DNA from: Ilumatobacter fluminis
GTDB taxonomy: Bacteria; Actinomycetota; Acidimicrobiia; Acidimicrobiales; Ilumatobacteraceae
Assembly: GCF_004364865.1 (NCBI RefSeq)
Contig: NZ_SOAU01000001.1
Coordinates: forward strand, 1,488,001-1,552,000
Length of the DNA: 64,000 nucleotides
Direction: 5' to 3'
In this document: positions 1-64,000 of the stretch, in pieces
Layout: every line of letters begins with the position of its first letter
How positions within the stretch are numbered: position 1 is the first letter of the stretch
Position numbers and translations under genes: made by a program
Notes under the pieces: model-generated
Seen by the model: only the letters and a program-made list of their open reading frames with translations
What the model was told of the DNA's origin: nothing
Database searches by the model: none

Positions 1-813
1 CGCGGTCAGCACCGCCCGATCGGAGAACAGGCGGAGCGGGATGATGGGCTCCTCGGCCCGCTGCTCGATCAGCACGAACGCGAGCGTGGTCAGCAGCCCG
101 ACTCCGAACAAGACGAGGACGGGGGTCTCGGTCCAGCCGTCCTGGCCGACCTCGAGTGCGATCATCACGGCGCCGATCGCGATCGACAGGGTCGCCGCTC
201 CCGACCAGTCGATCTTCGCCTTCCGGCGAGGGAACGGCAGCTGGAGTGCCCGCCAGGCAACGGCGCCGGCGAGCAGACCCAGCGGGACGTTGATGAAGAA
301 GATCCACGGCCAGCTGAAGTGGTCGATGATGAAGCCGCCGATCAGCGGGCCGAGTAGGGCGGCACCGACGAACGCGAGCGTGAAGTAGCCGATGTACCGT
401 CCGCGCTCGCGCGGCGGGAGGATGTCGCCGAGGATCGCGAACGCCAGCGCCTGGATGGCGCCCCCGCCGAAGCCCTGGACGGCACGGAACGCGATCAGCT
501 GGTTCATCGACTGGGCGAAGCCGCACAGCAACGAGCCGAAGATGAAGATGCCGAGCGTCGACAAGAAGACGGTCCGACGCCCGTACAGGTCGCTCATCTT
601 GCCGAGGATCGGCGTGCCGATCGCGGCGGTCACGATGTACGACGTGCCGACCCAGGCGAAGCTCTCGAACGCCTGGAACTCGCCGACGATCGTCGGGAGT
701 GCGGTCGAGATGATCGAGATCTCCATCGACGCCAGCAGGACCGACAGCATCAGTGAGCCGAGCACCAACCACAGCTGCCGGTTGGTGAACCCAGGAACCG
801 TCGTACCCCCCAC
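1..813 (-). CDS. MFS drug/solute exporter, DHA2-like (5' part; runs off the window)
   Basis: Partial gene: the first 271 codons are present and the 3' end lies beyond base 1. The protein is strongly hydrophobic with many membrane helices. It carries MFS motif A (GKMSDLYGRR, about residues 69-78), a motif B-like RAVQGFGGG, the GPLIGGF motif typical of drug:H+ antiporters, and WIFFINVPLG, characteristic of the 14-helix DHA2 branch. It is therefore probably a proton-driven exporter in the cytoplasmic membrane; the substrate cannot be told. The GTG start at 813 is chosen because a TACGGT box ends 7 nt upstream, fitting a leaderless transcript. It is divergent from the PhnD-like gene. Confidence 0.85.
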   Translation of the reverse strand, partial: MGGTTVPGFTNRQLWLVLGSLMLSVLLASMEISIISTALPTIVGEFQAFESFAWVGTSYIVTAAIGTPILGKMSDLYGRRTVFLSTLGIFIFGSLLCGFAQSMNQLIAFRAVQGFGGGAIQALAFAILGDILPPRERGRYIGYFTLAFVGAALLGPLIGGFIIDHFSWPWIFFINVPLGLLAGAVAWRALQLPFPRRKAKIDWSGAATLSIAIGAVMIALEVGQDGWTETPVLVLFGVGLLTTLAFVLIEQRAEEPIIPLRLFSDRAVLTA

Positions 814-882
814 GAGCGGGACCGTACGCCCGCACCCACCCGACCGGCGAGTTGTACGGATGGGTCGGTACGGTGGCTCGGC
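814..882. promoter_or_regulatory. divergent leaderless promoters
   Basis: This 69-bp gap holds a -10-like box for each flanking gene. TACGGT on the minus strand (826-821) lies 7 nt before the GTG at 813. TACGGT on the plus strand (869-874) lies 8 nt before the ATG at 883. Neither gene has a Shine-Dalgarno sequence. This spacing is the known arrangement for actinobacterial leaderless mRNAs; the transcription starts themselves are inferred. Confidence 0.55.
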
Positions 883-1656
883 ATGCGGATGATCTCGTAC
901 ATGTCGCCCGGGTTCCCCGAGGCGCTGTTCGAGGCCGTCGGCGCTGCGGTGGGAGCGACGGTCGACTTCGACAGCCGCACCTCCGGGCCGGCGCCCGGCG
1001 CCGATCCGTTCCGAGATGGCACCTACGACCTCGGGTGGGTGTGCTCGACCTCGTTCGTCGATCTCTCGCTGCGCAGCGAGGCGCCCTCGGTGCAGCTCGC
1101 CGGGGTCGGCTGGGTGCCCACCGATCCGGATGCCGGCGGCCGGCCGGTCTATTTCGGCGACGTCGTCGTTCGGCCGGATCATCCGGCCGTCGCACTCGCC
1201 GACCTGCGCCACTGCCGGATCGGCTGCAACGACGTCGTCAGCCTGAGCGGCTACTACGCCCTACGCCACGCGATCACCGAAAGCGGCGACGACCCGGCGA
1301 CGTTCGCCGAGCTCGTGTTCACCGGAGGCCATCACGCGTCGCTCGACGCGCTGGTGCAGGGCGAGCTCGATGCCGCCGTCGTCGATTCGGTCGTCCGGAC
1401 CGGCCGGGCCCGTCACGACGCCGGCGTCGACGGGTTGCGTGTCATCGATCGGCTCGGCCCCTGGCCCGTGCAACCGCTCGTCGCTCGTGCCGGCCTCGAT
1501 CCGTCCGCCGTCGCGGAGATGCAGGCGGCCGTCTTGGCCCTGAACGACGATCCGGTCGTGCGGGCGATCCTCGCCGACGCCGCGCTCGACCGCTTCGTCG
1601 CCACCACCCCCGACCACTACGCCCCGGTCCACGCCGCCTTCGCCCCCGTCGGTTGA
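883..1656 (+). CDS. PhnD/SsuA-type substrate-binding-fold protein without signal peptide
   Basis: 257 residues, beginning MRMISYMSPGFPEALFEAV. The layout fits the phosphate/phosphonate-binding (PhnD/transferrin-like) fold: a first lobe, a YDLGWVCSTSFVDL hinge-side segment, a GDVVVRPDHPA strand, then LRHCRIGCNDVVSLSGYYALRH and GELDAAVVDSVV, which are typical of this family. There is no signal peptide or lipobox, so a classical periplasmic or lipoprotein receptor is unlikely; it may be a cytosolic ligand-binding protein. The start is leaderless (TACGGT). The stop codon lies inside palindrome A1. No transporter genes adjoin it. Confidence 0.65.
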   Translation: MRMISYMSPGFPEALFEAVGAAVGATVDFDSRTSGPAPGADPFRDGTYDLGWVCSTSFVDLSLRSEAPSVQLAGVGWVPTDPDAGGRPVYFGDVVVRPDHPAVALADLRHCRIGCNDVVSLSGYYALRHAITESGDDPATFAELVFTGGHHASLDALVQGELDAAVVDSVVRTGRARHDAGVDGLRVIDRLGPWPVQPLVARAGLDPSAVAEMQAAVLALNDDPVVRAILADAALDRFVATTPDHYAPVHAAFAPVG

Positions 1657-1730
1657 TGTCAGACATCAACCGACCGACCGATCGTCGGGCTGCCCGCGAC
1701 CTGGTCGGTTGATGTCTGACATCAACCGAC
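1648..1730. repeat. paired palindrome, family A, unit 1 (A1 + A2)
   Basis: A1 (1648-1674) and A2 (1704-1730) are 27-bp palindromes with arms GTCGGTTGATGTC / GACATCAACCGAC around one central base. The central base is A in A1 and T in A2, so the two copies are exact reverse complements and the whole 83-bp block can fold as one long stem with a 29-nt loop. A1 overlaps the stop codon of the upstream gene. Position favours a terminator or processing signal, but there is no T-run. The same paired unit occurs at 8665-8750 and 63903-63985. Confidence 0.85.
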
Positions 1731-1788
1731 GGTTCTGCCTGTGGCAGAAGGGGGTGGCACGGTCGCAGGCGGGGGTGAAGCTGGCGGC

Positions 1789-2397
1789 ATGACGATCACC
1801 GCTGCCCGAACGGTCTCGGACCGGTTGCTCGACGCCCGCATCGTGATGCTGGCCGACGAGGTGTCCGACGAGTCCGCCCACCGACTCGTCTCCGAGTTGC
1901 TCGCCCTCTCGGCCGACGACCCACAATCCGACATCTGTCTGTTCATCAACAGTCCGGGTGGCTCGGTGCTGGCCGGCCTCGCCGTGTACGACGTGATGCA
2001 GCTCATCCCGAACGATGTCGTCACCGTCGCCACGGGCCTCGCCGCATCGATGGGACAGGTGCTCCTCTGCGCCGGCTCGTCCGGCAAGCGGTTCGCGCTG
2101 CCCAACGCCCAGGTCCTCATGCACGAGGGCTCGGCCGGCATCGGCGGGTCGGCCGCCGACGTCGCGATCCAGGCCGACAACCTGGTCGCCACCGTCGACC
2201 GGATGCGATCGATCATCGCCCGGCACACCGGCCGACCGATCGGCGAGGTCACCCGAGACGTGGGGCGCGACCGCTGGTTCGACGCCGAACAGGCTCGCGA
2301 CTACGGGTTCGTCGACGAGGTGGTCGCCTCGCTCGACCAGGTGCTGCCACAGCGCCAGATCCGTCGCATCGGGCTCGCGGCAGGCGGTGCGGCGTGA
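1789..2397 (+). CDS. clpP1: ATP-dependent Clp protease proteolytic subunit ClpP1
   Basis: 202 residues, family S14 serine protease; it forms the chamber that degrades substrates unfolded by ClpC/ClpX. The triad is complete: Ser87 in GLAASMG, His112 in VLMHEG, Asp161 in GRDRWF. FINSPGGSV near residue 53 is the substrate-strand motif. The ATG at 1789 gives an N-terminus of normal length; a GTG at 1741 would add a Gly-rich stretch unlike the family. The stop overlaps the start of clpP2 by 4 bp (GTGA), so the two are translationally coupled. In actinobacteria such pairs form a mixed two-ring complex. Confidence 0.9.
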   Translation: MTITAARTVSDRLLDARIVMLADEVSDESAHRLVSELLALSADDPQSDICLFINSPGGSVLAGLAVYDVMQLIPNDVVTVATGLAASMGQVLLCAGSSGKRFALPNAQVLMHEGSAGIGGSAADVAIQADNLVATVDRMRSIIARHTGRPIGEVTRDVGRDRWFDAEQARDYGFVDEVVASLDQVLPQRQIRRIGLAAGGAA

Positions 2398-3026
2398 GCA
2401 GCTACACCATCCCGACGGTCATCGAGACGACGGCGAAGGGGGAGCGGGTCACCGACATCTACTCACGCCTGCTCGGCGATCGCATCATCTTCATCGGGAC
2501 CCCGATCGACGACGGCGTCGCCAACGTCGTCGTCGCCCAACTGCTCCACCTGGCCGCTGCGGCGCCCGAACGCGACATCCAGCTCTACATCAACAGCCCG
2601 GGCGGCTCGTTCACCGCGATGATGGCGATCTACGACACGATCCAGTTCGTGCCGTCCGACGTCGCCACCCTGTGCGTCGGCCAGGCGGCGTCGTCGGCGG
2701 CGATCCTGCTCGCCGCCGGAACCCCGGGGAAGCGGGCGGTGCTCGAACACGCCCGGATCCTGCTGCACCAGCCCCACACCGAGCTCAGTCGTGGTTCGAT
2801 GAGCGACCTCGCCCTCGAAGCCGCGGAACTCGAGCGGATCCGCAGCGAGGCCGAAGCGATCCTCGCCCGCCACACCGGCCGGACCCCCGACCAGGTCCGG
2901 GACGACACCGACCGAGCGCTGGTGCTCCGGGGCCCTCAGGCCATCGAGTACGGCGTCGCCGACACCGTCCCCGGCCCGGCCGAACTGCCGGCAGCCCACC
3001 AGGAGGCACTCCGCCCCGGCGCATAG
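2394..3026 (+). CDS. clpP2: ClpP2 subunit with substituted catalytic Asp
   Basis: 210 residues. It has the ClpP fold motifs YINSPGGSF (about 65-73), Ser100 in GQAASSAA and His125 in LLHQPH. Aligning DTDRALVLRGPQAIEYG with the usual DTERDxFxSAxEAxEYG segment places Ala175 where the catalytic Asp normally sits, so the subunit probably has only a Ser-His dyad or depends on ClpP1. A natural change at this position is known in Listeria ClpP1 (Asn). The start is the GTG overlapping the clpP1 stop. It is convergent with a ClgR-like regulator. Confidence 0.9.
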   Translation: MSSYTIPTVIETTAKGERVTDIYSRLLGDRIIFIGTPIDDGVANVVVAQLLHLAAAAPERDIQLYINSPGGSFTAMMAIYDTIQFVPSDVATLCVGQAASSAAILLAAGTPGKRAVLEHARILLHQPHTELSRGSMSDLALEAAELERIRSEAEAILARHTGRTPDQVRDDTDRALVLRGPQAIEYGVADTVPGPAELPAAHQEALRPGA

Positions 3027-3037
3027 CGAACGCAGTG

Positions 3038-3376
3038 TCAGGCGGCGAGGAGCACCATGGCGGAGCCGCCGCCTGCCATCGGGCGGAGGCGTTCTGCGGC
3101 GCGCTCGAGCACGTCGGCGAGCGGGAGTTCGAGGGCGTCGCAGATGGCGGCGAGCACGTCGGAACTGACCTCTTTCACGCCCCGCTCGACCTCGGAGAGA
3201 TAGGGCAGCGACACCGACGCGTCGTCGGCGACGTCGGCCAGGGTGCGCTCCTGATCGAGACGTTCCTCCCGCAGGACGTCGCCGATCACCTCGCGCAGCG
3301 GGCGGTCGTGTTCGGCCGGCTCGACCGCCGGGTCCGCATCGGGTCGAACCTTGGGGAATGGGAGCACGTCGGCCAT
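3038..3376 (-). CDS. clgR: ClgR-like XRE-family transcription regulator
   Basis: 112 residues. An acidic N-terminal arm is followed by a helix-turn-helix of the Cro/C1 class: [20 protein letters not shown], then [15 protein letters not shown]. The YLSEVERG(V/R)KE signature and the Leu-rich tail match ClgR, the activator of clpP1P2 and other Clp genes in actinobacteria. Its place tail-to-tail with clpP1-clpP2 supports that assignment. The start at 3376 has a TAGCGT box 6 nt upstream (leaderless). The symbol rests on similarity recalled from the family, not on a search. Confidence 0.75.
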
Positions 3377-3442
3377 GTCGGAACGCTACCGCACGCCCGC
3401 CCGGCGGGGAGTCGCCCCCTGCCGAGAGCACTGGATTCGGGC

Positions 3443-3521
3443 TATACTCGGATCTCGCTAATTGATTGAGTGATCGATCAAGGCGTGGGCACTGCCCACG
3501 CCTTGTTGTGTGAAAGGAGGC
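3443..3521 (+). promoter_or_regulatory. promoter, leader hairpin and RBS of the rimP-nusA-infB operon
   Basis: A TATACT box (3443-3448) lies 81 nt upstream of rimP. The leader then holds a perfect 12-bp hairpin (arms 3479-3490 and 3494-3505, arms CAAGGCGTGGGC / GCCCACGCCTTG, loop ACT) followed by TTGTGTG, and a strong AAAGGAGG (3513-3520) before the ATG at 3529. A terminator-like hairpin between promoter and first gene suggests attenuation or anti-termination, attractive because nusA is in the operon. That function is inferred. Confidence 0.6.
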
Positions 3522-3528
3522 GAATTCG

Positions 3529-4130
3529 ATGGGACGAGACACGACCGACACTCCGGTGCTGCGGCGCGTGCGGGCGCTGATCGAACCGATCGCCTCCGAC
3601 CTCCAACTCGACCTGTACGACCTCGAGCAGCGGGGCGGCACCCTTCGTGTCACCCTCGACACGCCGCCGGGTTCCGAGAGCAGCGTCGACCTCGACCAGC
3701 TCGCCCTCGCGACGCGCCTCATCGGCCGTGAGTTCGATCACGACGACCCGATGCCGGGCAAATACACCCTCGAGGTGACGAGCCCCGGCGTCGAGCGAAC
3801 GCTGCGCACGCCCGCCCATTTCCAGCGTGAGATCGGCAAGGAGCTCAACATCCGCCTCGCCAACGTCGACGCCGAGCAGCGTCGCGTCCAGGGCGTCCTC
3901 GTCGCCGCGGACGACACGACCGCCACGTTGCGTGTCGAGGTCGACGGCGAACTCGTCGACCGTGTCGTCCAGCTCGACGACATCGACCGTGCCCGCACCG
4001 TGTTCGAGTGGGGCCCGCAGCCCAAGCCCGGCGGCAAGGGCACCGGCAAGGGCAAGAAGAAGAAGCAGGCGGCGAAGAAGAAGCCGGCGAAGCAGTCCGC
4101 TCAGCAATCCGTTCAGAAGAAGGAGTCATC

Positions 4131-4134
<4 letters not shown>
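3529..4134 (+). CDS. rimP: ribosome maturation factor RimP
   Basis: 201 residues; assists late maturation of the 30S subunit. The N-terminal alpha/beta domain contains LYDLEQRGGTLRVTLD and DLDQLALATRLIG, and YTLEVTSPGVERTLRTPAHFQR is the family signature. An SH3-like C-terminal domain follows (residues about 100-160), then a roughly 30-residue Lys/Gln-rich tail (KGKKKKQAAKKKPAKQ) that probably contacts RNA and is longer than in the core family. Strong RBS. The stop overlaps the nusA start by 4 bp. Confidence 0.95.
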
Positions 4135-5457
<1,323 letters not shown>

Positions 5458-5486
<29 letters not shown>

Positions 5487-5724
5487 TCCTCCGATCCGAA
5501 CCTGCGTGGGCTGTCGGCGACGACGTCCGCAGCACGAGCTGGTCCGATGCGTCCTCGACGCCGACGGACACGCTCGTGTCAGCCGCACCGCGCCCGGGCG
5601 CGGCGGCTGGATCTGCGGTGTCGAGTGCCTCGACGCAGCCCGCAAGGCACGCGGGTTCGAACGGGCGTGGCGGGTACGGTCCGCCGCCGACGCCTACGAC
5701 CGACTCCGAGACGAACTGAACTGA
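5458..5724 (+). CDS. ylxR: YlxR-family RNA-binding protein
   Basis: About 88 residues (83 if GTG 5473 is used). It contains the family signature RTCVGCRRRRPQHELVR, then PGRGGWICGVECLDAARK. YlxR proteins are small nucleic-acid-binding proteins nearly always found between nusA and infB, as here; in some species they act as nucleoid-associated or RNase P-linked factors. The reading frame overlaps the end of nusA by 29 bp (14 bp with the later start), so it is probably translated by coupling. Confidence 0.9.
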
Positions 5725-5793
5725 CCGAATGAGAGGGTGGCGAACGTCGCCGCCCCTGCGAGACTGACGACGACGAAAGGGTGCACTGAGAGC

Positions 5794-8643
5794 GTGGCGA
5801 AGAAGATTCGAGTACATGAACTGGCGAAGGAGCTCGGCATGACGAATGCCGAGACTGTCGACCTCGCCGACAAGCTGGGCATCCCGGTCAAGAGCCACTC
5901 GTCGTCGATGAACGAGCCGTACGCCGACATGGTGCGCCGCCGCGCCGAGCGCGACGGCCTCACTCGCGACGAGCAGCCTGCCGAGCCGGAGCCCGAGAAG
6001 AAGCCGCGGAAGAAGAAGGCCGCTGCGAAGAAGAAGGCTGCTGCCAAGAAGAAGGCTGCCGCACCCGCACCGGCACCCGCCGACGAGCCGGCAGCCGACG
6101 AGCCCGCTCCCGAGCCGGCCAGCTCGCCGGCGCCCGAGCCCGCTCCGGAACCGGCACCCGAGCCCGTGAGCTCGCCCGCACCGGAGCCGGTGAGTTCGCC
6201 CGCACCGGAGCCCGTCAGCTCGCCCGCTCCCGAGCCGGCACCCGAGCCCGTGAGCTCGCCCGCGCCGGAGCCCGCTCCTGCGCCGGCCCCCGAACCCGCC
6301 GCTGCCGAGGCGCCCGCCGCCGAGGCCCCGGCGCCCGCACCTGCCCCGGCCGCAGAGCAGCGCGTCATCTCGAGCCCGGGTCCCGAGTCGGCCGGTGAAC
6401 GAGTCATCTCGAGTGGCCGCCCCGATCCGTCGGGTCCGCCGCCCAAGCCCGCCGCCCCGCCGCCCGCCGCGGCCAAGCGCGATGCACCTCCGAAGGCCCC
6501 GGCCGGTCCGCCGCGTACGGCGTCCGGCAAGCCGATCCCGCCGCCGCCCGGTCGTCCGGTCTCGGCGTCGGGCAAGCCTATTCCGCCGCCCCCCGGCCAG
6601 GCCCGTCCGGCCGGCTCGCGTCCGAGCCCCGGCGGTCGTTCCGGCGGTTACGCCGGCCGCCCTGGTGGCGGTGGCCCCGGTGGTGGCGGTCCGCGCCCCT
6701 TCGGCGGCCCCGGTGGAGGCGGCCCCGGCCGTCCCGGTGGCGGTCGCCCGAGCGGCCAGCGTCGCCCACCTCGCCGCAGCAAGCGCCGTCGTCGTCGCGA
6801 TCGCGACGAGTTGCAGCCGCAGGAGCAGAGCTACACCGCCGCCGACGCGCCGGTGCCCGAGGGCACCATCGTCGTCGAGCGTGGTGTGTCGGCACAGGAG
6901 TTCGGCCCGAAGCTGAACCGCACCGCTGCCGACGTGGTGAAGTTCCTGCTCAACCACGGTGAGATGGTCGCGTCGACCATGGCCCTGTCCGACGATCACA
7001 TGGAGCTGTACGCGCTCGAACTCGGCGCCGACCTGCTCCTCGTCGACCCGGGTCAGCAGCAGGAGATCGAACTCCAGGCGATGTTCGACGACAGCGACGA
7101 CGACGACGAGACGCTCCTCGCGCCGCGCCCGCCGGTCATCACCGTCATGGGTCACGTCGATCACGGCAAGACGACGGTCCTCGACCGCATCCGCTCGGCC
7201 AACGTCGTCGATGGCGAAGCGGGTGGCATCACCCAGCACATCGGCGCCTACCAGGTGGAGAAGGACGGCAAGAAGCTGACCTTCATCGACACCCCGGGTC
7301 ACGCTGCGTTCACCCAGATGCGTGCACGTGGTGCCCAGGTCACCGACATCGTCGTCCTGGTCGTCGCGGCCGACGACGGCGTCATGCCCCAGACGATCGA
7401 GGCGATCAACCACGCCAAGGCGGCTGAGGTGCCGATCGTGGTCGCGGTCAACAAGATCGACAAGGAGAACGCCGACCCGCAGCGTGCGCTCAGCGAACTC
7501 GCCGAGCACGAGCTGGTCCCCGAGGCATGGGGCGGCGACACCATCGTCGTCGAGATGTCGGCGCTCGAGAACCTCGGCATCGACGACCTGCTCGATCAGC
7601 TCAACGTCGTCGCCGAACTCGAAGAGCTCGACGCCAACCCGACGGGTCGCGCCAAGGGCATCGTGCTCGAAGCGAACCTCGACAAGGGTCGTGGCCCCGT
7701 TGCGACGATCCTGGTCGACAAGGGCGAACTGAAGGTCGGCGATCCGATCGTGGCCGGCCCCTCGTGGGGTCGTGTGCGAGCGATGATCAACGATCGCGGT
7801 GAGCAGATCAAGGTCGCCGGTCCGTCGACGCCCGTCGAGGTGCTCGGTCTGTCGTCGGTCCCCGAAGCGGGCGACGAGTTCCGTGCCGCTCCCGACGAGA
7901 AGACGGCCCGCACGGTCGGTGAAGCTCGCGAGTTCCACCGCAAGGTCCGCGACCAGCGCGGCGACGCTCGTGTCAAGAGCGGCGTCAAGCTCGAGGACAT
8001 CTTCGATCAGATCCAGTCGGGCGAGTCCGCGACGCTGAACCTGATCCTGAAGGCCGACGTGCAGGGTTCGCTCGAAGCGGTCACCGAGAGCCTTCGTAAG
8101 CTCTCGACCGACGAGGTCGACGTCACGTTCGTGCACCGCGCCGTGGGTGGCATCACCGAGAACGACATCACCCTCGCCGCGACGACGAACTCGACGATCA
8201 TCGGCTTCAACGTGCGTCCCGACCGCAAGGCTCGCGACGCCGCCGACACCGAGAGCGTCGAGATCCGTACCTACGAGATCATCTACAAGCTGCTCGAAGA
8301 CATCGAGCAGGCGATGGTCGGCATGTTGGCGCCGGAGTTCGAGGAAGTCGTCACCGGCGACGCCGAGGTGCGCGAGATCTTCCGGGTTCCGCGCATCGGT
8401 GCGATCGCAGGTTGCATGGTCCAGAACGGGGTCATCACCCGTGGCTCGAAGGTGCGCTTCCTGCGCAACGGCACGATCATCTGGAAGGGCGAGATCTCCT
8501 CGCTCAAGCGCTTCAAGGACGATGCACAGGAAGTCCGTGCGGGCTTCGAGTGCGGTATCGGCCTGAGCGACTTCCAGGATCTCAAGCCCGGCGACATCAT
8601 CGAAACCTTCGACGAAGTCCAGGTCGAACGAACCCTCAGCTGA
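5794..8643 (+). CDS. infB: translation initiation factor IF-2
   Basis: 949 residues. GTPase that delivers initiator tRNA to the 30S subunit. The N-terminus starts [14 protein letters not shown] (IF2_N). A linker of nearly 300 residues follows: Lys/Ala blocks, then Pro-Glu-Ala repeats (SSPAPEP type), then Gly/Arg/Pro-rich sequence ending in [10 protein letters not shown]. The G domain begins about residue 450 with GHVDHGKTT (G1), DTPGHAAF (G3) and NKID (G4), followed by domains II-IV. GTG 5794 is chosen because [13 protein letters not shown] is the conserved start; an upstream GTG at 5737 adds unrelated sequence. Confidence 0.96.
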
Positions 8644-8664
8644 GTCGGGCCAGATCCCACGAAC

Positions 8665-8750
8665 GGTCGGTTGATGTCAGACATCAACCGACCAGGCGGC
8701 GGGACGTCACGTTCCAGCACGGTCGGTTGATGTCTGACATCAACCGACCG
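8665..8750. repeat. paired palindrome, family A, unit 2 (A3 + A4)
   Basis: A3 (8665-8693) and A4 (8720-8750) carry the same core as A1/A2, with a central A in the first copy and T in the second, so they form one long inverted repeat around a 26-bp spacer. They lie between infB and rbfA, which elsewhere would be directly linked. A4 ends 10 bp before the TAGGGT box of rbfA, so transcription may stop after infB and restart for rbfA. Confidence 0.85.
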
Positions 8751-8772
8751 TTGTCGTCGGTAGGGTCTCGGT

Positions 8773-9153
8773 ATGGCACGTGGACGCAACTCCGGTGGGC
8801 ATCGATACCCGCGGTCGGCTCGGGTGGGGGAGACCCTGCGCGAGATCATCGCCGAGGAACTGGTTCGCATCGACGACGAACGTCTCGAGTTCGTCACCGT
8901 CACCGGCATCGACGTCGACAACGAACTGAACCGCGCCCACGTCTACTTCGACTCGCTCGCCGGTGAGGAAGGCGACGACGAGATCATCGAGGCGCTGAAC
9001 GACCATCGCACCCGACTCCAGTCGTCGATCGGCAAGCAGATCCGCGCCAAGAAGACCCCGATCCTCGACTTCCAGGCCGACATCGCCCTCCGTTCGGCCG
9101 AGCGAATCGACGACATCCTCCGCGAAGACCGTCAGCGTCGCAGCGAGAGCTGA
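8773..9153 (+). CDS. rbfA: ribosome-binding factor A
   Basis: 126 residues; single KH-like domain protein that binds 30S and helps process the 5' end of 16S rRNA. Recognisable segments: RVGETLREIIAEEL, VTVTGIDVDNELNRAHVYFD (family strand-helix core) and LDFQADIALRSAERIDDIL at the C-terminus. TAGGGT (8761-8766) lies 6 nt before the ATG, so the gene probably has its own leaderless promoter. Its TGA overlaps the truB ATG by one base. Confidence 0.94.
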   Translation: MARGRNSGGHRYPRSARVGETLREIIAEELVRIDDERLEFVTVTGIDVDNELNRAHVYFDSLAGEEGDDEIIEALNDHRTRLQSSIGKQIRAKKTPILDFQADIALRSAERIDDILREDRQRRSES

Positions 9154-10037
9154 TGGCCCGCCGCAAGCCGGCGACGACCCACGGGTTGTGCGTCGTCGAC
9201 AAACCCGCCGGCGTCACCAGCCACGACGTCGTCGGCATGCTGCGCAAACGGTTCGGTGAGCGCCAGGTCGGCCACGCCGGCACCCTCGATCCCGACGCGA
9301 CCGGCGTGCTCGTCGTCGCCGTCGGCATGTCGACCAAGCTCCTCCGGTTCATCGAGAAGACGACGAAGCGCTACGAGGGTGAGGTCGTGCTCGGCACCGA
9401 GACGTCGACGCTCGACGCAGCCGGCGAGGTCACGGCGACGCACGACATGGGCGACATCAGCGTCGAGCAGGCCCAGACCGTCGTCGACGAGCACCTGACC
9501 GGTCCGATCGAACAGGTCCCGCCGATGGTGTCGGCCATCAAGATCGACGGGAAGCGGCTGCACGAACTCGCTCGCGAGGGGATCGAGGTCGAGCGTCCAC
9601 CACGCCCGGTCACGATCCACGAGTTCCGGGTCACCGGCCGACCCGAGCCCGGCGTGTTGTCGATCGACGTCACCTCGTCGGCGGGCACCTACGTCCGCAC
9701 GCTCGCCGCCGACCTCGGTCACCTGCTCGGCGGTGGCGCCCACCTCCGCAACCTGCGGCGGACGGCGGTCGGCGAGTTCACCCTTGCCGAGGCCGCCGGG
9801 CCGGACGACTGCGAACTCCTTCCGGTGTCGACCGCCGTGCGCGGGCTGGCACGGGTCCCGGCCGACGACAACCTGGCCGCGCTCGTCGCCAACGGCCGGG
9901 TCCTGCCCCGCCCGATCGAGATGGGCGACGGACCGTGGGCGGTGTTCGGACCCGACGACACCTTGATCGCCGTCTACGAGTCGTTCGGCGACGGTCAGGC
10001 CAAGCCGGCCGTCGTGCTCCCGACCGCCCAGCGCTGA
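9153..10037 (+). CDS. truB: tRNA pseudouridine(55) synthase TruB
   Basis: 294 residues. Converts U55 of the tRNA T-loop to pseudouridine. Motifs: VVDKPAGVTSHDVV (residues 14-27), HAGTLDPDATGVL with catalytic Asp46, KRYEGEVVLGTETSTLD, and VTSSAGTYVRTLAADLGHLLGGGAHL in the C-terminal half. Start ATG overlaps the rbfA stop (TGATG), indicating coupling. Normal length for the family. Confidence 0.96.
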   Translation: MARRKPATTHGLCVVDKPAGVTSHDVVGMLRKRFGERQVGHAGTLDPDATGVLVVAVGMSTKLLRFIEKTTKRYEGEVVLGTETSTLDAAGEVTATHDMGDISVEQAQTVVDEHLTGPIEQVPPMVSAIKIDGKRLHELAREGIEVERPPRPVTIHEFRVTGRPEPGVLSIDVTSSAGTYVRTLAADLGHLLGGGAHLRNLRRTAVGEFTLAEAAGPDDCELLPVSTAVRGLARVPADDNLAALVANGRVLPRPIEMGDGPWAVFGPDDTLIAVYESFGDGQAKPAVVLPTAQR

Positions 10038-10094
10038 CCGCCGGAGATCGCCCGAATCAGCAGTGGCGCCGGCCTGCCGCTAGCGTCGTGCGAC

Positions 10095-11039
10095 GTGCAG
10101 GTCGTCACCGATTGCTCCCTGATTCCGTTTCCGGGCGAGGACGCCGTCATCACGATCGGCGCCTACGACGGACTCCATCTCGGACACCAGACGGTGATCG
10201 CCGAGGTCGTCGAACAGGCGAAGCGAACCGGGCGCCGATCCGCCGTCGTCACCTTCGACCGCCACCCGGCCGTCATCGTCCGGCCCGAATCGGCGCCGAA
10301 GCTCCTGACCGACCACGAGCAGCGCATGGAACTGCTCGAGGCGACCGGGATCGACGCTGCGGTCGTGCTGCCCTTCGACGAAGCGCAGTCGCAGGAAGCG
10401 CCGATCTCGTTCATCGAACGGGTGCTCGTGCGGTGCCTGTCGACCAAGCTGATCGTGGTCGGTGCCGACTTCCATTTCGGCCGCAACCGGGAAGGCAACG
10501 TCGAGCTTCTCCGTGAGGTGGGCAAGACATACGGCTTCGAGGTCGCGCCGGTCGTGCTGATCCCACGCGCCGACGGAGTCGACGAGCCGGTCAGCAGTAC
10601 GGCGATCCGCCGCGCGCTCGCCGGCGGCAACGTCGAGATGGCATCGGCGATGCTCACCCGTCCGTTCGAGGCACGCGGCAAGGTCGTCCAGGGCGATCAG
10701 CGGGGCCGGCTGTTGGGTTTCCCGACGGCGAACGTGGAGGTGCCGAACCGCACCTGCCTGCCTGCCGACGGTGTCTATGCCGGATGGTACGAGCGGCCCG
10801 ACGGTACGACGCATCCGTGCGCGATCAACCTCGGTCGTCGTCCCACGTTCTACGAGCACGCCGACTCGTCACTGCTCGAAGCCCACCTGATCGGCTTCGA
10901 GGGCGACCTCTACGGCGAGGCGGCCAAGATCCGGTTCACCAACTTCCTGCGCTCCGAGCGCAAGTTCGACGGCATCGACGCCCTCGTCGCCCAGCTCAAC
11001 GCCGACGTCGACCACGCCAAAGAACTCCTCGGCGTCTGA
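10095..11039 (+). CDS. ribF: bifunctional riboflavin kinase / FAD synthetase
   Basis: 314 residues. The N-terminal adenylyltransferase domain has TIGAYDGLHLGHQ (nucleotide-binding HxGH, about residues 16-28) and VVGADFHFGRNREGN. The C-terminal kinase domain has GRLLGFPTANVE and INLGRRPTFYE. It makes FMN and then FAD from riboflavin. GTG start; TAGCGT (10081-10086) 8 nt upstream suggests a leaderless promoter. The gene ends at palindrome B1 and is convergent with an ABC importer. Confidence 0.94.
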   Translation: MQVVTDCSLIPFPGEDAVITIGAYDGLHLGHQTVIAEVVEQAKRTGRRSAVVTFDRHPAVIVRPESAPKLLTDHEQRMELLEATGIDAAVVLPFDEAQSQEAPISFIERVLVRCLSTKLIVVGADFHFGRNREGNVELLREVGKTYGFEVAPVVLIPRADGVDEPVSSTAIRRALAGGNVEMASAMLTRPFEARGKVVQGDQRGRLLGFPTANVEVPNRTCLPADGVYAGWYERPDGTTHPCAINLGRRPTFYEHADSSLLEAHLIGFEGDLYGEAAKIRFTNFLRSERKFDGIDALVAQLNADVDHAKELLGV

Positions 11040-11045
11040 CCGCCG

Positions 11046-11105
11046 GACGAATGGGGTCGGATACGTTTCGTCGGGACCGACGAGACGTATCCGACCCCAT
11101 TCGTC
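11046..11105. repeat. palindrome family B, copy B1
   Basis: 29-bp arms (11046-11074 and 11077-11105) around a 2-nt loop. The inner core of each arm is GGGGTCGGATACGTTTCGTC-like. There is a single T/C difference, which becomes a G-U pair in RNA. It lies between the convergent ribF and ABC binding-protein genes, so it could end transcription from both sides. Near-identical cores occur at 37135-37184 and 51955-52004. Confidence 0.9.
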
Positions 11106-11114
11106 GCTGGAGGG

Positions 11115-12299
11115 TCAGCCGGGCCAGATGATCTGGCCGTCGGCGTCGTAGAGGCCGGCAGCCAGGTCGGCGTCGTAGCGGCCTTCGACCGACGGAGCGC
11201 CGGCGTCGCCGTAGAAGCCGACCTCGTCGTAGGCGGCGATCTGTGCGGCGAGCTCCTCGGGGACGACGACGCCCGGGAACGACCCGTCCGGCGTCGACGC
11301 GACGATCGCCGCTGCGTCGGTCTCGACTCGGAAGGTCTCGCCCTCGATCGTCAGGAAGTTCGAGTTGCCGTTCGCCTCGACCAGCTCGAACGCGGCCGCG
11401 GCGGCAGCGGCCGGGTCGGCGATCGTGTCGGCGAGACCCTGCAAGGTCGCCCGCATGAAATCCTCGGCGGCGGTCGGGTGCTCGGCGAGGAACTCGGCGT
11501 TCGTGTAGATGAGGCCGAACGAGCCCGGCACGTCGAAGTCGGCCGGGTCGTAGAGATCGAACACTTCGCCGCCGCGCTCCAGAGCGCCCGGCTCGTTGCT
11601 GCGCCAACCGGGCAGCGCCGCGATCTCCTCGATCGCCCAGTGGGCGAATGGGTCGAAGCCGTCGAGCAACGCGGTCTGGAAGTCGTCACCCTCGACCAGG
11701 TCGGCCTCCTGTCGGAGCATGACGGCGATCGCCGGAGCGAGCGCACCCTTGATCCCGATCGTCTGGCCGGCCAGCTCGTCGAGCGAGGTGGCCCGATCGG
11801 GCTTCACCATGAGGACGTCGACCGCCACGTAGCCGTCGACGGTCAGCGCCACGAGGTCGGCCTCGTTCGACTCGGCCTGGGTGGCGAGCTCGGAGAACGA
11901 CCCCGACGACGCGAACTGGGCCTGGTTCGCAGCGACGAGCGGATAGTTCGCGGTCGAGAAGCTCGGGGTGATCTCGACGTCGAGGCACAGGTCGTCGTAG
12001 TAGCCGGCCTGGTCGGCGACGAGGACCTCGATGATCGATGCCGCCGCTGCGTAGTCGAACCCGGTCAGGTAGCCGATCGTGCCGGCAGCCTGGTTCGCCT
12101 CGCACCGCTCCTCGGGGAACGCCTCGCCGGCGACTACCTCGAGCGAGTCGCCGCCCGACGCTGTGGTCGTGTCGGACGCTGCGGTCGTGTCGGTCGTATC
12201 GCCGGTGTCGGTCGTGTCGGCCGACGCGTCGTCGTCACCGCCGCACGCGGCGAGGGTGATCGAGGCGGCTGCCAGCAGGGCGATCGTGGAACGCATCAT
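11115..12299 (-). CDS. ABC importer substrate-binding lipoprotein, NMT1/THI5-like
   Basis: 394 residues. Signal peptide with lipobox (SITLAAC, Cys at about 19), then a Thr/Asp-rich linker to about residue 55, then a periplasmic-binding domain: TIGYLTGFDYAAAASIIEVLVADQAGYYDD, followed by LDVEI and NYPLVAANQAQF, as in ThiY/SsuA/NMT1 proteins. Substrates in this family include thiamine-precursor pyrimidines, riboflavin, sulfonates and nitrate; the specific ligand is not determinable here. Third gene of the minus-strand order ATPase-permease-binding protein, with a hairpin in the gap to the permease gene. Confidence 0.8.
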   Translation of the reverse strand: MMRSTIALLAAASITLAACGGDDDASADTTDTGDTTDTTAASDTTTASGGDSLEVVAGEAFPEERCEANQAAGTIGYLTGFDYAAAASIIEVLVADQAGYYDDLCLDVEITPSFSTANYPLVAANQAQFASSGSFSELATQAESNEADLVALTVDGYVAVDVLMVKPDRATSLDELAGQTIGIKGALAPAIAVMLRQEADLVEGDDFQTALLDGFDPFAHWAIEEIAALPGWRSNEPGALERGGEVFDLYDPADFDVPGSFGLIYTNAEFLAEHPTAAEDFMRATLQGLADTIADPAAAAAAAFELVEANGNSNFLTIEGETFRVETDAAAIVASTPDGSFPGVVVPEELAAQIAAYDEVGFYGDAGAPSVEGRYDADLAAGLYDADGQIIWPG

Positions 12300-12366
12300 C
12301 GGGTTCTTCCAGACGTCGGGTCGGTGCGAGCGAGGTCGCGCGAATGGTCTGGGGGAGTGTAGGAGG

Positions 12367-12386
12367 GTTCGGTTCGGAAACCGAAC
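12367..12386 (-). terminator. hairpin between permease and binding-protein genes
   Basis: Perfect 8-bp arms (GTTCGGTT / AACCGAAC) around CGGA, just downstream of the permease stop. It may attenuate or stabilise the transcript so that the binding protein is made at a different level from the membrane parts. There is no T-run, so termination is uncertain. Confidence 0.45.
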
Positions 12387-12400
12387 TCACTCCGCCGCAC

Positions 12401-13165
12401 TCAGCGCTGTGACTGGTGCCAGCGCAGCGTCGAGCGCTCGACGACGGCGACGATGACCTGGGCGAGCAGCCCGAGCACGGCGGTGCACAGGATCGTCGTC
12501 CAGAGGCCCTCGCCATCGCTGAACGAGGCAGCGCGGCGGCCGGTGTCACCCAGCCCGTCGAGTCGGAGGGCGGCCCCCTCGGCGAAATAGGCGGCGCCGA
12601 GCCCGAGACCGATGTTGAAGCGCATCGCCGTGAACAACGACGGCAGTGCCGATGGCAGACGCAGTCGCCACAGTACCTCCCACTTCGAGGCGTCGATCGA
12701 GGCGAACAACTCTCGAGCCGCCGGATCGGCCGATCGCATGCCGCCCACCGTGGCGTACACGAACGCCGGGATCGTCACGAACGCCACGAGGAACACGACC
12801 GCGCGCTGGCCGCTCCCGACGATGAGGACAACGGAGGTGATGTAGGCCACCCACGGGGTGACCATGATGAGGACGAGCATCGGTTGCGAGGCGTGTTCGA
12901 GCGGACGGATCGCCGCCAGCGCCGCTCCGATCAGGAGCGAGATCGCGAGCGAGATCGCCAACCCGTATACGAGATGGCGCCCGGTGATCCAGGCGTCCTG
13001 GAGGTACGGCCCGGGATCGTCGACGAACGTCGACACGATCCTGCTCGGAGCGAGCAAGACCATGGGCCGCACGTCGAGCAGTCGAACGATCGTCTCCCAG
13101 AACCCGATCAGCACGACGGTGCCGATCACCGTCCACAGCGCGGTGTTGCTGCGACGCTCACTCAC
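12401..13165 (-). CDS. ABC importer permease (BPD_transp_1)
   Basis: 254 residues with about six hydrophobic segments. The EAA-loop region is visible as RELFASIDASKWEVLWRLRLPSALPSLFTAMRFNIGLGLGAAYFAEG, typical of SsuC/ThiX-type permeases. GTG start overlaps the ATPase stop by 8 bp, so the two are coupled. It forms the transmembrane channel for the neighbouring ATPase and lipoprotein. Confidence 0.85.
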   Translation of the reverse strand: MSERRSNTALWTVIGTVVLIGFWETIVRLLDVRPMVLLAPSRIVSTFVDDPGPYLQDAWITGRHLVYGLAISLAISLLIGAALAAIRPLEHASQPMLVLIMVTPWVAYITSVVLIVGSGQRAVVFLVAFVTIPAFVYATVGGMRSADPAARELFASIDASKWEVLWRLRLPSALPSLFTAMRFNIGLGLGAAYFAEGAALRLDGLGDTGRRAASFSDGEGLWTTILCTAVLGLLAQVIVAVVERSTLRWHQSQR

Positions 13166-13928
13166 GGCCGGCTCCGGACATCAGCGTCGTGCGCAGCGAC
13201 GACTCGAGCGCGAAGAAGCGCGGGTCGTCCTCCAGCTCGGGGCGGCGCGGGCGGGGGAGCCCGACGTCGATCGTGTCGACGATCGAGCCCGGGCGTGGGC
13301 GCATCACGGCGACGCGATCGGAGAGGAAGACGGCCTCGGCGAGCGAGTGCGTCACGAACACGACGGCGGCACCGGTCGGCTCGCACAGCTCGGCGAGCAG
13401 GTGTCGCATGTCGGCCCGTGTGATCTCGTCGAGCGCGGCGAACGGCTCGTCCATCAGCAGGTAGCGCGCGCCGAGCGCGAAGGCCCGGACCAGACCCACC
13501 CGCTGCTGCATGCCACCCGACAACTCGTGTGGGTACGCCTGGCGGAACTCGCCCAGCCCGACCCGCTCCAACAGATCGATCGGATCGGGCGGGGCCGCCG
13601 GGTTCGCGGACGAGTTGAGATCGAGCAGCAGCCGGGCGTTGGCCTCCACGGTGCGCCAGGGCAGGAGCGCCGGGGATTGCGGGATGAACCCGATCCGCTT
13701 CGCCTTCCGTGCGGCGTCAGGCGTCGACCCGTCGATCGTGATCGAGCCGCCGGTCGGACGTTCGAGTCCGGCGATCATGCGGAGCAGCGTCGTCTTGCCG
13801 CATCCGCTGGGGCCGATCAGCGTCACGATCTCGCCGGCGTCGATCGAGAGTTCGACGGGGGCCAGCGCCTCGAGGTCGCCGAACCGCTTCGATGCGCTAT
13901 CGACACGGATGCCCGGCACAGTGGTCAC
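13158..13928 (-). CDS. ABC importer ATPase, nitrate/sulfonate/taurine-type
   Basis: 256 residues. Walker A GPSGCGKTT (about 37-45), Q-loop FIPQSPALLPW, signature LSGGMQQR, Walker B YLLMDEPFAALDE and switch His in FVTHSLAEAV. It powers the importer made with the two downstream genes. GTG start with TACCCT 7 nt upstream (leaderless), so the whole operon is read from here. No riboswitch-like leader is present. Confidence 0.88.
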   Translation of the reverse strand: MTTVPGIRVDSASKRFGDLEALAPVELSIDAGEIVTLIGPSGCGKTTLLRMIAGLERPTGGSITIDGSTPDAARKAKRIGFIPQSPALLPWRTVEANARLLLDLNSSANPAAPPDPIDLLERVGLGEFRQAYPHELSGGMQQRVGLVRAFALGARYLLMDEPFAALDEITRADMRHLLAELCEPTGAAVVFVTHSLAEAVFLSDRVAVMRPRPGSIVDTIDVGLPRPRRPELEDDPRFFALESSLRTTLMSGAGRE

Positions 13929-14062
13929 GGCGCGGAGGGTATCGGTTGTCTGGCGGCACCGGCGGCCGTAGCCTTGCAGGGTCCGTCGAGGCCAAACCTT
14001 CGGCGTGATGCGACCGCTCCGACCGGGGCGGCGCGACCTCCAAACCAGGAAGGCAGTTCCCC

Positions 14063-14326
14063 ATGGCGCTCACGCCCAAGGCCGACATCGTCGCGAAGTA
14101 TGGCAAGTCCGACGGTGACACCGGTTCCCCCGAAGTCCAGATCGCGCTCCTCTCGGACCGCATCGCTCACCTCACCGAGCACCTCAAGACGCACCCGAAG
14201 GACCACCACAGCCGCCGCGGGCTGCTGATGCTGGTCGGTCGTCGTCGCCGTCTGCTCGACTACCTCAACGAGGTCGACGTGGAGCGCTACCGCGCCCTCA
14301 TCGCCGACCTCGGCCTGCGCCGCTGA
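14063..14326 (+). CDS. rpsO: 30S ribosomal protein S15
   Basis: 87 residues, the usual length. Signature segments: [51 protein letters not shown]. Binds the central domain of 16S rRNA. RBS AGGAAGG about 10 nt before the ATG. In many bacteria rpsO is immediately followed by pnp; here about 8 kb of mostly minus-strand genes separates them. Confidence 0.97.
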
Positions 14327-14384
14327 CCCGACGCCGGGCAGATCGCACGATCTGATCCGGAGTCAGCGAACGCTGTGAACTGAA

Positions 14385-14414
14385 CGAACCCGGGACCCGC
14401 AGGGCCCGGGTTCG
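14385..14414 (+). terminator. rpsO terminator hairpin
   Basis: Arms CGAACCCGGG / CCCGGGTTCG, perfect over 10 bp with a 10-nt loop, 58 nt after the rpsO stop. No U-tract, which is common for terminators in GC-rich actinobacteria. Confidence 0.65.
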
Positions 14415-14459
14415 TCCGCGTGTGGGGCCCGGCCGCTGCGGTGCCGCACCCCGAGGCTC

Positions 14460-14531
14460 GGACGCCCAGGCGATTCAATCCACCAGGTGTCCACGGGTGG
14501 ACGCCGAGGCGATTCAATCGACCAGGTGTCC
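14460..14531. repeat. tandem near-palindrome, family C (2 units)
   Basis: Two 33-bp units (14460-14492 and 14499-14531) separated by ACGGGT. Each begins GGACGCC and ends GGTGTCC, with GCGATTCAATC in the middle, and can fold into a wobble-containing hairpin. The same unit-spacer-unit design occurs twice at 25719-25909. It lies downstream of rpsO, at the edge of a minus-strand insert. The rest of the 297-bp gap holds two terminator hairpins and nothing else recognisable. Confidence 0.8.
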
Positions 14532-14573
14532 GCTTCAGGGGAGACACCGGGCGTCTCGGCCGTGGGCGCGAAG

Positions 14574-14600
14574 GAGCCCGGGCGCGGGCGGCCCGGGCTC
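14574..14600 (-). terminator. terminator hairpin for the SPV-repeat gene
   Basis: Arms GAGCCCGGG / CCCGGGCTC with a 9-nt loop, 23 nt past the stop of the minus-strand gene ending at 14624. Confidence 0.55.
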
Positions 14601-14623
14601 GTTCGGTTCTGCGGGACGTTCGG

Positions 14624-15262
<639 letters not shown>

Positions 15263-15303
15263 TCATGGTGCGGGGCGGTCGTGTGACGCCGGTGAGGCGC
15301 CGC

Positions 15304-15317
15304 TGAGACATCTCTCA
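15304..15317. promoter_or_regulatory. TGAGA-N4-TCTCA motif, site 1
   Basis: TGAGA-CATC-TCTCA, upstream of the SPV-repeat gene and overlapping the stop of the kinase-like gene. A partial copy (TGAGACTCA) lies between it and the gene start. Same design as sites at 16557-16570 and 19302-19315; candidate binding site of the neighbouring response regulator. Confidence 0.45.
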
Positions 15318-16511
15318 TGTGGCGGCCTCCAGATGGCGTTCGGCCAGATCGACGACGGCGTCGGTCGTGCGTCGCCAGTCCTCGTGTTGCAGACGGAACG
15401 GTCCGGTCGCCAGTCCGATCAGCACACCGGCGACCCGATGATCGAGGTCGGCTGGCGTGAACCGCCGGCACATCGCCGAACGGATCCCGTCGGCGACGGC
15501 GTCGATCGACGGATCGTCGGCGGCGAGCGCGCGGAACCGGAGGTGAGCGAGGAGCGTGCCGGCGTCGTCGAGCGGGTCGCCCGGGCCGGCGTCGTCGATG
15601 TCGAGCAACCCGATGATCCGCTCGTCGTCGACGACCAGCTGCGATTCGTGGAGGTCGCCGTGTGCGGTGGCGACTGTCGGGGCGGGCGCCGAGGCCGTCA
15701 ACTGCCCGATCAGGTCGTCGAGCCGTGTGCGGAGCGACGGTTCGACCGCCGCGAGCATCGCAGCGTGGTGCGGTGCGTCGTCGAGCCGGGACCTTACGGG
15801 TGGGAGCCCGCCGAGGTCGACCGTCGACATCGTGTCGATGAGCTCGCGGTAGGCATTGGCCGGCGGGTGCTCCGATCGGCCGGCCTTCAGCCGGTCGCGC
15901 AGTGTCGTGCCCTCCAGTGCTCCCATCGCGATCCACCCGGTTCCGGAGGCCTCGACCCTCGGGACCGGAAGCCCGGCGGCCGCCAGAGTCTCGTGTCGGG
16001 TGACGAGGCCGTCGACGGCGGCGGGCGCGACGACTTTGAGGTAGATCGACCGGCCGTCGCCGGTGGCGCGAACGACTGCTCGCTCGGTCGGGCGGTACGC
16101 AACGACCTCGAGCGATGGCCGACCGCCGACCAGCCCGGCGAGGTGCTGCACTGCGAGGTGTGGTGTCACCATCGTCTCGAGGGCCGACAGAACGGGATCG
16201 AACGGCCATCGCCACACGCCGACCTTCAGGTGCTCGCCGCTCGGCGACACGGCCTCCACCGGCAACGTTCCGGTCGGGATCCCGTTCGTCGTGGTGCCGG
16301 CGAGAACGGTGTCGTCGATCGTCGAACCATTGCGCTCGATCCGGCATCGATACCGGACCACCAGGTCGGATGCCGGCCGGTACTGGACCTGACTGGTGTG
16401 GCAGTCGACCAGACGGCCGCCCGATGCGTGCACGGCAGGCCTGAGCACATCAGGAGCGCCGTCACCGGTGAGGTGAACGGCCGCCGGCAGCAGTGGGTCT
16501 GCGATCAACAC
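15315..16511 (-). CDS. aminoglycoside phosphotransferase/choline kinase-fold protein
   Basis: 398 residues. The C-terminal half carries the kinase-like Brenner motif HGDLHESQLVVDD and the metal-binding DIDDAG, as in APH/choline/homoserine kinase-fold enzymes; GRSIYLKVV is a plausible ATP-lysine strand. The N-terminal about 120 residues are unlike typical APH. Substrate unknown; antibiotic resistance should not be assumed. GTG 16511 is preferred over a frame-open GTG at 16571 because the intervening DNA holds the TGAGA-N4-TCTCA motif. It follows the response regulator on the same strand. Confidence 0.65.
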   Translation of the reverse strand: MLIADPLLPAAVHLTGDGAPDVLRPAVHASGGRLVDCHTSQVQYRPASDLVVRYRCRIERNGSTIDDTVLAGTTTNGIPTGTLPVEAVSPSGEHLKVGVWRWPFDPVLSALETMVTPHLAVQHLAGLVGGRPSLEVVAYRPTERAVVRATGDGRSIYLKVVAPAAVDGLVTRHETLAAAGLPVPRVEASGTGWIAMGALEGTTLRDRLKAGRSEHPPANAYRELIDTMSTVDLGGLPPVRSRLDDAPHHAAMLAAVEPSLRTRLDDLIGQLTASAPAPTVATAHGDLHESQLVVDDERIIGLLDIDDAGPGDPLDDAGTLLAHLRFRALAADDPSIDAVADGIRSAMCRRFTPADLDHRVAGVLIGLATGPFRLQHEDWRRTTDAVVDLAERHLEAAT

Positions 16512-16556
16512 ACGACGATCGTGTGAGCCGGGGATAAGAGCTCGATGACGACTCGA

Positions 16557-16570
16557 TGAGAAACCTCTCA
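16557..16570. promoter_or_regulatory. TGAGA-N4-TCTCA motif, site 2
   Basis: TGAGA-AACC-TCTCA in the gap between the response-regulator gene and the kinase-fold gene. See sites 1 and 3. A role as operator is inferred from its repeated occurrence in this cassette only. Confidence 0.45.
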
Positions 16571-16599
16571 CGGAACCGTCGACGACCGCGCCTGCTCGA

Positions 16600-17262
16600 T
16601 CAACCCGTCAGTCGATACCCCATGCCGCGCACGGTTTCGATCGTGTCCTCACCCAGCTTGCGGCGTAGGTACCGCACGTACACGTCGACGACGTTCGATC
16701 CGGGGTCGAAGTCGTAGCCCCACACGTGCGACAGCAACTGCTCGCGTGACAGCACGTGGTTCGGATGGCGCATGAACGTCTCGAGCAGTGCGAACTCGCG
16801 AGCGGTCAGCTCCACGGTGCGATCGCCGTGCGTCGCTCGGCGGGATCGCAGGTCGAGCTGCACGTCGCCGACCTCGAGCACCGTTGCCTCGGTCGAGGCG
16901 TCGTCGGCTCGGAGACGCAGCCTGATCCGAGCCAGCAGCTCCTCGAATCGGAACGGTTTGGTGATGTAGTCGTCCGCGCCCTGTTCGAGCGAGCCGACGG
17001 TGTCTTCGACGCCGTCGCGGGCGGTCAGCACGAGGATCGGCAGCCGCTCGCCTCGCGCTCGCACCGCACGCAGGACGTCTCGCCCGTCGAGTCCGGGCAG
17101 GCCCAGGTCGAGCACGACGAGATCGAACGAGTCGTCGCGCGCGAGGGCGGCGGCACTCTGGCCGTCGCCGACAGCGACCGTGCTGTAGCCGTTGGCGCGC
17201 AGGCCCTTCTCGAGGAACGACACGATGCGCTCCTCGTCCTCGGCGATCAAGATGCGGGTCAC
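16600..17262 (-). CDS. OmpR/PhoB-family response regulator
   Basis: 220 residues. Receiver domain: acidic pair in IAEDEERI, phospho-acceptor Asp51 in VVLDLGLPG, Thr in VLTARD and Lys in ITKPFRFEEL. The C-terminal winged-helix ends ...VVDVYVRYLRRKLGED then VRGMGYRL. GTG 17262 is chosen because it overlaps the kinase stop (GTGA). Partner of the upstream sensor kinase; likely binds direct or inverted repeats in its own region. Confidence 0.9.
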   Translation of the reverse strand: MTRILIAEDEERIVSFLEKGLRANGYSTVAVGDGQSAAALARDDSFDLVVLDLGLPGLDGRDVLRAVRARGERLPILVLTARDGVEDTVGSLEQGADDYITKPFRFEELLARIRLRLRADDASTEATVLEVGDVQLDLRSRRATHGDRTVELTAREFALLETFMRHPNHVLSREQLLSHVWGYDFDPGSNVVDVYVRYLRRKLGEDTIETVRGMGYRLTG

Positions 17263-18707
17263 GGAAACTCCTCGGCGATCGGGTCGAGTGGCAGTTCGAT
17301 GGTGAAGCGAGCGCCGCCGGCGGGATCGTTGGCTGCCTCGGCGTGTCCACCGTGGCCGCGGGCGATGGCGTCCACGATCGAGAGTCCGATCCCCATGCCT
17401 TCCGAGCGGTGGGCTCGGCTCGCAGCACCGCGGAAGCGGCGTTCGAAGAGCTGATCGACGACGTCGGGGTCGATGCCGGGGCCCGAGTCGAGAACCCAGA
17501 TGCGAACCGCGTCGGCAGTCGTGTCGACGCCGAGTGTGATCGAGTCGCCCGCCCGTGTGTGCTGGACGGCGTTCGACGCGAGGTTCAACACCGCCTGCAC
17601 GAGTCGCGCTCGGTCGGCCAGCAGTGCCACCGAGCCCGGAGCGGGGTTGCCGACGAGTGCCCACTCGCGCTCGCCGAGTGTTCGGACCCGATCGTCCAGC
17701 GTGGTCGCCAGTTCGCCGACATCGACCGGTTCGAACCGGAGGAACTCGCCCGTCTCCGCTTTCGCCAGCACCAGGAGGTCGGTGACGTATCGGTTCATGC
17801 GATCGAGTTCGTCGTTGATCGTCTCGATCCCGGCCGCTCGTTCCGTCGGGTCGTCGCCGAGGAGATCGACGTTGCCCTGCACGATCGTGATCGGGGTGCG
17901 GAGTTCGTGCGCGACGTCGTCGAGGAACTGACGCTGCTGGTCGAAGCCCGCTTCGAGTCGGTCGACCATCTCGTTGAACGTCGTGCCGAGTTGGGCGAGC
18001 TCGTCGTGGCCGGTGACCTCGATCCGCTGCGACAGGTCGGTCTCGGAGATCCGGCGCGCCGTCGCGGTCAGTTCACGAACCGGGCGCAGGACGCGACCCG
18101 ACAACGTCCAGGCGAGCAGCGCCGACGCCACGAGCACGACGAGGCCCGCCACCGTGAGCACGCGAACCACGACCAGAATCTCGTCGCGGTCGTCGTCGGT
18201 GAAGTGGGCGACGACGAACACCCCGCTCACGTCTCCGGCGGAGCCGAGTGGCACGGCGAGATAGCGCATCTCGCCGACGTCGGTCGACACGGTGTTGCGA
18301 GACGGCGCCGTGACGGCCGCCCATTCGGCGGCCAGATCCGGATCGTTCCAGACCGCTCGTGGTGCATCGAAACTCGACAGGAAGCCCTGACCGCCGACGA
18401 GCGTGAAGAACGCCTCGTCGGTGGCCGGCACGTTGCGACGCAGGAACGTGTCGAAGATCGCCTCGACGTCGGTACCGAACGGCTCGCCGGTCACGGGGTC
18501 GTCACCCTCGGCGAGCTTGCGGAGTTCCTCGACCTCCTGGGTGAGGGCCTGATCGACCTCGTTCGCCAGTCGGCCCATGAGGACTTGGCGCGTCAACAGG
18601 ATCGAGATCGCCAGCGCCGCCGCCAGGAGGACGACATAGCCGACCACGATCCGGATCCGGATCGACGACCACCACCGGGACGGGGCCGCTCCGGCCTCCT
18701 CAGTCAT
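17259..18707 (-). CDS. membrane sensor histidine kinase (HAMP, HisKA, HATPase)
   Basis: 482 residues. Membrane helix about 20-42, extracytoplasmic domain about 43-175, second helix about 178-200, HAMP linker (SGRVLRPVRELTATARRISETDLSQR), H-box FLDDVAHELRTPI with the phospho-His, then N box (LNLASNAVQHT), G1 (VLDSGPGI) and G2 (GMGIGLSIV). The extracytoplasmic domain has no recognised fold. ATG 18707 overlaps the stop of the EPD-repeat gene by 8 bp, so all three genes are coupled. Confidence 0.9.
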   Translation of the reverse strand: MTEEAGAAPSRWWSSIRIRIVVGYVVLLAAALAISILLTRQVLMGRLANEVDQALTQEVEELRKLAEGDDPVTGEPFGTDVEAIFDTFLRRNVPATDEAFFTLVGGQGFLSSFDAPRAVWNDPDLAAEWAAVTAPSRNTVSTDVGEMRYLAVPLGSAGDVSGVFVVAHFTDDDRDEILVVVRVLTVAGLVVLVASALLAWTLSGRVLRPVRELTATARRISETDLSQRIEVTGHDELAQLGTTFNEMVDRLEAGFDQQRQFLDDVAHELRTPITIVQGNVDLLGDDPTERAAGIETINDELDRMNRYVTDLLVLAKAETGEFLRFEPVDVGELATTLDDRVRTLGEREWALVGNPAPGSVALLADRARLVQAVLNLASNAVQHTRAGDSITLGVDTTADAVRIWVLDSGPGIDPDVVDQLFERRFRGAASRAHRSEGMGIGLSIVDAIARGHGGHAEAANDPAGGARFTIELPLDPIAEEFP

Positions 18708-19227
18708 CGTCGGGCTCGTCGGGCTCGTCCGGTTCGTCCGGTTCGTCCGGTTCGTCGGGCTCGTCGGGCTCGTCCGGTTCGTCCGGTTCGTCGGGCTCGT
18801 CCGGTTCGTCGGGCTCGTCCGGTTCGTCGGGTTCGTCCGGTTCCTCATACGCGTCATCGTCATCGTCATCGTCGGCGATCGTCGCCGGTACCGGGGCGGG
18901 GAGCGGGGCGGTCCGAGGCGGCGCGGTCGGAGCGGGCTGTTCCGACGGTCTGGTGGTGACGGCCGGATTCGATGACGGGGTCGAGTCCGGAGCCACCGTC
19001 GTGGTGGTCGTCGTCGTGGATGAAGCGACGGTGGACGAGGCCGATGAGCTCGTCGGCTCGGTCGTGGTCGTCGTCGAGGTGGTGCTGCTGGTGGTGGTCG
19101 TGCTCAGCTCGATCGGTGCGACGTCGGTCGGGTCGTCGTCGATGGCACCAGCAACGACCGCAATGATGCCCATCCCGATCAGGACAGCGGCGACGAACAC
19201 GCCGACGAAGCCGAGCACGCGAATCAT
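18700..19227 (-). CDS. membrane-anchored protein with acidic EPD repeats, first gene of the two-component operon
   Basis: 175 residues, no recognised family. One N-terminal hydrophobic helix (about 5-28), a long Thr/Ser-rich linker, a run of seven Asp, then about 15 tandem Glu-Pro-Asp units to the C-terminus. The 9-bp DNA repeat alternates two synonymous versions. The acidic arm would bind cations or basic surfaces, so it could be an input partner of the coupled kinase (inference). Architecture (anchor, Thr-rich linker, tripeptide repeats) mirrors the SPV-repeat protein at the other end of the cassette. Confidence 0.75.
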   Translation of the reverse strand: MIRVLGFVGVFVAAVLIGMGIIAVVAGAIDDDPTDVAPIELSTTTTSSTTSTTTTTEPTSSSASSTVASSTTTTTTTVAPDSTPSSNPAVTTRPSEQPAPTAPPRTAPLPAPVPATIADDDDDDDAYEEPDEPDEPDEPDEPDEPDEPDEPDEPDEPDEPDEPDEPDEPDEPDDD

Positions 19228-19301
19228 GTGCGGTCGACTGCCTCCGGCTGGTGCATGGGCACACCGTCGTCGACGACGGCAGGCGCCGAATGAGACGGAG
19301 A

Positions 19302-19315
19302 TGAGAAGATCCTCA
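19302..19315. promoter_or_regulatory. TGAGA-N4-CCTCA motif, site 3
   Basis: TGAGA-AGAT-CCTCA inside a larger inverted repeat with arms GGAGATGAG (19297-19305) and CTCATCTCC (19312-19320), 75 bp upstream of the EPD-repeat gene that heads the two-component operon. Fits an autoregulatory operator. Confidence 0.5.
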
Positions 19316-19326
19316 TCTCCGCGAAG

Positions 19327-20472
19327 CTAGGCGGTGAAGCCGTCGAGGCGGGCAAGCACCTGGAGCATGACCTCGTCGGCCCCGCCGCCGATGCTGGTGA
19401 GTCGGTTGTCGCGGAGGAAGCGGGCGGTCCAGTTCTCCTCGACGTAGCCGATACCGCCGTGGAACTGCAGGCACTCGTCGGCGATCTTGCGGATCAGGCG
19501 ACCCGCGGTGAGTTTCGCGATCGTCGCCTGCCGGGTGGTGTCGTCGCCGGCCTGGTACCGCTCGGCGATCGAATGGTTGTACGTGCGGAGCAGATCGAGT
19601 TCGGCCGACAGCTCGGTCAGCTTGAACTGGATGTACTGCTTGGCGAGGAGCGGTTCGCCGAACACGTGCCGCTCGCGGAGGTACTCCGCCGTACGTGCGA
19701 GGGCGATCTCGCCGGCCCCGACGACCGAGTAGGCGCCCCACATCCGTTCGACGACGAACTGGGCCATCTGCTGCTGGAAACCGCGACCGATCTCGCCGAT
19801 CGTGTTGGCGACCGGCACGCGGCAGTCGTCGAAGCTGAGCAGGCCCGTGTCGGACGCTCGCATGCCGAGCTTGTCGAGCCTCTTCGACACGCTGAAGCCG
19901 GGCGTGTCGGTCGGGACGATGATCTGGCTCATCCCGGCATAGCCGCCCTCGTCGGAGGTGCGGGCCAGCACGCACAGCCAGTCGGCCTGGAGCGAGTTGG
20001 TGATCCACATCTTCGAGCCGTTGATCACCCACTCGTCGCCGTCGCGGACTGCGCGGGTGCGGATGCCGGCGACGTCGGAGCCGTGGTCGGGTTCGCTGAC
20101 GGCGATCGACGCAACCGCCTCGCCCCGCAGCGCCGGCGCCAGAAACTGTTGCTTCTGTTCCGGCGTGCCGAACTTGGCGAGCGACGGTGTCGCCATGTCG
20201 ACCTGCACGCCGAGCGCCATCGGGAGCGAGCCGTGGTCGCAGCGCCCGAACTCCTCGGCGAGGATGACGGTGAAGAAATGGTCGGCGCCCTGGCCGTCGT
20301 ACTCGGGTTCGTACTCGAGGCCGAGCATGCCGAGCTTCGCCATCGACGAGAAGATGTCGTGGAGCGGCATCATCTCGGCCGCCTCCCAGTCGGGGATGTT
20401 GGGATTGATCTCTCGCTCGACGTAGTCGCGCACCATCGCCCGGAAGGCTCGGTGCTCCTCGGTTTCACGCAT
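19327..20472 (-). CDS. acyl-CoA dehydrogenase
   Basis: 381 residues, FAD flavoprotein of fatty-acid or branched-chain acyl-CoA oxidation. Signature AVSEPDHGSDVAGI and W-I-T-N flavin segment (GSKMWITNSLQADW), plus QFHGGIGYVEENWTARFLRDNRLTSIGGGADEVML near the C-terminus. The classical YEGT catalytic Glu position reads GGGAD, so the base is more likely the Glu in FVVERMWGA, as in isovaleryl-CoA dehydrogenases (inference). ATG 20472 is chosen over an upstream in-frame ATG because TACTGT ends 7 nt before it. Confidence 0.9.
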   Translation of the reverse strand: MRETEEHRAFRAMVRDYVEREINPNIPDWEAAEMMPLHDIFSSMAKLGMLGLEYEPEYDGQGADHFFTVILAEEFGRCDHGSLPMALGVQVDMATPSLAKFGTPEQKQQFLAPALRGEAVASIAVSEPDHGSDVAGIRTRAVRDGDEWVINGSKMWITNSLQADWLCVLARTSDEGGYAGMSQIIVPTDTPGFSVSKRLDKLGMRASDTGLLSFDDCRVPVANTIGEIGRGFQQQMAQFVVERMWGAYSVVGAGEIALARTAEYLRERHVFGEPLLAKQYIQFKLTELSAELDLLRTYNHSIAERYQAGDDTTRQATIAKLTAGRLIRKIADECLQFHGGIGYVEENWTARFLRDNRLTSIGGGADEVMLQVLARLDGFTA

Positions 20473-20538
20473 GCCGGCGACAGTACGCAAGCCGACCCCG
20501 ACCGACGTCATCGGGTCGACGGTTCGGACAGCAGCCGG

Positions 20539-21282
20539 TCAGCGGAGTGAGAAGGGCGGATAGCGGTCGGTGGTGAGGAGGAAGGCGTAGGCGTTGACAC
20601 GGAGCCACCACCGACCGACACCGACGACGTAGTCGAACAGACCTCGCGGGTATCGGCCGGTGAAGATGATCGCGAACCAGGCGATGACGACGGCGAAGAA
20701 GGCGCCGATCGCCAGGAACACCAGCACGATGTAGTGCGGGATCGCGAGGAACCACTTCACGAGCGGCATGCCGCGCATCAGGTCTCGCTCGGCGTCCGGA
20801 TAGTCGACCTCGAGGGCCACCGACTGGCGATCCTCCGTCGACGGGTACCGGTCGGTGAGCAGGACCACGTAGGCCCAGACGCGGTAGCCGAAGCGCGTCA
20901 GCTCGAGCGCGAAGTCGAACCACCAGCGCGGGTATCGCTTCCTGAACAGGATCATCAGGAGCGTGGCCATGAACAGGCCGCCGGCAATGCCCCCGGTCGT
21001 CACGGTCGTCCATTCGCCACTCTCGCTCTGGGTCCACTGCGTCCCGCCGCCGGACAGGATGTCGAACAGGATCGCGATCGGGATGACCAGGATGATCCGG
21101 AACGCCGTCGAGGCCCGGCCGAGTCGCTCCGGGTAGTCGACCTCGAGCGTCGCCGGATACGGGCCTCCGGCAGGCGCGCCGGGTTCCATCGGCGGTGCGG
21201 GCGGCGTTGGGGGAGGTGGGGGAGGCGGCGGTGGTGGGGGAGGTGGCGGTGTCCCGAACACTCCCGGCTGGTCGGTCGTCAT
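20539..21282 (-). CDS. DUF4389 membrane protein with poly-proline head
   Basis: 247 residues. A proline-rich cytoplasmic head (12 or more Pro in a row near residue 13) is followed by two copies of a module: LEVDYPE...RYPRWWFDFALELTRFGYRVWAYVVLLTDRYPS and LEVDYPD...RYPRGLFDYVVGVGRWWLRVNAYAFLLTTDRYPPF, each with a membrane helix pair. This duplicated design is typical of DUF4389. Function unknown. Good RBS (AGGAGG). Confidence 0.8.
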   Translation of the reverse strand: MTTDQPGVFGTPPPPPPPPPPPPPPTPPAPPMEPGAPAGGPYPATLEVDYPERLGRASTAFRIILVIPIAILFDILSGGGTQWTQSESGEWTTVTTGGIAGGLFMATLLMILFRKRYPRWWFDFALELTRFGYRVWAYVVLLTDRYPSTEDRQSVALEVDYPDAERDLMRGMPLVKWFLAIPHYIVLVFLAIGAFFAVVIAWFAIIFTGRYPRGLFDYVVGVGRWWLRVNAYAFLLTTDRYPPFSLR

Positions 21283-21432
21283 GAGGTCCTCCTCGGTCGA
21301 ACTGCGCCGACCAGCATGACCGCCTCGAACATCGAGCGCGCGAACCCGACACCGGTCAGAGCGACGGGTTGTCGGTGGTGATGGCCGTGGTGTCGGTGAG
21401 GGGCGGCGTCGAACGAGTCGGCGCCGATCGGT

Positions 21433-21627
21433 TCACCGCCGGGTCGACGACGGTACGAGCAGCACGGTTCCGATCATCAGGATGGCGACGGCGACGCCGA
21501 CCCAAGCCACGAAGCCCCATGGCGACTCGAGGTTGGCGAGGGCCGCGATCGTCGTCGCTGCGGCGACAGCGACCAGACCGAGCAGTGCCGCCGCCAGCGT
21601 CCAGCGGTCTCGCGGTCGGTTCGCCAT
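21433..21627 (-). CDS. 64-residue two-helix membrane protein
   Basis: MANRPRDRW head, then two hydrophobic helices (about 10-30 and 36-57) and a short SSTRR tail. Unknown function. Supported by a TAGGCT box 7 nt before the ATG and by back-to-back placement with the VOC gene; an upstream extension to 21798 would run into that divergent gene. Confidence 0.6.
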   Translation of the reverse strand: MANRPRDRWTLAAALLGLVAVAAATTIAALANLESPWGFVAWVGVAVAILMIGTVLLVPSSTRR

Positions 21628-21673
21628 GCTCGTGAGCCTAGATCGGCCACGGAACACGGGTACGGTGCCGGGC

Positions 21674-22111
21674 GTGGGGATCGAGTTGGCGAACGTCGGG
21701 ATCGCAGTCCGTGACATCGAGGAGGCGATCGCGTTCTTCACCGACCTCGGGCTGACGGTGCTCGGGCGCGACGAGGTGAGCGGTGACTGGGTCGACACTG
21801 CCGTCGCGCTCGACGGTAATCACACCAAGATCGCCATGCTGCAGACTCCCGGCGGGGGCGGCGTGATCGAGCTGTTCGAGTACATCCACCCCGATGCGAT
21901 CGAGCCCGAGCCTGCCGTGCCGAACCAGATCGGCATGCATCGGGTGGCCTTCTCGGTCGACGACCTCGACGCTGCGCTCGAGATCGCTGCGAAACACGGC
22001 TGCCACCCGCTTCGAGGCGTCGCCGACTACCAGGACCTCTGCCGACTGACGTACGTGCGCGGCCCCAGCGGCATCATCGTGATGCTCGCCCAACAACTCG
22101 CCACCGGGTGA
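21674..22111 (+). CDS. VOC-superfamily (glyoxalase/methylmalonyl-CoA epimerase-like) protein
   Basis: 145 residues. Two beta-alpha-beta-beta-beta modules: VGIELANVGIAVRDIEEAIAFFTDLGLTVLG and GMHRVAFSVDDLDAALEIAAKHGCH, ending YVRGPSGIIVMLAQ. Likely metal-dependent, with a His near HRVAF and a Glu near IELFEYI as candidate ligands. Whether it acts as a lyase, epimerase or binding protein is unclear. GTG 21674 follows TACGGT by 7 nt (leaderless). Confidence 0.75.
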   Translation: MGIELANVGIAVRDIEEAIAFFTDLGLTVLGRDEVSGDWVDTAVALDGNHTKIAMLQTPGGGGVIELFEYIHPDAIEPEPAVPNQIGMHRVAFSVDDLDAALEIAAKHGCHPLRGVADYQDLCRLTYVRGPSGIIVMLAQQLATG

Positions 22112-22448
22112 GCTGTGTCGCACCTGCGCCGGCAAGCGGATAGGGCTCGGCCCGGTAGCGGTCGGCCCATGATCCGTTGGAGTCGTCGGAGCGTTGTGTC
22201 GTGTCGGGCTCCTGACGACCCGATGAGAGGTGCCGACACCATGTCGACACCATTGGGGTGCAGGTCAGGTAAGATGACCGCCGGTTCGTGGAAGGTCCAC
22301 GGGCTGCAAACCGAGCGATCAATGGGTTGGTTGCCGGTTGCCGACTCCGTCGGCCCTCGCCGGGCCAGAACGGGCTTGCCAACTGGGAACCGGCTCGATC
22401 GCTCCAGAGCGGCGCAAGCGATGCGCTCGCGCCGGAAAGGAGCCATTC
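22112..22448 (+). promoter_or_regulatory. 337-bp leader region of pnp
   Basis: No gene seen. A TAAGAT box at 22270-22275 would place a transcription start about 170 nt upstream of pnp. Just before it is a direct repeat CGACACCAT (two copies within 22234-22253). The leader has GC-rich inverted segments, including GCGCAAGCGATGCGC-like pairing near 22414, before the AAAGGAG at 22436. PNPase leaders are commonly autoregulated through RNase processing; that is an expectation here, not shown. Confidence 0.35.
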
Positions 22449-24833
22449 GTGGCTGACCCCATCCGCGTCTCCGGACCCATCTCGGGTACCGACAAGACGC
22501 TCACCTTCGAGACGGGCAAGTTCGCCCCGCAGAGCCAGGGCGCCGTCGTGGCGTCGATCGGCGGCACGAAGGTCCTCACCACCGCCAACGCGGCCAAGGA
22601 CGTCCGTCCGGGCATGGATTTCTTCCCGTTGACGGTCGACGTCGAAGAGCGTGCCTACGCCGCCGGCAAGATCCCCGGTTCGTTCTTCCGTCGTGAAGGC
22701 CGCCCGACCGAGGAAGCGATCCTCACCTGCCGTCTCACCGACCGCCCGCTGCGCCCCTCGTTCCCCGAAGGCTTCCGCAACGAGACTCAGATCGTCACGA
22801 CGGTCCTCGGTGCCGACCAGGAGAACCAGCACGACGTGCTGTCGATCAACGCCGCCTCGGCCGCCCTGTCGATCTCGGGCATCCCGTTCGACGGCCCGCT
22901 CGGCTCGGTCCGCATGGCCTACACCACCGAAGGCACCTGGATCCCGCACCCGACGTACCAGGAAGTCGAAGACGGCACCTTCGAGATCGTCGTCGCCGGC
23001 CGTGAACTCGACAACGGCGACGTCGCCGTCATGATGGTCGAGGCCGGTGGTACCGAGAAGAGCTTCTACTACTACGAAGACGGCGCTCCGAAGGTCGACG
23101 AGGCCGTCCTCGCCGACGCCCTCGAGGCCTGCAAGGTCTGGATCAAGGAGTCGATCGCCCTCCAGCGTCAGCTGGTCGCCAGCGTCATCGCCACCCACGG
23201 CCCGATCGAGCCGATGTCGTTCAACGCCGCCGTCGACTACACCCCTGAGGTGTTCGCTGCGGTCGAGGGTCTCGTCACCGACGAAGTCGCCGAAGCGGTC
23301 AAGATCGCCGGCAAGCACGAGCGCAACGCCGCCACCGACGCCGCGTCGGCGAAGGCTCTCGAGGCGCTCTGCGCCGAGGGCGCCGAGTTCGAAGGCCAGG
23401 AGAAGGCCGTCAAGGAAGCGGTCCGCAGCCTCACCAAGAAGCTGGTCCGCAAGCGGATCATCGACGAGGGCCTCCGCATCGACGGTCGTGGCACCGCCGA
23501 TCTGCGCCCGGTCTCGGCCGAGGTCGGCGTCCTGCCGACCGCCCACGGCTCGGGCCTGTTCCAGCGTGGCGAGACCCAGGTGATGAACATCCTCACCATG
23601 GCCATGCCCCGCATGAACCAGATGATCGACTCGCTCTCGCCCTACGACGAGAAGCGCTACCTGCACCACTACAACATGCCGCCGTGGGCCAACGGTGAGA
23701 CCGGCCGTGTCGGTTCGCCGAAGCGTCGCGAGATCGGTCACGGTGCGCTCGCCGCCCGTGCGGTCCTGCCGGTCGTCCCGACCCAGGAAGACTTCGCCTA
23801 CACCCTGCGTCTCGTGTCGGAAGTGATGTCGTCGAACGGTTCGACGTCGATGGCGTCGGTCTGCTCCTCGAGCCTCTCGCTCATGGACGCCGGTGTGCCC
23901 ACCCGTGGCGCCGTCGCCGGCATCGCGATGGGTCTCATCAAGGAAGGCGACCAGTACGTCACCCTGACCGACATCCTCGGAGCCGAGGACGCGTTCGGTG
24001 ACATGGACTTCAAGGTCGCCGGTACCTCCGACGCGATCACCGCCCTCCAGCTCGACACCAAGATCGACGGCATCCCCGCCGACGTCCTGAAGGCTGCGCT
24101 CGAGCAGGCCAAGGTCGCCCGCACCGAGATCCTCGAGGTCATGAACGCCGCCATCGCCGCCCCGCGCGACGAGGTCGCCGACACGGCACCGAAGATCAAG
24201 ACGATCACCATCCCGATGGACAAGATCGGTGAGGTCATCGGCCCCAAGGGCAAGGTCATCAACACGATCCAGCAGGAGACCGGTGCCGACATCAGCGTCG
24301 ACGACGACGGTGCTCAGGGCTTCGTGACCATCGGCGCCGTCGAGGCGTGGCGGATGGAAGAGGCGATGACCCAGATCATGAACATCGTCGACCCGCCGAA
24401 GGCCGAGATCGGCAAGACCTACATGGGTCGCGTCGTGAACATCACCAAGTTCGGTGCGTTCGTCAACATCCTCCCGGGCCGTGACGGCCTCGTGCACATC
24501 TCGAAGCTCGGTGGCGGCAAGCGCATCAAGTCGGTCGAGGACGTGCTCGAGCTCGGCCAGGAGATCGAAGTCGTCGTCGAGGAGATCGACGACCGCGGCA
24601 AGGTCAGCCTGACCCCGGCCGGTGCCGTCGAGGCCCCGAGCGGCAACGGCGACGGTGGCTCGGACGACGACTCGAGCGACAACGGCTCGTCCGACGACGT
24701 CGAGACCGTCTCGTTCGAGGAGAGCTTCGACGCGGAACTCGCCGACGAACTCGGCGACCTCGGTCCGGCGGGCGAGAAGCCCCGCAGCGACCGTGGCGAC
24801 CGCGGCGGCCGTGGCCGTCGCCGTCACCGCTGA
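22449..24833 (+). CDS. pnp: polyribonucleotide nucleotidyltransferase (PNPase)
   Basis: 794 residues. Phosphorolytic 3'-5' exonuclease. Two RNase PH domains: the first has KFAPQSQGAVVASIGGTKVLTT and FFPLTVDVEERAYAAGKIPGSFFRREGRPTE; the second has GRGTADLRPVSAEVG, FQRGETQVMN and ASVCSSSLSLMDAGVP. Then KH (IGEVIGPKGKVINTIQ) and S1 (YMGRVVNITKFGAFVNILPGRDGLVHIS). Acidic and Arg/Gly-rich tail. GTG 22449 is preceded by AAAGGAG at a proper distance; an earlier in-frame ATG at 22338 lies in the leader. Confidence 0.96.
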   Translation: MADPIRVSGPISGTDKTLTFETGKFAPQSQGAVVASIGGTKVLTTANAAKDVRPGMDFFPLTVDVEERAYAAGKIPGSFFRREGRPTEEAILTCRLTDRPLRPSFPEGFRNETQIVTTVLGADQENQHDVLSINAASAALSISGIPFDGPLGSVRMAYTTEGTWIPHPTYQEVEDGTFEIVVAGRELDNGDVAVMMVEAGGTEKSFYYYEDGAPKVDEAVLADALEACKVWIKESIALQRQLVASVIATHGPIEPMSFNAAVDYTPEVFAAVEGLVTDEVAEAVKIAGKHERNAATDAASAKALEALCAEGAEFEGQEKAVKEAVRSLTKKLVRKRIIDEGLRIDGRGTADLRPVSAEVGVLPTAHGSGLFQRGETQVMNILTMAMPRMNQMIDSLSPYDEKRYLHHYNMPPWANGETGRVGSPKRREIGHGALAARAVLPVVPTQEDFAYTLRLVSEVMSSNGSTSMASVCSSSLSLMDAGVPTRGAVAGIAMGLIKEGDQYVTLTDILGAEDAFGDMDFKVAGTSDAITALQLDTKIDGIPADVLKAALEQAKVARTEILEVMNAAIAAPRDEVADTAPKIKTITIPMDKIGEVIGPKGKVINTIQQETGADISVDDDGAQGFVTIGAVEAWRMEEAMTQIMNIVDPPKAEIGKTYMGRVVNITKFGAFVNILPGRDGLVHISKLGGGKRIKSVEDVLELGQEIEVVVEEIDDRGKVSLTPAGAVEAPSGNGDGGSDDDSSDNGSSDDVETVSFEESFDAELADELGDLGPAGEKPRSDRGDRGGRGRRRHR

Positions 24834-24860
24834 TCGTCACTGACGACCTGACATCCTGAT

Positions 24861-24892
24861 CGACGCCCGGACGGTTCGCCGTCCGGGCGTCG
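24861..24892 (+). terminator. pnp terminator with UUCG tetraloop
   Basis: Perfect 14-bp stem (24861-24874 with 24879-24892) closed by TTCG, 27 nt after the pnp stop. It ends 15 bp before the dapB -10 box. Confidence 0.75.
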
Positions 24893-24920
24893 TCGCGCCC
24901 GGGCGGGTACCGTGCACCCC

Positions 24921-25697
24921 ATGATGCGAGTCGGTGTGCACGGAGCGGTCGGGCGGATGGGGACGGCGGCGTGTGAGGCCGTGGCCGGGGCGGACGACCT
25001 CGAACTCGTCGCGGCCGTCGATCGAGCGGCGCCGGGCGAGGAGCGTGGTGGGATCGCGGTGTCGGGTGAACTGAAGGCGTTCGCCGACGCCGAGTGCGAC
25101 GTCGTTGTCGACTTCACCGTCGCCGATGCCGCCCGCGTCGCACTGCCCTGGCTGGCGATGCACGGCATCCACGCCGTGACCGGCACGACCGGGTGGTCGG
25201 ACGCCGATCTCGACGAGTTGCGTTCGGCGTTCGGCGACGGCCCGGCCCACTGCCTGATCGCACCGAACTTCGCGATCAGCGCGGTGTTGATGATGCGCTT
25301 CGCCGAGCTGGCGGCCCCGCACTTCGACACCGCGGAGATCATCGAGTACCACCACGACCGCAAGGTCGACGCCCCGTCGGGGACGGCGACGGTGACCGCC
25401 GACCGGATCGCCGCCGCACGCGGTGACGCGCCGTGGAACCCCGACCCCACCGAGCACGAGGTCTACCCGGGGGCGCGCGGGGGAGCGGGTCCGGGCGGCA
25501 TCCGGGTGCACGGCGTGCGCATGCACGGCATGGTCGCCCACCAGGACGTCATCTTCGGTGCCGAAGGGCAATCGCTCACGATCCGTCAGGACAGCTACGA
25601 CCGCAGCAGCTTCATGCCGGGCGTGCTGCTCGCCTGCCGCCGGATCGCCGACCACCCCGGCGTGGTCATCGGGCTCGACACCTATCTCGGCGTCTGA
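24921..25697 (+). CDS. dapB: 4-hydroxy-tetrahydrodipicolinate reductase
   Basis: 258 residues, lysine/diaminopimelate pathway. N-terminal NAD(P) fold with VGVHGAVGRMG; GTTGWSDAD; substrate/catalytic segment EIIEYHHDRKVDAPSGTA with the conserved His-His and Lys; C-terminal FGAEGQSLTIRQDSYDRSSF. TACCGT ends 7 nt before the ATG at 24921, which therefore was chosen over a GTG at 24912. The next pathway gene in the window, dapA, is 11.6 kb downstream behind an accessory block. Confidence 0.95.
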   Translation: MMRVGVHGAVGRMGTAACEAVAGADDLELVAAVDRAAPGEERGGIAVSGELKAFADAECDVVVDFTVADAARVALPWLAMHGIHAVTGTTGWSDADLDELRSAFGDGPAHCLIAPNFAISAVLMMRFAELAAPHFDTAEIIEYHHDRKVDAPSGTATVTADRIAAARGDAPWNPDPTEHEVYPGARGGAGPGGIRVHGVRMHGMVAHQDVIFGAEGQSLTIRQDSYDRSSFMPGVLLACRRIADHPGVVIGLDTYLGV

Positions 25698-25718
25698 GGT
25701 CCGACCCGGCCCTGCCCC

Positions 25719-25909
25719 GGACGCCTGGTGGATTAAATCGCCTGGGTGTCCACGGGTGGACGCCTGGTGGATTTAATCGCCTGGGTGTCCGGGCCTTGGG
25801 GGTGGTGGCGTCGGGTAGCGAGGCATGGCGCTGCCCCGGACGCCTGGTGGATTTAATCGCCTGGGTGTCCACGGGTGGACGCCTGGTGGATTTAATCGCC
25901 TGGGTGTCC
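25719..25909. repeat. tandem near-palindromes, family C (4 units in two pairs)
   Basis: 33-bp units at 25719-25751, 25758-25790, 25838-25870 and 25877-25909. Each pair is joined by ACGGGT. Units read GGACGCCTGG...TAATCGCC...GGTGTCC and fold as hairpins with several G-U pairs. The two pairs are near-identical direct repeats 119 bp apart, pointing to recent duplication. The other bases of the 457-bp gap up to 26154 hold the hairpin at 26043-26073 and no gene. Confidence 0.85.
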
Positions 25910-26042
25910 GGGCTCCGGGGTGGGTGGTGAGCGTGGTGGAGCGGGCCGGGGAAGAAACCCGGAGAAATTTCGAGAATCGTGTATCAGGGGGTCCCAGGGT
26001 GCCTCTGTGGGGGTGCACATGCGGGAACCATGGCCGCTATGG

Positions 26043-26073
26043 GTCGGGGCGCTCCGGGCGGGGGCGCCCCGAC
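26043..26073. terminator. hairpin between convergent dapB and tpx
   Basis: Arms GTCGGGGCGC / GCGCCCCGAC, perfect over 10 bp with an 11-nt loop. Suitable as a two-way terminator. Confidence 0.5.
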
Positions 26074-26154
26074 CAGCGGACGGGCTGGTCGGGTGATTCG
26101 GCGGGAACACACGACCAGCAGCGGGCTCGGACGAGCCGAGCGGGCGGGCTCGGC

Positions 26155-26652
26155 TCAGCCGAGCGCAGCGAGGGCGGCGTCGTAGTCGGGCTCGTCGGCG
26201 ATCTCACCGACCAGCTGGGTGTAGGCGACGTCGCCGTTCTCGTCCACCACCACGACCGCACGAGCCATCACGCCGGCGAGCGGGCCCTCGGTGAGGCGGA
26301 CGCCGTACTGCTCGGCGAAGTCGCTGCGGAAGCCCGAACCGGTCTTCACGTTCTCGATGCCCTCGGCGCCACAGAAGCGGCCGGCGGCGAACGGCAGATC
26401 TTCGGAGACGCAGAGCACGACGGTGTCGTCGAGGCCGGCCGCCTTCTCGTTGAACTGGCGCACGCTCTGCGCGCACGTCGGGGTGTCGATGCTCGGGAAG
26501 ATGTTGAGGACGACCTTCTTGCCGGACAGGTCGCCGCTCGAGATCTCGGACAGGTCGCTGCCGACCAGGCTGAACGACGGCGCCGACGAACCGACTGCCG
26601 GCAGGTCGCCGCTGGTGTTGAAGGGGTTACCGCGAAGGGTCACTTGTGCCAT
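26155..26652 (-). CDS. tpx: thiol peroxidase Tpx (atypical 2-Cys peroxiredoxin)
   Basis: 165 residues. Reduces H2O2 and organic peroxides with thioredoxin. Peroxidatic Cys60 in [17 protein letters not shown], resolving Cys94 in [10 protein letters not shown], and the family head [18 protein letters not shown]. Full length. It faces dapB across the family C repeats. Confidence 0.95.
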
Positions 26653-26689
26653 GCGGGCATTGTGGCACGCAGGAAACCCCGCCGGTTCG

Positions 26690-27346
26690 TCAGAGTTCGA
26701 ACCGACGGCCCCGCCACAGGTTGAGCGCGACCGTGGCAGCGGTCAGGCCGATGGCGATCACGAGTGCGGGGGTCTGGTAGCGGTTGAGGAAATCGAGCAC
26801 CGTGTCGATCTCGTCGTCGGCGATCTGGGCGACCCACCACCAGAGCAAGAGCCGCAGGACGATGCCGACCGTCACCAGGAACACGAGCCGGGGGATCTTC
26901 GTCTTGACGATGCCGGTGATCGCCGCGACGAGGTTCGATCCGGTGAAGAACGGGACGACGACCCACTCGGCCTTGTGGAACATGCGGATCATCTGGTTCA
27001 TCTGGTCGCGTTGCACGCCCATGAAGCGCCCCATCCACACCAGCACCTTCGTGCCGTACGCACGGCCGATCAGGTGACAGACGGCGTAGGCGAGTCCGAG
27101 TCGGAGCCCGGCGATGACGCCGTACGACACCCACGAGATGTCGGATCCGAGCGCGAGCAACAGGTGGCGCACCCGACTGTGGAGCATCAACAACCCCTCG
27201 GGGTTGTCGTTCGCCCAGCTCGGAGCGACGGCGGTGCCGATGTACCCGAGGATCACGAGGACGACCCAGGCACCGACGGCGACCGGCCCCCACCAGGGAA
27301 CGGGTTCGTCGGGCGCCTCGAGCGGCGCGGTCTCGGCCTCGGTCAT
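26690..27346 (-). CDS. DedA/VTT-like membrane protein
   Basis: 218 residues with about five hydrophobic segments. The central part, [44 protein letters not shown], resembles the DedA/SNARE-associated (VTT) core, in which a re-entrant helix carries polar and Gly-Pro-like residues; several usual DedA residues are absent, so assignment is moderate. Such proteins are implicated in lipid scrambling or membrane homeostasis. TAGCGT ends 7 nt before the ATG; the promoter is back-to-back with the acyl-CoA ligase gene. Confidence 0.55.
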
Positions 27347-27405
27347 CGACCCGACGCTACCGCTCGCACCGACGGTGCGGTTCGACACGCAGGGCGCTTC
27401 GGAGC

Positions 27406-29052
27406 ATGACTACCGTTTCCGTCATGCAGGGGTTGATGCAAGACGTTCCGTTGACGATCACGCACTTGTTCGATCGTGCCGAGCAGTACCACCGTCACAA
27501 GGAGATCGTGACGGCCACCGGGTCGGGTCGAGAACGCATCACCTACGGCGACTGGGCCGAACGCACCCGCCGACTCGGCGGCGTGCTCGACGACCTCGGC
27601 ATCACCGACGACGGTCGGGTCGCCACCTTTGCGTGGAACACGGCACGCCACCTCGAGCTCTACTTCGCTGCGCCGTGCACCGGCCGGGTGCTCCACACGC
27701 TCAACATCCGGCTGTTCCCGGAGCAGCTGACCTACATCGTCAACCACGCCGACGACGAGGTGATCTTCGTGGACCGGTCGCTGCTCGGGCTGCTGGCGCC
27801 GCTGTTGCCGACGTTCGAGCGGTTGAAGCACCTCGTGTTGATGGACGACGGGGTGGGCGACATCCCCGACGATCTGAACGGTCACGAGCTGCTCGATTAC
27901 GAGCAGCTGCTGGCCGCGGCGTCGCCGGTCGAGTTCGCGGTCGACGACGAGCACCGCGCGGCGAGCATGTGCTACACGAGCGGCACCACCGGCAACCCGA
28001 AGGGCGTGCTCTACAGCCATCGCAGCACCTATCTCCACACGATGGGAGCGATGACCGCCGACTCGCTCGGCGCGCGTGAGTCCGACGTGATCCTGCCGGT
28101 CGTGCCGATGTTCCACGCCAACGCCTGGGGGCTCGCCCATGCCGGTGTCGCCGCCGGTTCGACGCTCGTCATGCCGGGCCCCGACCTGTCCGGTCCGGCC
28201 ATCGCCGATCTCGTCGTCGACGAGCGGGTCACGGTCGCCGCCGGCGTGCCGACCATCTGGATGCAGGTGTTGCCCGAGCTGAAGGGCCGCGACACCTCGT
28301 CGCTGCGCGCGATCCCGTGTGGCGGTTCGGCGGTGCCGAAGGCATTGTCGGAGGCGTACCGCGAGCAGCTCGGCAAGCCGATCCTGCAGGCGTGGGGCAT
28401 GACCGAGACGAGCCCGATCGCCGCGGTGTGCCAGCTCGACGCCGACGAGCTGTCGCTGCCGGTGGAGGAGCAGGCCGAGCTGCGCACGATGGTCGGACGA
28501 ATCAACTTCGGTGTCGAGATGCGGGTCGTCGACCCCGACACCCAGGAGCCGGTGCCGTGGGACGCCGAGAGTTCGGGCGAGCTCCAGTGCCGAGGCAACT
28601 GGATCGCTGCGACCTACTACAACGACGAGCGGGCCGGCGACAGCTTCACCGCCGACGGCTGGCTCCGGACCGGCGACGTCGCCTCCGTCGACCAGCGCGG
28701 CCGGATCCGGCTCGTCGACCGGACGAAGGACCTCATCAAATCGGGCGGCGAGTGGATCTCATCGGTCGAACTCGAGAACGAGCTGATGGCGCACCCGAAG
28801 ATCGCCGAGGCTGCGGTGATCGGTGTGCCACACGCCCGCTGGTCGGAGCGACCGCTCGCCTGTGTCGTGGTGGCGCCGGGGGAGGAGGTGACCAAGGACG
28901 AGGTCATCGAGTACCTCGCCGACAAGGTCGCCAAGTGGCAGCTCCCCGACGACGTCGTCTTCATCGACGAGGTGCCCAAGACCAGCGTCGGCAAGTTCTC
29001 GAAGAAGACGCTGCGCGACGAGTTCGGCGCCTACATCCTCCCTGGTCAATAA
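27406..29052 (+). CDS. fatty acyl-CoA ligase (FadD-type AMP-binding enzyme)
   Basis: 548 residues. Activates a fatty acid to acyl-AMP and then acyl-CoA. A3 motif CYTSGTTGNPKGVLYSHR (about 189-206), A5 QAWGMTETSP, A7/A8 GWLRTGDVASVDQRGRIRLVDRTKDLIKSGGEWIS, and A10 Lys in PKTSVGKFSKK. MQGLMQDVPLTITHLFDRA is the usual N-terminus of medium/long-chain ligases, so ATG 27424 is an equally good start. Neighbouring acyl-CoA dehydrogenase and other lipid genes fit a lipid-degrading life style. Confidence 0.92.
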   Translation: MTTVSVMQGLMQDVPLTITHLFDRAEQYHRHKEIVTATGSGRERITYGDWAERTRRLGGVLDDLGITDDGRVATFAWNTARHLELYFAAPCTGRVLHTLNIRLFPEQLTYIVNHADDEVIFVDRSLLGLLAPLLPTFERLKHLVLMDDGVGDIPDDLNGHELLDYEQLLAAASPVEFAVDDEHRAASMCYTSGTTGNPKGVLYSHRSTYLHTMGAMTADSLGARESDVILPVVPMFHANAWGLAHAGVAAGSTLVMPGPDLSGPAIADLVVDERVTVAAGVPTIWMQVLPELKGRDTSSLRAIPCGGSAVPKALSEAYREQLGKPILQAWGMTETSPIAAVCQLDADELSLPVEEQAELRTMVGRINFGVEMRVVDPDTQEPVPWDAESSGELQCRGNWIAATYYNDERAGDSFTADGWLRTGDVASVDQRGRIRLVDRTKDLIKSGGEWISSVELENELMAHPKIAEAAVIGVPHARWSERPLACVVVAPGEEVTKDEVIEYLADKVAKWQLPDDVVFIDEVPKTSVGKFSKKTLRDEFGAYILPGQ

Positions 29053-29119
29053 CGAAGTTTTCGGAATAACGCATGTGTGACGTGCAACACACGCGTTCTC
29101 GTTGCCAGTATGTGCCGCC

Positions 29120-29692
29120 GTGAGAACAACGTTTTTCCGACAGGCCGCCTTCGTCGCCGCCGCGGCGCCCCTCGTGCTGGCTGCCTGCGGTGACGACGCG
29201 AACGACGCCGGGGTCGCCGCACGACAGCTCGAGGCGCGTTTCGCGGCCGCGCAAGCCGAACCCGCCGACGAGCCCGCGGATGCTGCGACGGAAGTCGCCG
29301 ACGACACCGAAACCGACACCAACAACGACACCGATACCGAGTCGATCGACGCCGCCGACGTCGAGGAGACCGCTGCGCCGGCCACCACCCTCGCGCCGGT
29401 CGAGCCGACCGGCGTGCTCGTGCCCGTCATCGGGCTCGACAACTCGTTCCGCCCACAGGTCGTCGAGGTGAACGTCGGCGACGAGGTCGTCTGGGAGAAC
29501 CGGGGCATCAACGAACACGACGTCCTCTTCGTGCAGGACAGCGCCGCACCGTTCGGCGTCGAAGTCGCCGACTTCCAGCCCGGCGACTTCTACTCGCACG
29601 TGTTCACCGAGCCTGGTGAGTTCCGTTACTACTGTTCGATCCACGGCAACGAGACCGTGGGCATGGTCGGCACCGTCGTCGTGACGGGCTGA
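29120..29692 (+). CDS. cupredoxin-domain lipoprotein
   Basis: 190 residues. Signal peptide with lipobox (PLVLAAC), then an acidic Asp/Thr/Ala-rich linker of about 75 residues, then a plastocyanin-like domain. Type-1 copper ligands are all visible: His in INEHDVLF, Cys and His in YYCSIHGNE, Met in VGMVG. Probably an outer-face electron carrier or copper protein. GTG 29120 is chosen because it gives a proper signal peptide. First of three consecutive lipoproteins. Confidence 0.85.
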   Translation: MRTTFFRQAAFVAAAAPLVLAACGDDANDAGVAARQLEARFAAAQAEPADEPADAATEVADDTETDTNNDTDTESIDAADVEETAAPATTLAPVEPTGVLVPVIGLDNSFRPQVVEVNVGDEVVWENRGINEHDVLFVQDSAAPFGVEVADFQPGDFYSHVFTEPGEFRYYCSIHGNETVGMVGTVVVTG

Positions 29693-29720
29693 ACACGATC
29701 CATCCACCCGAGGAGGACCC

Positions 29721-31238
29721 TTGAAGAAACTCGCAACACTGGCTGTGTGTGGGGGCTTGCTGATGGCGAGTTGCGGCAGCGACGGTGAATCGACCGACGA
29801 GTCGCCCGCTGTCACCGAGGCCGACACGACCGACGCGCCCACCACCGACGCACCTGCGGACACGACGGAGGCGCCTGCGACCACCGTCGCCGAGCCGACG
29901 CCGGACACGACCGAGGGTTCCGCCGACACTACGTCGGCGCCGGAGACGACCGCTGCGGCGGGTGACGACGACGGCGTCTACTGGGTCCCGACGGAGTACG
30001 AGACGATCCAGGCGGCCGTCGACGCGGCCCAGCCGGGCGAACTCGTCATGATCGAGCCCGGCACCTACGTCGAAGCCGTCGACGTGGCGACCGACGAGCT
30101 GACGATCCGCGGTGTCGACCGCGACACCGTCGTGCTCGACGGCCAGCTCCAGCTCGACAACGGCATCCGCGTGCTCGGTGCCGACGGCGTCGCCGTCGAG
30201 AACCTGACGACCGTCAACTACACGAACAACGGCCTGTTCTGGGTGTCCTCCGAGGGCTACCGCGCCTCGTACATCACCACGTACCGCACCGGTGACTACG
30301 GCATCTACGCCTTCGACTCGGTGAAGGGCCAGATCGAGTACTCGCACACGATCGGCAGCCGAGACGCCGGTATCTACATCGGCCAGTGCTACCCGTGCGA
30401 CGCGGTCATCACCGACGTCATCTCCTCGAACAACGGTCTCGGCTACTCGGGTACCAACTCGGGCGGCAACCTGCTCATCGTCAACTCGACGTGGCACAAC
30501 AACCGTGCGGGCATCGTCCCGAACTCGGGCAGCTACGAGCTCTGCTACCCCGAACGCGAGACGACGATCGTCGGCAACCTGGTGTACGACAACAACCAGG
30601 GCGACACCCCGGCGATCGACACGGCGCTGCTCGCCCAGGGCAACGGCATCCTCATCGCCGGCGGCATCGGCAACGTGATCGAGCGCAACCGCGTCGACGA
30701 CCACTTCCGCACCGGCATCGGCCTGGTGCCGTACCTGGAGGAGACGCCGAACGACGATCTCCCCACAGAGGACGAGTGGGACATGCCGTGTGAGCAGCAG
30801 AAGAACGAGCCGATCAACATCCCCGACGGCGATCTGCTGTGGGACAGCTACGACAACGTGGTCGTCGACAACGTGGTGACCAACAGCGGCGAGGCGGACC
30901 TGGCGCTCGCGTCTGCCGGTGGCGACATCTCGACGTTCCGCAACTGTTTCTCGGGCAACGAGCACACGCTGACCGCGCCGACCGACCTCGAGACCCTCGC
31001 GCCGTGCGACGGTGAGGGATCGGGCGACTGGGCCGCCGGCGACCTCGCCGTCGCCCGCTGGCTCGCCGAGCAGGCCGACCTGCCGGGCGAGGTGCCGTGG
31101 CAGGAAGCGCCGCTGCCCGAACTCGGCGAGCACGAGAACATGCCCGACGCCGAGACGGCTCCGCCCGCTCCGGCCACCGACGTTCCCTTCACCGTCGACC
31201 TCGATGCGATCACCGTTCCGGATCTCCCGAACGGCTGA
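29721..31238 (+). CDS. right-handed beta-helix repeat lipoprotein
   Basis: 505 residues. Lipobox LLMASC, Thr/Ala/Pro-rich linker to about residue 88, then ETIQAAVDAAQPGELVMIEPGTYVEAV, the entry to a pectate-lyase/NosD-type parallel beta-helix; many Asn-rich rungs follow (VDNVVTNSGEADL). Five or more Cys, including a CYPC pair near residue 223. No catalytic motif recognised; surface polysaccharide binding, or a NosD-like role beside the cupredoxin, are possibilities only. TTG start is fixed by AGGAGG four bases upstream. Confidence 0.8.
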   Translation: MKKLATLAVCGGLLMASCGSDGESTDESPAVTEADTTDAPTTDAPADTTEAPATTVAEPTPDTTEGSADTTSAPETTAAAGDDDGVYWVPTEYETIQAAVDAAQPGELVMIEPGTYVEAVDVATDELTIRGVDRDTVVLDGQLQLDNGIRVLGADGVAVENLTTVNYTNNGLFWVSSEGYRASYITTYRTGDYGIYAFDSVKGQIEYSHTIGSRDAGIYIGQCYPCDAVITDVISSNNGLGYSGTNSGGNLLIVNSTWHNNRAGIVPNSGSYELCYPERETTIVGNLVYDNNQGDTPAIDTALLAQGNGILIAGGIGNVIERNRVDDHFRTGIGLVPYLEETPNDDLPTEDEWDMPCEQQKNEPINIPDGDLLWDSYDNVVVDNVVTNSGEADLALASAGGDISTFRNCFSGNEHTLTAPTDLETLAPCDGEGSGDWAAGDLAVARWLAEQADLPGEVPWQEAPLPELGEHENMPDAETAPPAPATDVPFTVDLDAITVPDLPNG

Positions 31239-32142
31239 TCGTCCCGCACCAGCCGTCGCTGCCGTCGCCGTCGTGACGGCGGTGGCGGTGCTCGCCGGTT
31301 GCGGTTCGTCCGACCCCGAACTTGCGGGGTCGGACGAACCGGCCGTCGCCGTCGACGCGCCCGACCGGGTGCTCACCGGGCCGCAAGGCACGCGTGGGCA
31401 ATTCGTCGTCGAGTGCGGCTTCGACCGATTCCTCCCGGACGACCCGATCGTCCATCCCGGTGCGGCGGGCGCGAGTCATCTGCACCAGTTCTTCGGTGCG
31501 GTCGACGTGTCGGTCGAGTCGACCTACGACGAGATGCTCGAAGGTGCCACCACGTGCGACCAGCTCGCCGACACCGCGTCGTACTGGACGCCGACGCTGG
31601 TCGGCGCCGACGGTGCGCCCGTCGAGCCGCTGCGTGCCGTGGCCTACTACCGCGCCGGACCCGACATCGACCCGACGACGGTCGTGCCGTATCCGCCCGG
31701 GATGATGATGGTCGCCGGCGACCACACGGCGATCGAGCCGCAGCCGCTGTCGATCGTGTCGTGGTCGTGCGAGTCGGGTGGTCGACGCGAGGTCCGGCCG
31801 TTCGATTGCACCGGCGCTCCGAGCCTGCGCATGTGGATCACGTTCCAGGACTGTTGGAACGGCGTCGACGAGCGCAGCCCGATCGTGCCGAAGCCGTCGA
31901 TGCACGTCGCGTACTCGGCGGCGGGGGAGTGTCCGGAGTCGCATCCGGTGCCGATCCCGCAGCTCCAGCTGGCGATCGACTTCCCGGTGCCGCCGGTCGA
32001 CGACCTCGACCAGTTGGCGCTGTCGTCGGGAAACATCTTGTCCGGTCACGCCGACTTCTGGAACGCCTGGCACCAGGACAAGCTCCGCAACGAGGTCGTC
32101 AACTGCATCCACCGCGACCTCCCCTGCGGCGTCAGCGGCTGA
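31204..32142 (+). CDS. DUF1996 lipoprotein
   Basis: 312 residues. Start ATG 31204 lies inside the beta-helix gene (35-bp overlap) and gives an n-region, hydrophobic core and lipobox VLAGC. The DUF1996 pattern is clear: GQFVVECGF, DDPIVHPGAAGASHLHQFFG, then DQLADTASYWTPTL, and a late SGHADFWNAW(H)Q segment. His and Asp clusters suggest a metal- or carbohydrate-binding fold; function unknown. DUF1996 proteins are mainly known from fungi and actinomycetes. Third member of the lipoprotein trio. Confidence 0.8.
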   Translation: MRSPFRISRTADRPAPAVAAVAVVTAVAVLAGCGSSDPELAGSDEPAVAVDAPDRVLTGPQGTRGQFVVECGFDRFLPDDPIVHPGAAGASHLHQFFGAVDVSVESTYDEMLEGATTCDQLADTASYWTPTLVGADGAPVEPLRAVAYYRAGPDIDPTTVVPYPPGMMMVAGDHTAIEPQPLSIVSWSCESGGRREVRPFDCTGAPSLRMWITFQDCWNGVDERSPIVPKPSMHVAYSAAGECPESHPVPIPQLQLAIDFPVPPVDDLDQLALSSGNILSGHADFWNAWHQDKLRNEVVNCIHRDLPCGVSG

Positions 32143-32162
32143 GACGGATGTCACGAAACCCC

Positions 32163-32200
32163 TTGACGGTGAGACACAATCTGTCTTAGTGTCTCACGCC
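32163..32200 (+). promoter_or_regulatory. promoter and palindromic operator of the TetR/di-iron operon
   Basis: TTGACG (32163-32168) with TTAGTG 17 bp downstream (32186-32191) forms a promoter. A perfect inverted repeat GTGAGACAC-N11-GTGTCTCAC (32169-32197) covers the spacer and -10, ending 3 bp before the TetR start. Typical steric autorepression by the first gene product. Confidence 0.75.
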
Positions 32201-32788
32201 ATGGGGGCAACCGAGCCGGAGACGCGTGTACTCGACGCCACCAAGTCGTGCTGCGAGCGCTTCGGCATGGCCAAGGTGACCATCGACGACATCTGCGACG
32301 AGAGCGGCGTCTCGCGGGCGACGATCTACCGGCTCTTCCCGGGCGGTCGCGATGTGTTGTTCGAGGCGTTGCGTGTCCGTGAGCTCAACGAGTTCTTCGA
32401 CGTACTCACCGCCGGCGCCGACGGGCACGACGACGTCGACGACCTGATCGTGTCGCTGGTCGTGGTCGCCACCCGAGAGCTGCGTGCCGACGACCATCTG
32501 GCGCTGATGCTGGCGTCGGAGCCGGGCGACGTGCTGTCGCAGCTCACCGTCGCCGGCTTCCCGCGCATCATCCGGGTCGCCACCGACTACCTCATGCCGC
32601 TCCTGGCACCCCATCTCGATCCCGAGTTCGCCGAGCAGCTGATCGAGCTCCTCGTCCGAACCGTCATCTCCTACTTCCTGGCGCCGAGCGATCACGTCGA
32701 CCTCGGCGACCCCGACTCTGCCCGTGCGTTCCTGCGCCCGGGCCTGGCCTTGCTGACACCCCAACCCTCCGAGAGGACACTGACATGA
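32201..32788 (+). CDS. TetR-family regulator
   Basis: 195 residues. N-terminal HTH: KVTIDDICDESGVSRATIYRLFPGGRDVLFEAL (about 26-58). Ligand-binding C-terminal domain not assignable. Its stop overlaps the start of the di-iron protein gene (ATGA), so both are one unit, and the palindrome immediately upstream is the obvious operator. Confidence 0.88.
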   Translation: MGATEPETRVLDATKSCCERFGMAKVTIDDICDESGVSRATIYRLFPGGRDVLFEALRVRELNEFFDVLTAGADGHDDVDDLIVSLVVVATRELRADDHLALMLASEPGDVLSQLTVAGFPRIIRVATDYLMPLLAPHLDPEFAEQLIELLVRTVISYFLAPSDHVDLGDPDSARAFLRPGLALLTPQPSERTLT

Positions 32789-33930
32789 CCGACACCTTCT
32801 CCACCAACGAAGAGATCATCGGCCGCGCCGACATCAACGACATCGAGGCGATCCTGCAGGTCACGAACACCGATGTCGACGAGGTCGTCCACATCGTGAA
32901 GGACAACGCCGACGCGATCTTCACGTGGGACTATTCGCTCGCCCGGCCGCAGCTCCGCAAGCTGTACGAGAAGGCCAAGACCGGCCAGTGGAACGGCAGC
33001 ACCGATCTCGACTGGGACGCCGACATCGACGTCGAAAAAGTCGTCAGCGCCGACCAGGCCGCATCGTCGGCCGGCTTCACCGCCGACCACTACGAGGGCA
33101 CCGTCGTCGAGAAGTGGGGCGACAAGGAGTGGCTCGAGTTCGGCATCGACCAGCGTCGCTGGACACTCTCGCAGTTCCTCCACGGGGAACAGGGAGCGCT
33201 GCTCTGCACCGCCAAGATCGTCGAGACCGTGCCGTGGTACGACGCCAAGCTCTACGCCGCGACGCAGACGATGGACGAGGCCCGCCACGTCGAGGTGTTC
33301 CACCGTTACCTCGACGAGAAGATGGGCGGCGAGTTCCAGGTCAACGCCCACCTGCGCATGCTGCTCGACGACATCATCGAGGACAGCCGCTGGGACATGA
33401 CCTACCTCGGTATGCAGGTCATGGTCGAGGGTCTGGCCCTCGCCGCGTTCGGCTTCATGCACCAGATGACCGAAGAGCCGCTCCTCAAGAAGCTGCTCCG
33501 CTATGTCATGAGCGACGAGGCCCGCCACGTCGCATTCGGCGTGCTGTCGCTCAAGGAGGTCTACGACGGCATGTCCGACAAGGAGATGATGGAGCGTCAG
33601 GAGTTCGCCTTCGAGGCTGCCATCCGCATGCGCGACCGCTTCCTGTCGCAGGAGGTCTGGGAGAAGCACGGTGTGAACCCGAAGGACGTGGTGCCGCTCG
33701 TGCTCAAGGACCCGACCCGCGACCTGTTCCAGCAGATGCTGTTCAGCAAGATCGTCCCGAACTGCAAGAAGCTGGGCCTGCTCGACCGCAACGACCAGTG
33801 GCTCCGTCGTCGCTTCGAGGAGATGAGCGTCATCCAGTTCGAGGACTGGGAGGACACCGGCTCCGAGTACATCAAGTTCGAGCTCGAAGGCGAGCAGCAA
33901 GAGCAGCCGCAGCCGGTCGCCGGCGAGTGA
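32785..33930 (+). CDS. ferritin-like di-iron carboxylate protein
   Basis: 381 residues. A full set of di-iron ligands is visible: Glu135 (HGEQGAL), Glu165/His168 (MDEARHVEVF), Glu215 (MVEGLAL), Glu245/His248 (SDEARHVAFG). This matches the ferritin/ribonucleotide-reductase-R2-like superfamily of oxygenases and oxidases. The substrate is unknown; TetR control suggests a lipid, aromatic or xenobiotic substrate. GAGAGGA RBS inside the TetR gene. Ends at a UUCG hairpin terminator. Confidence 0.8.
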   Translation: MTDTFSTNEEIIGRADINDIEAILQVTNTDVDEVVHIVKDNADAIFTWDYSLARPQLRKLYEKAKTGQWNGSTDLDWDADIDVEKVVSADQAASSAGFTADHYEGTVVEKWGDKEWLEFGIDQRRWTLSQFLHGEQGALLCTAKIVETVPWYDAKLYAATQTMDEARHVEVFHRYLDEKMGGEFQVNAHLRMLLDDIIEDSRWDMTYLGMQVMVEGLALAAFGFMHQMTEEPLLKKLLRYVMSDEARHVAFGVLSLKEVYDGMSDKEMMERQEFAFEAAIRMRDRFLSQEVWEKHGVNPKDVVPLVLKDPTRDLFQQMLFSKIVPNCKKLGLLDRNDQWLRRRFEEMSVIQFEDWEDTGSEYIKFELEGEQQEQPQPVAGE

Positions 33931-33959
33931 ACGGGCTCGGCACGGCCGAGGCGCGCTGA

Positions 33960-33993
33960 CGTCGAAGGGTCGGGTTCGCCCGGCCCTTCGACG
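33960..33993 (+). terminator. terminator with UUCG tetraloop after the di-iron gene
   Basis: 15-bp stem (33960-33974 with 33979-33993), one G-U pair, loop TTCG. Located 29 nt past the stop. Confidence 0.75.
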
Positions 33994-34075
33994 CGTCCGG
34001 ATCTCGCTCGGACGGTCGGATCCCGGCGGCGATCTCCGCGTGACGACGACGATCGACTCGTTTACGATCGTGCGC

Positions 34076-34861
34076 ATGACGGTCGACTGGGAACCCGACC
34101 GATACGAGCGGTTCAAGGCACAGCGTGCCGAGCCGTTCTGGGATCTGTTGGAGCTCGTCCACCGCGGCGGCATCGACCGCGCGGTCGATCTCGGATGCGG
34201 TACGGGCGAGCTCACGGTGGCGGCCGCCGACCAACTCGGTGTCGGACGGATGACCGGCGTCGACAGTTCGCCCGCGATGCTAGAGCGTGCCGCCCGCCAT
34301 GGTCGCGTGGCGGTCGACTTCGTCGACGGTGACATCGCCCGCTGGACCTCCGACTGCGATCACGACCTCGTCCTCGCGAACGCGGCCCTGCAATGGGTGC
34401 CCGACCACCGGGGCGTCCTCGAGCGGTGGGTCGCCGCACTCGCGCCGCAGGGTCAGCTCGCCGTCCAGGTGCCGGCGAACCACGACCACGCGTCGCATCT
34501 GGCGAGCGTCGACGTCGCGCACCGGGAGCCGTTCGCCTCGTCGTTCGGCGGTGCTCCACCGGCCGACCCCGTCGCCGCCAATGTGCTCACGCCCGAGAGC
34601 TACGCGACGACGCTCTACGAACTCGGATTGGCCGAGCCACACGTCCGGTTGCAGGTGTACGGCCATGTCTTCGATTCGCCCGCCGACGTCGTGGAGTGGA
34701 CGCGCGGCACCTCGCTGACCCGCTTCTTCAAGCAGTTGCCGCACGAGCTGCACGAGCCGTTCGTCGACGCCTACCGCGAGGAGCTGCTGTCGCGCATCGG
34801 CACCGACGGGCCGTACTTCTACGCCTTCAAACGCATCCTGATCTGGGCGCGCAAGGCCTGA
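34076..34861 (+). CDS. tam: trans-aconitate 2-methyltransferase-like SAM methyltransferase
   Basis: 261 residues. SAM motif I VDLGCGTGELT, motif II GVDSSPAML, and ALQWVPDH, then SPADVVEWTRGTSLTRFFKQLP and PYFYAFKRILIWARK, all as in Tam, which methylates trans-aconitate. Start ATG 34076 follows TACGAT by 7 nt and matches the MTVDW(E/N)PDRY family head; the frame is also open to GTG 34040. Substrate assignment is by family resemblance. Confidence 0.8.
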   Translation: MTVDWEPDRYERFKAQRAEPFWDLLELVHRGGIDRAVDLGCGTGELTVAAADQLGVGRMTGVDSSPAMLERAARHGRVAVDFVDGDIARWTSDCDHDLVLANAALQWVPDHRGVLERWVAALAPQGQLAVQVPANHDHASHLASVDVAHREPFASSFGGAPPADPVAANVLTPESYATTLYELGLAEPHVRLQVYGHVFDSPADVVEWTRGTSLTRFFKQLPHELHEPFVDAYREELLSRIGTDGPYFYAFKRILIWARKA

Positions 34862-34904
34862 CGGGTCGACGCGGGCGCGGGTCGACCGCCTACCCTGCGA
34901 TCCG

Positions 34905-35777
34905 ATGGCGAGCGTCCACGTGATCGGGAATGCGTCCGCCCCGCACGGGCAGGAGCAACTGGCGAACGTCGCGGCAGCGCTGGAGCGTCGTGGGGTCGAC
35001 GCCGACGTGCATCATCCGCCGACGCTCGAGGCAGCGCAGGAGGCCGCTCGCTGCAGCGTCGCTGCCGGAGCCGATCGTCTGATCGCCGTCGGCGGCGACG
35101 GCGTCGTCAACATCGCCGTCAACGCCGTGGCCGAGTCGAGCGTCGTGCTCGGCGTCGTGCCGGCAGGAACGGGCAACGACTTCGCCCGTGCGCTCGGACT
35201 GCTCGACGGCGACGTGGACGCCCAGGTCGGGCGGGCGCTCGGCGAGGCCACGGCGGTCGATGCGATCAAGAGCACCCACGGCTGGGTCGCCTCGGTCGCC
35301 ACGCTCGGCTTCAGTGGCGACGTCACTGCGCACGCCAACCGACTGAGGTGGCCCCGTGGACAGCACCGCTACACCCTCGCCACCGTGCTGCAGCTCCCTC
35401 GGTTGCAGCCGTACCCGGTTTCGGTCACCGTCGACGGTCGGCGCGTCGGGTCCGGCTCGACGATGCTGCTCGCGATCGGCAACACGGCGTACTTCGGCGG
35501 TGGGATGCGCATCTGCCCGGCAGCGAAACCGGGCGACGGCACGTTCCAGGTCATCGACATCGAGGCGGTCTCGCGTCTCCGGTTCCTCCGCGTGTTTCCC
35601 ACGGTGTTCTCCGGCCGCCACGTCGACCGTCCCGAGGTACACGCCGACAGCGGTGTCGTGGCAGAGGTCGAGGGCGCCGGGATCGACCTGTGGGCCGACG
35701 GTGAACGTCTCGGGCCGCTCCCGGTCCGGCTCGAACTCGTCCCGGGCGCGCTGCGCCTCGCCGGCTGCCCCGGTTGA
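34905..35777 (+). CDS. diacylglycerol/sphingosine-type lipid kinase
   Basis: 290 residues. DAGK catalytic domain: IAVGGDGVVNIAVNAV (GGDG nucleotide motif) and LGVVPAGTGNDFARALGL; then the beta-rich C-terminal half (SGSTMLLAIGNTAYFGGGMRICPAAKPGDGTFQVIDI). Phosphorylates membrane diacylglycerol or a related lipid, feeding phospholipid synthesis. TACCCT lies 8 nt before the ATG. Convergent with the glutamine-synthetase-like gene. Confidence 0.88.
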   Translation: MASVHVIGNASAPHGQEQLANVAAALERRGVDADVHHPPTLEAAQEAARCSVAAGADRLIAVGGDGVVNIAVNAVAESSVVLGVVPAGTGNDFARALGLLDGDVDAQVGRALGEATAVDAIKSTHGWVASVATLGFSGDVTAHANRLRWPRGQHRYTLATVLQLPRLQPYPVSVTVDGRRVGSGSTMLLAIGNTAYFGGGMRICPAAKPGDGTFQVIDIEAVSRLRFLRVFPTVFSGRHVDRPEVHADSGVVAEVEGAGIDLWADGERLGPLPVRLELVPGALRLAGCPG

Positions 35778-35783
35778 CGTGGC

Positions 35784-37118
35784 TCAGATGCGCTCGAAGT
35801 AGCGCCGGCGTTCCCAGTCGCTGACCGCGGCGTGGTACGCCTCCACCTCGGCGCGGTGGAAGTGTGCGTAGTGGTCGACGACGTCGTCGCCGAACGCCGC
35901 TCGTGCCATCGCGCTCGCGTCGAACGAGCCGGTCGCGTGCTCGAGCGTGCGCGGAACCCGAGGTAGGTCGGCGGCCGCGTACACGTCGCCACGGAACTCG
36001 TCCGAGAGCGTGAGCCGATGCTCGATCCCGGCGATGCCGGCGGCGATCGCTCCGGCGTAGGCGAGGTACGGGTTGCAGTCGGCGCCGGGCAGGCGACACT
36101 CGACGCGTCGTGATTGGCCGGTGCCGACGACACGGAAGCTGGCGGTTCGGTTGTCGGACGACCAGGCCACCCGGGTCGGTGCCCACGAGCCATCGACGTA
36201 CCGCTTGTACGAATTGACGGTGGGGGCGTAGCAGACCATCACGTCGTCGACGTAGGCCATCCACCCGGCGAGGAACTGCTCGAACACGGCGGCCCGCTCG
36301 TCGTCGGCACCGCACACGTTGACGTCTCCTGCCCACAGCGACAGGTGGAGGTGGCTCGAGTTGCCCGTGTCGGCGGTGGTCGGCTTCGCCATGAACGACA
36401 CGCTCAGACCCATCGCGTCGGCGAGTTCCTTCATGCCGTGCTTCATGACGGTGTGGCGGTCGGCCATCGTAAGCGCGTCGGCGAAACGGATGTTGAGCTC
36501 GTGCTGGCCGCGACCGCATTCGCCCTTCGAGTTCTCGACCGGGATGCCGGAGGCCGTCAGGGCCTGTCGAGCGGCGCCGACGTACGGCTCGACACGGCTG
36601 GCCTGGAGCAGGTGGTAGTCATCGACGTACCAGCCTGCCGGCTGCAGATCGGTGTAGCCCTTGTCGTGCGCCTGGCGGTAGGTGTCGTCGTAGAGGTAGA
36701 ACTCGAGCTCGCTCGCCGCCTTGGCGACGAGACCGTGCTCGGCCAGCCGCTCGACCTGGCGGCGAAGGACGGTTCGCGGCGCCATCGGGACGAGGTCGTG
36801 TGTCGTCTGGTCGACGACGTCGCACAGCACGATCGCTGCGCCGTCGGTCCATCCGGCACGTCGCAACGTCGTGAGGTCGGGCACGAGGTGGACGTCGCCG
36901 TAGCCCTCGTCCCAGCTCGCGAACTCGAACCCGGGGATCGGCTCCATCTCCATGTCGACGGTGAGGAGGTAGTCGCAGGCGTGCGTGCCCTCGCGCACGG
37001 TCTCGACGAAGAACCCGGCGTCGAATCGCTTCCCGACGAGGCGGCCGTAGTGATCGGTGAAGGCGACCATCACCGTGTCGATCGCCGAATCCGCCGCCAG
37101 CTCCTCGATCGTCACCAC
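35784..37118 (-). CDS. glutamine synthetase-like (gamma-glutamyl-amine ligase) enzyme
   Basis: 444 residues. GS catalytic segments: AASELEFYLYD, GECGRGQHELNIR, HTVMKHGMKELA, TGNSSHLHLSLW, NSYKRYVDGSWAPTRVAWSSDNRTASFRV and VECRLPGADCNPYLAYAG. The length and the head (VVTIEELAADSAIDTVMVAFTDHYGRLVGKR) fit the GlnA3/GlnA4/PuuA-like group that ligates glutamate to polyamines or other amines, not GlnA1. GTG 37118 follows TAGGGT by 7 nt (leaderless). Palindrome B2 sits directly upstream of this box. Confidence 0.85.
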   Translation of the reverse strand: MVTIEELAADSAIDTVMVAFTDHYGRLVGKRFDAGFFVETVREGTHACDYLLTVDMEMEPIPGFEFASWDEGYGDVHLVPDLTTLRRAGWTDGAAIVLCDVVDQTTHDLVPMAPRTVLRRQVERLAEHGLVAKAASELEFYLYDDTYRQAHDKGYTDLQPAGWYVDDYHLLQASRVEPYVGAARQALTASGIPVENSKGECGRGQHELNIRFADALTMADRHTVMKHGMKELADAMGLSVSFMAKPTTADTGNSSHLHLSLWAGDVNVCGADDERAAVFEQFLAGWMAYVDDVMVCYAPTVNSYKRYVDGSWAPTRVAWSSDNRTASFRVVGTGQSRRVECRLPGADCNPYLAYAGAIAAGIAGIEHRLTLSDEFRGDVYAAADLPRVPRTLEHATGSFDASAMARAAFGDDVVDHYAHFHRAEVEAYHAAVSDWERRRYFERI

Positions 37119-37134
37119 CCGGCTCACCCTACAG

Positions 37135-37184
37135 AAGGGGTCGGATACGTTTCGTCGGTCCCGACGAAACGTATCCGACCCCTT
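37135..37184. repeat. palindrome family B, copy B2
   Basis: Perfect 24-bp arms (37135-37158, 37161-37184) around TC; core GTCGGATACGTTTCGTCGG. It lies between divergent genes, 3 bp from the TAGGGT box of the GS-like gene, so it occupies that promoter's -35 region. A terminator role is unlikely here, unlike B1 and B3. Confidence 0.9.
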
Positions 37185-37306
37185 TCGAGACCATCTGTTC
37201 CAAGAACGGTGTTTGCTGGAACAACTTCGTCGTTGTGAGATGCTGATGGAAGCGGGCAAGCTGTGGCGCGACGCATGTCCACAGCAACTGCGATGGAGAC
37301 TTTCTG
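37185..37306 (+). promoter_or_regulatory. dapA upstream region with inverted repeat
   Basis: Contains TGTTCCA-N14-TGGAACA (37196-37223), and CTGTGG-N12-CCACAG further down. GGAG lies about 9 nt before the dapA ATG. Either inverted repeat could be an operator; no -10 box stands out. Confidence 0.3.
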
Positions 37307-38197
37307 ATGCCACGTTTCGGCCGGATCCTTTCGGCGATCATCACCCCGTTCGATGCGGCCGGGGCCGTCGACTACGACGTCGCGCAGCAGCTCGCCAAAC
37401 ACCTCGTCTCCCAGGGACACGAGGGGCTCGTGGTGTGCGGCACGACCGGTGAGTCGCCGACGCTGTCCGACGAGGAGAAGCTCGGCATGTTCGCGGCGAT
37501 CGTCGAGGCCGTCGACGTGCCGATCATCGCCGGCACGGTCGGGTACAACACCGCCCACTCGGTCGAGCTGACCAAGCAGGCCGCCAAGCTCGGCGTGCAC
37601 GGTGTGCTCTCGCTGACGCCGTTCTACAGCCGCCCGTCGCAGGCCGGCATCGAGGCGCATTTCCGTGCGATCGCCGAGGCGACCGACCTGCCGCAGATCA
37701 TCTACGACATCCCCGTCCGCACCGGCCGCAAGGTCTCGAGCGACACCCTGATCCGTCTCGCGCACGAGGTGCCGAACATCGTCGGCGTGAAGGACGCAGC
37801 CGCCGATCCGGCGGAGTCCGCCCGCGTGATCGCTGCCACGCCCGACGACTTCGAGTACTACTCGGGTGACGACAAGCTCACCTTGCCGTTCCTGTCGGTC
37901 GGCGCCGTCGGCACCATCGGCGTCGCGACCCACTGGACCGGCCCCGACCACGTCGACATGTTCGACGCCTGGGAGCGCGGCGATGTCGCCGGCGCTCGGG
38001 CGGCGAACGCCCGCATGCTCGAGAGCTTCGCGTTCGAGACGGGCGACGAAGCACCCAACCCCATCCCGACCAAGGCGATGATGCGGACCCTCGGATGGCA
38101 GGTCGGCCAGTGCCGCCTCCCCGTCGGTGACGCACCCGACTGGGTCGAATCACGAGCCCGCGAAGTGTGGGCGAACCTGGAGGCAGCCCGTGGCTGA
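37307..38197 (+). CDS. dapA: 4-hydroxy-tetrahydrodipicolinate synthase
   Basis: 296 residues. Condenses pyruvate with aspartate semialdehyde. Thr-Thr 46-47 in VVCGTTGESPTL, Tyr133 in IIYDIPVRTG and the Schiff-base Lys162 in IVGVKDAAADP are all present. The C-terminus overlaps rnj by 8 bp, in the common actinobacterial dapA-rnj-ftsK order. Confidence 0.96.
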   Translation: MPRFGRILSAIITPFDAAGAVDYDVAQQLAKHLVSQGHEGLVVCGTTGESPTLSDEEKLGMFAAIVEAVDVPIIAGTVGYNTAHSVELTKQAAKLGVHGVLSLTPFYSRPSQAGIEAHFRAIAEATDLPQIIYDIPVRTGRKVSSDTLIRLAHEVPNIVGVKDAAADPAESARVIAATPDDFEYYSGDDKLTLPFLSVGAVGTIGVATHWTGPDHVDMFDAWERGDVAGARAANARMLESFAFETGDEAPNPIPTKAMMRTLGWQVGQCRLPVGDAPDWVESRAREVWANLEAARG

Positions 38198-39890
38198 GCC
38201 CGTACGCGTCGTCTTTCTCGGAGGTCTCGGTGAGATCGGCCGCAACTGCATGGCGATCGAGCAGGGGAGCGGCGACGACCGCGCCATCGTGCTCATCGAC
38301 TGTGGCCTCATGTTCCCCGACCCCGACATGCACGGCATCGATCTGGTGCTGCCCGACTTCTCGTACCTGCGCGAGCACGCGAACTCGATCGTCGGTCTGG
38401 TCGCGACGCACGGCCACGAAGACCACGTCGGCGGCATCCAGTTCCTGCTGCGCGACGAGGCCGGCATCGGCGGTCTGCGCGACGAGCCGCTGCCGATCTA
38501 CGGCGCCCGTCTGACGCTCGGCCTGGCACGCAACCGCATCGAGGAGGCCGGGTTGCTCGGCCGCTGCGACATGCGTTCCGTGACCGACAACGAACGCATC
38601 GAGATCGGCCCGTTCGGGATCGAGTTCATCCCGGTCACCCACTCGGTGCCGCACGCGCACGCGATCGCGGTCCACACCGACCAGGGTGTCGTGTTGCACA
38701 CCGGCGACTGGAAACTCGATCTGACCCCGGTCGACCGTCGTCGCACCGACCTCGCCCGCATCGGCCAGCTCACGTCGGGCCGCGGCATCCGGTTGTTGAT
38801 GAGTGACTCGACCAACGCCGAGGAGGCCGGCCACGCGCCGAGCGAGACCAGCGTCGGCGGCGTGCTCGCCGGTCTGTTCGCCGAACACCGCGACCGCCGC
38901 ATCATCACCGCCAGCTTCGCCAGCCACCTGCACCGCATCCAGCAGATCGCCGATGCGGCGATCGGCGCCGGCCGCAAGGTCGCCACGCTCGGGTTGAGCA
39001 TGAAGAAGAACGTCCGGCTCGGTATCGACCTCGGCGTCATCACGATCCCCGACTCGTCGCTGATCGACATCGAGGACATCGATCGGTACGAACCCGGCGA
39101 GATCTGCGTCATCTCCACGGGTTCGCAGGGCGAGCCGATGTCGGCGCTGTCGCTGCTCGCCCGGGGTGAGAACAAGTTCATCAAGTTGGGCGAGCTCGAC
39201 ACGGTGATCCTGTCGAGCCATGCCATCCCGGGCAACGAGAGCGCCGTGAACGGCGTGATCGACGGCTTACTCAAGCGAGGTGCCGAGGTCATCCACTCGG
39301 GCATCTACGACGTGCACGCCACCGGCCACGCCCAAGCCGACGAGATCAAGACGTACCTGTCGCTCGCGAAGCCCGAGTGGTACGTGCCGATCCACGGCGA
39401 ATTCCGTCACATGATGGCCAACGCCCGTCTCGGCGAGTTGATGGGCGTGCCTCGCACGAACGTGCTGATGTGCGAGGACGGCGACGTGATCGAGCTGTCC
39501 GACGAGGGGCTGGCCCACGCCGGCCGTGTGCCGGCCGGCTACGTCTACGTCGACGGGATCATCGGCGACGTGGGGCGCGGTGTGATCCGTGACCGTCGGG
39601 TGCTCGGTGAGGAAGGCGTGGTCGTCGTGGTCGTCACGGTCGACATCCAGACCGGCAAGGTGCTCACCGGACCCGACATCATCACGCGCGGCTGGGTGTA
39701 CGCACCCGAGGCCGAAGACCTGCTCGACGAGGCGTGCGATCGCGTCGCGGAGGCGGTCGAGTCGGCCCTCGAGAAGGGCGAACGCGACGTCGAGGCCCTC
39801 GAGCGCGACGTGCGCCGAGCTGCCGGCAAGTTCGTGAACGAGCGCACCAAGCGGCGGCCGATGATCGTGCCCGTCGTGATGGAGACGTGA
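38190..39890 (+). CDS. rnj: ribonuclease J
   Basis: 566 residues. Metallo-beta-lactamase/beta-CASP exo- and endonuclease. LGGLGEIGRNCM head, zinc motif THGHEDHVGG, SDSTNAE in the first half, SSHAIPGNE and HVSGH-equivalent DVHATGHAQADEIK, then PIHGEFRHM. GTG 38190 is preceded by GGAGG and overlaps dapA; an in-frame ATG at 38127 lies inside dapA. Works with PNPase (also in this window) in mRNA decay. Confidence 0.95.
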   Translation: MAEPVRVVFLGGLGEIGRNCMAIEQGSGDDRAIVLIDCGLMFPDPDMHGIDLVLPDFSYLREHANSIVGLVATHGHEDHVGGIQFLLRDEAGIGGLRDEPLPIYGARLTLGLARNRIEEAGLLGRCDMRSVTDNERIEIGPFGIEFIPVTHSVPHAHAIAVHTDQGVVLHTGDWKLDLTPVDRRRTDLARIGQLTSGRGIRLLMSDSTNAEEAGHAPSETSVGGVLAGLFAEHRDRRIITASFASHLHRIQQIADAAIGAGRKVATLGLSMKKNVRLGIDLGVITIPDSSLIDIEDIDRYEPGEICVISTGSQGEPMSALSLLARGENKFIKLGELDTVILSSHAIPGNESAVNGVIDGLLKRGAEVIHSGIYDVHATGHAQADEIKTYLSLAKPEWYVPIHGEFRHMMANARLGELMGVPRTNVLMCEDGDVIELSDEGLAHAGRVPAGYVYVDGIIGDVGRGVIRDRRVLGEEGVVVVVVTVDIQTGKVLTGPDIITRGWVYAPEAEDLLDEACDRVAEAVESALEKGERDVEALERDVRRAAGKFVNERTKRRPMIVPVVMET

Positions 39891-40435
39891 GGCGGTCGCT
39901 GGCCGTCGCCATCCCGCTCGCGTTCGCTCTCGTCGGCTGCTCGGGTGGCGATGACGCCGACGCTCCCGATCTCGCGGACCTGCCCGAGAACGACGCGCTC
40001 TGTCTCGATGGCGATCGTGCGGATCGTCCGGTCATCGACTGGATCGAACCGGCGATCGATCTCGCCGTCGACGAGTACGGCGACCCCGAGTTCTTCGAGA
40101 TCAGCGCCGATCGTCAGCGTGTCTCGGTGATCGTGTCGGTCGACGGGGTCGCCGAGCAGCTGTTCTACTGTGCTGCGGCGGGTTACGTGCCCGCGACCTC
40201 GCTCGGCGAGGCTCAGGGGTCGACGTTCGCACCCGGTGCGGTCGACTTCGACGTGGACACGATCTTCGACGGGATCGACGAGGAACTCGACGACCCAGAG
40301 ATCGGCGACTTCGCGATCGTCGGTGACGGTGCCGGAGGAGCGGCGTACGACGCGTCGGTGCAGTCCGACGTCGGCGGCGTCTTGCTCGTGCGGCTGGCCG
40401 GTGACGGCACCGTGCTCGGCGCCCAGGCGCAATAA
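39887..40435 (+). CDS. small lipoprotein of unknown function
   Basis: 182 residues. GTG start overlaps the rnj stop (GTGA). Signal peptide VRRSLAVAIPLAFALVGC with lipobox Cys18, then an acidic, globular-looking domain (DWIEPAIDLAVDEYGDPEFFEISADRQRVSVIVSVDG). No family recognised. Its coupling to rnj suggests co-expression, not shared function. Confidence 0.7.
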   Translation: MRRSLAVAIPLAFALVGCSGGDDADAPDLADLPENDALCLDGDRADRPVIDWIEPAIDLAVDEYGDPEFFEISADRQRVSVIVSVDGVAEQLFYCAAAGYVPATSLGEAQGSTFAPGAVDFDVDTIFDGIDEELDDPEIGDFAIVGDGAGGAAYDASVQSDVGGVLLVRLAGDGTVLGAQAQ

Positions 40436-40543
40436 CGGCGTCACAGCACGGCCGGTGCCCGATGGGGTCGCCTCGATCGAACGGACGTTTCGTGCCGGAT
40501 TGGCCCCAGCGGCGGTCGCCGGGTTGGTACCGTGAAACGAGCC

Positions 40544-43078
40544 ATGTCCAGTTCTTCGCGTTCATCGGGCGGTTCCTCCAAGGGAGGCCGTAGCAAGGCG
40601 GCGACCCCGCCACGTGGTTCTTCGCGCGCCAAGAGCGGTAGCTCGGGTGGTGCGAAGGGCTCGACCAACGGCAAGCCCAACCCCAAGGGGCAGTCGGAGG
40701 TCCGTCAGGCCGTGTCCGGCCGCGAGCACGAGTTCCTCGGCCTGGTCCTGATCGGCGCCGGCATCGTCCTCGGTCTCGCCATGTATCTCGACCTGGCCGG
40801 CCCGCTGGGCGCCGGGATCGAGACCTCGATCGGCTGGTTCCTCGGCGTCGGTCGCTACCTGCTGCCGATCGTGCTGCTGGTCTCGGGCGGCGCACTCGTC
40901 CGCAAGCACGTCTCGTCGAGTCCGGTCACGATCGCGCTGGGCTGGGGCCTGATCCTGCTGTCGGTCCTCGGCATCATCCACATCGTCCGCACACCCGACT
41001 CACTGACCACCTTCCAGGACGGCGACGACGTCACCACCCTCGGCGAGGGTGCCGGCTGGATCGGCGCGCTGGTCGGTGGCCCGCTCGAGGCCCTCCTCGC
41101 TCCCGTCGGTGGCATCGTCGTCCTGGTCGCCGTGCTGGTGGGCGCTGCTCTGCTGATCACCCAGACGTCGCTGCGCACGATGGCCGAGTCGGCCAGCCGT
41201 GGTGCCGCCGCGGTCGCCCGCCCGGTCGGGCGAGCGACCAAGAAGGCGCTGTCCGATCTGTCGACGCTCAGCAGCGAACGCGAAGACGGTGAGCGTCCCG
41301 GCCGCCGACGCCAGCGGCCCGACGACGACCGCCCGTCGAGTCCGCAGGGCGTCCACGGCGAACCCTTGTCGCCAGCGCTGTACGACGGCGCCGAGGACGA
41401 CGCCGACATCTTCTCGGCGCCGAAGTCGGCCCCGAAGAAGCGTCGCAAGAAGGCAGCGGCCGCCGCTGCCTCGACCCAGGCAGCGCTGCCGATCGACGGT
41501 GAGACCGTCGGCGAATGGGTGCTGCCACCGCTCGGTCACCTCAAGCAGGCGGGCCAGCAGGCGATCAACATGGCCGAGATCGAACGCCGCGGCCAGACGC
41601 TGCAGGAGTCGCTCGCCCAGCACAACGTCGACACCGAGCTGATCGGCATGACCGTCGGCCCGACGGTCACCCGGTACGAACTCGAACTGGGGCCGGGCGT
41701 CAAGGTCGCCCGCATCACGAGCCTCCAGAAAGACATCGCCTACGCGATGGCGGCGACCGACGTCCGCATCCTCGCCCCGATCCCGGGGCGATCGGCGATC
41801 GGTGTCGAGGTGCCGAACCACCAGCGTCAGCTGGTCGCACTCGGCGACCTACTCGTGTCGCCCGAGGCGGGCGAGGCGAGCCACCCGCTCGAGGTCGCCG
41901 TCGGCAAGGACATCGCCGGCAAGGCGGTGTTCCTCGACATCTCCACGACCCCGCACCTGCTCATCGCCGGTGCCACCGGCGCCGGCAAGTCGAGCGGCAT
42001 CAACTGCATCATCACCTCGCTGCTGATGCGCACCACGCCCGACCAGGTGCGCCTCATCCTGATCGACCCGAAGCAGGTCGAGATGGGCCAGTACCAGCGG
42101 CTGCCGCACCTGCTCACCGAGCCCGTCACCAACCCGAAGAAGGCGGCCAACGCGCTCGGGTGGGCGGTCAAGGAGATGGAGAAGCGGTACGACATCCTGT
42201 CGGCCGTCGGCTACCGCGACATCACCGGCTACAACGAGGCCGTCGTCAAGGGCGAGATCGATCCGCCGCCCGGCGTCGATCCGGACGACACCCCGTACGA
42301 GCACATGCCGTACATCGTGGTCGTCGTCGACGAGCTCAACGACCTCATGATGGTCGCCGCTCGCGACGTCGAGGAGTCGATCACCCGCATCGCCCAGAAG
42401 GCGCGTGCCGTCGGCATCCACCTGATCATCGCCACGCAGCGTCCGTCGGTGAACGTCATCACCGGTGTCATCAAGGCCAACGTGCCGGCCCGCATGGCGT
42501 TCGCCGTGTCGTCGCTCACCGACTCGCGCGTCATTCTCGACCAGCCCGGTGCCGAGAAGCTGGTCGGCAAGGGCGACATGCTCCTCTTGCCGGGCAACTC
42601 GTCGGTCCCGAACCGCATCCAGGGTTCGTTCGTGGGCGAAGACGAGGTCCGCAAGGTCGTCAAGCACTGGCGTGCCCAGGCGCCCGAGCCGGTGTACACC
42701 CAGAACGTCGAAGGCGACGAGGAAGGTGGCGGCGCAGCAGGTGCTGCCCCGGCGTCACCGCCCGCGCAGCAGATGTCGTTCGACGGTGGTGCCGGCGGTG
42801 GCCTCGACGTCACGTCCGATGCCAACGCCTTTTCCGCCGGCGAGGAAGACGAGGACGCCGTGATGATGCGTCAGGCGATGGAACTCGTCGTGCGCAGCCA
42901 GCTCGGTTCGACGTCGATGCTGCAGCGCAAGCTCAAGGTCGGCTTCGCCCGTGCCGGCCGCATCATGGACCTGCTCGAACAGCGCGGCGTCGTCGGCCCC
43001 TCCGAGGGCTCCAAGGCCCGCGAGGTCCTCATGACCGTGGAAGAGTTCGAACTCCTCCAACAAAACGGTTCCGTCTGA
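40544..43078 (+). CDS. ftsK: DNA translocase FtsK/SpoIIIE
   Basis: 844 residues. Ser/Lys/Gly-rich N-terminus, four membrane helices (about 65-210), linker, then alpha/beta translocase domain: GATGAGKSSGINC (Walker A, about residue 480), VVVVDELNDLMM (Walker B), LIIATQRPSVNVITG. The C-terminal gamma winged-helix (MELVVRSQLGSTSMLQRKLKVGFARAGRIMDLLEQRG) reads chromosome polarity sequences. ATG 40544 is chosen; a GTG four codons earlier overlaps a TACCGT box. Clears chromosomes at the division septum. Confidence 0.95.
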   Translation: MSSSSRSSGGSSKGGRSKAATPPRGSSRAKSGSSGGAKGSTNGKPNPKGQSEVRQAVSGREHEFLGLVLIGAGIVLGLAMYLDLAGPLGAGIETSIGWFLGVGRYLLPIVLLVSGGALVRKHVSSSPVTIALGWGLILLSVLGIIHIVRTPDSLTTFQDGDDVTTLGEGAGWIGALVGGPLEALLAPVGGIVVLVAVLVGAALLITQTSLRTMAESASRGAAAVARPVGRATKKALSDLSTLSSEREDGERPGRRRQRPDDDRPSSPQGVHGEPLSPALYDGAEDDADIFSAPKSAPKKRRKKAAAAAASTQAALPIDGETVGEWVLPPLGHLKQAGQQAINMAEIERRGQTLQESLAQHNVDTELIGMTVGPTVTRYELELGPGVKVARITSLQKDIAYAMAATDVRILAPIPGRSAIGVEVPNHQRQLVALGDLLVSPEAGEASHPLEVAVGKDIAGKAVFLDISTTPHLLIAGATGAGKSSGINCIITSLLMRTTPDQVRLILIDPKQVEMGQYQRLPHLLTEPVTNPKKAANALGWAVKEMEKRYDILSAVGYRDITGYNEAVVKGEIDPPPGVDPDDTPYEHMPYIVVVVDELNDLMMVAARDVEESITRIAQKARAVGIHLIIATQRPSVNVITGVIKANVPARMAFAVSSLTDSRVILDQPGAEKLVGKGDMLLLPGNSSVPNRIQGSFVGEDEVRKVVKHWRAQAPEPVYTQNVEGDEEGGGAAGAAPASPPAQQMSFDGGAGGGLDVTSDANAFSAGEEDEDAVMMRQAMELVVRSQLGSTSMLQRKLKVGFARAGRIMDLLEQRGVVGPSEGSKAREVLMTVEEFELLQQNGSV

Positions 43079-43095
43079 CACACACCATCTGTGCG

Positions 43096-44703
43096 TCAGC
43101 GCTCGTAGACGGGTTGGCCGGCGAGCCAGGTCTGGTCGACTCGGGCGTCGGCGACCTCGTTGCCGGCGACCGCGGTGATGTCGCGGTCGAGGACGACGAG
43201 GTCGGCTGCCTGACCGACCTCGATCCGTCCGGCGTCGTCGTCGAAGGCCTGGTAGGCGCTGCCCTCGGTGTAGGCCTGGATGGCTTGCAGGATCGGCAGA
43301 CGCTCCTCGGGCAGCCAGCCGCCCACCGGTTCGCCGGCTGCGTTCTGACGGGTCACCGCAACCGCGAGCCCGTCGAGCGGGCGGTGTGACGACACGGGCC
43401 AGTCGGAACCGAAACTGATCCGGCCGCCGCCCGACGCCAGCGATGCGATCGGGTACTGCAGCGCCGATCGCTGTGGGCCGAGTCGAGGGAACGTCAGGTC
43501 GAGCATCGCGTCGTCCCAGCACGCCCACAGCGGCTCGAAGTTGGCGATCACACCGAGTGCGGCGAATCGCGGCCGGTCCGCGGGGTGGACGAGTTGGGTG
43601 TGTGCGATCACGGGACGTCGATCGCGTCGGCCGTTCTCGCGTTGGGCGTACTCGATCGCGTCGAGCGCCATCCGGACACCCGCGTCGCCGATGGCGTGGA
43701 TGTGGATCTGGAACCCGTCGGCGTCGAACGCCCGAACCGCTTCGGCCAGGCCGTCCGCCGACCAGTTCGGGAGGCCGCACGAGTGCGGCGCGTCTTCGTA
43801 CGGTTCGAGCAGGAAGCCGGTGCCGGCCTCGATCACCCCGTCGGCGAAGAACTTGATCGTGTTCGCCGTCACCAGCCCGTTCGAGTCGGGCTCGGCGGCT
43901 CGACGCCGTCCGTCGACGAACCCGTCGCGCTGACGCCGCCACCGCTCGGGGTCGGCACGGAAGGCGGCGTTGATGCGGCAGGTGGCGATGCCCGAGCTCG
44001 CGCCGTCGAGGTACACGTCGAGTTCGTCGAGGCGCACCGAGGCGTCCTGCGCCCACACAATGCCCTCGGCGCTCATCGCCCGCATCGCCTCGACCAGTCC
44101 GCGGTCCTGCATCGCGCGGTCGATCTTCGGCATCACCTCGCCGAACAAGCCGATCCCACCGAACTCGAGGAACATGCCGATCGGCTCGCCGTCGGCGTCG
44201 CGGACGATCTCGCCGAGCGGCGGCTCGGCGGTGTCGCGGTCGATGCCGGCCGCTCGCATCGCCGCAGTGTTGGTCCACACCGCGTGGTTGTCGGTGGGGA
44301 AGAGGGTGACCGGTCGGTCGGGGCAGACGGCGTCGATCCACTCCGCGCGACCGAAGGCGTTGGGGAGGATCGAGGGGTCGTAGCAGCGGCCCACGATCCA
44401 GGCGTCGTCCGGGTTCGATTCTCGCCAGGCCCGCAGTGCATCGAGTGTTCCGTCGAGCGTGTGGATGCCGGTGAAGTCGAGTTCGAGCCGGTTCGTGCCC
44501 GCATGGAGCGGGTGGGCGTGACCGTCGCGGAAGGCAGGGAGCAGTGGCCGTCCGTCGAGGTCGACGACCCGGTCGAAGGTGGTCGCCCACGAGCGGGCCT
44601 CGTCGCCGATAGCGACGATGCGGCCGTTCGACACGGCGACCGCATCGGAGGGCGGCCCGCCGAACGTGATGATCGGCCCGCCGCGGAACAACGTCGTCGA
44701 CAT
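43096..44703 (-). CDS. YtcJ-like metal-dependent amidohydrolase
   Basis: 535 residues. Amidohydrolase-3 family: RDGHAHPLHAG (metal HxH), IDRDTAEPPLGEIVRDADG, IHIHAIGDAGVRMALD (later His ligands) and SFGSDWPVSSHRPLDG (Asp ligand). Members hydrolyse N-formyl, amide or ester bonds of poorly known substrates. TAGAAC 7 nt upstream of the ATG suggests a leaderless start. Tail-to-tail with ftsK. Confidence 0.85.
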   Translation of the reverse strand: MSTTLFRGGPIITFGGPPSDAVAVSNGRIVAIGDEARSWATTFDRVVDLDGRPLLPAFRDGHAHPLHAGTNRLELDFTGIHTLDGTLDALRAWRESNPDDAWIVGRCYDPSILPNAFGRAEWIDAVCPDRPVTLFPTDNHAVWTNTAAMRAAGIDRDTAEPPLGEIVRDADGEPIGMFLEFGGIGLFGEVMPKIDRAMQDRGLVEAMRAMSAEGIVWAQDASVRLDELDVYLDGASSGIATCRINAAFRADPERWRRQRDGFVDGRRRAAEPDSNGLVTANTIKFFADGVIEAGTGFLLEPYEDAPHSCGLPNWSADGLAEAVRAFDADGFQIHIHAIGDAGVRMALDAIEYAQRENGRRDRRPVIAHTQLVHPADRPRFAALGVIANFEPLWACWDDAMLDLTFPRLGPQRSALQYPIASLASGGGRISFGSDWPVSSHRPLDGLAVAVTRQNAAGEPVGGWLPEERLPILQAIQAYTEGSAYQAFDDDAGRIEVGQAADLVVLDRDITAVAGNEVADARVDQTWLAGQPVYER

Positions 44704-44713
44704 GGCCGATGTT

Positions 44714-45979
44714 CTACAGCAGTTCGGCGGCGGCGTGGATCACCAGGCCGGCGAGCCCGCCGACGATGGTGCCGTTGATGCGGATGAACTGCAGGTCTCG
44801 CCCGACCTGGAGTTCCATCCGGCGTGCGGTCGACTCGCCATCCCACCGCTCGACGGTCGACGCGATGAGATCGCTCACCTCGCTCCGGTAGTGCTCGACC
44901 AGGTAACCGAGCGCACGCTGGACCCAATCGTCGACCTTGTGCTGCAGCTCGGGATCGGCCTCGAGCCGCTGGCCGAGCTGCTGGAGGCTGGCCGTCGCCC
45001 GGATGCGGAGCTCACTGGTCGGGTCGTTGGCAGCCTCGATGAGGCTGCGCTTCGCCCCGAGCCACAACGACTCGATCCAGGCTCGGAACTCGGGATGGTC
45101 GAGCAGCTCGGCCTTGAGCTCCTCGCCCTTCGCGAGGAGCTCGGGGTCGTGCTTCAGACGTTCGGCGAACGCGACCACGCGGTCCTCGATGGAGTGGCGC
45201 ACCTCGTGATCGCTGTCGGCGCCGACGTCGTGGAGGAACGAGCCGACGGCGGTGTAGATCTTCTCGAAGACCCGGTCGTCGATCGGTTCCGGAACCCACC
45301 ATGGCGACTCCTCGTCGAGGCGACGGCGGAACGTCGCCCGGTTGTCGTCGAGGAAGCCGCCGAGGCCGACGAGGACGGCGTCGAGCAGGCGTTGATGGTG
45401 GCCGCCGTCGACGGTGAGGTCGATCGCCTTGCCGACGACGGGGGAGACGGGCGTGTCGGCGATGCGGCGGCGGACCACGCCCTCGAGGCCGTGCTGCACC
45501 TCGCGGTCGTCGAGTACTTCGAGGGTGCCCTTGAGCGCATCGCCCAGCGCTTCGGAGGCCTTGGCGGCGTTCTCGGGCCGCGCGAGCCATTCGCCGGTCC
45601 GACGGCCGATCTGGGCCTGCTCGAGACGTTCGCCGAGCACCTCAGCGGTGAGGAAGTTTTCCTCGACGAACGTGCCGAGGCTGCGGCCGATCTGATCCTT
45701 GCGTCGCGGGATGATCGCCGTGTGCGGGATGGGGAGCCGCAAGGGGTGGCGGAACAGGGCGGTGACGGCGAACCAGTCGGCGAGCGCACCGACCATCGCC
45801 GCCTCGGCGAACGCCTTGACGTACCCGACCCAGCCGTCGCGCCCGTCGAGCGAGGCCCAGACGAAGACGATCGCAGCGGCGACCAGGAGCGACAGCGCCA
45901 CCAGCTTCATCCGACGCAGGTCGCGGGCACGCGCCTCGTCGAGGAGCGACTCGCCGGTCGGGATCATCGTGGTCGACAT
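44714..45979 (-). CDS. DUF445 membrane protein
   Basis: 421 residues. N-terminal helix about 25-45, then GYVKAFAEAAMVGALADWFAVTALFRHPLRLPIPHTAIIPRRKDQIG, the DUF445 signature, a long helical soluble part and a C-terminal helix (NGTIVGGLAGLVIHAAAELL). Function unknown. ATG 45979 has TATGGT 6 nt upstream. Confidence 0.85.
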   Translation of the reverse strand: MSTTMIPTGESLLDEARARDLRRMKLVALSLLVAAAIVFVWASLDGRDGWVGYVKAFAEAAMVGALADWFAVTALFRHPLRLPIPHTAIIPRRKDQIGRSLGTFVEENFLTAEVLGERLEQAQIGRRTGEWLARPENAAKASEALGDALKGTLEVLDDREVQHGLEGVVRRRIADTPVSPVVGKAIDLTVDGGHHQRLLDAVLVGLGGFLDDNRATFRRRLDEESPWWVPEPIDDRVFEKIYTAVGSFLHDVGADSDHEVRHSIEDRVVAFAERLKHDPELLAKGEELKAELLDHPEFRAWIESLWLGAKRSLIEAANDPTSELRIRATASLQQLGQRLEADPELQHKVDDWVQRALGYLVEHYRSEVSDLIASTVERWDGESTARRMELQVGRDLQFIRINGTIVGGLAGLVIHAAAELL

Positions 45980-46023
45980 GCCCGGACCATACCCACGAGC
46001 AGGGGTGGGTCTACCGTGATCCC
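45980..46023. promoter_or_regulatory. 44-bp divergent leaderless promoter pair
   Basis: TATGGT for the DUF445 gene (minus strand) and TACCGT (46012-46017) for the gene starting at 46024 share this gap. It is so short that both transcripts must start at or near their start codons, making it one of the clearest leaderless cases here. Confidence 0.6.
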
Positions 46024-46608
46024 ATGACACGCCTCACACCACTGACCCGCGACCAGCTCGACGAGACGGGCGCCGCCATCTGGGACTCGCTGGTCGAGAG
46101 CCGGAGCGGGGCGTTCGGGATGACCGGGCCAGACGGGGGACTGGTCGGGCCGTTCAACGCGTTCGTGCACGCACCGGAGATCGGTCGGAGGTTGTCGTCA
46201 CTCGGGGCGCATCTCCGCTTCGGGACGTCGATCGAACGACGGCTCACCGAGGTGGCGATCTGCACGGTCGGCGCCCATTGGCACAGCGAGTTCGAGTTCT
46301 GGGCGCACGCGCCGATGGCGACCGATCACGGCGTCGCTGCGGACGTGATCGACGCCTTGCGGGCCGGATCGCGTCCCGACTTCGAGCGAGACGACGAGCG
46401 GGTCGTGTACGAGATCGTGAGCCAGTCGCTGACGAACCATCGCGTCGACGACGCCACGTACGCAGCCGGCCGCGAACTGTTGGGCGAGGCCGGCCTGGTC
46501 GAGTTGGTGTCGATCGCCGGCTACTACTGCCTGATCTCGATGCTGCTCAACCTGTTCGCCGTCGCGCTCCCCGAAGGCGCCGAGCCGGCCTGGCCCGACC
46601 TCACGTAG
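46024..46608 (+). CDS. carboxymuconolactone decarboxylase/AhpD-like protein
   Basis: 194 residues. LTRDQLDETGAAIWDSLVESR, GPFNAFVHAPEIGRRLSSLGAHLRF, RLTEVAICTVGAHWHSEFEFWAHAP are typical of this helical family. The AhpD Cys-x-x-Cys is missing (ICTVGAHW), so it is not an AhpD peroxidase partner; a decarboxylase-like or unknown role is likelier. Leaderless start. Confidence 0.8.
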   Translation: MTRLTPLTRDQLDETGAAIWDSLVESRSGAFGMTGPDGGLVGPFNAFVHAPEIGRRLSSLGAHLRFGTSIERRLTEVAICTVGAHWHSEFEFWAHAPMATDHGVAADVIDALRAGSRPDFERDDERVVYEIVSQSLTNHRVDDATYAAGRELLGEAGLVELVSIAGYYCLISMLLNLFAVALPEGAEPAWPDLT

Positions 46609-46636
46609 CACGGATGGGGTCTGACCCCATCCGTGC
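46608..46636. terminator. palindrome between convergent genes (family D)
   Basis: 14-bp perfect arms (GCACGGATGGGGTC / GACCCCATCCGTGC) around a single T. It begins at the last base of the upstream stop codon and ends 17 bp before the stop of the convergent selenoprotein candidate. Built like family A and B elements but with its own sequence. Confidence 0.65.
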
Positions 46637-46653
46637 GCGCACAGGGCTGACGG

Positions 46654-47280
46654 TCAGACGTCGGGGCGGTCGCCGAACTGGGGTGCTTCGGTGCGGGTGC
46701 GCTTGAGTTCCCAGAAGCCGTCGGTCGTGGTGAACACGACCATGGCGTCCCAGAACTTCAGCGACTGCTCGGTGTCGGGCACCTGGGTGATGACGGGCCC
46801 GAAGATCCCACGGGTGGTGCCGTCGTCGCACGGGAACGCGATGATCGGCGTTCCCACGTCGTCGCCGACGAGGGCGAGACCGGCGTCCATGCGGGTCTGG
46901 ATCTCGTCGTCCCAGCGCTCGTCGTCGGCCGCAGCGGCGAACTTCGTGTCGAGACCGATCTTGGTGAGGGCGTCCTCGAGATCGAGGCCCTCCTCTCGGT
47001 CGTGGTGGATGCGGGTGGCGCACTGCCAATACCACGCCTGGATCGGCTCGTCGCCGAGTTCGGCCCGGATCGCCTCCATCACCCGCAGCGCCCGATGGCC
47101 GCGCATGGCGCCCTCGTAGTAGGGGCTGCCGGGTTCGGGTTGGTTCTTCTTCAGCAGGCTGATCGGCTGCCAGGTGATCTCGAGATCACGGTGCGGCTGC
47201 ACCTCGTCGACGACCCAACGGGCCGTCACCCAACACCACGGTCAAACGGGGTCGACCCAGAACTGCACACTCAACGGCAT
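46654..47280 (-). CDS. probable selenoprotein: DsbA-family/mycothiol-dependent Rv2466c-like oxidoreductase (UGA at codon 13 = Sec)
   Basis: 208 residues if TGA at 47244-47242 is decoded. MPLSVQFWVDPV-U-PWCWVTARWVVDEV then matches the Rv2466c-type head (FWFDPLCPWCW), with U13 replacing the nucleophilic Cys and Cys16 retained. Homology continues on the far side of the TGA to the family C-terminus: VGTPIIAF, GIFGPVI, FWELKRTRTEAPQF. Read as a stop, the remaining frame (from 47229) loses the active site. A SECIS-like hairpin follows the TGA. Rv2466c relatives reduce nitro compounds and disulfides with mycothiol. A TGC/TGT-to-TGA sequence error is the main alternative. No sel genes lie in this window. 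Confidence 0.75.
47208..47228 (-). promoter_or_regulatory. candidate bacterial SECIS hairpin
   Basis: On the minus strand, 13 nt after the TGA, TGACGGCC pairs with GGTCGTCG (8 bp, two G-U pairs) around the 5-nt loop CGTTG. The apical loop starts 21 nt after the UGA and has G among its first two bases. Both fit the published bacterial SECIS pattern (loop 16-37 nt downstream with an early G). Folding energy not computed. Confidence 0.55.
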
Positions 47281-47358
47281 GAGGCGAGTCTGCCCGGGAC
47301 GGGCGCTCGTCACACCTTCCGCCGTCCGGAAAGACGTCACGGATAGCCTGGGCACCTC

Positions 47359-48660
47359 ATGTCGCAGCGCTTCTATGTCGAGACGCTCGGCTGCCCCAAG
47401 AACCAGGTCGACTCCGACAAGCTCATCGGCACACTGCTCGCCGACGGCATGGAGGCGACCGACGATGCGGGACAGGCCGATCTGGTGGTGGTCAACACCT
47501 GCGCGTTCATCGGAGAGGCGCGGCAGGAGTCGATCGACACGATCCTCGCCCTCAAAGAGCAACGCCGCGACGGCGCTCGCCTCGTCGTGACCGGCTGCAT
47601 GGCCGAACGGTACGGCGACGAACTGGCTGCCGAACTGCCCGAGGTCGACCAGGTCGCCGGGTTCGGTGTGCCGGTCCACACGCCGGCGCCGTCCACGGTG
47701 GGCAAGAAGCTGATCCCGGTCTCGTCGGCGCCGCTGCCCGAGCTCGACCTGCTCAACCTGCCCCGGCCGACATCGGTGTCGCCGTGGGCGTACGTGAAGA
47801 TCGCCGAGGGCTGCGATCGCTCGTGCGGCTTCTGCGCCATCCCGTCGTTCCGCGGTCCGCAGCGCAGCCGCGACATCGACGCCGTGCTGCGCGAGGTCGA
47901 CGAACTCGCCGCACGCGAGATCGTGCTCGTGGCACAAGATCTCGCCGCCTACGGGCGCGATCGCCCCGACGAGTTGGGCAACGGCTCGATCGTGCCGCTC
48001 GTCAACGCCGTGGCCGAACGCACCGACTGGGTACGGCTGCTGTACCTGTACCCGAGCGACCTCAACGATGCGCTCATCGACGCGATCTGCGCGACCGAGG
48101 TGCCGTACTTCGACTTGTCGCTCCAGCACGTCAGCAAACCACTCCTGCGCCGGATGCGCCGCTGGGGCGACGGCCAACGGTTCCTCGACAGCATCGCGAC
48201 CATCCGCGAACGCGAGCCCGACGCCGCGTTCCGGTCGAACTTCATCGTCGGATACCCGGGCGAGACCGAGCGCGATCACGACGAGCTGCTCCGTTTCGTC
48301 GAGGAAGCGCAGCTCGACTGGTGCGGATTCTTCGCCTACTCCCGCGAAGACGGCACCTACGCCGCCGATCTCGACGGCGCCGTCGACCCGGGTCTGATGG
48401 ACGAGCGTTTGGCCGAGCTGCGCGAGCTGCAGGACGAGATCACGAGTGTCCGACGCGACGAGATGATCGGCCGCACGGTGCGGGTGCTCGTCGACGAACC
48501 GGGGGTCGCCCGGTCGGTGCGCGAGGCACCGGAGATCGACGGCATCGTCCATGTGGGGCATGATCTGACGGTGCGGGAGTTCCACGACGTCGAGATCGTC
48601 GATGCACTCGGCCCCGATCTGGTGGCCGCCGGCGCGTCGTTCGAGGAAGACGACGACTGA
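47359..48660 (+). CDS. rimO: ribosomal protein S12 methylthiotransferase RimO
   Basis: 433 residues. UPF0004 domain with Cys ligands (ETLGCPKNQVDS, NTCAFIGEA, VTGCMAERYG), radical SAM cluster CDRSCGFC, SLQHVSKPLLRRMRR, NFIVGYPGETE, and a C-terminal TRAM domain. The LGCPKNxVDS head distinguishes RimO from MiaB. It adds a methylthio group to Asp of S12. TAGCCT 9 nt upstream. Stop overlaps pgsA (TGATG). Confidence 0.94.
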   Translation: MSQRFYVETLGCPKNQVDSDKLIGTLLADGMEATDDAGQADLVVVNTCAFIGEARQESIDTILALKEQRRDGARLVVTGCMAERYGDELAAELPEVDQVAGFGVPVHTPAPSTVGKKLIPVSSAPLPELDLLNLPRPTSVSPWAYVKIAEGCDRSCGFCAIPSFRGPQRSRDIDAVLREVDELAAREIVLVAQDLAAYGRDRPDELGNGSIVPLVNAVAERTDWVRLLYLYPSDLNDALIDAICATEVPYFDLSLQHVSKPLLRRMRRWGDGQRFLDSIATIREREPDAAFRSNFIVGYPGETERDHDELLRFVEEAQLDWCGFFAYSREDGTYAADLDGAVDPGLMDERLAELRELQDEITSVRRDEMIGRTVRVLVDEPGVARSVREAPEIDGIVHVGHDLTVREFHDVEIVDALGPDLVAAGASFEEDDD

Positions 48661-49226
48661 TGCCGGTGCCGCCCGACAAGCTCGCCACGTGGGCCAATCT
48701 GATCACGGTCGGGCGGATCGTCCTGTCGCCGGTCATGTTCCTGGTGATCCCGAAGGACAATCAGGGGTCGTGGGTGGCGTTCGCGATGTGGTTCGTGCTG
48801 TGTTCGAGCGACGGCATCGACGGGTACCTGGCGCGCCGCCACGGTACGACGACGTCGGGGGCGTTCCTCGATCCGCTGGCCGACAAGGTGCTGGTGCTCG
48901 GCGCCATGTTCACGCTGGTCGCGACCGACATGTTCTGGATCGTGCCGGTGGCGATCATCGCCGCACGAGAGTTCGTCATCTCCGTCTACCGAACGTTCGT
49001 CGCGTCGAAGGGCATCTCCGTGCCGGCCAGCAAGACCGCCAAGTGGAAGACGTTGTTCCAACAGCTGGCGGTTGCGTTCGCCCTGTGGCCGTGGTTCGCC
49101 GTCGACCACGAGTGGACCTGGCAGCTGCTGCTCTGGATCGCCGTCGCCCTGTCGGTCGTGTCCGGCATCCAGTACCTCTGGTACTCGAGGGTCACCGAGA
49201 AGGCTCTCGCCGAATCCAACGCCTAG
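48660..49226 (+). CDS. pgsA: CDP-diacylglycerol-glycerol-3-phosphate 3-phosphatidyltransferase
   Basis: 188 residues, integral membrane enzyme of phosphatidylglycerol synthesis. The CDP-alcohol phosphotransferase motif is intact: DGIDGYLARRHGTTTSGAFLDPLADK. About five hydrophobic helices. In many bacteria pgsA is followed by cinA; here an IS30 element and its palindromic target intervene. Confidence 0.9.
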   Translation: MPVPPDKLATWANLITVGRIVLSPVMFLVIPKDNQGSWVAFAMWFVLCSSDGIDGYLARRHGTTTSGAFLDPLADKVLVLGAMFTLVATDMFWIVPVAIIAAREFVISVYRTFVASKGISVPASKTAKWKTLFQQLAVAFALWPWFAVDHEWTWQLLLWIAVALSVVSGIQYLWYSRVTEKALAESNA

Positions 49227-49256
49227 CATGGACGTGGTCAGACCAGAAGGGGTCAG

Positions 49257-50468
49257 GCTGGATTCCAGTGGTCAGTGCAACACGAGTTGGTCGAAGACTT
49301 CTAATGGTGTCAGGAAGCTGTGGCGTTTGCGTGGCCGGTTGTTGAGTTTGTGAGCGATCGCGTCGAGTTGTTCTTGGCTGAACTGGGACAGGTCACTGTC
49401 TCTGGGTAGGTATTGGCGTAGCAGCCCGTTGATGTTTTCGTTGCTGCCTCGTTGCCAGGGAGCGTGCGGGTCGCAGAAGTACACCTTCATGTCGGTGGCC
49501 ATCGTGAACCGGCGGTGAGCAGCCATTTCGGTGCCGCGATCCCAGGTGAGTGTTCCCTGCAGCACGGCCGGCAGGGTTCGGACACGTGCTGCGATCGCGT
49601 CCGCGACGTGATCGGCTTGTTTGGTGCCAAGTTTGGACAGCATCACGAGTCCGGTGGTGCGCTCCACGAGCGTGCCGACCTGGGAGCCGTTGTTGCGACC
49701 CATGATCAGATCGCCTTCCCAATGGCCAGGCACCAGACGGTCCTCGATGTCGTCGGGACGTTCCGCGATCGACACCAGGTCCGGGATCGAGGACTGGTCC
49801 CGGTTCCGAGCCGTGACCGGGCGGGCCCGGCGATGCTGACGTTGAGTACGTAGACACGCAGCGAGTTCTTTACGGAGCCCGCCCCGACCATGCACATACA
49901 ACGCTCGATAGATCGTTTCGGGGGACACTCGCATCGTCTCGTCGTCGGGAAACTCGAGCACCAGCCTGGCACTGATCTGTTCCGGCGACCACTGCTCGAG
50001 ATCAAGCCAGCACGCAACCACCATCGCCAGCAACGGGAACTGCTCGAACTTGAACAACTTCGGTCGCTTCGCACGCTGCTGAGCGGCCAGATGCGCAGCA
50101 ACCGCCCGATACTCGTCGCGGCCACCGTTGTTGTTGATCTCACGGCCCACCGTTGAACGATGCCGATCAATCCGACGCGCGATCTCAGCGTTGGAAACCC
50201 CTTCCACGATCCCACGAGAGATCTCTTCCCGGCCGGTCAACGTCAACCGGCTCACTGATGTGTCACGAACCTGTTTCTCCACCTCGGGATCATGAGCAAT
50301 CCGACGCACCGTTGTCGAAGACAACCCGAACCGTCGAGCCACCCCAGCTTGTGTGTGACCATCGGCCACCAACAACCACACCCAACAACGAACCTCATCA
50401 GCAACACGCTGCCTCGGCATGAACACCTCCAAAAGATCAAGGTGTTGCAACGACCCTCGGAACCCAGC
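49257..50468 (-). mobile_element. IS30-family insertion sequence (1212 bp)
   Basis: 28-bp imperfect end homology (22 of 28 match) from GGCTGGATTCC at the left and GGCTGGGTTCC on the complement of the right. Taking GCTGG as the terminus gives a 3-bp target duplication CAG (49254-49256 and 50469-50471), normal for IS30. One intact transposase. The two flanks rejoin into a perfect copy of the palindrome found at 50516-50540, so the element landed in the middle of one copy of a paired palindrome. Confidence 0.88.
49272..50420 (-). CDS. IS30-family transposase
   Basis: 382 residues. N-terminal HTH pair (GVARRFGLSSTTVRRIA; EISRGIVEGVSNAEIARRIDRHRSTVGREI) and a DDE catalytic domain: GHWEGDLIMG (D1), LTWDRGTEMA (D2), GSNENINGLLRQYLPRDSDL (E). 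The frame stays open far upstream, into and beyond the IS edge, but MPRQRVADEVR at 50420 gives the family's length. Appears intact, so probably active or recently so. Confidence 0.93.
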   Translation of the reverse strand: MPRQRVADEVRCWVWLLVADGHTQAGVARRFGLSSTTVRRIAHDPEVEKQVRDTSVSRLTLTGREEISRGIVEGVSNAEIARRIDRHRSTVGREINNNGGRDEYRAVAAHLAAQQRAKRPKLFKFEQFPLLAMVVACWLDLEQWSPEQISARLVLEFPDDETMRVSPETIYRALYVHGRGGLRKELAACLRTQRQHRRARPVTARNRDQSSIPDLVSIAERPDDIEDRLVPGHWEGDLIMGRNNGSQVGTLVERTTGLVMLSKLGTKQADHVADAIAARVRTLPAVLQGTLTWDRGTEMAAHRRFTMATDMKVYFCDPHAPWQRGSNENINGLLRQYLPRDSDLSQFSQEQLDAIAHKLNNRPRKRHSFLTPLEVFDQLVLH

Positions 50469-50471
50469 CAG

Positions 50472-50540
50472 GCACCTTCTGGCGAGGCACCTCGGGGAGA
50501 CAGGACCTGCAGTGGCCAGAAGGTGCCTGACCCCTTCTGG
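50472..50540. repeat. family E palindromes: split copy and intact copy
   Basis: The intact copy is 50516-50540 (arms CCAGAAGG / CCTTCTGG with a 9-nt centre). The other copy is split by IS30: its left 14 bases are 49243-49256 and its right 11 bases are 50472-50482. Rejoined, it is the exact reverse complement of the intact copy, the same head-to-head pairing as family A. The intact copy ends 5 bp before the TAGAAC box of cinA. Confidence 0.8.
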
Positions 50541-50559
50541 CGTGCGGTAGAACTGGCGC

Positions 50560-51801
50560 ATGCGTTGTGACGTGGTGGCCGTGGGGACCGAGCTGCTGCT
50601 CGGCCAGATCATCGACTCGAACTCGGCGTGGATCGGCGGGGAACTCGCCGCCCACGGGATCGACTCGCTCGTGCAGGTCAAGGTCGGCGACAACATCGAC
50701 CGGATCGTGCTCCAGCTCGAGCGGCGCCTGGCCGAGGCCGACGCCGTCATCATGTGCGGCGGTCTCGGACCGACCCACGACGACCTGACCCGTGAGGCGA
50801 TCGCCCGGGTGATGGGCGTCGAACTCGAACTGGACGAGGCGCTCGGCGACGTCATCCGCGACATGTTCGCCAGCCGAGGCCGCCGGATGCCCGAGAACAA
50901 TCTGCGCCAGGCGATGGTGCCGGCCGGCGCCTCGATCATCCCGCAGACGCGCGGCACCGCACCCGGTCTCGTCTGCCCCGTGACGGTCGACGGCGTGGAG
51001 AAGGTGGTGTTCGCCGTGCCCGGCGTGCCGCACGAGATGCACGACATGTTCCACCGGGGCATCATCCCCGAGTTGCAGCGACGTTCGGGGGAGCGGTTCA
51101 CCATCGCCAGTCGGGTGCTGCTCACCTGGGGCGAGAGCGAGAGCGGGCTGAACGAGCGGCTCGACGACGTGATCGCCGAACTCGACGAGGCGGGCAACCC
51201 GACGCTCGCGTTCCTCGCCAGCGGCTGGAACGGGCTGAAGGTCCGTCTCACCGCCAAGGGCGCCGACGCGGTCGAGGCCGCCCGGATCCTCGACCCGTGG
51301 GAGGAACGGTTGCGGGCCGAACTCGGCGACCTGGTGTTCGGCACCGGCGACGAGACGATCGAGTCGGTCGTGCTCGACCTGATGCGGCAGAAGGGGTGGT
51401 CGATCGGGTGCGCCGAGTCGGTCACCGGTGGTCTGGTCGGCGGGCGCATCACGGCCGTGTCGGGCTGCAGCGACGTGTTCCGTGGCTCGATCGTGTCGTA
51501 CGCGAGCGAGGTGAAGTACGACCTGCTCGGCGTGCCGGAGGGGCCGGTCGTGTCGGAGGAGTCGGCGCTGGCGATGGCGCACGGCGCCCGCCGGGTGCTC
51601 GGTTGCGACGTGGCGCTGTCGCTCACCGGTGTCGCCGGACCCGGCACGCAGGACGGTCAGCCCGCCGGCACCCTGTTCTGCGGCCTGGTGTGGCCCGACG
51701 GAGAAGCCACCCAGTACTTCCGCCTCCCAGGCCTGCGCGAGCAGATGCGTCAGTTCAGCGTCATCAACTCCTTGAACTGGCTCCGCACCACCCTCACCTG
51801 A
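50560..51801 (+). CDS. cinA: CinA-family protein (competence/damage-inducible; nicotinamide-nucleotide amidase)
   Basis: 413 residues. N-terminal MoaB-like domain (VVAVGTELLLGQIIDSNSAWIGGELAAHG, MCGGLGPTHDDLTREAIARVMG) and C-terminal PncC-like amidohydrolase domain (GWSIGCAESVTGGLVGGRITAVSGCSDVFRGSIVSYASEVK, SLTGVAGPGTQDGQPAGTLFCGL). Proposed role: deamidation of NMN and repair of ADP-ribose-type products. TAGAAC 7-nt-spaced box upstream suggests it is transcribed independently of the IS-disrupted pgsA side. Confidence 0.93.
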   Translation: MRCDVVAVGTELLLGQIIDSNSAWIGGELAAHGIDSLVQVKVGDNIDRIVLQLERRLAEADAVIMCGGLGPTHDDLTREAIARVMGVELELDEALGDVIRDMFASRGRRMPENNLRQAMVPAGASIIPQTRGTAPGLVCPVTVDGVEKVVFAVPGVPHEMHDMFHRGIIPELQRRSGERFTIASRVLLTWGESESGLNERLDDVIAELDEAGNPTLAFLASGWNGLKVRLTAKGADAVEAARILDPWEERLRAELGDLVFGTGDETIESVVLDLMRQKGWSIGCAESVTGGLVGGRITAVSGCSDVFRGSIVSYASEVKYDLLGVPEGPVVSEESALAMAHGARRVLGCDVALSLTGVAGPGTQDGQPAGTLFCGLVWPDGEATQYFRLPGLREQMRQFSVINSLNWLRTTLT

Positions 51802-51939
51802 CGAACAGATGGTGTCGGATACCTCGACGACACCGACGTCGTCCACCGAGCAGTGATCACCTACCACGACGGTTCGACGGCAACCCTCGAACGCTCACCC
51901 CTCGGCAGCGGCTGGCTCCTCGTCGCCGAACCGTGACGG
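51802..51939 (+). other. in-frame coding-like tail after the cinA stop
   Basis: After the cinA TGA the same frame stays open to a second TGA at 51937-51939. It encodes a protein-like stretch ending AVITYHDGSTATLERSPLGSGWLLVAEP. There is no good start codon. It could be a gene remnant or chance. A 7-bp hairpin (GGTGTCG / CGACACC) near 51811-51834 may terminate cinA. Confidence 0.3.
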
Positions 51940-51954
51940 AGGTGAGCCCGGCGA

Positions 51955-52004
51955 ATGGGGTCGGATACGTTTCGTCGGTCCCGACGAAACGTATCCGACC
52001 CCAT
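51955..52004. repeat. palindrome family B, copy B3
   Basis: 24-bp perfect arms (51955-51978, 51981-52004) around TC, with the same inner core as B2. It ends 24 bp before tRNA-Arg, between cinA and the tRNA. Confidence 0.9.
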
Positions 52005-52028
52005 GGGGAGGGGCAGTAGCCTGGCGGC

Positions 52029-52102
52029 GCCCCCGTAGCTCAGTTGGATAGAGCATCGGCCTTCTAATCCGAAGTGCGCAGGTTCGAATCCTGTCGGGGG
52101 CG
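52029..52102 (+). tRNA. tRNA-Arg (anticodon UCU)
   Basis: Cloverleaf assigned by eye: acceptor GCCCCCG/CGGGGGC, D stem GCTC/GAGC, anticodon loop CTTCTAA with TCT at 34-36, T stem GCAGG/CCTGT with loop TTCGAAT, discriminator G. CCA is not encoded. One C-U mismatch at 31-39. Reads the rare (in this GC-rich genome) AGA codon. Confidence 0.95.
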
Positions 52103-52177
52103 CTGTAGCCTGAAACGGCTGTTCGCCGAGTTTCCGCCGGTGAACGCACGTCGACCACTCCACCAAAAGGGGACCGA

Positions 52178-52699
52178 GTGAACTTCAAGAAGGGCGAAAC
52201 CGTCATCTACCCCCAGCACGGCGCATGCGTCGTCAAGGGGACGAAGAAGATGGAGGCCTTCGGTGAGAAGAAGGAGTACCTGATTCTCGAGACGGTCATC
52301 AACGAGATGACCTTGAAGGTGCCGGTCGACATGGCCGAAGAGGTCGGTGTCCGCCCGCCGGTCTCGGCCGACGAGCTCGAAGACCTCGTGGCCGTGCTCG
52401 CGAAGCCCGACCCGCGCGTGCCGTCGAACTGGAGCCGCCGCTTCAAGAACCACCAGGAGAAGCTGAAGAGCGGCGACGTGTATCAGGTCGCCGAGGTGGT
52501 CCGGAACCTGGCCGCTCGCAACCGCGACGCCAGCCTGTCGGCTGCCGAGCGCACCATGTACGAGCGTGCACGCGTCAACCTGATCTCCGAGATCAGCCCG
52601 GCGCTGAAGGTCAGCTCCGAAGACGCCGAGGCCTACCTCGACGACGCGCTCGCCAAGGGCGTGCTCAAGCCGGAGAAGGCCGAGAAAGCCAAGAAGTGA
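52178..52699 (+). CDS. carD: CarD-family RNA polymerase-binding regulator
   Basis: 173 residues. N-terminal RNAP-interacting Tudor-like domain (FKKGETVIYPQHGACVV...YLILETVINEMTLKVPVD) and a helical DNA-binding C-terminal domain (WSRRFKNHQEKLKSGDVYQVAEVVRNLAARNRDASLSAAERTMYERARVNLISEI). Stabilises the open promoter complex, especially at rRNA promoters. GTG start with AAAAGGGGA upstream. Lys-rich last residues. Confidence 0.95.
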   Translation: MNFKKGETVIYPQHGACVVKGTKKMEAFGEKKEYLILETVINEMTLKVPVDMAEEVGVRPPVSADELEDLVAVLAKPDPRVPSNWSRRFKNHQEKLKSGDVYQVAEVVRNLAARNRDASLSAAERTMYERARVNLISEISPALKVSSEDAEAYLDDALAKGVLKPEKAEKAKK

Positions 52700-52706
52700 G
52701 CCGGCT

Positions 52707-52724
52707 CCCCGTCAGATGACGGGG
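52707..52724. terminator. palindrome at the convergent ends of carD and the EEP-like gene
   Basis: CCCCGTCA-GA-TGACGGGG, perfect 8-bp arms. It covers the last codons and stop of the minus-strand gene and begins 8 bp after the carD stop. Possible shared terminator. Confidence 0.4.
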
Positions 52725-53329
52725 AAGTCGCCCTTCACCCACGGCAACTCGAAACTCGTCGCCTGGAGTCCGTTCGCGCCCTCGATCGGCTCGGCGACGG
52801 TCGACGTCGCCGCACTCGCCTCCGGCGGCAACTCGATCGCCCTCGTCTCGTCGACGCCGACCTGTTCGGGCACCATCCGGACGAGCGGGAAGCCGCCGGC
52901 ATCGGCCATCGCCCCGTGCGTCGGGCCGACGGCGTGCACGAGCGTGTAGGCCGTGTGATCGTGTCGTTCGACGGTGCAGAACTGGGCGATGCGGCGGCTC
53001 GTCGACCACAGCGACGACTTCGCCGACGTCACGGTGGCGTGCGATGCCGACACACGGTGCGGCGTCAGCACCGCCAACCCGACCGACGAACCGATGAAGA
53101 CGCGCGACCGGGGATAGTGCGAGACCTCCCACGCCATCTGCATGCCGAGCGCGGCCGCCACGGTGTCGGCGTCGCGCTCGTGCACCGACTGGAGCGCGAT
53201 CGCATCGGCCGACAGCGGTTCGAGCGCGTGCGCGACCGTCTCGAAGTCGTCCACACCGGCGAGCAGCCAGGTGGCCACGGTCCATCGACGTTGCACGGTC
53301 TCGGCGGGCACGACCGCATTCTGCCCCAT
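52712..53329 (-). CDS. degenerate endonuclease/exonuclease/phosphatase (EEP)-fold protein
   Basis: 205 residues. Fold landmarks are visible in order: TVATWLL (normally TWN), DAIALQSV (normally LQE), GLAVLTPHRV, LVHAVGPTHG and a terminal GDFPVI (normally SDHxPV). The metal and catalytic residues Asn, Glu and the terminal His are replaced, so nuclease or phosphatase activity is improbable. Function unknown; perhaps a binding protein. A later GTG at 53310 is an alternative start. No family search was possible. Confidence 0.55.
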   Translation of the reverse strand: MGQNAVVPAETVQRRWTVATWLLAGVDDFETVAHALEPLSADAIALQSVHERDADTVAAALGMQMAWEVSHYPRSRVFIGSSVGLAVLTPHRVSASHATVTSAKSSLWSTSRRIAQFCTVERHDHTAYTLVHAVGPTHGAMADAGGFPLVRMVPEQVGVDETRAIELPPEASAATSTVAEPIEGANGLQATSFELPWVKGDFPVI

Positions 53330-53377
53330 CCGGGAGTGCAGTTCTGACGAGCTCGGCCGACCTGCGAGACTCGGCGG

Positions 53378-54250
53378 ATGGCACAGGTCGCGTTTCTCGG
53401 TCTCGGCGTGATGGGGTATCCGATGGCAGGGCATCTCGCCGCCAACGGACACGACGTCACCGTCTACAACCGCACCCCCACCAAGGCGTTGGCGTGGGTC
53501 GCCCAGTACGGGCACCAGGCGGCACCGACCCCCGGTGAGGCCGCCGAGGGTGCCGACTTCGTGATGATGTGCGTCGGCAACGACGACGACGTCCGCGAGG
53601 TGGTGCTCGGCGAGCACGGCGCCCTCGAGCAGATGGAGACGGGATCGACGCTGGTCGACCACACGACCGCGTCGGCCGACGTCGCCCGCGAGCTTGCGAT
53701 GGCATGCGAAGAACGTGGTGTCGGGTTCGTCGACGCCCCGGTGTCCGGTGGCCAGGCCGGCGCGGAGAACGGGCAGCTGACCGTCATGTGCGGTTCGGAG
53801 GACGAGGGCGTGTTCGATGCGGCGAAGGCGATCATCGACGCCTACTCGAAGGAGTGCCGCCTGCTCGGCGGTGCCGGCGCGGGCCAGACCACCAAGATGG
53901 TCAACCAGATCTGCATCGCCGGTCTCGTCCAGGGGCTGGCCGAGGGCATCGCCTTCGCCCAGCGGGCCGGGCTCGACATCGACGAGGTGGTCGACACCAT
54001 CTCGAAGGGTGCTGCCGGCAGCTGGCAGATGGAGAACCGGGCGCGCACGATGGCGGCGGGAGAGTTCGACTTCGGCTTCGCCGTCGAGTGGATGCGGAAG
54101 GACCTGGCGATCGCCCTTGCCGAAGGCGACCGGCTCGGTGCGCAGTTGCCGGTAACGGCCTTGGTCGACCAGTTCTACCGGCGCGTCATCGAGCGTGGCG
54201 GCTCCCGCTGGGACACCAGCTCGCTGGTCCAGCTCCTGCAACAGCCCTAG
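53378..54250 (+). CDS. beta-hydroxyacid dehydrogenase (3-hydroxyisobutyrate dehydrogenase/tartronate semialdehyde reductase type)
   Basis: 290 residues. Rossmann GLGVMGYPMAGHLAANG, substrate motif DAPVSGGQAGAENGQLTVMCG, catalytic Lys in GAGQTTKMVNQ, and C-terminal GFAVEWMRKDLAIAL. NAD(P)-dependent oxidation of a short 3-hydroxyacid, such as in valine breakdown; the substrate is not fixed by sequence alone. Confidence 0.88.
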   Translation: MAQVAFLGLGVMGYPMAGHLAANGHDVTVYNRTPTKALAWVAQYGHQAAPTPGEAAEGADFVMMCVGNDDDVREVVLGEHGALEQMETGSTLVDHTTASADVARELAMACEERGVGFVDAPVSGGQAGAENGQLTVMCGSEDEGVFDAAKAIIDAYSKECRLLGGAGAGQTTKMVNQICIAGLVQGLAEGIAFAQRAGLDIDEVVDTISKGAAGSWQMENRARTMAAGEFDFGFAVEWMRKDLAIALAEGDRLGAQLPVTALVDQFYRRVIERGGSRWDTSSLVQLLQQP

Positions 54251-54261
54251 CGCGAACCCAC

Positions 54262-54404
54262 ATCACCGGAGTCGGGTGATCTTCGGAAACGTCGACTCCG
54301 TCGCCGTTCCCTGCGACACCCGACCCGGATTGACTCCGTCGCCGTTCCCTGCGACACCCGACCCGGATTGACTCCGTCGCCGTTCCCTGCGACACCCGAC
54401 CCGG
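54262..54404. repeat. three tandem 38-bp direct repeats between convergent genes
   Basis: Units start at 54294, 54332 and 54370 (GACTCCGTCGCC...ACCCGACCCGG); the three copies are identical where complete. Each contains GTCGC-N8-GCGAC. An ATCACC-N6/7-GGTGAT hairpin (54262-54281) precedes them and may end the upstream gene. The array stops 2 bp before the P450 stop codon. No unique spacers, so not a CRISPR. Confidence 0.85.
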
Positions 54405-54406
54405 GG

Positions 54407-55639
54407 TCAGCTCACGGTGAGGGGGAGGTGGTCGACGCCTCGGATGGTGATGCGGTCGCGGAAGTGGGGATCGCCGGCCAACTCGATCGTGTCGAAGCGG
54501 CGGATGAACCGGGTGATCGCCACCGAGGCCTCGAGTTTCGCGAGCGAGGCGCCGAGGCAGTAGTGCACACCAGCCGAGAACGCCGTGTGCTTGCCGGCGT
54601 TCGGGCGCGCGAGCCACAGTCGGTGCGGGTCGTCGAACATCGCCGGGTCGTGGTTGGCTGCGCCGAGCACCGTGAGGATCGTGTAGTGCGGCTCGACGAC
54701 GACGTCTTCCCCGTGGGCGCCCTCGAACACGACTGGCTCCATGGCCACCCGCACCGTGTGCTGCACTGGTCCGTCGTAGCGGAGCAGCTCGTCGACGGCC
54801 GGACCGTCGAGCGACGGGTCGTTGCGCCACAGGTCGAGCTGATCGGGGTTGCGCAACAGCGCCAACATCCCGTTGCCGATCAGGTTCACCGTCGTCTCGT
54901 GACCCGCCACGTACAGCAGGATCACGAACGAGATCAGTTCCTCGTGGCTGAGGGTGTCGCCGTCGTCCTCCACGGCGAGCAGGGCCGACAGCAGGTCGTC
55001 ACCGGGATTGCGCCGCCGGTCTTCGATGACCTCGATGAGGTATGGCACGAGCTGCATGATCACGGCGTCGCTCGCCTCGAAGTCGGCGACGGTCGACGTC
55101 GGCTCGAGGCCCTGGGTGAGCACTTGGCTCCAGTCGCGCAGCTCGTCGGCGCGGTCGGTCGGCATGTCGAGCAGCTCGGAGATGACCTGGAACGGCACGG
55201 GGAACGCCAGGTCGTCGATCAGCTCGATCGAGCCGCGCTCGGCGGCGTCATCGAGCCGGGCGTCGACCATCGTCTCGATGCGAGGCCGGAGCTGTTCGAT
55301 CGCTCTCGGTGTGAACGCCTTCGACACCAACCGGCGGAGCCGGGTGTGGTCGGGCGGGTCGAGGTTGAGGATCGTCTTGGCGCTGCCGCGACGCCGCTCG
55401 CGTCGCCGGACCGCGACCGGGTCGGACGTGTCGAGCACAGCGTTCTTCTCGACGTCGCGGCTGACCTGGTTGCTCCGCAGTGTCGTGAACACGTCGCTGT
55501 AACGAGTGACGACCACCGAACCGCCCGGGTCGCGGTATGCAGGCGCCTCGGTGCGGAGCCGGTCGTAGAACGGATACGGGTCGGCGCGGAACGCCGGGTC
55601 GAACGGGTCCCAGAGTCGTTCGGTCGGTGCGGCACTCAT
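54407..55639 (-). CDS. cytochrome P450
   Basis: 410 residues, bacterial class. I-helix AGHETT, K-helix ELLR (ExxR), and heme ligand Cys in FSAGVHYCLGASLAKLE. ILNLDPPDHTRLRRLVSKAFTPRAIEQLRP is typical of CYP107/CYP125-like bacterial P450s. ATG 55639 overlaps the SDR stop (ATGA). With the upstream dehydrogenase and a divergent TetR, it forms a likely inducible pathway for hydroxylating a lipid, sterol or xenobiotic. Confidence 0.93.
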   Translation of the reverse strand: MSAAPTERLWDPFDPAFRADPYPFYDRLRTEAPAYRDPGGSVVVTRYSDVFTTLRSNQVSRDVEKNAVLDTSDPVAVRRRERRRGSAKTILNLDPPDHTRLRRLVSKAFTPRAIEQLRPRIETMVDARLDDAAERGSIELIDDLAFPVPFQVISELLDMPTDRADELRDWSQVLTQGLEPTSTVADFEASDAVIMQLVPYLIEVIEDRRRNPGDDLLSALLAVEDDGDTLSHEELISFVILLYVAGHETTVNLIGNGMLALLRNPDQLDLWRNDPSLDGPAVDELLRYDGPVQHTVRVAMEPVVFEGAHGEDVVVEPHYTILTVLGAANHDPAMFDDPHRLWLARPNAGKHTAFSAGVHYCLGASLAKLEASVAITRFIRRFDTIELAGDPHFRDRITIRGVDHLPLTVS

Positions 55640-56427
55640 GACTGCTGCCCGAGGGTCTTCGGCGCGTGCCACTCGTACACGTACGGGTCGGCTCCGGGTT
55701 CGACTGCCCACTGACTGCCCTGTTTGCGTTCGGCGAGCATCCGCATGACGACGCCCGAGACGTGGTCGACGGGCATGACCGGCACCGCCAACATGTCGAG
55801 CACCTCGCGCAGTTCGTCGCCGATGATGTTCGTGTCGGTGAAGGCCGGGCAGAGCGCGCTGACGCAGATGTCGGCGGCGTTCTCGGCCGTCTCGAAGTAG
55901 TTGCCGAGCGAGCGGACGAATCCGACGACGCCGTGCTTGGTGAGCCCGTAGACCGGGTCCATCGAGATCGGGAACAGACCGGCCATCGATGCGGTGGCGA
56001 TGATGTCGCCGCCGCCCCGCTCGGTCATGCCGGGGAGGACCGCCCGGGTGCCGAAGACGACGCCGTCGAGGTTGATCGACATGATGCGGCGGTACGCCTC
56101 GTCGGTGAGGGCGCTGATGGGGTCGCCGTCGATCGGCGGCAGGCCCTGGTTGGTGGAGATGCCGGCATTGAGGAACGCGATGTCGAACGGGCCGGCGGTG
56201 GCCACGACCCGTTCCCAGGCCGACGGATCGCTCACGTCGAGCATGGCGAACGAGCCGCCGATCTCGGCAGCGACGTTCGCGCCGCCGGCCTCGTCGATGT
56301 CGGTCACCACGACGTCGGCGCCGGCCTCGGCCATGGCGATCGCCGTGGCCTTCCCGATGCCACTGGCGCCCCCGGTGACGATCGCTTTCCGTTCCGCCAG
56401 TTCGACGGTGCTGAATCCGTTGCTCAT
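55636..56427 (-). CDS. short-chain dehydrogenase/reductase
   Basis: 263 residues. VTGGASGIGKA (NAD(P) motif), NAG in FLNAGIST, catalytic Ser in ATASMAG, and Tyr/Lys in YGLTKHG. It oxidises or reduces an alcohol/ketone; coupled to the P450. TTACTT lies 7 nt before the ATG, inside a divergent promoter region with a palindrome. Confidence 0.9.
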   Translation of the reverse strand: MSNGFSTVELAERKAIVTGGASGIGKATAIAMAEAGADVVVTDIDEAGGANVAAEIGGSFAMLDVSDPSAWERVVATAGPFDIAFLNAGISTNQGLPPIDGDPISALTDEAYRRIMSINLDGVVFGTRAVLPGMTERGGGDIIATASMAGLFPISMDPVYGLTKHGVVGFVRSLGNYFETAENAADICVSALCPAFTDTNIIGDELREVLDMLAVPVMPVDHVSGVVMRMLAERKQGSQWAVEPGADPYVYEWHAPKTLGQQS

Positions 56428-56436
56428 CGACAACAA

Positions 56437-56454
56437 GTAAACACTGGTGTATAC
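56437..56454. promoter_or_regulatory. palindromic operator between SDR/P450 and TetR genes
   Basis: GTAAACA-CTGG-TGTATAC, arms matching at 6 of 7 positions. It overlaps TATACA for the TetR gene and adjoins TTACTT for the SDR gene, so one bound regulator could silence both directions. Confidence 0.6.
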
Positions 56455-56464
56455 ATGTTGGTCA

Positions 56465-57070
56465 ATGGCAGCCGAGACCGCACGCCGCATGCCGTGGGCC
56501 GACCGGCACGCGCAGCTCCTGCTCGCGGCGGCCTCTGCATTCCGCGAGGGCGGTTTCGCCGGCACGTCGATGGAGGCGGTGGCCGAACGAGCAGGCGTGA
56601 CTCGGCTGATCGTGTATCGACACTTCGAGAGCAAGGACGGCCTCTACCGCGAGGTCCTCCAGTCGGTGACGACCGAGTTGCGGGAACGGATCGAGCCCGA
56701 CCAGCAGTCGGAGGTCATCCCGGTGCTGGTCGAGATCGCGGCCGAACAGCCCGATGCGTTCCGCCTGCTGTGGCGACACGCCCGCCACGAGCCCGAGTTC
56801 GCCGCCGACGCCGAGCTGTTCCGCCTCGTCGCCGCCGAGTTCGCACAATCGATCATCGAGCGCTTCATCGACGACCCGGCGACGCTGCGGTGGGGATCGG
56901 CCACCCTCGTCGCCTACCTCCACGACGGGATTTGCAACTGGCTCGATCTCGGCGACGTCGACGACCACGGGGCCTTCACCGAACGCCTCCGCGCCGGTGC
57001 CCGAGCGATGGTCGTCGCGTGGGCGTCCCCGTCGTCCGGCGCGTCGACCGACGTAGATTCGTCGGAGTGA
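56465..57070 (+). CDS. TetR-family regulator of the SDR/P450 operon
   Basis: 201 residues. HTH: GTSMEAVAERAGVTRLIVYRHFESKDGLYREVL. Divergent from the SDR/P450 pair and separated only by the operator palindrome, so control of both is likely. Stop overlaps the next start (GTGA). ATG 56465 is preferred to ATG 56447, which lies inside the operator. Confidence 0.88.
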   Translation: MAAETARRMPWADRHAQLLLAAASAFREGGFAGTSMEAVAERAGVTRLIVYRHFESKDGLYREVLQSVTTELRERIEPDQQSEVIPVLVEIAAEQPDAFRLLWRHARHEPEFAADAELFRLVAAEFAQSIIERFIDDPATLRWGSATLVAYLHDGICNWLDLGDVDDHGAFTERLRAGARAMVVAWASPSSGASTDVDSSE

Positions 57071-57537
57071 CGGCACCGGTACTGCGCGACGCCACCCATG
57101 ACGACCAGCGATTCGTGACGGCGATGTTGTACGAGGCGCTGTTCGTGCCTCCGGGCGAGCCCGCCTTCCCGGGCGACCTGGTCGACGAGCCCGACATCGC
57201 CCCGTACCACGCCGAGTTCGGCCGACGGGACGGCGACGTCGGCCTGATCGCCGAAGTCGACGGTGTGCCACTCGGTGCCGCATGGGTCCGCCACCTCCGG
57301 GGCTACGGCTTCGTCGACGCCGACACACCCGAGCTCACCATCGCCGTCGCGCCCGAGCGGCGCAGCACAGGCATCGGCGAACTACTGCTCGTCGCATTGC
57401 TCGAACGGGTACCTCGTTGCAGCCTCAGCTGCGACCGGCGCAACCCGGCGATGCGGCTCTACGAACGGCACGGATTCGCGACCGTCGGCGTGGACGGGGA
57501 ACACTCGGTCGTGATGCTGCGAGATGGTCATGAGTGA
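57067..57537 (+). CDS. GNAT-family acetyltransferase
   Basis: 156 residues. LTIAVAPERRSTGIGELLLVALL is the acetyl-CoA loop (Q/RxxGxG/A) and SLSCDRRNPAMRLYERHGFATVGV the conserved C-terminal part. Acceptor unknown. Coupled to TetR, and TAGATT ends 7 nt before its GTG, so it may also have a leaderless promoter within the TetR gene. Confidence 0.88.
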   Translation: MTAPVLRDATHDDQRFVTAMLYEALFVPPGEPAFPGDLVDEPDIAPYHAEFGRRDGDVGLIAEVDGVPLGAAWVRHLRGYGFVDADTPELTIAVAPERRSTGIGELLLVALLERVPRCSLSCDRRNPAMRLYERHGFATVGVDGEHSVVMLRDGHE

Positions 57538-58270
57538 GCTGCCCGCAACCGAGCTGCTGCCGCTCCCTGCGGCCGGCCGCACATTCACGGCGGAACGGAC
57601 TGCGCGCCTCGGCGACGTCGATCCGAACGGTGCCGTCAGACTCGACGCCGTCGCCCGCTATCTCCAAGACGTGGCGACCGACGATGCGCTCGATGCCGGT
57701 TTCTCCAACGCGATGGGGTGGCTTGTTCGACGATCACTGATCCGCGTCGCCACGCCGGCCGTGCTCAACGAGCGGCTCGAACTGACCACGTTCTGCACCG
57801 GCTTCGGACGGAGTTGGGCCGAGCGTCGAACGACGGTGCGCGGCGCGAACGGTGCCGAGATCGACGGCGTCAGCCTGTGGGTGCAGATCGACGTCGAGTC
57901 GGGTCGGCCGGCCCGGCTCACCGACGAGTTCGTCGAGGTGTACGGCGAGGCGGCGGCCGGTCGCACCGTGTCGTCCAAGTTCTCACTCGACCGGTCGCCG
58001 TCACCCGACGCTTCGCCGATGCCGAACCCGTTCCGAGCGACCGACCTCGACGTGTTCGGACACCTCAACAACGCCGCCCAGTGGGCGCTCGCCGACGTCG
58101 TCGTGCAGCAGCACGGCCTGTCGCGAGCGGGCATCGGCGAGATCGAGTTCGTCACTGCGTCCCAGGTCGAGGGCGAGGCGCTCGTCGTCGTGGGCGAGGC
58201 CGGCTTCGACGCCTGGTACGGCGCGGTCGGCGCCACCAGCACCGTCCTGCGCTGGCGCCCGCTCACCTGA
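57530..58270 (+). CDS. acyl-ACP thioesterase-like hotdog-fold protein
   Basis: 246 residues. Two hotdog modules: ERTARLGDVDPNGAVRLDAVARYLQDVATDDA and RATDLDVFGHLNNAAQWALADVV. The D-x-N-x-H/HLNNA pattern is that of acyl-ACP or 4-hydroxybenzoyl-CoA thioesterases. Likely releases fatty acids or clears acyl thioesters. The start (ATG 57530, or ATG 57524) overlaps the GNAT gene end. Confidence 0.8.
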   Translation: MSELPATELLPLPAAGRTFTAERTARLGDVDPNGAVRLDAVARYLQDVATDDALDAGFSNAMGWLVRRSLIRVATPAVLNERLELTTFCTGFGRSWAERRTTVRGANGAEIDGVSLWVQIDVESGRPARLTDEFVEVYGEAAAGRTVSSKFSLDRSPSPDASPMPNPFRATDLDVFGHLNNAAQWALADVVVQQHGLSRAGIGEIEFVTASQVEGEALVVVGEAGFDAWYGAVGATSTVLRWRPLT

Positions 58271-58297
58271 CGGACTCTCGGTCGTCGTTGCTCGGAG

Positions 58298-59068
58298 TCA
58301 GACGAAGCTGTCGTCGTCGGGGATCGGCTTCTTGTAGGAGCCGATGCCCTCTTCGATCCGTCGGATCAGGGTCTCGAGTACCTCGATGCGCGCCCAGCGC
58401 TTCTGTTCGCCCGACACGATGTGCCACGGCGCGAGCTCGTGGTCGGTGTACTCGAACATGTCCTCGACCGCGTCGGTGTAGAGGTCGATCTTGTCGCGGT
58501 TGCGCCAGTCCTCGTCGGTCAGCTTCCACTTCCGGATCGGGTCGTTCTCGCGGCTCTTGAACCGCTTGAGCTGCTCGTCGGGGCTGACCTGGAGCCAGAA
58601 CTTGACGATCACGACACCCTCGAGCACCAGGTTGCGCTCGAACTGGACGATCTCGTCATAGGCCCGGGTCCACTGCTCCTTCGTGGCGTAGTTCTCGACC
58701 CGCTCCACCAGCACACGGCCGTACCAGCTCCGGTCGAACAGCGCCATGCCGCCGAGGCCCGGCACTTCCTTCCAGAACCGCCACAGGAAGTGCTTGCGCT
58801 TCTCCTCGAAGGTCGGCTTCGCGAACGCGGACACGCGGTAGTGGCGTGGATCGAGCGGCTGGACGATGCGACGGATCGCGCCACCCTTGCCGCCCGCGTC
58901 CGACCCCTCCATCACGACGAGGACGCCCGGGCCGAGCTCGGGGTCTTCGAGCAGACCGGCCAGATCGAGCCGGAGTTCGACGAGCCGGCGCTGCGCCTTG
59001 TACAGCCGCTTCTCGTACTCGTCCTTGCTCAGCTTCGCCGACAGGTCGAGCTCGTCGAGTCGTCCCAT
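58298..59068 (-). CDS. ppk2: polyphosphate kinase 2
   Basis: 256 residues. P-loop kinase: Walker A VMEGSDAGGKGGAI, PTFEEKRKHFLWRFWKEVPGLGGMALFDRSWYGRVLVERVE (Walker B and lid), and IVKFWLQVSPDEQLKRF. PPK2 makes GTP/ATP from polyphosphate or the reverse. RBS GGGAGGA before ATG 59068; the frame is open further upstream without a better start. Confidence 0.94.
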   Translation of the reverse strand: MGRLDELDLSAKLSKDEYEKRLYKAQRRLVELRLDLAGLLEDPELGPGVLVVMEGSDAGGKGGAIRRIVQPLDPRHYRVSAFAKPTFEEKRKHFLWRFWKEVPGLGGMALFDRSWYGRVLVERVENYATKEQWTRAYDEIVQFERNLVLEGVVIVKFWLQVSPDEQLKRFKSRENDPIRKWKLTDEDWRNRDKIDLYTDAVEDMFEYTDHELAPWHIVSGEQKRWARIEVLETLIRRIEEGIGSYKKPIPDDDSFV

Positions 59069-59219
59069 GGGGTCCTCCCGATTCCGGTGGTCGCAGACAT
59101 CGTCGATGCCGTCACGGCCGAGACCGTAGTTCGGTCGGCCGGTCCACCCGAAACGGTGAACCGCCGTGCGAAGTCGCCTCGATGTCGCAGTCCGGACCAA
59201 TCGGTGGCAGGCTGTATCC

Positions 59220-60227
59220 GTGAGGGCGCCGATCGCCGTGTTCAGCGATCCGGAACAGGACGGGCACGACACGCCCGCCTGGCATCCGGAGAACAAGACC
59301 CGCCTCGACGCGTCGCTGGCGGGTATCCACGAGGCCGACCTGGCCGATGCGGTCGAGTGGCGGATCCCCGATCTGGCCTCGGTCGACGACCTGGCCCGAG
59401 TCCACGACCGCACCTATGTCGAGTCGATCGAGTCGTTCTGCGCGAACGGTGGCGGCAACCTCGACGCCGACACCACCGCCACCCCGGGGTCGTGGCTGAC
59501 CGCTCGCCGCAGCGCCGGCGCGGTGCTCGGTGCGATCGACGCACTGCAGCGCGACGAATGCGATGTCGCGTTCGCCGCCGGCCGCCCACCCGGTCACCAC
59601 GCCGTGCCCGACCGGGCGATGGGGTTCTGCCTGTTCAACAACGCCGCCGTCGGCGCCGCGAAGCTCACCGCGCAGGGGGAGCGCGTGGCGATCGTCGACT
59701 GGGACGTCCACCACGGCAACGGCACGCAGGACATGTTCTACGACGACCCGAACGTGCTGTACGTCTCGACGCACGAGTCGCCGCTCTACCCGGGCACCGG
59801 TCACCTTCGCGAGACCGGTCAGGACGCCGGTGCCGGCACGAACGTCAACCTGCCCTTCCCGGCGGGCACCGCCGGCGACACGTTCCGGGCGGCCTTCGAC
59901 GAGGTCGTGATCCCGCTCGTCGAGCGGTTCGCGCCGACGTGGTTGATCATCTCGGCCGGGTTCGACGCCCACCGCGACGACCCGCTGGCGGGTCTGTCGC
60001 TCACATCGGCCGACTACGCCGACCTGGCGCTGCGACTCCAATCGCTCGTGCCGGCCCGTCGACTGATGGTGGTGCTGGAGGGTGGCTACAGCCTCGAGGC
60101 GCTCACCTACAGCACGGGGGCGACCCTGAGTGCGCTGGCCGGGCAGATGTACCGGCCCGAGCCGGTCACCAACGGCGAGATCGGCCGACGCACGGTGACG
60201 GCCGCCCGCCAGCTCTGGGAGATCTGA
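59220..60227 (+). CDS. histone deacetylase-family (acetoin utilisation/acetylpolyamine amidohydrolase) protein
   Basis: 335 residues. Zinc deacetylase motifs: RPPGHHAVPDRAMGFCLFNNAA, VAIVDWDVHHGNGTQ, STHESPLYPGTG, and SAGFDAHRDDPLAGL. All His/Asp ligands are present, so it is probably active on acetylated amines or lysines. GTG 59220 is used; an ATG at 59166 lies in poorly conserved sequence. Confidence 0.9.
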   Translation: MRAPIAVFSDPEQDGHDTPAWHPENKTRLDASLAGIHEADLADAVEWRIPDLASVDDLARVHDRTYVESIESFCANGGGNLDADTTATPGSWLTARRSAGAVLGAIDALQRDECDVAFAAGRPPGHHAVPDRAMGFCLFNNAAVGAAKLTAQGERVAIVDWDVHHGNGTQDMFYDDPNVLYVSTHESPLYPGTGHLRETGQDAGAGTNVNLPFPAGTAGDTFRAAFDEVVIPLVERFAPTWLIISAGFDAHRDDPLAGLSLTSADYADLALRLQSLVPARRLMVVLEGGYSLEALTYSTGATLSALAGQMYRPEPVTNGEIGRRTVTAARQLWEI

Positions 60228-60234
60228 GCCGCTC

Positions 60235-60861
60235 TCAGGCTCCGAGCAGCGTGAAGAACCGGTCGACCGCGAGTGCGGCCTCGTCGGCGATCGTCCGGTC
60301 GGACGGCGGCTCGTCGCCGAGCAGCACCGTGATCTGGACGTCGCGGACCGTGAGCCCGTACAGCAGTCGGTAGGCAGCGGCCGGGTCGGGGATCGGGAGC
60401 CGACCGGTCTCGTCGAGTCGTGCGAGGTACTCCTCGACGATCGGGCCGACCCGGTATCGGCCGCCTGCCAGGAGGGCCGCTGCGAGCTCGGGGTCGTCCA
60501 TCGCGGCTCGGTTGAGGGCGACCGAACCCGGGCTGGTCAGGAGTCGCAGCAGCCTTGCGGCGTGATCGATCAGGACGTCTCGAGGGTCTCGGCCGTCGTC
60601 GTCCATCGCGGCACGTACGGCGGTGGCGGCTCGCTCGCCGTTGCGCTCGATCAGGGCCCGGATCAGGCCGGACCGGTCGCCGAACCACGAGTACAGCGTC
60701 TCTTTCGAGGCGCCTGCCCGCTTGGCCACGGCGAGCATCGTCAACTGGCCGGTGCCGTCGTCGACGAGCAACTCGAGGGCAGCGTCGAGGATGTCGGCCT
60801 CGCGGCGCGAGCGCTCGTCGGCGGGAAGGCGACCACGACGCGGTGAAGGCGGACGATTCAT
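60235..60861 (-). CDS. TetR-family regulator
   Basis: 208 residues. HTH: LTMLAVAKRAGASKETLYSWFGDRSGLIRALIERN. C-terminal TetR_C-like helical region. Divergent from the DUF1772 gene, with repeated CGTAC half-sites between. TACGAT ends 7 nt before ATG 60861. Confidence 0.86.
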   Translation of the reverse strand: MNRPPSPRRGRLPADERSRREADILDAALELLVDDGTGQLTMLAVAKRAGASKETLYSWFGDRSGLIRALIERNGERAATAVRAAMDDDGRDPRDVLIDHAARLLRLLTSPGSVALNRAAMDDPELAAALLAGGRYRVGPIVEEYLARLDETGRLPIPDPAAAYRLLYGLTVRDVQITVLLGDEPPSDRTIADEAALAVDRFFTLLGA

Positions 60862-60948
60862 GCTTGTAATCGTACCCATGCGTACGTATATTTATCCGTA
60901 CTCAATCGTACGGTTCTCAGAACCGCACTCGAACCCGGAGGAACCACC
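60862..60948. promoter_or_regulatory. divergent promoter with CGTAC half-sites
   Basis: CGTAC occurs four times between 60871 and 60912, two of them flanking AT-rich TATATTTAT (60897-60905), which can serve as a -10 region for the plus-strand gene. Probable TetR operator. GGAGGAACC precedes the GTG at 60949. Confidence 0.45.
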
Positions 60949-61512
60949 GTGACCGACACCCTCGATCGCCCGCTCGCCACCGACGCCCCTCGTCCCGATC
61001 GAGGCCTCGCCGTGGCCCGTGCCGCGTCGGTGACGTCGATCGTCTTCTTCGGAGCGATCTTCGGGTTCTTCTACGCCTGGGTCTGCTCCACGATGTGGGG
61101 TCTCGACGCTGCCGACCCGCGCGTCGCCATCGAGGCGATGCAGGAGATGAACGGCTCGGTGCGCAACGCCGTGTTCGCCCCCGCCTTCTTCGCCACCCCC
61201 TTCGTCGGGCTCGTCACCGCCGCCGCCTGGCGCCGCGCCGGCGACCGTCGCGCCGCCACATGGTTCGCGGCTGCGTCGGCGGTCTACTTCGTCGGTGGTC
61301 TCCTGCTCACGATGGCGATCAACGTGCCGATGAACGAGGACCTCGCCGAGACTGTCATCCCCACCGACCGGGCCACCGCCGAGGCGATCTGGAACGACTA
61401 CTCGGGCGACTGGCAGATCTGGAACATCGCCCGGACCGTCTGCTCGGGGGTTGCGCTCGTGCTGGTCGGCATCGGCACACTCCGCTCGCGCCGGCCGGTC
61501 GAGACGGACTGA
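60949..61512 (+). CDS. DUF1772 (anthrone-oxygenase-like) membrane protein
   Basis: 187 residues with four hydrophobic helices; GAIFGFFYAWVCSTMWGLDA, MNGSVRNAVFAPAFFATP and TMAINVPMNEDL fit DUF1772. This family includes small membrane oxygenase-like proteins, but most members are uncharacterised. The adjacent divergent TetR gene suggests induction by a small molecule. Confidence 0.75.
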   Translation: MTDTLDRPLATDAPRPDRGLAVARAASVTSIVFFGAIFGFFYAWVCSTMWGLDAADPRVAIEAMQEMNGSVRNAVFAPAFFATPFVGLVTAAAWRRAGDRRAATWFAAASAVYFVGGLLLTMAINVPMNEDLAETVIPTDRATAEAIWNDYSGDWQIWNIARTVCSGVALVLVGIGTLRSRRPVETD

Positions 61513-61545
61513 CCCGGTCGACGCGCCGGCACCTAGGCTGGCCGC

Positions 61546-62031
61546 GTGCGACGAACCGGCGACGGCTTTCTCATGTGTTCCGACGGTCACGTCCGGTGGG
61601 GCGTGTTCGGGGCGGCCGGGGTCGTCTTCGTCGTCCGCTTCCCGGACGGGCCGCGGGTGATGCTGCAGAAGCGTTCACAGTTTGCCCACGAAGGCGGCAC
61701 CTGGTCGTGCGCCGGCGGTGCTCTCGACGAGGGCGAGGCACCGCTCGACGGGGCGCTGCGAGAGGCGTCGGAGGAAGTCGGTGCGATCCCCGACGGCTAC
61801 CGGGTGCTCGGCCAGACCGTGTTCGCGCCGGCCGTCGACTGGGCCTACACCACCTACGTCGTCGAGGTGCCGGGCGAGTTCGGCTCATCGATCAACTTCG
61901 AGACCGACGCCGTTGCCTGGGACACACCCGACGAGGTCGAGCAACGTCCGTTGCACGCCGGCTTCGCCGCAGCGTGGCCCGATCTGCGCCGCATCATCGA
62001 CGACGCGGTCGACGGCGACGCCGGTTCTTGA
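61546..62031 (+). CDS. Nudix hydrolase
   Basis: 161 residues. Complete Nudix box GALDEGEAPLDGALREASEEVGA in the middle (GX5EX7REUXEEXGU form). Substrate unknown; an NUDIX of this size often cleans nucleotide-sugar or oxidised nucleotides. GTG start is 6 nt after TAGGCT (leaderless). Confidence 0.88.
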   Translation: MRRTGDGFLMCSDGHVRWGVFGAAGVVFVVRFPDGPRVMLQKRSQFAHEGGTWSCAGGALDEGEAPLDGALREASEEVGAIPDGYRVLGQTVFAPAVDWAYTTYVVEVPGEFGSSINFETDAVAWDTPDEVEQRPLHAGFAAAWPDLRRIIDDAVDGDAGS

Positions 62032-62066
62032 CAGCGACCCGCCACCCAGCCGGTACCGTGGCGGCC

Positions 62067-62435
62067 ATGCGTAAGCCCGACGTGACCGTGCCCGAGACCG
62101 CCCCGCCGACCGAACTCGTCATCTCCGACGACATCGAGGGCGACGGCGACGAAGCCGCCGCCGGACAGCAGGTCACCGTCCACTACGTCGGCGTCTCGTG
62201 GTCGACCGGCGAGGAGTTCGACGCGTCGTGGAACCGGATGGAGCCGTTCCGCTTCCCGCTCGGCCAGGGCTACGTGATCCAGGGCTGGGACCAGGGCGTG
62301 CAGGGCATGAAGGTCGGCGGTCGCCGCACCCTGCACATCCCGCCCGAACTCGGCTACGGCGCTCAGGGTGCGGGCGGCGTCATCGCACCCAACGAGACCC
62401 TGATCTTCGTCGTCGACCTCCTCGAGGTCGGCTGA
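62067..62435 (+). CDS. FKBP-type peptidyl-prolyl isomerase
   Basis: 122 residues, a single FKBP domain: VTVHYVGVSWSTGEEFDASWNR, FRFPLGQGYVIQGWDQGVQGMKVGGRRTLHIPPELGYG and IAPNETLIFVVDLLEV. No signal peptide, so cytosolic. TACCGT ends 7 nt before the ATG. Confidence 0.93.
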   Translation: MRKPDVTVPETAPPTELVISDDIEGDGDEAAAGQQVTVHYVGVSWSTGEEFDASWNRMEPFRFPLGQGYVIQGWDQGVQGMKVGGRRTLHIPPELGYGAQGAGGVIAPNETLIFVVDLLEVG

Positions 62436-62468
62436 CCGAACCGTCGTCGAGTTCCGCCGTCGTCGCGT

Positions 62469-63860
62469 TCAGCCTTCGACGGCGGGCACTTCGTTGGCCT
62501 TGATCACGTCGCGGTACCAGGCGGCACTGTCTCGCGGGGTTCGCTCGAGCGTGTCGAAGTCGATGTGGACGAGCCCGAACCGCTTGTCGTAGCCGAGCGC
62601 CCATTCGAAGTTGTCCATCAGCGACCACTCGAAGTAGCCGCGCACGTCGACGCCCTGGTCGATCGCGTCGCGTACCGCACGCAGATGCAGATCGAGGTAC
62701 TCGATGCGACGTCGGTCGGCGATCCGACCGTCGACGATCGGGTCGTCGTAGGCGCACCCGTTCTCGGTGATGTAGAGCGGCGGCAGGTTGTCGTAGTCGG
62801 TGTGGAGCCGGACCAGCAGGTTCGTGAATCCCTCGGGCGTGATCGGCCACCCCATGTCGGTGTGCACCGGGCGGCGGTCGCTCTCGGTGGTGTTCTGCAC
62901 GGTCGGGTAAGCGAGCATCCGGTTCACCGACGACTCGTCGGCTCGCACACCACGGACGAGGATGTCGTAGTAGTAGTTGATCCCGATCCAGTCGAGCGGC
63001 TGGTGGATCTCGGCGGTGTCGCCCGGGCGGATCGCATCGGCCAGTGGGCCGAGGTCGTCGAGCAGATCGGCGGGGTACTCGCCCTTCAGGATCGGGTCGA
63101 ACCACCACCGGTTGTGGATCCCGTCGATCGTCCGCATCTCGTCCTCGTCGGCATCGGGTGACCCCTCCCGGCGCACGTTCGACGGATTGATGACGGTGCC
63201 GAGCTGCAGATCGCTGCGCTCGGCACGCATCGCCTGCACGCCGAGTCCGTGTGCGAGCTGTTCGTGGTGGGCGACCGTGACGGCCGCCTTCGGGTCGCGC
63301 ATGCCCGGAGCGTGCACACCGGCCGCGTGCCCGAGGTAGGCGTGGCACCACGGCTCGTTGAACGTGGCCCACATCTTCACGCGGTCGCCGAGGGCGTCGA
63401 CCATGAGCGCTGCGTAGTCGGCGAAGTAGCTGGCGGTGTCGCGGTTGCGGAAACCGTCGATCGCCTCGAGCCCCGACGGCAGGTCCCAGTGGAACAGGGT
63501 CGCGTTCGGTGTGATGCCGTGGTCGAGGAGAAGATCGACCAGCTTCGAGTAGAAGGCGATGCCCTCGTCGTTCACCCGGCCCCGACCCTCCGGGAGGACA
63601 CGCGACCACGAGATCGAGAAGCGGTACGCCTGCAGGCCCATTTCGGCCATCATCTTCACGTCGTCCTCGACCCGGTGGTAGTGGTCGCACGCAACGTCGC
63701 CGGTGTGGCCGTTCGCCACCTTGCCGGGCGTGTGCGAGAAGTCGTCCCAGACGCTCGGGCCGCGCCCGCCCTCCGCGGCGGCGCCCTCGATCTGGTAGCT
63801 GGCGGTGGCGGCTCCCCAGAGGAAGTCGGCGGGAAACGGGACGGCAGGACGTTCTGGCAC
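62469..63860 (-). CDS. family GH1 beta-glucosidase
   Basis: 463 residues. Acid/base Glu169 in TFNEPW, nucleophile Glu366 in YITENGC, and the family head FPADFLWGAATASYQIEGA. Hydrolyses beta-glucosides or related disaccharides in the cytosol; no signal peptide. GTG 63860 follows TATTTT by 7 nt; the frame is open further upstream, but that part would cover the promoter. Confidence 0.95.
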   Translation of the reverse strand: MPERPAVPFPADFLWGAATASYQIEGAAAEGGRGPSVWDDFSHTPGKVANGHTGDVACDHYHRVEDDVKMMAEMGLQAYRFSISWSRVLPEGRGRVNDEGIAFYSKLVDLLLDHGITPNATLFHWDLPSGLEAIDGFRNRDTASYFADYAALMVDALGDRVKMWATFNEPWCHAYLGHAAGVHAPGMRDPKAAVTVAHHEQLAHGLGVQAMRAERSDLQLGTVINPSNVRREGSPDADEDEMRTIDGIHNRWWFDPILKGEYPADLLDDLGPLADAIRPGDTAEIHQPLDWIGINYYYDILVRGVRADESSVNRMLAYPTVQNTTESDRRPVHTDMGWPITPEGFTNLLVRLHTDYDNLPPLYITENGCAYDDPIVDGRIADRRRIEYLDLHLRAVRDAIDQGVDVRGYFEWSLMDNFEWALGYDKRFGLVHIDFDTLERTPRDSAAWYRDVIKANEVPAVEG

Positions 63861-63902
63861 GGCCACGAAAATAGTCGCTGTCGGCGGCCCCCGCAGCTGC
63901 AC

Positions 63903-63985
63903 GTCGGATGATGTCAGACATCAACCGACGGGGTGTCGGGTGGTGCAGCCGTCGGTTGGTCGGTTGATGTCTGACATCATCCGAC
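63903..63985. repeat. paired palindrome, family A, unit 3 (A5 + A6)
   Basis: A5 (63903-63929) and A6 (63959-63985). A5 has one base changed in its left arm (GTCGGATGATGTC), and A6 has the matching change in its right arm (GACATCATCCGAC). Each copy is thus an imperfect palindrome, yet A5 is still the exact reverse complement of A6. It lies upstream of the beta-glucosidase promoter. No gene is seen in 63861-64000. Confidence 0.88.
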
Positions 63986-64000
63986 GGGGGTACGGTCGGG

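Follow-up and report, generated by a model that had tools for sequence, protein, structure and literature searches.

An in-frame TGA at the active site of an Rv2466c-like oxidoreductase of Ilumatobacter fluminis very probably encodes selenocysteine

The minus strand of the 64,000-nucleotide stretch of Ilumatobacter fluminis DNA analysed here (the window) holds a gene for a DsbA-family oxidoreductase with a TGA codon at its active site, which raises the question of whether this codon breaks the gene or is read as selenocysteine (Sec, U), as the initial annotation had proposed. Taken together, the evidence makes us highly confident that the gene (46654-47280, minus strand) encodes a selenoprotein, a 208-residue Rv2466c-like enzyme in which SelB and an mRNA hairpin would direct the insertion of Sec13. 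Sec insertion at residue 13 is very likely, as judged from the reading frame, conservation, the machinery present in the genome and a constrained hairpin; the checks proposed beforehand that sequence data could answer favoured selenocysteine, and none of the contrary outcomes named with them appeared.

An interrupted reading frame of the Rv2466c-like family

Minus-strand positions 47280-46654 were read as a single frame, of which the TGA at 47244-47242 is the sole internal stop. As claimed beforehand, the ATG at 47280 opens MPLSVQFWVDPV (12 codons), followed by this TGA, by PWCWVTARW and the remainder of the protein, and by a terminal TGA at 46656-46654, a place that is taken by TGA, TAA or TAG in relatives. 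When the protein was written with C at the TGA, it matched the Rv2466c-like family PF22234 at 134.5 bits (cut-off 27, E 6e-39) over positions 1-180 of 180, and solved Rv2466c chains aligned with its residues 6-203 (E 2.5e-38). Both matches lie on the two sides of the TGA, which bears out the family homology proposed for the codons preceding it, and residue 13 falls on the first Cys of the Rv2466c C-P-W-C motif, the nucleophile position to which the TGA had been assigned. PF01323 was also matched (29.8 bits, cut-off 25.6), and the NCBIfam search returned no family for the protein.

The fold predicted from an alignment of 20 proteins had a mean pLDDT of 95. The ten structures that matched it best were Rv2466c and a homologue from M. 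leprae (TM 0.77-0.89); a prediction made without the alignment was poor (pLDDT 39.6) and was set aside. In the predicted fold, residue 13 directly precedes the first helix (14-27). The TGT at 47235-47233 encodes Cys16 of the U-P-W-C motif, to which a resolving role is assigned by analogy, and G143-T144-P145 (46854-46846) forms the conserved Gly-x-Pro of the thioredoxin fold, with G143 and P145 invariant in the 20 proteins; P145 is presumably the cis proline of that fold. The same genome encodes a Cys paralogue at 4574381-4575010 (L010:1501-2130), with the motif C-P-F-S and without the resolving Cys, for which NCBIfam likewise returned no family.

A GTG-started ORF of 191 aa without the active site (46654-47229, minus strand) starts five codons past the internal TGA, and a gene caller that lacks Sec could choose it. 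The divergent neighbour at 47359-48660 (plus strand) is rimO (TIGR01125, 390.5 bits, cut-off 356.95), which adjoins the TGA gene in 8/8 same-genus TGA loci. The convergent neighbour at 46024-46608 (plus strand) resembles, by eye, the carboxymuconolactone decarboxylase/AhpD type, and its product matched no Pfam or NCBIfam family at 1e-3. Further along the window, a long ORF on the minus strand (49275-51647) matches an IS30 family transposase in its residues 498-774 (NF033563, 277 bits), while its front part lies antisense to a gene resembling cinA by eye.

Conservation of the TGA and its exchange with cysteine

The initial annotation had proposed that close relatives would exchange U and C at the TGA column, and this was observed. 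In a family search of 200 sampled genomes, of which 193 matched the protein, the best-ranked 30 loci were read; the column codon was TGA in nine (L009, the locus under study, with L065-L070, L072 and L076) and TGC or TGT in the other 21. Within the genus, a TGA copy was present in 8/10 genomes, the remaining two being 83% and 74% complete, and the nearest relative was that of Ilumatobacter sp. HKST-UBA13 (L014, 95% identity).

Furthermore, the exact pattern D-P-x-TGA-P-x-C-W, a strict one that would miss other motif variants, was found in 48/395 sampled genomes of the class, with no match for the reversed-pattern control. All 48 matches were read and had frames open for 193-224 codons past the TGA; they resemble the family by eye, and the three submitted to Pfam (L116, L126, L134) all belonged to PF22234. 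In a sample of 396 genomes of the phylum, 38 of them from the class, the pattern occurred in two, both class members, and thus in 0/358 sampled phylum genomes outside the class. The pattern search and the nine family loci, with two genomes in both sets, place the TGA in 55 different genomes. The same TGA in so many genomes, with frames open for at least 193 codons, is therefore beyond chance, and the decayed downstream frames among relatives that had been named as a contrary outcome were not encountered. As a separate observation, L116-L120 form a far branch that bears the TGA and still belongs to PF22234 (95.9 bits for L116), possibly with a bulged version of the hairpin described below; these loci may represent a further, second lineage of DsbA-like selenoproteins.

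Six U/C changes are required on a tree built from 37 U and 42 Cys proteins, and no fewer than three of these are imposed by well-supported branches; the support values had yet to settle completely, and several long branches of this tree are uncertain. L076 (Sec, genome G064) and L077 (Cys, G012) form a well-supported pair within one genus. At L077 the codon is TGC (minus strand, 2100-2098), and the 36 nt that follow include the 19-nt hairpin, identical letter for letter. Of the loci read, this one is apparently the likeliest to have switched recently from Sec to Cys and to retain its SECIS as a relic. Regarding gene order, rimO was detected in 9/23 loci tested and missed in 14, with flanks of about 1.5 kb or less. 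The Cys copy L074, from another genus, also adjoins rimO, as the same-genus TGA genes do, and the exchange between Sec and Cys therefore seems to take place at a single locus.

Selection on the part of the gene past the hairpin was estimated against the nearest species (L065), with dN 0.033, dS 0.40 and a ratio of 0.08. Ratios of 0.20-0.38 were obtained for the window gene against L066-L068 and for the pairs L070-L072, L066-L067 and L076-L077, and of 0.67-0.82 for the window gene against L069, L070 and L072, comparisons in which dS is probably saturated or lowered by codon bias.

The hairpin and the selenocysteine machinery

The hairpin claimed in the initial annotation, with a stem of 8 bp beginning 13 nt past the TGA and the loop CGTTG, was confirmed at 47228-47208 (minus strand). 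It reads GACGGCC-CGTTG-GGTCGTC, with an additional U-G pair below and a C-G pair around the loop; in the alternative centroid form, the C-G pair closes the loop, giving 9 bp and the loop GTT. The published bSECIS model, as given in a 2026 review (PMC13188914), has four constraints, and the hairpin lies within all of them, answering the SECIS check that had been suggested. The model has a loop of 3-9 nt on an upper stem of 4-16 bp, and here the sizes are 9 bp with 3 nt or 8 bp with 5 nt. A G is placed within the first two loop positions, mostly as N1-G-[G/U]-N-N2 with N1-N2 paired, and the loop CGTTG follows this rule, with GTT enclosed by the C-G pair. The distance from UGA to loop is 16-37 nt in the model and 21-22 nt here, and the MFE of at most -7.5 kcal/mol compares with -14.3 kcal/mol for 30 nt of this gene (PMC13188914).

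An Rfam search over 46500-47500 returned no SECIS family, its single match being far under the gathering score. In this GC-rich stretch, the hairpin alone folded no better than shuffles (z -0.53, 54/200 shuffles as good), and the support for it is consequently comparative. All seven core pairs were present in 32/37 U genes vs 1/42 Cys genes, the latter being L077; the U genes without the full core were L116-L120, with 4-5 of 7 core pairs in ungapped comparison. Second copies (L014, L123 and L124 among U; L071, L074, L078 and L079 among Cys) were left out of this set. The mean energy of the stretch was -13.1 in the 37 U genes vs -6.9 in the 42 Cys genes.

For pairing, 50 U sequences (44 distinct) were used, without L116-L120 and second copies, together with the 22 of the 42 Cys rows that belong to the closest groups. 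Paired cells amounted to 97.2% in the 44 distinct U rows vs 56.6% in the 22 Cys rows, and slid versions of the helix paired at 15-64%. Pair 21-33 was GC in 41 rows and UA, AU and GU in one each, L126 and L155 having both sides altered through synonymous third positions, that is, in a compensatory manner. Six further pair types were observed, a number attained by 0/500 shuffles; the pairs with double changes came to one, from two sequences, and 31/500 shuffles also yielded one. With 32 sequences only, five measures were each attained by 15/500 shuffles. The Cys rows paired weakly above their own shuffles (14/500 as high), which is expected from relics in some rows or from relatedness.

Codon usage provides further evidence of constraint. 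Codons 5-11 past the TGA include six four-fold degenerate positions, at each of which 26-31 of 30-32 U genes use the same codon (GTG 30/30, ACG 31/32, GCC 30/32, CGT 26/32, GTC 30/31 and GTC 30/32), and ACG, GCC, CGT and GTG are used by at most half of the Cys genes at those positions. The Pro and Cys codons before this segment vary among the U genes (commonest 19/32 and 18/32), as do the four- and six-fold codons directly after the segment (GTG 17/30, CCG 15/30, CGT 17/30). More distal near-fixed codons, mostly two- or three-fold, also exist and count against this argument; CCG at codon 26 past the TGA, outside the hairpin, is the most striking of them, accounting for 31/31 Pro codons of the U genes.

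The search for Sec machinery suggested by the initial annotation found selA, selB, selD and a tRNA-Sec in the genome, which is one contig of 4,775,416 bases; all four matches exceed the curated cut-offs of their models. The tRNA-Sec lies at 850365-850456 (66.6 bits, cut-off 47; anticodon tca by ARAGORN), SelA at 766810-767862 (TIGR00474, 391 bits, cut-off 267.9) and SelD at 3521124-3522032 (324.6 bits, cut-off 125). SelB, adjoining SelA at 765588-766661 (272 bits, cut-off 242.25), is matched over model positions 2-342 of 581, within an open frame of 766 codons.

Regarding co-occurrence, SelA was detected in 46/48 pattern genomes vs 220/347 others (Fisher p 8e-7, a value that ignores relatedness); the two pattern genomes without a SelA match were G471, which has tRNA-Sec, and G521, which is 68% complete and has neither. 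The seven further TGA genomes from the family search all had SelA, as a fragment in G079. Since SelA is frequent in the class (266/395), this co-occurrence is just moderately telling. A tRNA-Sec of at least 63 bits was found in 48/55 TGA genomes vs 0/20 SelA-negative genomes, with stricter filters used; the TGA genomes without a strong match were G416, G432, G480, G499, G521, G529 and G533 (47.7 bits in G533). Three of the 20 SelA-negative genomes (G226, G002, G281) had matches of 47.4-48.7 bits, barely above the cut-off of 47 and probably due to other tRNAs, and for this reason the score gap separates the two sets better than the cut-off does.

Alternative readings, proposed function and known relatives

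Three other readings of the TGA were weighed, and conservation, selection and the Sec machinery spoke against them. Were the TGA a true nonsense codon, the rest of the gene would decay or serve as a short protein from the GTG at 47229, and the 191-aa ORF beginning five codons beyond the TGA is in keeping with this; such a pseudogene is nevertheless very improbable, given that the TGA persists in 55 genomes with open frames downstream, that dN/dS to the nearest species is 0.08, and that a short protein would have no need of the conserved N-terminal strand and U-P-W-C. A code change or plain read-through, by which the codon would stand for Cys, Trp or some other amino acid but not Sec, agrees with the Cys that relatives have at this position. 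Yet TGA terminates this very gene and those of several relatives, the genome has a complete Sec system, and the synonymous constraint beside the TGA corresponds to a hairpin fitting the SECIS model, so we regard this decoding as extremely improbable. Although a single base separates TGA from TGC or TGT, the codon is common to separate assemblies of dozens of species; a sequencing error in a Cys gene is refuted by these relatives and its probability is practically negligible.

According to the selenoprotein reading, SelB carrying Sec-tRNA would bind the mRNA hairpin at 47228-47208, and the ribosome would decode the UGA, 13 nt 5' of it, as selenocysteine, yielding a product of 208 residues whose active site reads Sec13-Pro-Trp-Cys16. 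If the enzyme works as its Cys counterparts in the family do, Sec13 would be the nucleophile that attacks disulfides or mixed disulfides, and the adduct would be resolved by Cys16 as a selenenylsulfide, which a low-molecular-weight thiol may then reduce; a role in oxidative stress is suggested. At the attacking position, Sec is expected to lower the pKa and to let the enzyme recover more easily after oxidation. Mycothiol is the low-molecular-weight thiol of well-studied actinobacteria, and a ligase gene at 2006015-2007121 (L135:1516-2622) scored 417-420 bits as MshC (cut-off 485) and 335 as CysS (cut-off 340). The TGA in the MshC-like match lies within its first five codons, 5' of the ATG, where it most likely terminates an upstream frame; the ligase is possibly a divergent mycothiol enzyme. 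As the sole MshC candidate found scores below the cut-off, a mycothiol link of the present enzyme is no more than plausible. A selenoprotein served by another thiol or by thioredoxin, in which mycothiol plays no part, is less likely than not, yet has an appreciable probability: the candidate, at 417 of 485 bits, could be another CysRS-like ligase, and family members also occur in records whose titles name other phyla, such as Desulfatiglandales (L031), whereas the candidate scores higher as MshC (417 bits) than as CysS (335 bits).

The Cys members of the family have been described as thiol reductases of the oxidative stress response: their first Cys makes the attack, and resolution involves mycothiol or the second Cys (PMC11841060, PMC8280269). 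In this context, Rv2466c/Mrx2, a mycothiol-dependent nitroreductase and thiol reductase according to the same texts, with Cys19 as nucleophile and Cys22 as resolving residue (PMC8280269), is similar to the present protein in fold, length, P-W-C-W context and nucleophile position. The two differ in that the nucleophile is Cys19 in Rv2466c/Mrx2 and would be Sec13 here, and in that mycothiol dependence, reported for the former (PMC11841060, PMC8280269), is a proposal for the latter.

Selenocysteine in DsbA-like proteins has precedents. A Sargasso Sea study describes Sec in DsbA-like UxxC proteins (9 sequences, COG2761; PMC1088965), PMC5029168 tabulates a "DsbA-like protein" entry with the numbers 41 and 45, and the 2026 review lists DsbA-like form 1 selenoproteins with UxxC and PF01323, its main text making no mention of PF22234, Rv2466 or mycothiol (PMC13188914). 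Going by these published descriptions, the form 1 proteins share with the present protein the DsbA fold, the Sec in UxxC and a match to PF01323, but the best family of the latter is PF22234. A Sec-containing FrnE of the DsbA superfamily is reported from green algae (Mamiellophyceae) (PMC6627142); it is likewise a DsbA-superfamily enzyme with Sec, but eukaryotic, and the Deinococcus FrnE structures gave a TM of about 0.5 to the present model, worse than Rv2466c. In the open-licence literature searched, we found no paper joining Rv2466c with selenocysteine, nor one joining the terms selenoprotein, DsbA-like and actinobacterial. The present protein is thus an apparently new, class-wide addition, in the Rv2466c subfamily, to the known DsbA-like UxxC selenoproteins. 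Tentatively, and with somewhat less than even confidence, we suggest a distinct Sec subfamily that would be ancestral to much of Acidimicrobiia, repeatedly lost to Cys and active as a selenium-dependent mycothiol (Mrx2-type) reductase.

If this were true, the enzyme would be the first selenoenzyme linked to mycothiol, and its gene possibly among those that maintain Sec decoding in these actinobacteria. Across this class of environmental actinobacteria, annotations of the redox enzyme can easily lack the active site, which automatic pipelines readily miss because the early TGA, common to many relatives, resembles a gene-breaking stop. Moreover, natural Sec/Cys pairs such as L076 (Sec) and L077 (Cys, with the intact hairpin) of one genus offer a clean system for Sec gain and loss, and allow the benefit of selenium in an Rv2466c-type enzyme to be asked about.

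Other selenoprotein genes near selAB and selD were sought in a rough scan of 53,000 bases (L137-L139) for in-frame TGA in redox-like motifs, which gave many chance frames, all but one dismissed by eye; the remaining one, a UHxP-like string at about 16.6-16.8 kb of L137, was mimicked by frames of a short tandem repeat array and was rejected as an artefact. Group f50 contributes 13 pattern genomes; in ten of them (loci L142, L144 and L147-L154, of G453, G504, G496, G449, G375, G273, G362, G471, G454 and G333) roughly 7-12 kb of one contig separate the gene from tRNA-Sec, and in the remaining three the two are on different contigs. Finally, an ORF at L013:3176-4711, subtilase-like by eye, has a long C-terminal run of WSGQA repeats.
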